DNA of 23,666 nucleotides. It comes from a virus. Of this stretch, positions 1 to 23,666 are shown in pieces. The notes below the pieces were generated by a model. It ran no database searches. It had not been told where the DNA came from and was given only the letters and a program-made list of their open reading frames with translations. Each line of letters starts with the position of its first letter. Within the stretch, counting starts at the first letter, position 1. Where the stretch lies: the IMG/VR virus record IMGVR_UViG_3300031758_000576, positions 1 to 23,666 of that record, one strand, 5' to 3'. The position numbers and the translations under genes are program-made.

Positions 1-186
1 AGAGGTGTTGGAGCGGCTAAGAATTCTCTTCATATAGCAAAGATAGCAGTTGATGTAAAGTGGAGCGGTTTTAATTATGACACTAAAGAAAAATTCATAA
101 AAATAGCATTAAGCAACGGGTTTACTGGAATAGGAAGATACTCTAGTTTCGTTCACGTAGATATAGGGCCAAGAAGAGAATGGTAG
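1..186 (+). CDS. M15-type peptidase, C-terminal end (partial)
   Basis: The window opens inside a gene read in frame 1 that ends with TAG at 184-186; 61 residues are visible. The end carries G-x-G-R-Y, then S-S-F-V-H-V-D, then G-P-R-R-x-W just before the stop. This is the usual C-terminus of Peptidase_M15-type zinc D-Ala-D-Ala carboxypeptidases and phage endopeptidases, where the HxD motif supplies a zinc ligand and a terminal Arg-Trp closes the fold. The family cuts peptide cross-links of peptidoglycan. The gene overlaps the gp25 start by 7 bases, so it is cotranscribed with baseplate genes. Inference: a virion-associated wall-degrading enzyme, though a lysis enzyme is also possible. The N-terminal domains lie outside the window. 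Confidence 0.7.
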   Translation, partial: RGVGAAKNSLHIAKIAVDVKWSGFNYDTKEKFIKIALSNGFTGIGRYSSFVHVDIGPRREW

Positions 187-596
187 TACAGATTATAACA
201 CCAGTTAAGAAAAAGCTTAGCTTATTTTCTGACATTCATAAAGACATGACACAGAATCCGTTAACTGAGGATCTTTCTCTAAAGCGAGACGAAGAGGCTG
301 TGAAGGAGTCTATTAAGAACTTAATCCTAACGAATAGAGGCGAGCGATTAATGCAGCCGCTAATCGGTGGGAATGTTCAAGCTATGCTTTTTGAAAATAA
401 TACTCCGGCAATAATTAAACTTATACAAGAACAGATTAAGACCGTAATTCGCGAATACGAGCCAAGGGCAACACTTATAGATGTATTAGTTCGTTCATCA
501 ATCGACGAAAGCACAGTAGAAGTAGACGTGTACTTTTACATAAATAACGTTGCTGAGCCTATAGCAGTCACGGTATTCCTAGAGAGGATAAGATAA
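180..596 (+). CDS. 25: Baseplate wedge protein gp25 (GPW/gp25 family)
   Basis: 138 residues, close to T4 gp25 (132). Residues about 22-135 form the GPW_gp25 fold: an N-terminal D-L-S-L-K-R-D-E-E-A-V stretch, then the conserved N-R-G-E-R, a central L-F-E-N-N-T-P and the Y-E-P-R motif near residue 95. The protein sits at the sheath-proximal part of the baseplate wedge and nucleates the first sheath ring in the contractile-tail family. The start at 180 is preceded by a purine-rich AAGAAGAGA within the previous gene. A later ATG (codon 22) lacks such a site, so 180 is preferred. The next gene begins one base after the stop. Family assignment is firm. Confidence 0.93.
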   Translation: MVVQIITPVKKKLSLFSDIHKDMTQNPLTEDLSLKRDEEAVKESIKNLILTNRGERLMQPLIGGNVQAMLFENNTPAIIKLIQEQIKTVIREYEPRATLIDVLVRSSIDESTVEVDVYFYINNVAEPIAVTVFLERIR

Positions 597-597
597 A

Positions 598-2382
598 ATG
601 GCTACAAGACCAATAAACGAGCTAGATTTTGCCGCCGTAAAAGAACAGTTTATAGATTACTTAAAAGGCCAAACTCAATTCAAAGATTATAACTTTGCTG
701 GCTCGAATATGAACGTGCTGTTGGATGTCCTTTCTTATAACACGTATTTGAACAACTTCTATACGAACATGGCAATCAACGAGATGTTTCTTGACTCGGC
801 AATTCTTAGAAACTCTGTGGTATCTCATGCCAAAGAACTTAACTATCTTCCTAGATCAAGAGTTTCCGCAAAGGCAGTCGTGAACGTTAGTATAGTTAGT
901 CCTTCAACTGTAGGAACTATCATTACGATACCTAAGTTTACGGAGTTTCAATCAAACTACGAGGGCACGTCATATACGTTTTTAACTAATCAAGCATACC
1001 TAGCAAAGAGAACGAGTGGAAACACGTTTGTTGCTACTAACGTTGAAATTTTTGAAGGTGACATACTCACCGCGTTTGAAAAGGACGGTTTCTTTCTTGA
1101 AGAAAACAACAACTTTAAGTGTACACTAACAAACGAAAACGTAGATACGAACTCTATAGAAGTGTATGTCGACGACGAAGCAACAGAAGGACAGAACCAA
1201 TTCTTCTATACTCCGTCAGTGTATGGTGTCGAGCCAACGAGCAAGGTGTTTTATCTAGAGCCGTACTTTGATAATAAGTACTCGGTCTATTTTGGAAGAA
1301 ACTTATTTGGTGAGCAGCCAGCAAGAGACATTGACATAAAGATACAGTATAGAGCTTGCAGTGGTACAGAACCAAATGGCGCAAGATCTTTTACTACAAC
1401 TTTTATTCCAAATACTACAGTTACTACAGTAACACCCGCAAACGGTGGAGCTGAGAGAGAAAGTTTGTCGAGCATAAAATTTATCGCTCCTAAGTCTCTT
1501 CAAGTTCAAGAGAGAGCTATTACTGCCTCTGACTATGAAATACTACTAAAACAAAGATTTCCCGAGATAAGAAGTGTTTCTGCGTATGGCGGAGACGAGT
1601 TAGATCCGCCACAATTCGGTAGAGTTGCAATTTCTGTTAACTTGCAAGGAGAAGGGTTCTTATCAGAAACGAGCAAAAGCTCGTATGTAAGATACTTATC
1701 AGATAAAACTCCAGTTACGATCGAACCTATTTTTATAGATCCAGAATTCATTTATGTTGAAACTGTAGTTGATGTAAAGTATTCAGCAAAACTAACGAAT
1801 AAATCCGAGCAGGAACTCGAACAGTTAATAAGAGCTGCGATATCAACATATAATCAAAACTTCTTAGATGATTTTGGCGAAACTCTTAGATCTTCTAAGT
1901 TGTCGACTATAATTGACGACGTTGATGGCGGTCTATTAGGCAACGAGCTATGCGTAAATCCAATCATTGAGTATAAGCCTACTCTAAATCTTGAGCTGAA
2001 TCCAAAGTTTAAGTTTGAAACTCGTCTTGTAAAACCATATCCATACAAAGCCGTTAACGGGTTTACAGATTTTAAACCATCGGTCGTAAGTACAAACTTC
2101 GTGTACCGCGGAATTACTTCTAAGCTTCAAGATGATGGAAGCGGCAATATGCAGGTTATAAGCTCAAACAACATTAGTATTGAAATTCTAAATCCAAGCA
2201 TTGGAACTGTGAATTATACTACCGGAGAAGTTAGACTAATCAACTTTGCCGTTGAATCATTTACCGGTAGCGCAATTAAAATATATGCTGCTTCTACATC
2301 AGCTGACGTAACCGCGCCAAAGAGCCGCATATTATCAATAAGAGATGAAGACATTTCAATTAACTTTATAGAGACAAACTAA
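598..2382 (+). CDS. 6: Baseplate wedge protein gp6
   Basis: 594 residues (T4 gp6 is 660). The first 90 residues closely follow T4 gp6 as remembered: F-A-x-V-K, then D-Y-x-F-x-G-S-x-x-N-V-L, then the S-Y-N-T stretch and an N-Y-L-P-R-S segment. A second landmark is R-A-I-T-A-S-D-Y-E near residue 305, matching the central T4 segment containing T-A-T-D-Y, the start of the baseplate J-like region. gp6 dimerises to form the ring that holds neighbouring wedges together and is the most conserved wedge component of contractile phages. The ribosome site is GAGAGGATAAG in the end of gp25, with one base between stop and ATG. The C-terminal ~110 residues are beta-rich and less like T4. No frameshift seen. 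Confidence 0.93.
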   Translation: MATRPINELDFAAVKEQFIDYLKGQTQFKDYNFAGSNMNVLLDVLSYNTYLNNFYTNMAINEMFLDSAILRNSVVSHAKELNYLPRSRVSAKAVVNVSIVSPSTVGTIITIPKFTEFQSNYEGTSYTFLTNQAYLAKRTSGNTFVATNVEIFEGDILTAFEKDGFFLEENNNFKCTLTNENVDTNSIEVYVDDEATEGQNQFFYTPSVYGVEPTSKVFYLEPYFDNKYSVYFGRNLFGEQPARDIDIKIQYRACSGTEPNGARSFTTTFIPNTTVTTVTPANGGAERESLSSIKFIAPKSLQVQERAITASDYEILLKQRFPEIRSVSAYGGDELDPPQFGRVAISVNLQGEGFLSETSKSSYVRYLSDKTPVTIEPIFIDPEFIYVETVVDVKYSAKLTNKSEQELEQLIRAAISTYNQNFLDDFGETLRSSKLSTIIDDVDGGLLGNELCVNPIIEYKPTLNLELNPKFKFETRLVKPYPYKAVNGFTDFKPSVVSTNFVYRGITSKLQDDGSGNMQVISSNNISIEILNPSIGTVNYTTGEVRLINFAVESFTGSAIKIYAASTSADVTAPKSRILSIRDEDISINFIETN

Positions 2383-2383
2383 T

Positions 2384-4510
2384 ATGTCTATAGATAGAAT
2401 AATTTCCTTTCATATTGAAAAACAGTTCCCCGCGATATACAGAGAGCAGGGGCACGAGTTAGTCGACTTTGTAAAACAGTACTACAAATTCTTAGAAGAA
2501 AACTCAAGTCAGTCTATATACAATGGAAGAAGATTGTTTGAGTATAGGGATATAGATACTACTCTAGAAAGAATGTTAATCTTTTTTAAGAATAAGTATC
2601 TTGCAGACCTTCCGTTCAATGACGATACGGTCAGAATAATCGTTAAAAATATTCTTGCTCTCTATAGAAGAAAGGGTACTCCTGGTGGGCTGGAACTATT
2701 CTTTCGTCTATTCTATAATGAATCTATAAAAATATATTACCCAGCGCGAGATATTTTTAAACCATCAGACTCACAATGGAAGCAAGGTAGCTTTCTTCAG
2801 CTAGCACCGAATGCTGGAGTGTTTACATCAACAAAATTATCCGGCGAGTTTAGCTATAACGACATTGTGAATAGGCCAATCATCGGCGCAGCCTCAAGAG
2901 CTCGTGCTACCGTTGATAAAATTAACTTTATCATAATAAACAATTCTTTTACTCCAATCATATTCATTAACGATGTCACTGGAGTCTTTATTGGTCTCGA
3001 AAATATCATATGCGAGATAAACGGTGTACCAGTTAACTTTGGAATCATCAACGGTTCTCTTACGTCTATAGACATAGATTTCCCTGGACCTGGCGGTAAC
3101 TCTCTTGGAGATTTGGTTACTATAAGTGGATCGCCCAATGGAATTGGCGCGACTGGTATCGTTACTGGTGTAACAGAAAGCACTACGGGTACGATAGAAT
3201 ATAACCTGTTAGACGGCGGCTGGGGATACAGCATAGATAGCGGCAGGCTTCTAGTTTCGGATCAACTCATCTTCGTTGATAACGCTTCAAGAAACTTTAA
3301 CCTTTTGGAAACCCTTGAAGACGACTCTGGAAACAGAGGGATTGTAGTCGCGCAGACCGATATTTTGGTTGCTGTGAAGATGGAAGCTAACTCTAGTTTT
3401 ACAAACACTTCAATCATAGAAACTGTAGATAGAAGCACAGTCATTGACATACAGACACTATCTTCGTTCCCTATAAGAGTGACTCCAAAGAATAGTACTT
3501 CTCCAGGGCCGCTATACCCTGACACCGCGAATACAAGTAGCGTTATTGTGGGAGAGATTACAAATACTGAAAACGTAGCTCTCATATTTGATATCATTGG
3601 CGATTACGCAAACGTGCATCTAGATTCTTCGAATTATAATGATGTTCCTCCTGCGTTATCACCCATGTCAGGAAATACGGATCCTGTAACCATTTCTACA
3701 ACACTACAAGATGCGTTTAATCTGGAGAGGTTTGACATCGGAACGATCGTTAGATTTGAAAATATAGATCCTGGCATAAATTACGTAAACGACGCGTATG
3801 CTCTACCGTATGACTCTAGAATTAATCTTCTTCAAAGAAAGAACCAGCTCGTAACTCTCCAGACAGTTCCTACGGCACTCAATATAGGTGACGAAATAAC
3901 TCAGGGATCGTTTAGAGGAAAGGTTCTTGCAATTACCGATAAAACACTTACTGTAAGACCGTATAGGTATTATGGCTTTAACTCAACAACACCGATCACA
4001 TTCGGTGGAACGAATTTCAATGTAGTAGCAGTATCATATGATTTTTCAAGCAGTGATGTTGCCGGAAGAAATGCGGTGATGGAAGCTGAGACAGATTTTG
4101 CTGTTGGAAGAATTAGCCGCGTAAACATTATTGATTCAGGCTACGGCTACGTTCATAACACGGTTGCGGATGTTTTAAAAAATGGTGAGCTCGTTTCTAG
4201 AGGAACTATTTCAGCAAGAGGGCAAGGATCCACTGGAGGATTCTGGTCCACGTATAATTCTCATTTAAGTGGATACGTTTCGAAAAATGAAAGTTTGGAA
4301 TACTATTCACCTGGAAAATATATACAAGATAGCGATTACTATCAGGAATATTCTTACGAGATACAATCAAGACTTGATACACCAACTTATGAGCAATCGC
4401 TCAAAGAGACTGCTCACGTGGCTGGAACAAAAGTGTTCGGAAGATTTAATCTTGAAGAAGTTATTTCTACTCCAATATCTTCCAGAATAGAAATTATACC
4501 ACCCGTGTGA
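2384..4510 (+). CDS. 7: Baseplate wedge initiator, gp7-like
   Basis: 708 residues, placed between gp6 and gp8 exactly where T4 has gp7 (1032 residues). Residues 15-40 (an A-I-Y-R segment and F-V-K-Q-Y-Y-K-F-L), 97-120 (K-G-T-P-G-G-L-E-L-F-F-R-L-F-Y-N-E) and 650-690 (D-Y-Y-Q-x-Y-S-Y-E-I, then H-V-A-G) line up by eye with three segments of the C-terminal part of T4 gp7. The large N-terminal portion of T4 gp7 has no counterpart. Residues about 130-640 are a beta-rich insertion with recurring G-x-G-Y turns (279-282, 586-589). In T4, gp7 starts wedge assembly by binding gp10 and then gp8 and gp6. The gp7 call is good from synteny plus motifs, but overall similarity is low. Confidence 0.78.
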   Translation: MSIDRIISFHIEKQFPAIYREQGHELVDFVKQYYKFLEENSSQSIYNGRRLFEYRDIDTTLERMLIFFKNKYLADLPFNDDTVRIIVKNILALYRRKGTPGGLELFFRLFYNESIKIYYPARDIFKPSDSQWKQGSFLQLAPNAGVFTSTKLSGEFSYNDIVNRPIIGAASRARATVDKINFIIINNSFTPIIFINDVTGVFIGLENIICEINGVPVNFGIINGSLTSIDIDFPGPGGNSLGDLVTISGSPNGIGATGIVTGVTESTTGTIEYNLLDGGWGYSIDSGRLLVSDQLIFVDNASRNFNLLETLEDDSGNRGIVVAQTDILVAVKMEANSSFTNTSIIETVDRSTVIDIQTLSSFPIRVTPKNSTSPGPLYPDTANTSSVIVGEITNTENVALIFDIIGDYANVHLDSSNYNDVPPALSPMSGNTDPVTISTTLQDAFNLERFDIGTIVRFENIDPGINYVNDAYALPYDSRINLLQRKNQLVTLQTVPTALNIGDEITQGSFRGKVLAITDKTLTVRPYRYYGFNSTTPITFGGTNFNVVAVSYDFSSSDVAGRNAVMEAETDFAVGRISRVNIIDSGYGYVHNTVADVLKNGELVSRGTISARGQGSTGGFWSTYNSHLSGYVSKNESLEYYSPGKYIQDSDYYQEYSYEIQSRLDTPTYEQSLKETAHVAGTKVFGRFNLEEVISTPISSRIEIIPPV

Positions 4511-4520
4511 CGAACCTTAG

Positions 4521-4528
4521 TATAAATA
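4521..4528 (+). promoter_or_regulatory. T4-type late promoter before gp8
   Basis: Exact TATAAATA, the consensus for late transcription by host RNA polymerase carrying the T4 gp55-type sigma and gp33/gp45. It lies in the 40-base gap between gp7-like and gp8, 22 bases before the gp8 ATG, followed by a GAGG ribosome site at 4542-4545. The consensus is established for T4-like phages; function here is inferred. Confidence 0.8.
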
Positions 4529-4550
4529 AAACAAAAATCTAGAGGTAGTA

Positions 4551-6218
4551 ATGACAATAATCACTAGTAAGTATAGGACGGACACAACTCGTCGTTTTGT
4601 AGACGACGTTTATTCGAACGATTACTATCTTTTTATCTCTAGTGTTTCAAACACTACATTTTCAAACACAAATGACTCAAAGTTAACTTTTTTAGAAAAG
4701 ACTTTGTTTGGAAAACAAATATTGCCAGAAAATGTTTTTTATATGATAAAGAATCATATATGGGTAACTGGTACAGTATACGAACAGTATGACGATAAGC
4801 AAGAAATATCGAATAAAAAATATTACGCGGTCGTGTATCCGCAGAACAATGAAACCGGTGATTATAAGATATATAAGTGTTTGTTTAATAACTACGGAGA
4901 GCCTTCAACAAATCCGCCGAACTATAATACCTCAACACCAAATCAAGTGTATGAAATGCCAGATGGATACGTTTGGAAATATCTATACACGATTAGCGTT
5001 TCTGACTTTGATAAGTATAATTCTAGAGGTTACATTCCGATATTTTTGTCTGAAGCAAACTCTTCTGTATCAGACACAAGCTCAGTAGATCAAATATTTG
5101 TAGAGAACCCAGCGGAAAATTCTGGATACGAAAAAGTTTTAGGAACGATAGATGAAGTTCTTGGTGGCACGCAAAATACCGTAACTATTATTCCTTCTGC
5201 AGCCGGAACTCTAAGCGCGATTGAAAACTACTATTCAGGTTACACATTCTATGTAACTAACGCAATAAATGAATCGCAAGTGTATGAAGTAGATAAGTAT
5301 GTGTTTAATCCTTCTACTGGAAAGGCGATTATTACTTTAGTAGAAGGAATTCCTGTAGACGGTGTTCTAGTGAATTCGGCTGGTTTCATCTTACTTCCTA
5401 GAGTAGAAATAAGAGGGGATGGAACCGGCGCCGTCGCAATACCAAACGTTTCGACGAACGGAGTCATCACAAGTATTACTATTCTAAATAAAGGTTCTGG
5501 ATATACAAGAGCTGTCGCAAGAGTTCCTGATCCATTTGCATTCGATCCAACAACTTTAAATTCTTTAGATGAAAGAGTGATACTAAGACCTGTTATATCT
5601 ACACCTGGCGGACATGGATCTGATTTGGTTGATGAGTTATCATGCCGTCACGTTTTATTATACACAGAAATAACTCAAAACGATAATCTACTAATACCAA
5701 CTACAAATGAGTATCGTAGTGTAGGCGTGGTTAGAAACCCTGATTTTAAAGTTTTTCCTTATCCAACGGTGTTCGATAATCGTATAGAAGTTGCTTTGGA
5801 TACTAATCCGTTTTTTGTAAATGAAACTGTGACGCAGATAGAAACAAGTAACACGAGCAGTATTTTCTTTAATGAAACTCGTTTTTCAGCAAAAGTTCAC
5901 GCTGTTTCTGGAAACTTTGCTTACCTAGCAGAATATTCCGGCCCGTTTCCGAACGACGTAGGAACATACGCAAATAATGATTTTAGTGATATATCTTTGG
6001 ATGCTACTTTACCACTAGTTTCTTCTCTGAACCAATTAGTCACGATAAATATAGATAATAACCCAAGCTATGGAAGTGGGTATAGTTCTACTTATCCTGG
6101 ATTTAAATTATCGCCATATATTCAAAGAACCGGTGAAGTTTACTATATAAGTCAATTTCCTCCTATCACTAGAACAGCAAACGCAAGAGAACAGTATAAA
6201 ATCGTTCTTGAATTTTAA
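4551..6218 (+). CDS. 8: Baseplate wedge protein gp8
   Basis: 555 residues against 334 for T4 gp8. The N-terminal I-I-T-S-K-Y-R-T (3-10), the central P-D-G-Y-V-W-K-Y-L-Y (137-146) and the C-terminal G-E-V-Y-Y-I-S-Q-F-P-P (from 528) match the corresponding T4 landmarks (T-S-K-F-R-T, G-D-G-Y-V-W-E-Y-L-F, G-E-M-I-Y-M-E-N-R-P-P). gp8 is a dimeric wedge component joining gp7 and gp6. The extra length falls after residue 165 and includes a beta module with a G-S-G-Y turn at 315-318, like those in the gp7-like protein. It has its own late promoter and a GAGGTAG ribosome site five bases from the ATG, so it may begin a separate late transcript that runs into the DUF4815 gene. Confidence 0.9.
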   Translation: MTIITSKYRTDTTRRFVDDVYSNDYYLFISSVSNTTFSNTNDSKLTFLEKTLFGKQILPENVFYMIKNHIWVTGTVYEQYDDKQEISNKKYYAVVYPQNNETGDYKIYKCLFNNYGEPSTNPPNYNTSTPNQVYEMPDGYVWKYLYTISVSDFDKYNSRGYIPIFLSEANSSVSDTSSVDQIFVENPAENSGYEKVLGTIDEVLGGTQNTVTIIPSAAGTLSAIENYYSGYTFYVTNAINESQVYEVDKYVFNPSTGKAIITLVEGIPVDGVLVNSAGFILLPRVEIRGDGTGAVAIPNVSTNGVITSITILNKGSGYTRAVARVPDPFAFDPTTLNSLDERVILRPVISTPGGHGSDLVDELSCRHVLLYTEITQNDNLLIPTTNEYRSVGVVRNPDFKVFPYPTVFDNRIEVALDTNPFFVNETVTQIETSNTSSIFFNETRFSAKVHAVSGNFAYLAEYSGPFPNDVGTYANNDFSDISLDATLPLVSSLNQLVTINIDNNPSYGSGYSSTYPGFKLSPYIQRTGEVYYISQFPPITRTANAREQYKIVLEF

Positions 6219-6229
6219 GAGAGAAGCAG

Positions 6230-9200
6230 ATGCCAATTAATACAGATCTTAATGTTGACCCATACTTTGACGATTTCAGAGTAGAAAAGCAATTCTACAA
6301 AGTGTTGTTTAAGCCATCTTTTGCAGTTCAGGCAAGAGAGCTTACGCAGATGCAGACTATTCTCCAAAATCAAATAGAACAGTTTGGCGACAACATCTTC
6401 AAAGAAGGGTCGATCATAAAGGGATGTAACTTTTCAGAGCTAGGTGACTTGAACTTTGTTAAGTTAACAGATAAGCCAAATTTTAATGTTGAATCTTACG
6501 TAGGGTTTTCAGATACGGTAACTATAACTGGGCAGACCTTTACGAGAGATAATACGTTTGAATTAAGAGGTGCGGTCTCTGGTGTTACTGCAAGTGTAAT
6601 TGCTGCGACTAGAGGATTTGAAACAAGAAACCCAGATTTAAATACCTTCTACATCAACTATACAACAACTTCTGCAGGAAATAAGACGTTCCAAACCGGT
6701 GAGCTTCTTAATATCTGGAAGATAAGCACAGTTGAAGTTGGCACGAATATTAACAGAACAGAACAACTTGTCGACTCAATAAACGTAACGTCATTCTCAG
6801 GCGCCTTAGGAAACTCATTCGGCCTAAGATCTGCACCAGGCGTTATATTCCAAAAAGGACACTTCCTCTTTGCTGAAGAGCAGTTAGTTATCGTTTCAAA
6901 GTATACGAACATTCCGGACAATGTTTCTATTGGATACTTGGTTGAAGAAAGACTTATAAATTCGTTCCAAGACAGTTCACTTCTTGATAACGCAAACGGG
7001 TCGTTTAACCAAAACGCGCCTGGAGCTGATCGTCTTAAACTCATACCAGTTCTTACTGCGCTTCCTACAGACGTAGCAGATGGAGACACTACGTTCTTCA
7101 CACTTAGCCGCTATACAAATGGCAACGCTGTTACTCTAAGAGACGTATCCCAATATAATGCTCTTGGCGAAGAGATGGCTCGCCGCACATATGAAGAGTC
7201 TGGCGATTACATAGTTCGTGACTTCAAAACGAAAATAGTTAGAAGAGATGACGGTCTAAAAGCTTCTGTCGGCACAGGTCTTGCTTACGTTAAAGGTTAC
7301 AGAATTGAAAACTTAGGCGAAGTTCTTCTAAACATTGATGATATAGCAAATACTTCGTTTGACGAAAGAACGAACCAAGCAATATCATATAAGTACGGCG
7401 GATATCTAGATCTCCTTGACACTGCAACCTCAGGAACAATAACTCTTGGTGATTTTTCAACAGTTACACTTAAAGATGAGACTGGGTCTAATGCTGGTAC
7501 CGCAAGAGTTAGAAACGTCACAAACGATAAGATCTTTCTCTTTGACACTCGTTTCGTTGGAAGCAACACGATTAGAGACGTAGAAAGAATAGTCGGAAAT
7601 ACTGGATATCTTACTGTAGCGAACAACTCTTTAATTAAAGAGACCTCAAGTGCTTCAATGATATTTGATACTGGAATGATAAGTGTAAAATCAACTAGTG
7701 GACACGTAATACCAGTCAGAACATCCAGATCGTTGACTGGCCTTTCTGGAACAACTGTCACGATATCTCCAGCGTCAGGAGAAGATTTTAGTCTAAGTAA
7801 CGATGACATACTATTTGTAGACGGAACGAATGTTAAGATTGATGTTGTAAGCAGCACGATCGTCGGCGCCGATCTAGTCTTAACACTAGCAAGTGCTCCA
7901 TCTTCAACGGCTACAGTATATTTCAATAAGAGAGTAGTCAACGTAAATCCTTTCACGAAGATAAACGAAGATCTATATGTTAAGTGTACGTTTGCGAACA
8001 GTGATATCTCAACGACGGCAAAATATAACCTAGGTTTCCCAGATGTTTACGAAGTGGTAAGTATTACGGACTCTGCAAATAACGATGTGACTACTAGCTT
8101 TAGATTAAGATCAAATCAAAAAGATAACTACTACGATCACTCATACATAGAATATATCCAGGGAAGACCCGCTCCTTCGGATGGGGATATGACTGTTCAT
8201 ATGAAGGCTTTTAAATTAAATGATACTTCAGGAAGTTATTTCTTTACTGTAGATAGTTACCCAGTATCGTTCCCTAGAAATAAGATACCTCTGTATGTTT
8301 CACCGTCAGGCGCATCATACAATCTTAGGGACTCACTAGATTTCAGACCGCATGCAGAACCTCTATCTCCAGCAACATATGCTAACGCCGCTTCACTCGC
8401 GACAGCGCCAACGGTAAGCGATTCTTCAACTGGAGTTAACGTATCACCAACGTTCTCAGCGTCACACCAAATTATCACTCCGGCTCTAAATCAGTTCGGG
8501 TCACTAAACTATGAGTTTTTCTTTAACAGAACGGATCTTGTAACTGTAGACTCTTACGGATCTATAAGTATAGTAAAAGGCGTTGAAGCAGAAAAATCGC
8601 TTCCTCCAAGCGTGGTTAGCGACCAAATTGCTATAGCTGAAATATACGTGCCAGGAAATCCTGCACTAACTCCAGATGAAGCAGACTCAAGTAGTAAGCC
8701 ACAGTATAGGGTTTCAACTCGTCTTAAAGGAACTAAATCCTATAAGATGAAAGATATCCAAAACATAGAAGAAAAATTAGATGCTCTAAAATACTACGTT
8801 CTTCTATCATCTCTCGAAGCTGAAACGAAAAATCTTAATGTAACTGATGAAAACGGCTTAACTAGATTTAAGAATGGAATTATAGTAGATCCGTTCAACG
8901 ATCTTAATATTGCAAATCTTGAAGATACTGAATATAACGCAGCGTTGGACTTTACAGAAAAGTCTCTAATGCCGTCAGTGAAAACATTTCCTATTAATAT
9001 GGTATATCATTCATCGTCTTCGGCAACTCTCTTTCCATCAGAGTCAAATGTTAAGGTCGCGACTCTTCAGAGAAACGCAGATGTTTCGATCATAGCACAA
9101 CCATACGCAACAGAATTTAGAAATTGCGTAAGTAACTTCTATAGTTACAAGGGTGTTGGTAATCTCGTTCCTGAGTTTGACACAGTGTATGATACGGTCA

Positions 9201-11602
9201 CGAACCCTGTGAATGCGGACATAGATCTTGTCACTCCATTCCAACAATTTTCTGATGCGATACAAGAGTTTATACCTTTAACATCTACAAGTAGTGAACT
9301 CATAGCTTCAGAAACTTTAGATCCTGGTAGACGCGGATTCCTTGGAATCTTTGGCCGAAGAAATGCGGTAGTTGAAGACACCTTTAGAGACACAACTAGA
9401 ACCGTCCAGGTTACGGGTCAACAAGTAAACGAGCAGAGAGTTGGAGATTTTGTAACCAACTTTAGTTTCGAACCATATATGAGAGCAAGAGATGTTAACA
9501 TATATGTCTCGGGTCTGAGACCAAACACACAACATTATTTCTTCTTTGATGAAAGAGATGTTAATATACACGTGTCTCCAGGAAGCGCGGTTGATGGCGC
9601 AGACAATGTTACTCGCCTTGGTGCTAAAGGCGACGCAGTATTATCTGATGCAAACGGTGTATTAAGAGCAGTGTTCAGCTTACCTGAAGCAACGTTCTTC
9701 GTCGGTGATAGAAAGCTAGAGATCGCTGACGTGGATCAATACGCATCTATCGAAAGTGGTGGAACCTCTTACTCTGTTTTAACATATAGAGCATATAACT
9801 TCTCTGTAGAAAAAGCATCGTTCACTCTAACGACTAGAACACCAGAATCCTTTGTAACCGAAGTTGTTACAGAGAGAAACGTGACTCGTAGAGGAAGACC
9901 TACTGGAGGAAAGGATCCAATTGCCCAAACATTCTTTACCAAAAAAGGTATGGGTCTAGGATCAAACACGGTGTTCATATCAAAAGTAGATCTGTACTTT
10001 AAGAGAAAGAGCACTATCAACGGCGTCACCGTAGAACTTAGAGAAGTTGTAAATGGGTATCCATCATATACGGTTATACCTTTCTCAAAAGTACACCTTA
10101 CTCCTGCTCAAGTTTCGACATCAGACGACGCTTCGGTCACAACTACAGTTACTTTCCCAGCACCAATAAGATTAGATGTAGAAAAAGAATACGCGCTTGT
10201 CATAATGCCAGATGCATCGGATCCTGACTACCTAGTCTTTACTTCTAAGGTCGGCGGAACAAACCTAACACCTGGCGCAAACCTAGGTCTTCCTGTCGTT
10301 CAAGACTGGGGTGACGGTGTTCTATTCACTTCTACAAATGGAACTGCATGGAAATCGTATCAAGATGAAGACCTTAAGTTTAATCTATACCGCCACAACT
10401 TTAATGCTCCTGCCGGATCAGTTACTTTTATAAATGACAATAACGAGTTTATTACAACGCAAAACAACATTGGAAGATTCCAAGTAGGTGAGGTGGTCTA
10501 TAAGTTAGAGACCGCGGATGCGTCAACTTCAAATACTGTTAGTGTTGTAGCTGGCAATAATCAAATTACTGGAACTAACATGGACACCACGTACTCAAGC
10601 GGAGATTACATACTGCTTGATAACGGATCTACGAACAAGCAGATCTTTAGAGTACAGAGCTCAAACACCACTGTTGTTGTATCTGATAGGCCGGCTGCGT
10701 TTACAGATTCTATCGCCGCATACCCAATAACATTTGGAACTCTAACTCATTACGACTTCAGGTATCCAAATTTCATAATGCTTGAAAAATCAAGCGCAAC
10801 ATCCACTCGAAAGTTTGCCGCTGGAAATACTCTGTATGGGTTCGATAGCGGGACTGAGAGTACGGTCGTGTCTGTTGATAACGCAGAATATAGTTATATC
10901 CAGCCTATGATCATGAGAACTGATGATAGTGTAACTAGAACTGCTCTAAGTGGAACATTCGTAGATCCAAACAATACTTCAAATATATACACAAAGAACA
11001 TGCTGTTTAATGATAAGGTCACGTTTGGCGAAAACGGCATGGTAGTATTTAGTAAGTCAAACGATCCTGATAGAAACAAAGGATTGAAACTTACGGTATC
11101 AATGACGAATGGCGGTAATACAACATCGTCGCCGTTCATAGATGTTGAAACCGCAACGTTACTTGCTTATCAGTGGAAGATAAGTAACAGCGCGGCTAAT
11201 ACTTCTAAGTATGTTTCAAAAACCGTTCAGCTGGCCGAAAATCTCGACGCAGAAGATTTTAAACTCTACGTTACTGGTTATAGACCAAACGGAACTAATA
11301 TAAAAGCTTTTATTAAAGTTCAGTCTCCAACAGACCCCGCTGTTTTTGAAACTAACGATTGGATAGAATTAGAACTCGTAAGTGGTGTTAATACATTCTC
11401 GTCGTTAAGCAATACTTCAGACTTTAGAGAGTTTGAATTTGGAGTTTCAGACGCGAATAAAACACTAGGAGTGCTAACTTATACCAATTCGTTTGGAACG
11501 TTTGAAGGATATAGAAAGTTTGCTATTAAGATAGAGCTATATTCAGAAAATATATTTAAAGCACCAAGACTTCTTGATTACAGAGGGATATCACTAACAT
11601 GA
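6230..11602 (+). CDS. Giant virion structural protein, DUF4815 type
   Basis: 1790 residues, the largest gene here. The N-terminus (P-Y-F-D-D-F at 11-16, then F-A-V-Q-A-R-E-L-T-Q and Q-N-Q-I-E-Q-F-G at 31-53) is the signature of DUF4815 proteins, large virion proteins of marine T4-like phages. The middle is beta-rich. An alpha-helical stretch lies near 842-865 (N-I-E-E-K-L-D-A-L-K-Y-Y), followed by R-F-K-N-G-I-I-V-D-P-F-N-D. From about 1235 a repeated beta-sandwich-like part follows (K-V-D-L-Y-F-K-R-K). It follows gp8, where T4 has gp9 and gp10, and precedes the fibres, so a wedge-to-fibre connector is the likely role by inference; direct homology to gp9 or gp10 is not visible. Ribosome site GAGAGAAG precedes the ATG by a few bases. 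The stop overlaps the next start as ATGA. Confidence 0.82.
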   Translation: MPINTDLNVDPYFDDFRVEKQFYKVLFKPSFAVQARELTQMQTILQNQIEQFGDNIFKEGSIIKGCNFSELGDLNFVKLTDKPNFNVESYVGFSDTVTITGQTFTRDNTFELRGAVSGVTASVIAATRGFETRNPDLNTFYINYTTTSAGNKTFQTGELLNIWKISTVEVGTNINRTEQLVDSINVTSFSGALGNSFGLRSAPGVIFQKGHFLFAEEQLVIVSKYTNIPDNVSIGYLVEERLINSFQDSSLLDNANGSFNQNAPGADRLKLIPVLTALPTDVADGDTTFFTLSRYTNGNAVTLRDVSQYNALGEEMARRTYEESGDYIVRDFKTKIVRRDDGLKASVGTGLAYVKGYRIENLGEVLLNIDDIANTSFDERTNQAISYKYGGYLDLLDTATSGTITLGDFSTVTLKDETGSNAGTARVRNVTNDKIFLFDTRFVGSNTIRDVERIVGNTGYLTVANNSLIKETSSASMIFDTGMISVKSTSGHVIPVRTSRSLTGLSGTTVTISPASGEDFSLSNDDILFVDGTNVKIDVVSSTIVGADLVLTLASAPSSTATVYFNKRVVNVNPFTKINEDLYVKCTFANSDISTTAKYNLGFPDVYEVVSITDSANNDVTTSFRLRSNQKDNYYDHSYIEYIQGRPAPSDGDMTVHMKAFKLNDTSGSYFFTVDSYPVSFPRNKIPLYVSPSGASYNLRDSLDFRPHAEPLSPATYANAASLATAPTVSDSSTGVNVSPTFSASHQIITPALNQFGSLNYEFFFNRTDLVTVDSYGSISIVKGVEAEKSLPPSVVSDQIAIAEIYVPGNPALTPDEADSSSKPQYRVSTRLKGTKSYKMKDIQNIEEKLDALKYYVLLSSLEAETKNLNVTDENGLTRFKNGIIVDPFNDLNIANLEDTEYNAALDFTEKSLMPSVKTFPINMVYHSSSSATLFPSESNVKVATLQRNADVSIIAQPYATEFRNCVSNFYSYKGVGNLVPEFDTVYDTVTNPVNADIDLVTPFQQFSDAIQEFIPLTSTSSELIASETLDPGRRGFLGIFGRRNAVVEDTFRDTTRTVQVTGQQVNEQRVGDFVTNFSFEPYMRARDVNIYVSGLRPNTQHYFFFDERDVNIHVSPGSAVDGADNVTRLGAKGDAVLSDANGVLRAVFSLPEATFFVGDRKLEIADVDQYASIESGGTSYSVLTYRAYNFSVEKASFTLTTRTPESFVTEVVTERNVTRRGRPTGGKDPIAQTFFTKKGMGLGSNTVFISKVDLYFKRKSTINGVTVELREVVNGYPSYTVIPFSKVHLTPAQVSTSDDASVTTTVTFPAPIRLDVEKEYALVIMPDASDPDYLVFTSKVGGTNLTPGANLGLPVVQDWGDGVLFTSTNGTAWKSYQDEDLKFNLYRHNFNAPAGSVTFINDNNEFITTQNNIGRFQVGEVVYKLETADASTSNTVSVVAGNNQITGTNMDTTYSSGDYILLDNGSTNKQIFRVQSSNTTVVVSDRPAAFTDSIAAYPITFGTLTHYDFRYPNFIMLEKSSATSTRKFAAGNTLYGFDSGTESTVVSVDNAEYSYIQPMIMRTDDSVTRTALSGTFVDPNNTSNIYTKNMLFNDKVTFGENGMVVFSKSNDPDRNKGLKLTVSMTNGGNTTSSPFIDVETATLLAYQWKISNSAANTSKYVSKTVQLAENLDAEDFKLYVTGYRPNGTNIKAFIKVQSPTDPAVFETNDWIELELVSGVNTFSSLSNTSDFREFEFGVSDANKTLGVLTYTNSFGTFEGYRKFAIKIELYSENIFKAPRLLDYRGISLT

Positions 11603-11781
11603 ATCTTGTAAGAGACGAAAAAACTGGAGCTCTCCTAAACAACGATGTTACATCTCTTAATAAATATAAATTAGAAAGAGATAGAATTCGAAAAATGGAC
11701 TTACTTTCAAAAGAAGTTAAAGAGATAAGAAAAATTTTGAGTTCAGTTTGCGAAAGACTCGATAAGATAGAAAGCGTGTAA
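11599..11781 (+). CDS. Small coiled-coil protein between structural genes
   Basis: 60 residues, starting in a four-base ATGA overlap with the DUF4815 gene, with AGAGGGAT 12-18 bases upstream as a ribosome site. The N-terminal third reads R-D-E-K-T-G-A-L-L-N-N-D, a beta-hairpin-like segment. Residues about 25-58 are strongly charged with hydrophobic residues every three or four positions (L, I, L, V, I, I, L, V, L, I), which suggests a parallel coiled coil. No signal peptide or membrane segment. Function is not recognised. Tight coupling between two virion genes suggests a small structural or assembly factor. The length, coupling and amino-acid composition make it a believable real gene. Confidence 0.75.
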   Translation: MNLVRDEKTGALLNNDVTSLNKYKLERDRIRKMDLLSKEVKEIRKILSSVCERLDKIESV

Positions 11782-11784
11782 GAC

Positions 11785-12966
11785 ATGGCAAAACCAGGTT
11801 TAAGTAATATAGTAACTACGCAAACTTTTCAAACGTGGTTGGATACAACCAACGATATGGTTGACATAATGAAAGCAGACGCCATGACAGCGTCTGCTCT
11901 AGGCGATACCGCATCAGGAAACTCAACGCTAATAGGAAGTTTTACCGCTAACAATATAATAGCATTCGACTTGCTGAGAGTTGATTCCATATCTCCAAAA
12001 TTAGGATCTTCCACTGTAGGTTTTAATAATCCAATTTCCGTCACATCTTCAACGCAGACCGCCGCAACTGTAATCAGTACAAACGGTGCCAGAATAAACT
12101 ACTCTTCTGGTTCTTCAACGTGGAGAACTGGATTTGAAGATACAACTACGAATAATTTTATTATTGATAACGGTGCTGGTACTACAAAACTATCTTTAAC
12201 TCCAACTGGAAATCTTACAATCGCAGGAACCTTTAATGCGGTTGGCGGTATAGTTGCGGGAGCAGGAGGCCTAGTTGGAAATCTAACTGGCAACGTAACT
12301 GGAAACGTAACCGGTAATTTAACTGGCAACGTAACTGGAACTGTTAGCTCGCTAAGTAATCATACGACCGATAACTTGACTGAAGGAACAAACAGTTTAT
12401 ACTTCACAAACGCGCGCGCAAGAAATGCTATAAGCGCTAGTGGTATTCTATCTTATGATTCATCGACTGGCGTTATGACTCTAACGAATTCTACCGTGCG
12501 AGGGCTGCTGAGCGCAGGAACTGGCGTAACGTATGATAACACAACTGGAATCATATCCATAGGTCAGGCCGTAGCTACAACGAGCAACGTTACCTTTGCA
12601 AACCTAACCACGACAGGTACTATTACATCTACTGGTGCTATATCTTCAAACGGCGACGTTACTGCATTTGCGTCTTCTTCTGATATACGTAAGAAAGAAA
12701 ACATAAACAGAATTGACAACGCATTAGAAAGAGTACTAAGCGTAGGCGGTTACACGTATAATTTTATTGGCGACGATAGACGCATAACCGGTGTCATAGC
12801 CCAAGAGATCGAAACAATATTGCCTGAGGCGGTATATGAGATAGACGATCCAAAATTTGGTTCAAAAACAAAAGCAGTACGTTATGGAAACATAGTTGGT
12901 CTTCTAATAGAAGCAATAAAAGAACTTAAGAGTGAACTCGACAGTATAAAGGAAAGTTCCAAATGA
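11785..12966 (+). CDS. Tail fibre with self-cleaving S74 chaperone
   Basis: 393 residues. The N-terminus (Q-T-F-Q-T-W-L-D-T-T-N at 13-23) is probably the virion attachment part. Residues 165-188 are tandem G-N-[LV]-T tetrapeptides, and 196-215 carry D-N-L-T-E-G-T-N and L-Y-F-T-N-A-R-A-R, both common in phage fibre shafts. The C-terminal ~100 residues are a Peptidase_S74 intramolecular chaperone: S-D-I-R-K-K begins at Ser299, with Lys304 at the +5 position expected for the Ser-Lys cleavage dyad, followed by V-I-A-Q-E-I-E and a terminal helix. Established for the family: the domain helps trimerise the fibre and then cuts itself off before the Ser. Mature protein would be about 298 residues. The start is three bases after the previous stop, with a weak ribosome site. 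Confidence 0.87.
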   Translation: MAKPGLSNIVTTQTFQTWLDTTNDMVDIMKADAMTASALGDTASGNSTLIGSFTANNIIAFDLLRVDSISPKLGSSTVGFNNPISVTSSTQTAATVISTNGARINYSSGSSTWRTGFEDTTTNNFIIDNGAGTTKLSLTPTGNLTIAGTFNAVGGIVAGAGGLVGNLTGNVTGNVTGNLTGNVTGTVSSLSNHTTDNLTEGTNSLYFTNARARNAISASGILSYDSSTGVMTLTNSTVRGLLSAGTGVTYDNTTGIISIGQAVATTSNVTFANLTTTGTITSTGAISSNGDVTAFASSSDIRKKENINRIDNALERVLSVGGYTYNFIGDDRRITGVIAQEIETILPEAVYEIDDPKFGSKTKAVRYGNIVGLLIEAIKELKSELDSIKESSK

Positions 12967-13144
12967 TGATTACTGCTGCGATCTATTAGTACAATATGAC
13001 AATTAGTTGGCTGAGTAAAAATAAAAAAGTGCATGATCGTAAATTTATGAAAAAAGTGTCTAAGAATCGGGTGTATCTTATAATTCATCAAGCTTTTCGT
13101 AATAGGGCTTAAAATTATAACTCTTAAACCATCCTGCATCTTTT

Positions 13145-13152
13145 TATAAATA
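13145..13152 (+). promoter_or_regulatory. T4-type late promoter before the fibre operon
   Basis: Exact TATAAATA in a 210-base gene-poor gap (12967-13176), 24 bases before the ATG of the beta-helix fibre and followed by an AAGAGG ribosome site at 13161-13166. It is the only late-type octamer before the next one at 22293, so it probably drives the coupled genes from 13177 to 22266. The rest of the gap is AT-rich, with no convincing terminator hairpin or gene. Confidence 0.8.
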
Positions 13153-13176
13153 GAAAGAAAAAGAGGTTAAACGAAT

Positions 13177-16100
13177 ATGACAAAAATTTCAGATCTTGAT
13201 GGGATTTCAGGCGATAAGACGAAATCAAGAGATCTCTTTGTCGTTGTTAACTTGGATCAAGGTGATGATGGCACAAAGAACATCACCCGCGCAGAACTCA
13301 TAAATTCTTTAGAAGAAGAAGTATTTGATAATATCAAGATAGAAGGCGGTTATATTAGAGATATTCCTATAACCGATCCAAACATAACGGTTACCGAAAC
13401 TCTATCTGGCGATATAGCTCCTACTGATTATTTCTACTTAAAGGACATATCTTCAGGAACTACTGTTGCGTTTTCTTACTCGCAGCTATACAACGAGATC
13501 GCAAAGTCTTCAAAGAAGGCTAGAAAGATATATGTAAGCGTTGAAGGTGATGACGATAACATAGGTAGTTATCTAGCTCCGGTAGCAACTCTTGAAAGAG
13601 CCGTTCGTATTGCTCAGGAAGCTTCCGAAGAAGTTGCACCAGGTTTATTAGGAAGACGAATAGTCAACATCACGGTTCATCCAGGAACGTATTATACAAA
13701 CGGTGAGTTAGCGTTACCGGACTTCTGTTCAATAGTTTCATCGACTGGCCAGTACACTACAAATATTGTAATGAACCCTGGATACGAGTCAAAGAATTGC
13801 ATTCTCTTAGGATCTGGGTGCTATGCGCAAGGATTTTCTTTCTTTAATCTTAAAGTAGATAACTTTGATTATCCTAGTTCTGGTTTTGCGTATGCGTTTA
13901 GACCTGGCGCAAGAATTACTAGATCACCTTACGTTAGAGACTCAAGCCAGATCTCAAACTACTTTGAAAGAGAGATACCACCTCTCTTAAATCCGTTTAA
14001 CAGCCGAGGAACGATTGAAGACCTCGGATTCGAACTTACAGTTTCAAACGTTTCATCGAATACTGATTTCCAAGTTGGAGACTCGATAGAAACTAGCGAT
14101 GGCGTAACTGGATTTATTTCAAGAGTTGAAGAGATTGGAACTGGAACTATATATGTTAGAAATAATAATGTAGATTTCACGGCCAATACAACAATCACGA
14201 CATCGTCGGGCGGCACCGCAACAATAACTGTCGTTGGAGAAGAAGACTTTCCAAACAAGAACGTAGGTCGTGGAGGTGGGACGATACTCGCCGACCGAGC
14301 AGTTGTTGACCCAGATTCTATATTTCCATATATACTATGCTTTGGCGCTACTCCTCGTACTCAGAACGGTCTAGGATACGTTGCAAAGAACGGCGCTGGC
14401 ATTAATGGTATCTCTTCTCTATCTATATTTTCTAGATGCGCGTTCTATGCGTTAGACGGTGGACAGATAACACTTAACAACTCCGGAACTCAGTTCGGCG
14501 ACATCTCTATGAGAGCAAAGGGAACCACTCCTGTGTTCAATCCTAGAGAGACATCAGTAACTAGAGTTGCGAACGTAGAGCTAGCCGATACAATTATAAA
14601 CTCATCAAACACCGTGATAGACGACCTATGGGAGTATTTAACGGACACTCTAGGATTCCAGGGGTACGACTCCGAAAAATGTAAGAGAGACACCAGATAC
14701 ATTCTAGAGGGTGTAGGGAACGATCTCGTACTAGGAACAAACTATTGGGCGGTTGTAAATGGAATTTCTTATAGAAGAGCAAGTTCTAGCATTGTAATTA
14801 GCAGCCAGCTCACAGAAACATCTGGAGCAATATCTTTTCTAAAATCTTCGGTTCAGAACCTTCTCGAGGATGCAACTAGCGTTTCTAGAACAAACGCTGC
14901 TTTTGATGAAATTATAGATATCCTGACGAATGGAACCGGAAACGCGAATGCTCTTACATTCACGAATACCGGAGTCACAAACCACGCAATAGCCAGAGAT
15001 CTGTTGGTAGCTAATAAAACTAAAATACAAAACGATCTGATTACTTGGATAAACACAAATTATCCTTCTCTTGTGTATAACCAAACGACTTGCAGAAGAG
15101 ACACCGGGTACGTAATAGACGCGTTAACACACGATTTAAACTATAACACAAACACTGCTACTATACTCAATGCTGAGGCTTATTTTGTTGGTACATCAAG
15201 CCAACTTCCTTTAAACCAAAGAGAACCAACCGCCGCGGCATGGAACAGACTTGGTGAGATATGCTCATCAATAATGTTGGGTACGTATACAGGACAGAGC
15301 ACGGCCCCAGGTATTGCTTCTCAGAACGAAGCAAACAGATGTATAGAACTAGCTAATATCTTAAGAAATGTTATAAAGTATAACTCTCTTACTTATTTAC
15401 CAGCTGCTGAGGAACCGGATCTGTCTTGGGTAAATAATACTTTCTCCAACAGCCGAGAAATAATAAACGATAATATCACAAATCTGCAGAAAACCACGAT
15501 CGCATATGTAAATTCTGAGTATGACTTTATCGATGAAAATCTTACAAGAAGAGACGCTCTGAACTTCTTACGTTCCATCACTAATGACTTTAGAGAAGGA
15601 ACACAAACAGGTACTCGCATCTTTACAGCTGGGCTCTTTAATTATAGAGGAAGACATGTTTTCTCTGTATTTAATCCAACTACCATTGGATTGAACTACA
15701 TTGGAAGTGTGGCCGGGCCAAATACAACGAATTTACCGGCCGGATCTACAGTCGAGATTAATGACGCATATATCGTATATTCTAGCATAGCAAATATATA
15801 CGATGGAACCATTTACTATTGGAACGGTTCTGCTTGGACTTCTGATGGTGCAAATGATATATCTCTCTTAAACGCTTTCACAAATTCGTGGGATCGTATG
15901 AGAGATACTATTAAGAGCCAGTTCTCTCTAACTGCTGGCGAAGAAGCGATGCTTGACGGTCTTATCGATGATGTTCTAATAGCAAGTGTAAGAAATCCTC
16001 TTATCATTAACTTTGGAAGCTTAGTAGAAAGTCTATCTCACCAGTTTAACCTTGCTAGCGCTGGTGTTAACGTAAACGCGCTTCCTCTAAACTTTAGAAG

Positions 16101-16308
16101 ACTAGGACAGCCGATATCTGCTGCTGCGTCCGTTCTCCAAGAAGACGGAGGACGAGTAAGATGGTCCGGCGCGGACGAGTTGAACAACCAGTATTTTGCA
16201 AGAGGTCTTAGAATCAACGGTAGAACCGGAAGAATCGAAGGTCGCCCATTTACATCTTCAGTTAGGAAATTAGCTCGCAGAGCCGCAAATAGTAGGACAT
16301 CAACATGA
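13177..16308 (+). CDS. Large tail fibre, beta-helix type
   Basis: 1043 residues. The N-terminus (I-S-D-L-D-G-I at 4-10) resembles fibre attachment segments. Residues 118-145 contain I-Y-V-S-V-E-G-D-D-D-N and P-V-A-T-L-E-R-A-V, the entry motif of pectate-lyase-like right-handed beta-helices. The helix continues to about 480, interrupted near 288-355 by a small beta insertion. A second region holds three related segments: C-K-R-D-T at 502, C-R-R-D-T at 639 and T-R-R-D-A at 790, each followed by hydrophobic residues and D-L or D-F. The C-terminus is basic (R-K-L-A-R-R-A). A host-recognition or long tail-fibre role is inferred from fold and location; no enzymatic active site is evident. It has its own late promoter and a good ribosome site. 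The stop overlaps the next gene as ATGA. Confidence 0.8.
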   Translation: MTKISDLDGISGDKTKSRDLFVVVNLDQGDDGTKNITRAELINSLEEEVFDNIKIEGGYIRDIPITDPNITVTETLSGDIAPTDYFYLKDISSGTTVAFSYSQLYNEIAKSSKKARKIYVSVEGDDDNIGSYLAPVATLERAVRIAQEASEEVAPGLLGRRIVNITVHPGTYYTNGELALPDFCSIVSSTGQYTTNIVMNPGYESKNCILLGSGCYAQGFSFFNLKVDNFDYPSSGFAYAFRPGARITRSPYVRDSSQISNYFEREIPPLLNPFNSRGTIEDLGFELTVSNVSSNTDFQVGDSIETSDGVTGFISRVEEIGTGTIYVRNNNVDFTANTTITTSSGGTATITVVGEEDFPNKNVGRGGGTILADRAVVDPDSIFPYILCFGATPRTQNGLGYVAKNGAGINGISSLSIFSRCAFYALDGGQITLNNSGTQFGDISMRAKGTTPVFNPRETSVTRVANVELADTIINSSNTVIDDLWEYLTDTLGFQGYDSEKCKRDTRYILEGVGNDLVLGTNYWAVVNGISYRRASSSIVISSQLTETSGAISFLKSSVQNLLEDATSVSRTNAAFDEIIDILTNGTGNANALTFTNTGVTNHAIARDLLVANKTKIQNDLITWINTNYPSLVYNQTTCRRDTGYVIDALTHDLNYNTNTATILNAEAYFVGTSSQLPLNQREPTAAAWNRLGEICSSIMLGTYTGQSTAPGIASQNEANRCIELANILRNVIKYNSLTYLPAAEEPDLSWVNNTFSNSREIINDNITNLQKTTIAYVNSEYDFIDENLTRRDALNFLRSITNDFREGTQTGTRIFTAGLFNYRGRHVFSVFNPTTIGLNYIGSVAGPNTTNLPAGSTVEINDAYIVYSSIANIYDGTIYYWNGSAWTSDGANDISLLNAFTNSWDRMRDTIKSQFSLTAGEEAMLDGLIDDVLIASVRNPLIINFGSLVESLSHQFNLASAGVNVNALPLNFRRLGQPISAAASVLQEDGGRVRWSGADELNNQYFARGLRINGRTGRIEGRPFTSSVRKLARRAANSRTST

Positions 16309-16727
16309 CAACTATCATATCAACAAGTCAAGCGCCTGACGCAAAACCAATAGGTCTTAGTGTTGCGTTGACAACGAACTGGCAACCAATTATAGAAGTT
16401 CCTAGTTATGAAATACCAGAACTTGTCTTTGGAGGCAGCACGGTAGTAGTTCCAGGTGTTGCCGAGATCATAACTCCACTTCTTATTGCAAACAGAGACA
16501 TACAGACTGTAGACGTAAGTGTAAGGATATATCGCGCAAGTTCAAACACTACGTTCTGGCTAGCGAATGAAATTCCGGTGCCTAAATTCGATGTCATTGC
16601 GTATCCTATGAATGGTCAGTTCATATATACTGGCGATATACTCGAAGTAAAAGCCACGACCAACAATACAGTCGATGTGACTATATCATATACGTTGGGT
16701 CAGGCGGAGGAAGACGATGTCTCTTAA
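16305..16727 (+). CDS. Small beta-rich virion-associated protein
   Basis: 140 residues, starting in a four-base overlap with the beta-helix fibre and ending 11 bases into the next gene. The sequence alternates hydrophobic and polar residues, with no long helix, Cys or membrane segment. It looks like a small beta-sandwich, with landmarks P-I-G-L-S-V, G-G-S-T-V-V-V-P-G and N-G-Q-F-I-Y-T-G-D. It ends in Y-T-L-G-Q-A-E-E-D-D-V. It is locked by overlaps between two fibre genes, so it is likely made with them as a fibre accessory, adaptor or assembly helper. I do not recognise a named family. Confidence 0.75.
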   Translation: MTTIISTSQAPDAKPIGLSVALTTNWQPIIEVPSYEIPELVFGGSTVVVPGVAEIITPLLIANRDIQTVDVSVRIYRASSNTTFWLANEIPVPKFDVIAYPMNGQFIYTGDILEVKATTNNTVDVTISYTLGQAEEDDVS

Positions 16728-19425
16728 AAGTATACGCGGAGCACAATTAACTCCGACTCGTTTATTTGACACTCCAGTCCCTATCACACTGGATCCAGTT
16801 GCGTTCCAGTTTACGGTAGTATATGGGCAGGATGGAAATCTTTATACTTCTGATGGAATTACCTGGAACATAGCTACAGCCACGCAAGGTATTCAGGGTA
16901 TTCAGGGTAGCCAAGGTGTTCAGGGTAACTATGGCCCATCTCTCGTTGTGATTGGGACGATCGCTACTGTAGGTGCAACACCTCAGACCGCGCTAAATGC
17001 TGCGTTTCCAGGAGCTGCAGTCGGTGAAGGTGTTATTGATGAAACTACTCAAGATTTTTGGGTATACAACGGTACAAATTGGATTAATGCAGGCCCAATC
17101 GCTGGTGTTCAAGGTGTTCAAGGTGTTCAGGGTGTTCAGGGTACGCAGGGAACGCAAGGCCGCCAAGGTATTCAGGGTATTCAAGGTACAGTTGGGCAGG
17201 GTACACAGGGTTTCCAAGGTATTCAGGGAAATCAAGGCGTTCAGGGTATTCAAGGTACTGCTATCCAAGGTATTCAGGGTATCCAAGGTATTCAGGGTAG
17301 CCAAGGTGTTCAAGGTATCCAAGGTATAGATGGAACTCTTGGCGCAAAAGGCGATCAGGGTATTCAAGGTATTACAGGATCACAAGGTATCCAAGGTAGC
17401 CAAGGCATTCAAGGTATTCAGGGTACTTCTATCCAAGGTATTCAGGGTATTCAAGGTAACCAAGGCGTTCAGGGCATTCAGGGTACTGCCATCCAAGGTA
17501 TTCAGGGTATCCAAGGTATTCAGGGTATCACTGGCGAACAAGGTATTCAGGGTGCGATGGCTGCTCGCGCATCTGTCGAAATTAGCGCTACTCCACCGTC
17601 TAGCCCAGGAATTGGTGACCTTTGGTGGGATCCGGAAAGCGGTGAACTCTATGTTTATTACGATGACGGCGATACTATTCAATGGGTAGAATCTACAAGC
17701 GTATTTGGCGTCCAAGGTAGTCAAGGTGTTCAGGGTATTCAGGGTACTGCCATCCAAGGTATTCAGGGTATAGCTGGAACTGGATCGCAGGGCGTTCAAG
17801 GTAACGCAGGTTCTCAGGGTGTTCAGGGTATTACTGGAGCGCAGGGTATCCAAGGTATTACCGGATCGCAAGGTGTTCAGGGTATCTCTGGATCGCAAGG
17901 TATCCAAGGTATCCAGGGTATTGAAGGAGAAGGTGTTCAGGGTATCCAAGGCATCGCTGGATCTCAAGGTGTTCAAGGTATTACTGGAGCACAGGGTATC
18001 CAAGGTATTGAAGGAGAAGGTGTTCAGGGTATCCAAGGCATCGCTGGATCACAAGGTGTTCAGGGTATCACTGGAGAAGGTACACAAGGTTCTCAAGGTA
18101 TCACTGGATCGCAAGGTGTTCAGGGTATCTCTGGATCGCAAGGTATCCAAGGTATCCAAGGTATTGAAGGAGAAGGTGTTCAAGGTATTCAGGGTATCGT
18201 TGGCGAACAAGGTGTTCAGGGTATCACTGGAGCAGGTACACAAGGTTCTCAAGGTATCACTGGATCGCAAGGTGTTCAAGGTATTCAGGGTATCGTTGGC
18301 GAACAAGGCGTTCAGGGTACTGGTGGCGCCGGTGAACAGGGCGTACAAGGTATTACCGGATCGCAAGGCATACAAGGTATCACTGGAGATCAAGGTGTTC
18401 AAGGTACAGGTGGCGCCGGCGAACAAGGCGTTCAAGGTATCACTGGCGAACAGGGTATCCAAGGTATTACTGGCGAACAGGGTGTTCAGGGTATAACTGG
18501 ATCTCAAGGCGTTCAAGGTATTACTGGAGAACAGGGTATCCAAGGTATCGCTGGAACTGGTTCTCAAGGTGTTCAGGGTATATCTGGTGAACAGGGAATA
18601 CAGGGTATCACTGGTGAACAGGGCATCCAAGGTATCACTGGAGCACAAGGTGTTCAGGGTATCCAAGGTATCACTGGTGAACAGGGAATACAGGGTATCA
18701 CTGGAGATCAAGGTGTTCAAGGTACTGGGGGTGCTGGAGAGCAAGGTGTCCAAGGTATCACTGGATCTCAAGGCATTCAGGGTATTACTGGCGCAGGATC
18801 ACAAGGTGTTCAGGGTATCACTGGTGAACAAGGCATTCAGGGTATCACTGGTGAACAAGGTGTTCAGGGTATCACTGGTGAACAAGGCGTACAGGGTATC
18901 ACCGGATCTCAAGGTACGCAAGGAACCGGAGCTCAAGGTATTCAGGGTATCACAGGCTCTCAAGGAGTTCAGGGTATTCAAGGCCCGGAGTCTGCTTCTG
19001 CTTCAGCAACAGATCTTCAAGCAACAAATGATACTTCGACGAACGCAAGCTTCTATCCTGTGTTTGTAGCTAACGTTGGCTCCGTTCAGACTGTTAATGC
19101 GGCCGATAGTAAGTTATATTTCAATCCAAGCACTGGAACACTCAACGCGACAAACTTTAACTCTCTTTCTGATATTGCGCATAAGAAGAATCTCAACCCA
19201 ATTTCTGAAAGCCTGGACATCTTAAGTAAGATAAACACGTACGAATTTAATTGGAAGAGCAACGATATAAAGAGTTACGGTGTAATCGCTCAAGAGTTTG
19301 AAAAGATTATGCCTGAACTCGTAGAAACAAATGGAAATGGAGATAAGACGGTGGCTTATATACCGCTCATTGCTATCATGATTGATGCAATAAAGAAATT
19401 AGGAGAGAGAAATGGCAGCATTTGA
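16717..19425 (+). CDS. Collagen-like tail fibre with S74 chaperone
   Basis: 902 residues. Residues 1-57 are a non-collagen head. Gly-X-Y triplets occupy 57-71, 130-280 and 331-757, mostly G-I-Q, G-V-Q, G-S-Q, G-I-T and G-E-Q. Two short globular insertions separate them: 72-129, and 281-330 with the L-W-W-D and E-L-Y-V-Y-Y motif seen in many phage fibres. The last ~85 residues are a Peptidase_S74 chaperone, S-D-I-A-H-K starting at Ser818 with the partner Lys823 at +5, then V-I-A-Q-E-F-E. The expected product is a long trimeric rod whose tail is cut off after folding. The ribosome site GGAGG (16706-16710) is strong. The collagen part has no proline before position 757 and frequent triplet breaks. 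Open frames on both strands across this repeat are artefacts. Confidence 0.88.
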   Translation: MSLKSIRGAQLTPTRLFDTPVPITLDPVAFQFTVVYGQDGNLYTSDGITWNIATATQGIQGIQGSQGVQGNYGPSLVVIGTIATVGATPQTALNAAFPGAAVGEGVIDETTQDFWVYNGTNWINAGPIAGVQGVQGVQGVQGTQGTQGRQGIQGIQGTVGQGTQGFQGIQGNQGVQGIQGTAIQGIQGIQGIQGSQGVQGIQGIDGTLGAKGDQGIQGITGSQGIQGSQGIQGIQGTSIQGIQGIQGNQGVQGIQGTAIQGIQGIQGIQGITGEQGIQGAMAARASVEISATPPSSPGIGDLWWDPESGELYVYYDDGDTIQWVESTSVFGVQGSQGVQGIQGTAIQGIQGIAGTGSQGVQGNAGSQGVQGITGAQGIQGITGSQGVQGISGSQGIQGIQGIEGEGVQGIQGIAGSQGVQGITGAQGIQGIEGEGVQGIQGIAGSQGVQGITGEGTQGSQGITGSQGVQGISGSQGIQGIQGIEGEGVQGIQGIVGEQGVQGITGAGTQGSQGITGSQGVQGIQGIVGEQGVQGTGGAGEQGVQGITGSQGIQGITGDQGVQGTGGAGEQGVQGITGEQGIQGITGEQGVQGITGSQGVQGITGEQGIQGIAGTGSQGVQGISGEQGIQGITGEQGIQGITGAQGVQGIQGITGEQGIQGITGDQGVQGTGGAGEQGVQGITGSQGIQGITGAGSQGVQGITGEQGIQGITGEQGVQGITGEQGVQGITGSQGTQGTGAQGIQGITGSQGVQGIQGPESASASATDLQATNDTSTNASFYPVFVANVGSVQTVNAADSKLYFNPSTGTLNATNFNSLSDIAHKKNLNPISESLDILSKINTYEFNWKSNDIKSYGVIAQEFEKIMPELVETNGNGDKTVAYIPLIAIMIDAIKKLGERNGSI
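17104..17556. repeat. First main collagen-coding nonamer array
   Basis: Imperfect tandem 9-base units of the type GGTATTCAG and GGTGTTCAA, coding G-I-Q and G-V-Q triplets (residues 130-280 of the 902-residue fibre). A smaller patch of the same units precedes it at 16885-16929. Units are kept in phase with the reading frame, apart from breaks such as G-T-A-I-Q and G-T-S-I-Q where one glycine is skipped. Confidence 0.9.
17707..18987. repeat. Second, longer collagen-coding nonamer array
   Basis: About 1.28 kb of imperfect 9-base units coding residues 331-757, with higher-order duplications. One example is an identical 47-base block at 17917-17963 and 18004-18050, 87 bases (29 codons) apart. Gains or losses of such blocks would stay in frame. 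Confidence 0.9.
18901..18953 (+). repeat. 53-base direct repeat, copy 1
   Basis: Begins ACCGGATCTCAAGGTACGCA and is identical over 53 bases to 19856-19908. It codes residues 729-746 of the 902-residue fibre and starts on a codon boundary. Flanking bases remain similar but not identical. Confidence 0.9.
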
Positions 19426-20248
19426 TTTTCCTACGTCTCCAACGAACGGCCAGCTCTATGCTTTAAACGGTAGAACCTATCAATACAACGCAGCTAAGCA
19501 AAGATGGGATGGTTTTACAGTAAATGGCGCGCAAGGTATCCAAGGTATCACTGGTGAGCAAGGCATCCAAGGCATTTCCGGAAATCAGGGCGTCCAAGGT
19601 ATTCAGGGTACCGGGGGTGCAGGTGAACAGGGTGTTCAAGGCATTACTGGATCTCAAGGTATCCAAGGTATCGCTGGTTCTATAGCTTCGCAAGGCGTGC
19701 AAGGCATTCAGGGTATCGAAGGCGCGGGCGGGCAGGGTGTTCAAGGTACTACTGGATCTCAAGGTATCCAAGGCATCGCGGGTGCCGTAGCTTCACAGGG
19801 TGTACAAGGTATTCAAGGAACCAGTGGGGCAGGATCTCAAGGCGTTCAGGGTATTACCGGATCTCAAGGTACGCAAGGAACCGGAGCTCAAGGTATTCAG
19901 GGTATCACCGGATCTCAAGGTATAACTGGTGTATCCGGTGCAAACACGGTTCCTGCTGCAGGAACCAAGACGTCTTCTTACACATTAGCAGCTGGAGATG
20001 TAGGAGATTTTGTTGCTATAGGATCCGGCGGTAGCATCGTAATACCAAGCGGTGTGTTTTCAACTGGCGATATAATTTCAATTTTCAATAATACTTCATC
20101 AAATGCGACAATTACTTCTTCTGCAGTAACTTCATATATTTCTGGCGCTGACACTGACGTTTCGAGTATCACCTTGTTTACAAGAGGTCTCTGCACGATC
20201 TTGTTCGTAGGTACAAACATCTGTGTAGTCTCTGGTGCAGTTTCGTAA
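19412..20248 (+). CDS. Second collagen-like fibre with beta-rich tip
   Basis: 278 residues, starting 14 bases inside the previous gene, with AGGAGAGAGA (19401-19410) as ribosome site. Residues 1-38 form a short head (N-G-Q-L-Y, Y-N-A-A-K-Q-R-W). Residues 39-176 are Gly-X-Y triplets closely related to those of the 902-residue fibre, including a 53-base identical block. Residues 177-278 are a compact beta domain (S-Y-T-L-A-A-G-D-V-G-D-F, G-G-S-I-V-I-P, F-N-N-T-S-S-N) of a type often found at the ends of phage fibres. It lacks an S74 chaperone, so it either trimerises through the tip itself or pairs with the 902-residue fibre. Its last base is the first base of the next ATG. A short fibre or receptor-binding tip role is inferred. 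Confidence 0.85.
   Translation: MAAFDFPTSPTNGQLYALNGRTYQYNAAKQRWDGFTVNGAQGIQGITGEQGIQGISGNQGVQGIQGTGGAGEQGVQGITGSQGIQGIAGSIASQGVQGIQGIEGAGGQGVQGTTGSQGIQGIAGAVASQGVQGIQGTSGAGSQGVQGITGSQGTQGTGAQGIQGITGSQGITGVSGANTVPAAGTKTSSYTLAAGDVGDFVAIGSGGSIVIPSGVFSTGDIISIFNNTSSNATITSSAVTSYISGADTDVSSITLFTRGLCTILFVGTNICVVSGAVS
19526..19939. repeat. Collagen-coding nonamer array of second fibre
   Basis: Imperfect 9-base units coding residues 39-176 of the 278-residue fibre. Units and longer blocks are shared with the arrays in the preceding gene. Confidence 0.88.
19856..19908 (+). repeat. 53-base direct repeat, copy 2
   Basis: Identical to 18901-18953, 955 bases downstream. It codes residues 149-166 of the 278-residue fibre and begins on a codon boundary, so it has the same codon phase as copy 1. 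Confidence 0.9.
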
Positions 20249-22266
20249 TGTCAATTGGAAATCTAAATATGCTCTTGGGAACGACTGCTTATCTTAGTAG
20301 TTATAGTATTAGTTCCTCGGCCGCTTCTATCAATGAAGGAAATACCGTCACTGTTACCGTAAGCGCAAGGGTCCCGGATAGTACTACTGTAGGATATACG
20401 GTCACTGGAGTAAATGCAGAAGATCTATCACGGAGTACAACAGGTACATTTACGCTTACAAGTAATCAAGGCATATTAGATTTCCCAACACTAATAAACG
20501 ACGATATGGAAATATTCCTAGCCGTTGAGCCACTCAGTGGTTCTAATCTTAGTGTTGTTAAGTATAGAACAACGGCAGATCTGCAAAGCCCAGTACTTGA
20601 AGGGCAATACTTTTACCCGGTCGGTAGCAGTCAAAGAGCTAGTTCGATATTTTTTAAACCAGACGGTGAAAAATTTTGGTTACTAGACAATAATAATGAT
20701 GAAATTGCTGAGTTCAGTATGACACCCGAACCAAGCGTGGATCAATGGGATCTCAGCACGGTTGTTGCTGGACCAGTTGATCCCTACAGTACACTTGGAA
20801 CGAATCACCAAGGTCTTTGGATTTCGAGTAGCGGTACACAACTATTTCAAACTGATCGTGCTTTAAGCAGAATAATACAGGATACAATAACTGCGTGGAA
20901 TCCAACCTTTTCACTTGGCCCACAGAGTCCAGAGAGAACCTTGGACATATCGGCAACCGCAAGCCTTCCTACTGGAATACACGTAAAACCGGATGGAACG
21001 AAGGCATTCGTAGCAGACGTATCAAATCCGACACTAGGTTCTCCTGGTGCAATTTTAGCATACTCTGGTACTGCGTTTCAGTGTAACACTTGGACATTTT
21101 CTACATCGTTAGCAGTAGGTTATTTTCCGCTTGATGTGCGCGTGAATGATACTGGTACTAAAATGTACACGGTTGGAGACAATAGAATAATATATTACTA
21201 TACGTTAAGTACTCCTTGGGACTTAAGCACGGCGACGTTAGTATCGTCTCTAAATCTATCCGCATCGTATAGTCTAATTCAAGGAATTTATATTGCAAAT
21301 CCTGCATCAGAAACATTTAGACTTACACTCGACGCAACGGACAGTATAGGTAATCAAACCGGATCGAAGTTCGTAGATGTAGTCATAAATGATTATGTTA
21401 CGCCAGGATTTCAACTTTTTTCTACTCCTGGTACCACAACATTTACTGTCCCTAATGACGTTACTAGTGTAAACGTGGTTGCTATCGGTGGGGGCGGTGG
21501 CGGACAGATTAGCCGAGGAACATCTGGTGGTGGTGAAGTACCTGCTAGCGGCGGCGGCGGGGGCGGTCTCGGCTGGAAAAACAATATTGCTGTTACACCT
21601 GGAAGTACTTATACAGTCCTCGTTGGGCAAGGTGGTGCTGGGGCCACTATAGTTGGAGACCAGCTTTCGACTACCGTAAACGGTAGTCCTGGATTTGATA
21701 GTTATTTTATAAGCTCCGGCACGGTTAAGGGTGGATTCGGTGGCGGCGGCGATTCTGATGGAGGATCTGCCGGGACGTTTACTGGCGATGGGGGCGGGAA
21801 TGGCGGTGTAGGGCAGACTCGATCTTCTGGTTATGATGGCGGGGGCGGCGGCGGGGCGGGCGGTTATTCTGGAAACGGCGGCGGCGCAACTAGCGGTCAA
21901 GGAAATAATCCAGCAACAAATTCTGGAGGAGGGGGTGCCGGTGCGAGTAGAGAATATAGCCCAGACATTTCCGGCGGATTTATTTCGGAAGGCGGTGACG
22001 GCGGCGGAGTAGGTGCTCACGGTAAGGGCTCTGACGGAGTAGGAGGCGGGGCGACACAGATTAGTGGAGGTACAACAGCTCCTAGCGGAACTGCCGGCAG
22101 TTTTGGTTCTAGTCAAACTTATGGGGGCGGCGGCGGCGGAGCTATGTACGCTTACTTTGACAGTGGTGCTACACGAACTGCTTCTTCAGGAAGCCCTGGC
22201 GCTGTTCTTATAAGATGGGGCACCGGCACGACGTTCCCTGATTATAAAAATCCTGCATCATACTAA
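20248..22266 (+). CDS. Propeller and Gly-rich adhesin, fibre-tip protein
   Basis: 672 residues, starting in a one-base TAATG overlap with no clear ribosome site, so it probably relies on coupling. Residues 23-110 look like an Ig-like or Calx-beta domain (I-N-E-G-N-T-V-T-V-T-V). Residues 115-340 carry four similar hairpins, F-K-P-D-G-E-K-F-W (136), S-S-S-G-T-Q-L-F (193), V-K-P-D-G-T-K-A-F (246) and N-D-T-G-T-K-M-Y (300), plus W-D-L-S-T twice, as in phage beta-propellers. Residues 354-383 resemble the closing strands of an Ig-like domain. From about 388, F-S-T-P-G-T-T-T-F-T-V-P opens a Gly-rich domain with runs of five or six Gly to about 640. It ends in L-I-R-W-G. Gly-rich parts of this sort form polyglycine-II tips in T4-like adhesins (gp38 of S16 type). 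Host-receptor binding is inferred. Confidence 0.82.
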   Translation: MSIGNLNMLLGTTAYLSSYSISSSAASINEGNTVTVTVSARVPDSTTVGYTVTGVNAEDLSRSTTGTFTLTSNQGILDFPTLINDDMEIFLAVEPLSGSNLSVVKYRTTADLQSPVLEGQYFYPVGSSQRASSIFFKPDGEKFWLLDNNNDEIAEFSMTPEPSVDQWDLSTVVAGPVDPYSTLGTNHQGLWISSSGTQLFQTDRALSRIIQDTITAWNPTFSLGPQSPERTLDISATASLPTGIHVKPDGTKAFVADVSNPTLGSPGAILAYSGTAFQCNTWTFSTSLAVGYFPLDVRVNDTGTKMYTVGDNRIIYYYTLSTPWDLSTATLVSSLNLSASYSLIQGIYIANPASETFRLTLDATDSIGNQTGSKFVDVVINDYVTPGFQLFSTPGTTTFTVPNDVTSVNVVAIGGGGGGQISRGTSGGGEVPASGGGGGGLGWKNNIAVTPGSTYTVLVGQGGAGATIVGDQLSTTVNGSPGFDSYFISSGTVKGGFGGGGDSDGGSAGTFTGDGGGNGGVGQTRSSGYDGGGGGGAGGYSGNGGGATSGQGNNPATNSGGGGAGASREYSPDISGGFISEGGDGGGVGAHGKGSDGVGGGATQISGGTTAPSGTAGSFGSSQTYGGGGGGAMYAYFDSGATRTASSGSPGAVLIRWGTGTTFPDYKNPASY

Positions 22267-22292
22267 ATGGATTTAAGTATTCGAGATCAATT

Positions 22293-22300
22293 TATAAATA
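22293..22300 (+). promoter_or_regulatory. T4-type late promoter in the 22267-22420 gap
   Basis: Exact TATAAATA, 27 bases after the adhesin stop codon. It is followed by a strong ribosome site GGGAG at 22315-22319 that serves the micro-ORF at 22329 rather than the longer gene at 22421. Confidence 0.8.
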
Positions 22301-22328
22301 GTTAAGATACACAAGGGAGATCTTGAGA

Positions 22329-22418
22329 ATGTTGTTTAATACGAACGGATCTGTTAACAAAACGCGCTTGTGTGATCTTACTCAAATAATAGGACGCTCT
22401 GGCGAGCAACGGGTGTAA
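22329..22418 (+). CDS. Possible 29-residue leader or relic ORF
   Basis: A short ORF beginning M-L-F-N-T-N-G-S and ending G-E-Q-R-V, then TAA. It is the first ATG after the late promoter and has the best ribosome site in the gap (AAGGGAG, nine bases from ATG). It ends two bases before the ATG of the propeller gene, whose own ribosome site is weak. Seen: position, ribosome site and spacing. Inference: it is translated and couples translation into the next gene, or it is what remains of another fibre N-terminus. No family is recognised and 29 residues are too few for coding statistics. Confidence 0.4.
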   Translation: MLFNTNGSVNKTRLCDLTQIIGRSGEQRV

Positions 22419-22420
22419 AC

Positions 22421-23428
22421 ATGGCATACATAATAAAAGGCACTACTGTTATAAGTGATGCGGGCGCGATTGATTCTGCGCAGAGTAAGATAATTGCGAA
22501 CAGCTCGTTGGCGCTCGAAGAAGCTATAGTATATTCACCAGTGCAAGGTAGTACGAGTGGATATACATCAGGTGGAGAAATTGCAAGCCTTAACTATGTG
22601 AATACTATCGACAAGTTTCCGTTTGCGGCAGACGGAAATGCTACCGATGTTGGTGATCTAACAGCACCAGCTCGTCGAGCAGCAGCAGGTCAATCAAGCG
22701 CTGAGTCTGGGTATACTTCAGGCGGTCAATCGCCAATACTTAACACAATTGATAAGTTTCCGTTTGCAGCTAATGCTAATGCCACTGACGTCGGTGATCT
22801 TACACAAGCAAGAGCCGCCCCTGCCGGCCAATCTAGTGACGTAAGCGGTTATACATCTGGCGGAGTGACTGGGCCTACTTACGTTAACACTATAGATAAG
22901 TTTCCTTTTGCTGCAAATGCCAACGCAACAGACGTTGGTGATCTTACACAAGAAAGAGTAAACGTTGCCGGCCAATCTAGTGACGTAAGCGGTTATACAT
23001 CTGGGGGATTTAATCTTTCTACTCTTGTTAACACTATATTCAAGTTTCCTTTTGCATCTAACGGTAATGCCACAGACGTTGGTGATCTTACACAAGCAAG
23101 ACTAAGCTCTGCCGGCCAATCTAGTGACGTAAGCGGTTATACTTCTGGAGGACTTGACCCAGGAATTACTCCTCCTCCTACTCTTGTTAACACTATAGAC
23201 AAGTTTCCCTTTGCGACAGACGCCAATGCTACTGACGTGGGTGATCTTACACAATCAAGGTTTGGCCCGGCAGGTCAATCAAGTACAGAATCTGGCTACA
23301 ATTCAGGCGGGGTCTTGCCTGCGTACGCAAACACTATTGACAAATTTTCATTCGCGGCAAACGCCAATGCTACTGACGTAGGAGACCTTACACAAGCAAG
23401 ACTTTACGCAGCAGGTCAACAGGTATAA
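22421..23428 (+). CDS. Six-repeat propeller-like fibre protein
   Basis: 335 residues. The N-terminal 46 residues (M-A-Y-I-I-K-G-T-T-V-I) look like a fibre attachment segment. Then six units of 46-53 residues start at 47, 97, 143, 191, 239 and 292, each with G-Y-x-S-G-G, N-T-I-x-K-F-x-F-A, N-A-T-D-V-G-D-L-T and (in units 1-5) A-G-Q-S-S. The last unit ends at A-G-Q-Q-V. The pattern is Kelch-like: a Gly-Gly turn and an aromatic strand per unit, which fits a six-bladed beta-propeller. Such repeats are common in fibre-like proteins of aquatic phages; a receptor-binding role is inferred. The ribosome site is poor, so translation may depend on the upstream micro-ORF. The stop codon lies inside the next late promoter. 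Confidence 0.8.
   Translation: MAYIIKGTTVISDAGAIDSAQSKIIANSSLALEEAIVYSPVQGSTSGYTSGGEIASLNYVNTIDKFPFAADGNATDVGDLTAPARRAAAGQSSAESGYTSGGQSPILNTIDKFPFAANANATDVGDLTQARAAPAGQSSDVSGYTSGGVTGPTYVNTIDKFPFAANANATDVGDLTQERVNVAGQSSDVSGYTSGGFNLSTLVNTIFKFPFASNGNATDVGDLTQARLSSAGQSSDVSGYTSGGLDPGITPPPTLVNTIDKFPFATDANATDVGDLTQSRFGPAGQSSTESGYNSGGVLPAYANTIDKFSFAANANATDVGDLTQARLYAAGQQV
22559..23428. repeat. Six tandem propeller-blade repeats
   Basis: Unit starts at 22559, 22709, 22847, 22991, 23135 and 23294; lengths 150, 138, 144, 144, 159 and 135 bases. A 33-base block starting TGCCGGCCAATCTAGTGACG is identical at 22822-22854, 22966-22998 and 23110-23142, exactly 144 bases apart, which points to recent duplication or gene conversion among units 2 to 5. 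Confidence 0.9.
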
Positions 23429-23431
23429 ATA
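23424..23431 (+). promoter_or_regulatory. T4-type late promoter overlapping a stop codon
   Basis: Exact TATAAATA that contains the TAA stop (23426-23428) of the propeller gene. It lies 29 bases before the next ATG, with GGAGAAAG as ribosome site between them. Confidence 0.78.
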
Positions 23432-23460
23432 AACTAGAGTAGAGTTGGAGAAAGTAAGTC

Positions 23461-23666
23461 ATGGCATTTAAGATAAACGGATCTGATGTTATAGGTGCTG
23501 CTAGATCGTATGCCAGTACCGCAAACGTATCCGTCACAGATTCCATCATCATCGCAAATAACGATTCGTTGGATGCCGTGAGTGGATCGGCTGCCGGATA
23601 TACTTTCTCGGATGGTACCGTTGTGATTGGAGAAGACGGTCTAGCGTTAAATGATATTACTCTACG
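23461..23666 (+). CDS. Fibre-like protein, N-terminal part (cut by window end)
   Basis: The first 68 codons are visible and open to the window edge. The N-terminus M-A-F-K-I-N-G-S-D-V-I-G-A-A follows the same pattern as the previous gene (M-A-[YF]-x-I-x-G-x-x-V-I-x-x-A). Both also carry an I-I-A-N-x-S/D-S-L stretch and a G-Y-T segment near residue 48, so they likely share an attachment domain. It has its own late promoter and a GGAG ribosome site. The rest of the gene is unknown; another fibre or adhesin is the likely identity. Confidence 0.7.
   Translation, partial: MAFKINGSDVIGAARSYASTANVSVTDSIIIANNDSLDAVSGSAAGYTFSDGTVVIGEDGLALNDITL

Follow-up and report, generated by a model that had tools for sequence, protein, structure and literature searches.

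The window analysed here, a 23,666-nucleotide stretch of viral DNA (positions 1 to 23,666 of IMG/VR record IMGVR_UViG_3300031758_000576), contains two tandem tail-fibre genes of an uncultured phage, and all features described below lie on its + strand. Gene 1 (16717–19425) encodes a collagen-like tail-fibre protein of 902 aa consisting of a head, rods, a knob, and an S74 chaperone; a 140-aa gene directly upstream (16305–16727) served as the synteny marker (52 related loci). Pfam searches assigned Collagen (PF01391, E 2.1e-71) and Peptidase_S74 (PF13884, residues 818–869, E 2.8e-13) domains to gene 1. The S74 (endosialidase-type) intramolecular chaperone has no gene of its own and forms the C-terminal part of the 902-residue protein (19168–19425). 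It begins with SDIAHK, a predicted self-cleavage site in which we take the SD....K motif, with its serine, to be the point where S74 chaperones cleave themselves, and the knob (18982–19167, residues 756–817) extends from the rod end to this predicted cut site. Gene 2 (19412–20248, 278 aa) has a head, a short collagen rod, and a C-terminal tip; Collagen (PF01391, E 3.5e-15) was the sole domain found in it, the Pfam search returning no Peptidase_S74. Its tip module (19937–20245), predicted by AlphaFold2 to be a compact beta domain (pLDDT 93.4), has homologues located C-terminally, or nearly so, in other phage proteins.

The two genes share a perfect 53-base direct repeat, the copies of which (18901–18953 in gene 1 and 19856–19908 in gene 2) are 955 bases apart and both start at codon phase 0, their offsets from the start codons at 16717 and 19412 being multiples of 3. 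The original prediction had pointed to this geometry and had claimed that a single crossover between the copies would leave one continuous ORF, and on all these counts it was correct: the joined flanks give 728 + 130 = 858 residues with no internal stop. A genome undergoing this deletion would permanently lose the gene 1 knob and chaperone as well as the gene 2 head. The repeat, which does not occur in the GTDB genome collection, lies within a wider homologous tract of 83 bases (18883–18965 in gene 1 and 19838–19920 in gene 2) that is 95% identical between the copies, with 4 mismatches that are silent when the codons are read, and the same 28-residue peptide is present in both proteins. In each gene the tract is close to where the rod stops, and similarity drops on either flank; with the rod ends drawn at 18981 and 19936, the 53-base core stops ∼28 bases short of the rod end in each gene. 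Besides the 53-mer, the longest exact run common to both genes is 25 bases.

When both proteins were kept and synonymous codons were shuffled within each gene (1000 shuffles), the longest cross-gene match averaged 21.6 bases, with a maximum of 38, and 53 bases were never reached. Because the identity is beyond codon chance, DNA must have been copied. The cross-gene 53-mer is nonetheless less special than it looks, as an exact 53-base pair also occurs inside gene 1 (17863–17915 and 18106–18158; mean 25.6 and maximum 40 under the same shuffling, with 53 reached in 0 of 1000). Exact repeats of 30–53 bases are scattered along gene 1: across both genes there are 11 exact repeats of at least 30 bases, all of them in frame, and only one is cross-gene, the other ten lying inside gene 1 with copies 54–318 bases apart. 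Their in-phase position adds no information, as identical Gly-X-Y residues are encoded by the repeats.

To assess strain variation, five other IMG/VR contigs of the same phage were compared with the window. Both genes and both repeat copies, 955 bases apart, were kept in all five, and the fused junction was present in none of these consensus sequences, in which minority fused genomes would not show. No length-changing crossover had occurred in the five at any of the 11 repeats. Besides single substitutions, variation in the rod comprised one loss of a 9-base unit (18139–18147, missing in contig 3300031787_000044) and one conversion-like patch. The patch lies in a 47-base repeat region (17917–17981, the repeat at 17917–17963 having its partner at 18004–18050), where sites 17964 and 17976 of contig 3300031857_001106 bear the letters of the copy 87 bases away; these two changes, 12 bases apart in an aligned stretch free of indels, extend the identity from 47 to 65 bases. 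The 9-base loss and this patch may both be artefacts of short-read assembly. The 53-mer was unmutated in all six sequences (window and five contigs), among which there are few differences overall. An unmutated 53-mer is also what one would expect of a maintained crossover site, an agreement that carries little weight given how few differences the contigs show.

The relatives examined comprised 27 complete orthologous loci. In none of them was a second rod gene found next to the gene 1 orthologue, and in none was a rod fused to a gene-2-type tip. The S74-type end, which the proposed deletion would remove, is kept in 26 of the 27 (by blastp clustering with the gene 1 end, 25 directly and L223 by linkage). 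One of these ends is shortened (L220), and L222 is the sole orthologous locus whose rod has a non-S74 end. Named phages yielded no match to the window with megablast and, at the limits used, none to gene 2 or to its tip with tblastn. Among adjacent rod-gene pairs of other phages, 3 of 19 share exact runs of 50–71 bases. The knob of gene 1 has 87% DNA identity to a paralogue ∼18 kb downstream, on a contig of the same phage, as compared to 68% with the syntenic gene of relative G012 (68% and 58%, respectively, for the adjoining chaperone), a pattern that shows exchange between distant fibre loci of one phage.

The loci searched with the gene 2 tip included collagen-like matches in bacterial contigs from a gene 2 search. 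Homologues of the tip were found at 17 loci outside this phage, and a pattern test for the S74 motif was negative at all 17. At seven of them (L013, L029, L043, L054, L059, L060, and L087), a protein with a long collagen rod (330–627 rod residues) carries the tip terminally or close to its end. The architecture of the fused product (a long collagen rod with such a tip and no S74) is therefore known in other phages, so a fused form would not necessarily be inviable.

We consider it probable that the rods of these two tandem fibre genes exchange patches by conversion and change in length by slippage, with the 53-mer as the core of a copied patch and fusion as a by-product. Gly-X-Y codon arrays, which have homology both within each gene and between the two genes, would undergo short-patch exchange by homologous recombination, mostly as non-crossover gene conversion, and 9-base units would be gained or lost by slippage. 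The 53-base identity would represent the undiverged core of an 83-base patch copied, in either direction, between the rods, close to the C-terminal end of each. Copying keeps Gly-X-Y codons in phase, so any crossover would be in frame. A fused rod-plus-tip protein could thus be generated incidentally and might even function, but the form seen is two genes. We infer that the 53-mer was made by patch copying and that fusions either seldom occur or are not favoured by selection. Counting against patch copying, the fact that the core lies close to where the rod stops in each gene suggests a past exchange of rod ends, i.e., tip swapping, over a random patch.

Alternatively, the repeat could be maintained for recombination, with regular crossovers generating a minority of genomes with the fused 858-residue fibre as a host-range reserve. 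The in-frame geometry of the copies would fit such a site, as would a precedent in T5-like phages in which adjacent fibre genes fused with a change of host range (PMC4728585), the S74-free tip homologues (17 of 17 loci, seven on long collagen rods), the non-S74 rod end of L222, and the finding of a RecA-family protein in 2 of 4 records searched (both larger relatives; the other two records, shorter and from this phage, had none). However, fused forms were seen in neither the five contigs nor the 27 orthologous loci, no repeat had undergone a length-changing crossover in the five contigs, the S74-type end is retained in 26 of 27 loci, and each deletion would cost that genome its knob, chaperone, and gene 2 head for good; we thus regard a maintained site as unlikely. 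We are slightly more sceptical that gene 2 is a recent duplication or acquisition and the 53-mer a leftover of that event rather than of later conversion. Because the 27 orthologous loci lack a second rod gene, gene 2 does look like a recent addition, and the common patch near both rod ends is in keeping with this, but apart from the 53-mer no common exact run exceeds 25 bases, and the heads and tips are not significantly similar (blastp E 1.2 at best). On the same two grounds, we rejected the idea that gene 2 simply duplicates gene 1. Convergent coding of the shared 28-residue peptide with a biased codon set has next to no probability, the shuffle test (0 of 1000, maximum 38) ruling out convergent codon use. 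An invertible cassette was also rejected, there being 0 inverted pairs of at least 20 bases in 15500–21500. No site-specific recombinase was found among the window proteins scanned, which represent part of the ORFs of a genome fragment.

The claim that the repeat acts as a built-in host-range switch is thus unsupported, with no fusion in the five same-phage contigs or the 27 orthologous loci. According to the original prediction, two separate genes with diverged repeats in related genomes would speak against a switch; the same-phage contigs do keep two genes, but their repeats have not diverged, the 53-mer being unchanged in all five. Fusion by one crossover would be mechanistically plausible, because it has been documented for T5-like fibre genes (PMC4728585) and because long S74-free rods with such tips exist. 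Even so, the two genes are kept apart in the relatives examined, so the repeat looks less like a built-in switch than like a product of the usual copying among repetitive genes. We find it unlikely that selection keeps an active crossover site identical and that a small fraction of the population carries a single fused fibre with an S74-independent tip, changing length and receptor in one deletion.

The closest known case is that of the T5-like phages DT57C, DT571/2, and DT530, in which the adjacent lateral tail-fibre genes ltfA and ltfB carry long direct repeats and a large in-register deletion produces one ORF that runs from the first gene's start to the second gene's end (PMC4728585). Of the two fusions reported there, one was weak and the other was functional, with growth on the host recognised by LtfB. 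The present locus likewise has adjacent fibre genes with in-register direct repeats. However, the ltfA/ltfB repeats are in related C-terminal regions rather than inside a collagen rod, both Ltf proteins end in S74 (pfam13884) so that fusion keeps a chaperone whereas gene 2 has none, and fused recombinants were observed there as opposed to none in our five consensus contigs (PMC4728585). In ORF8 of the Guarani virophage, spontaneous loss of collagen-like units (81 bases) was associated with host-range expansion, but it is presented as a loss within one gene, with no gene fusion or tip swap in the excerpted account (PMC7242381). Work on S. thermophilus phages is cited there for collagen-like repeats as suggested recombination hotspots and for a deletion in phage Sfi21 (cited in PMC7242381). 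Side-tail-fibre proteins of E. coli prophages combine collagen segments with varying phage-fibre end domains, which is attributed to recombination; this is recombination between prophages, and the sections drawn on describe no tandem-gene deletion (PMC3368898). Our literature search recognised the T5-like case as the sole fibre-gene fusion. Tetart and colleagues reportedly described adhesin swapping in T-even phages, with short conserved motifs as the crossover points at which adhesin tips are exchanged; such swapping is said to occur between phages at glycine-rich motifs, as opposed to deletion between tandem genes.

If fusions do occur, collagen rods would provide in-frame joints for reshuffling tips between tandem fibres, a principle already established for T5-like fibres that would then extend to fibres of the collagen type in a T4-like phage. 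At present, the locus chiefly provides a modest natural illustration of how repeats change between strains within a fibre rod and of how a knob is exchanged between distant fibre genes of one phage.

Within the 23.7-kb window of this virus record, T4-like baseplate genes stand in a row according to phrogs (wedge subunits at 180-596, 598-2382, 2384-4510, and 4551-6218), and, among named phages, those of Sinorhizobium match best when compared through the 594-aa wedge protein (e.g., phiM12 and phiM19; 41% identity). A 140-aa gene precedes gene 1 (16717-19425), which encodes a 902-aa collagen-like fibre protein (Pfam Collagen, E 2.1e-71) with a C-terminal Peptidase_S74 chaperone (residues 818-869, E 2.8e-13); gene 2 (19412-20248) follows, and its 278-aa product matches Collagen only in Pfam (E 3.5e-15). 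The gene 1 rod is broken at 17560-17690 by a non-collagen module (TPPSSPGIGDLWWDPESGELYVYYDDGDTIQWVE).

The two genes share a 53-base repeat (18901-18953 and 19856-19908), and the original prediction was that a crossover between its copies would join the gene 1 rod to the gene 2 tip, serving as a built-in host-range switch. Its premises hold: the copies are perfectly identical, in codon phase in both genes, and spaced 955 bases apart, and joining them leaves an uninterrupted reading frame of 858 residues. This core sits in a wider 83-base tract of 95% identity (18883-18965 vs 19838-19920) with four mismatches, all silent when the codons are read, and it ends ∼28 bases short of the rod end in both genes (rod ends taken as 18981 and 19936). 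When synonymous codons were permuted within each gene with both proteins kept, the longest cross-gene run averaged 21.6 bases (maximum 38) and none of 1000 shuffles reached 53, which argues that DNA was copied between gene 1 and gene 2; judged from its sequence, the 53-mer is probably a product of such copying. A second 53-base exact pair lies wholly inside gene 1 (17863 and 18106, 243 apart). All 11 exact repeats of at least 30 bases over both genes are in frame, and so are 32 of 32 cross-gene runs among the matches listed for the four collagen genes of an 89-kb contig of the same phage (runs of at least 20 bases, up to six per gene pair). Because runs among these other-contig genes are also in frame, the phase stems from Gly-X-Y coding.

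Both copies are present in all five same-phage IMG/VR contigs, which are ∼99.9% identical across most of the shared region; two of the five (3300008448_000547 and 3300008453_000027) have equal length, carry identical differences, and could be two assemblies of a single genome. Scans found the 53-mer in no IMG/VR contig beyond the five and in no GTDB contig, and no length-changing crossover was found at any of the 11 repeats in the five contigs. One string matching a deletion junction did appear, in 3300031857_001106, because substitutions at 17964 and 17976 take the letters of a copy 87 bases downstream; they lengthen the identity from 47 to 65 bases with no indel in the aligned stretch. From its sequence this patch is what gene conversion without crossover would leave, an assembly artefact being possible. 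A 9-base unit lost from 3300031787_000044 is the only length change within the two genes among the five contigs, besides a few single substitutions. Outside these genes, 3300008113_003915 (L009) lacks 81 bases relative to 22238-22318, at the 3′ end of a 672-aa glycine-rich gene, leaving a 665-aa protein with a different C-terminus; no microhomology was found at the ends of this loss.

When the 140-aa protein encoded upstream of gene 1 was used as the query, 52 loci were found. After removal of a fragment (L260), five loci of this phage, and 19 that were cut by a contig end or had no visible gene 1, 27 loci with complete gene 1 orthologues remained (∼21 once those at least 99.9% identical were merged within the groups compared). 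The next ORF (at least 80 aa) carried a collagen rod in 0 of 27, that of L215 being cut by the contig end, and the gene 2 tip was not detected in the orthologous loci (tblastn, E 0.001), which makes gene 2 look like a local addition. By blastp clustering (E 1e-5), the post-rod end falls into one cluster with the gene 1 S74 end in 26 of 27 orthologues (25 directly, L223 through linkage; S74 is shortened in L220), and the deletion would therefore take away a strongly kept end. The lone exception, L222, has an unrelated end after the rod and, as far as its sequence goes, demonstrates that this locus can accommodate an S74-free rod; its fibre also has a module similar to the one interrupting the gene 1 rod. 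With both copies kept in the same-phage contigs and no fusion at the 27 loci, the search of relatives for the fused form came up empty, and the fused form is thus not among the states seen at the gene 1 locus. Cassettes downstream of gene 1 vary among relatives. Two of them, G012 and G014 (L182, L183), have tandem cassettes of 3 and 4 repeat-protein genes with the family pattern SGYTSGG...IDKFPFA...ATDVGDLT...AGQQV, which also occurs in the window (22421-23428); these proteins are possible variable adhesins.

The best point favouring fusion comes from the gene 2 tip. In a tblastn search against 331 loci (L009-L339), tip homologues outside this phage occurred at 17 loci, some mutually close (L018/L019/L023; L205/L206/L207). 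All 17 have the tip at the C-terminus or close to it, the stop following 90-104 residues after the tip begins, and a pattern test found the S74 motif in none of the 17 tip-bearing ORFs. Seven (L013, L029, L043, L054, L059, L060, and L087) carry long collagen rods of 330-627 rod residues, L059 and L060 being near-duplicates with ORFs open at the 5′ end; the remainder have short or no rods in ORFs of 124-354 residues. The architecture expected of the fusion product, a rod plus tip lacking S74, thus exists in other phages, and the fused protein would perhaps even be workable. The tip is predicted with high confidence to be a compact beta domain (pLDDT 93.4, pTM 0.85) resembling the capsid spike of Pseudomonas phage Pa223 (PDB 9ny6, E 3.5e-5), the only one of 55 PDB matches at E 0.001 or better, as well as 198 predicted viral proteins at that threshold, some annotated as tail fibres. 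In L087, from another phage, the S74-free rod protein with a terminal relative of the tip is 860 aa long (4273-6855), and a second collagen gene lies directly 3′ of it.

Experiments on T5-like phages also provide a precedent for the proposed event: a large in-register deletion merged adjacent ltfA and ltfB into a single ORF (PMC4728585). The authors attribute the DT530(1) deletion to recombination between identical sequences; its fusion product performed weakly. In DT571/2, by contrast, a fusion obtained by selection functioned with the specificity of LtfB and contained one additional 19-residue repeat that it had acquired. Both Ltf proteins are described there with S74 at the C-terminus, whereas gene 2 has none. 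Loss of collagen-like units is reported with a host-range change in the Guarani virophage (PMC7242381). Homologous recombination capacity is likely because two of four records searched, the two larger relatives, have a RecA-family match; none was found in the two shorter records, which belong to this phage.

A same-phage contig carries two further collagen fibre genes, of 660 aa at 49 kb (L179 10252-12234) and 1860 aa at 80-85 kb (L180 1807-7389), and in-frame exact runs common to gene 1 and these genes reach 40 and 36 bases, respectively. The gene 1 knob (rod to S74 cut site) has 87% DNA identity to the 49-kb paralogue and 68% to its syntenic counterpart in G012, as compared to 68% and 58% for the chaperone; between G012 and G014, the chaperones are 98% alike and the knobs 77%. 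This mosaic (L182, L183, L181, and L179) suggests that sequence was exchanged in the past and that the exchange had a boundary close to the cut site; the knob appears to have a history distinct from that of the chaperone. In relatives G009 and G006, the reading frame of the collagen-S74 gene breaks immediately past the rod, and the two differ in what is missing from the knob (L185 ∼2040-2370; L189 ∼2090-2400), reflecting either hypervariable knobs or assembly breaks. Adjacent same-strand rod-gene pairs number 27 among 182 loci (window included), 8 of them from this phage. Exact runs of 50, 63, and 71 bases occur in 3 of the 19 other-phage pairs (17 without duplicate contig L060), the others having at most 34. 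Each of these repeats is confined to its own contig in two copies, so no fused form is seen at those three pairs either.

Repeat-driven fusion is thus possible, and the repeat behind it is real, but related loci show no fused form. Ordinary recombination between collagen rods better fits the sequence evidence and would account for the repeat shared by gene 1 and gene 2, with two separate genes as the form seen.
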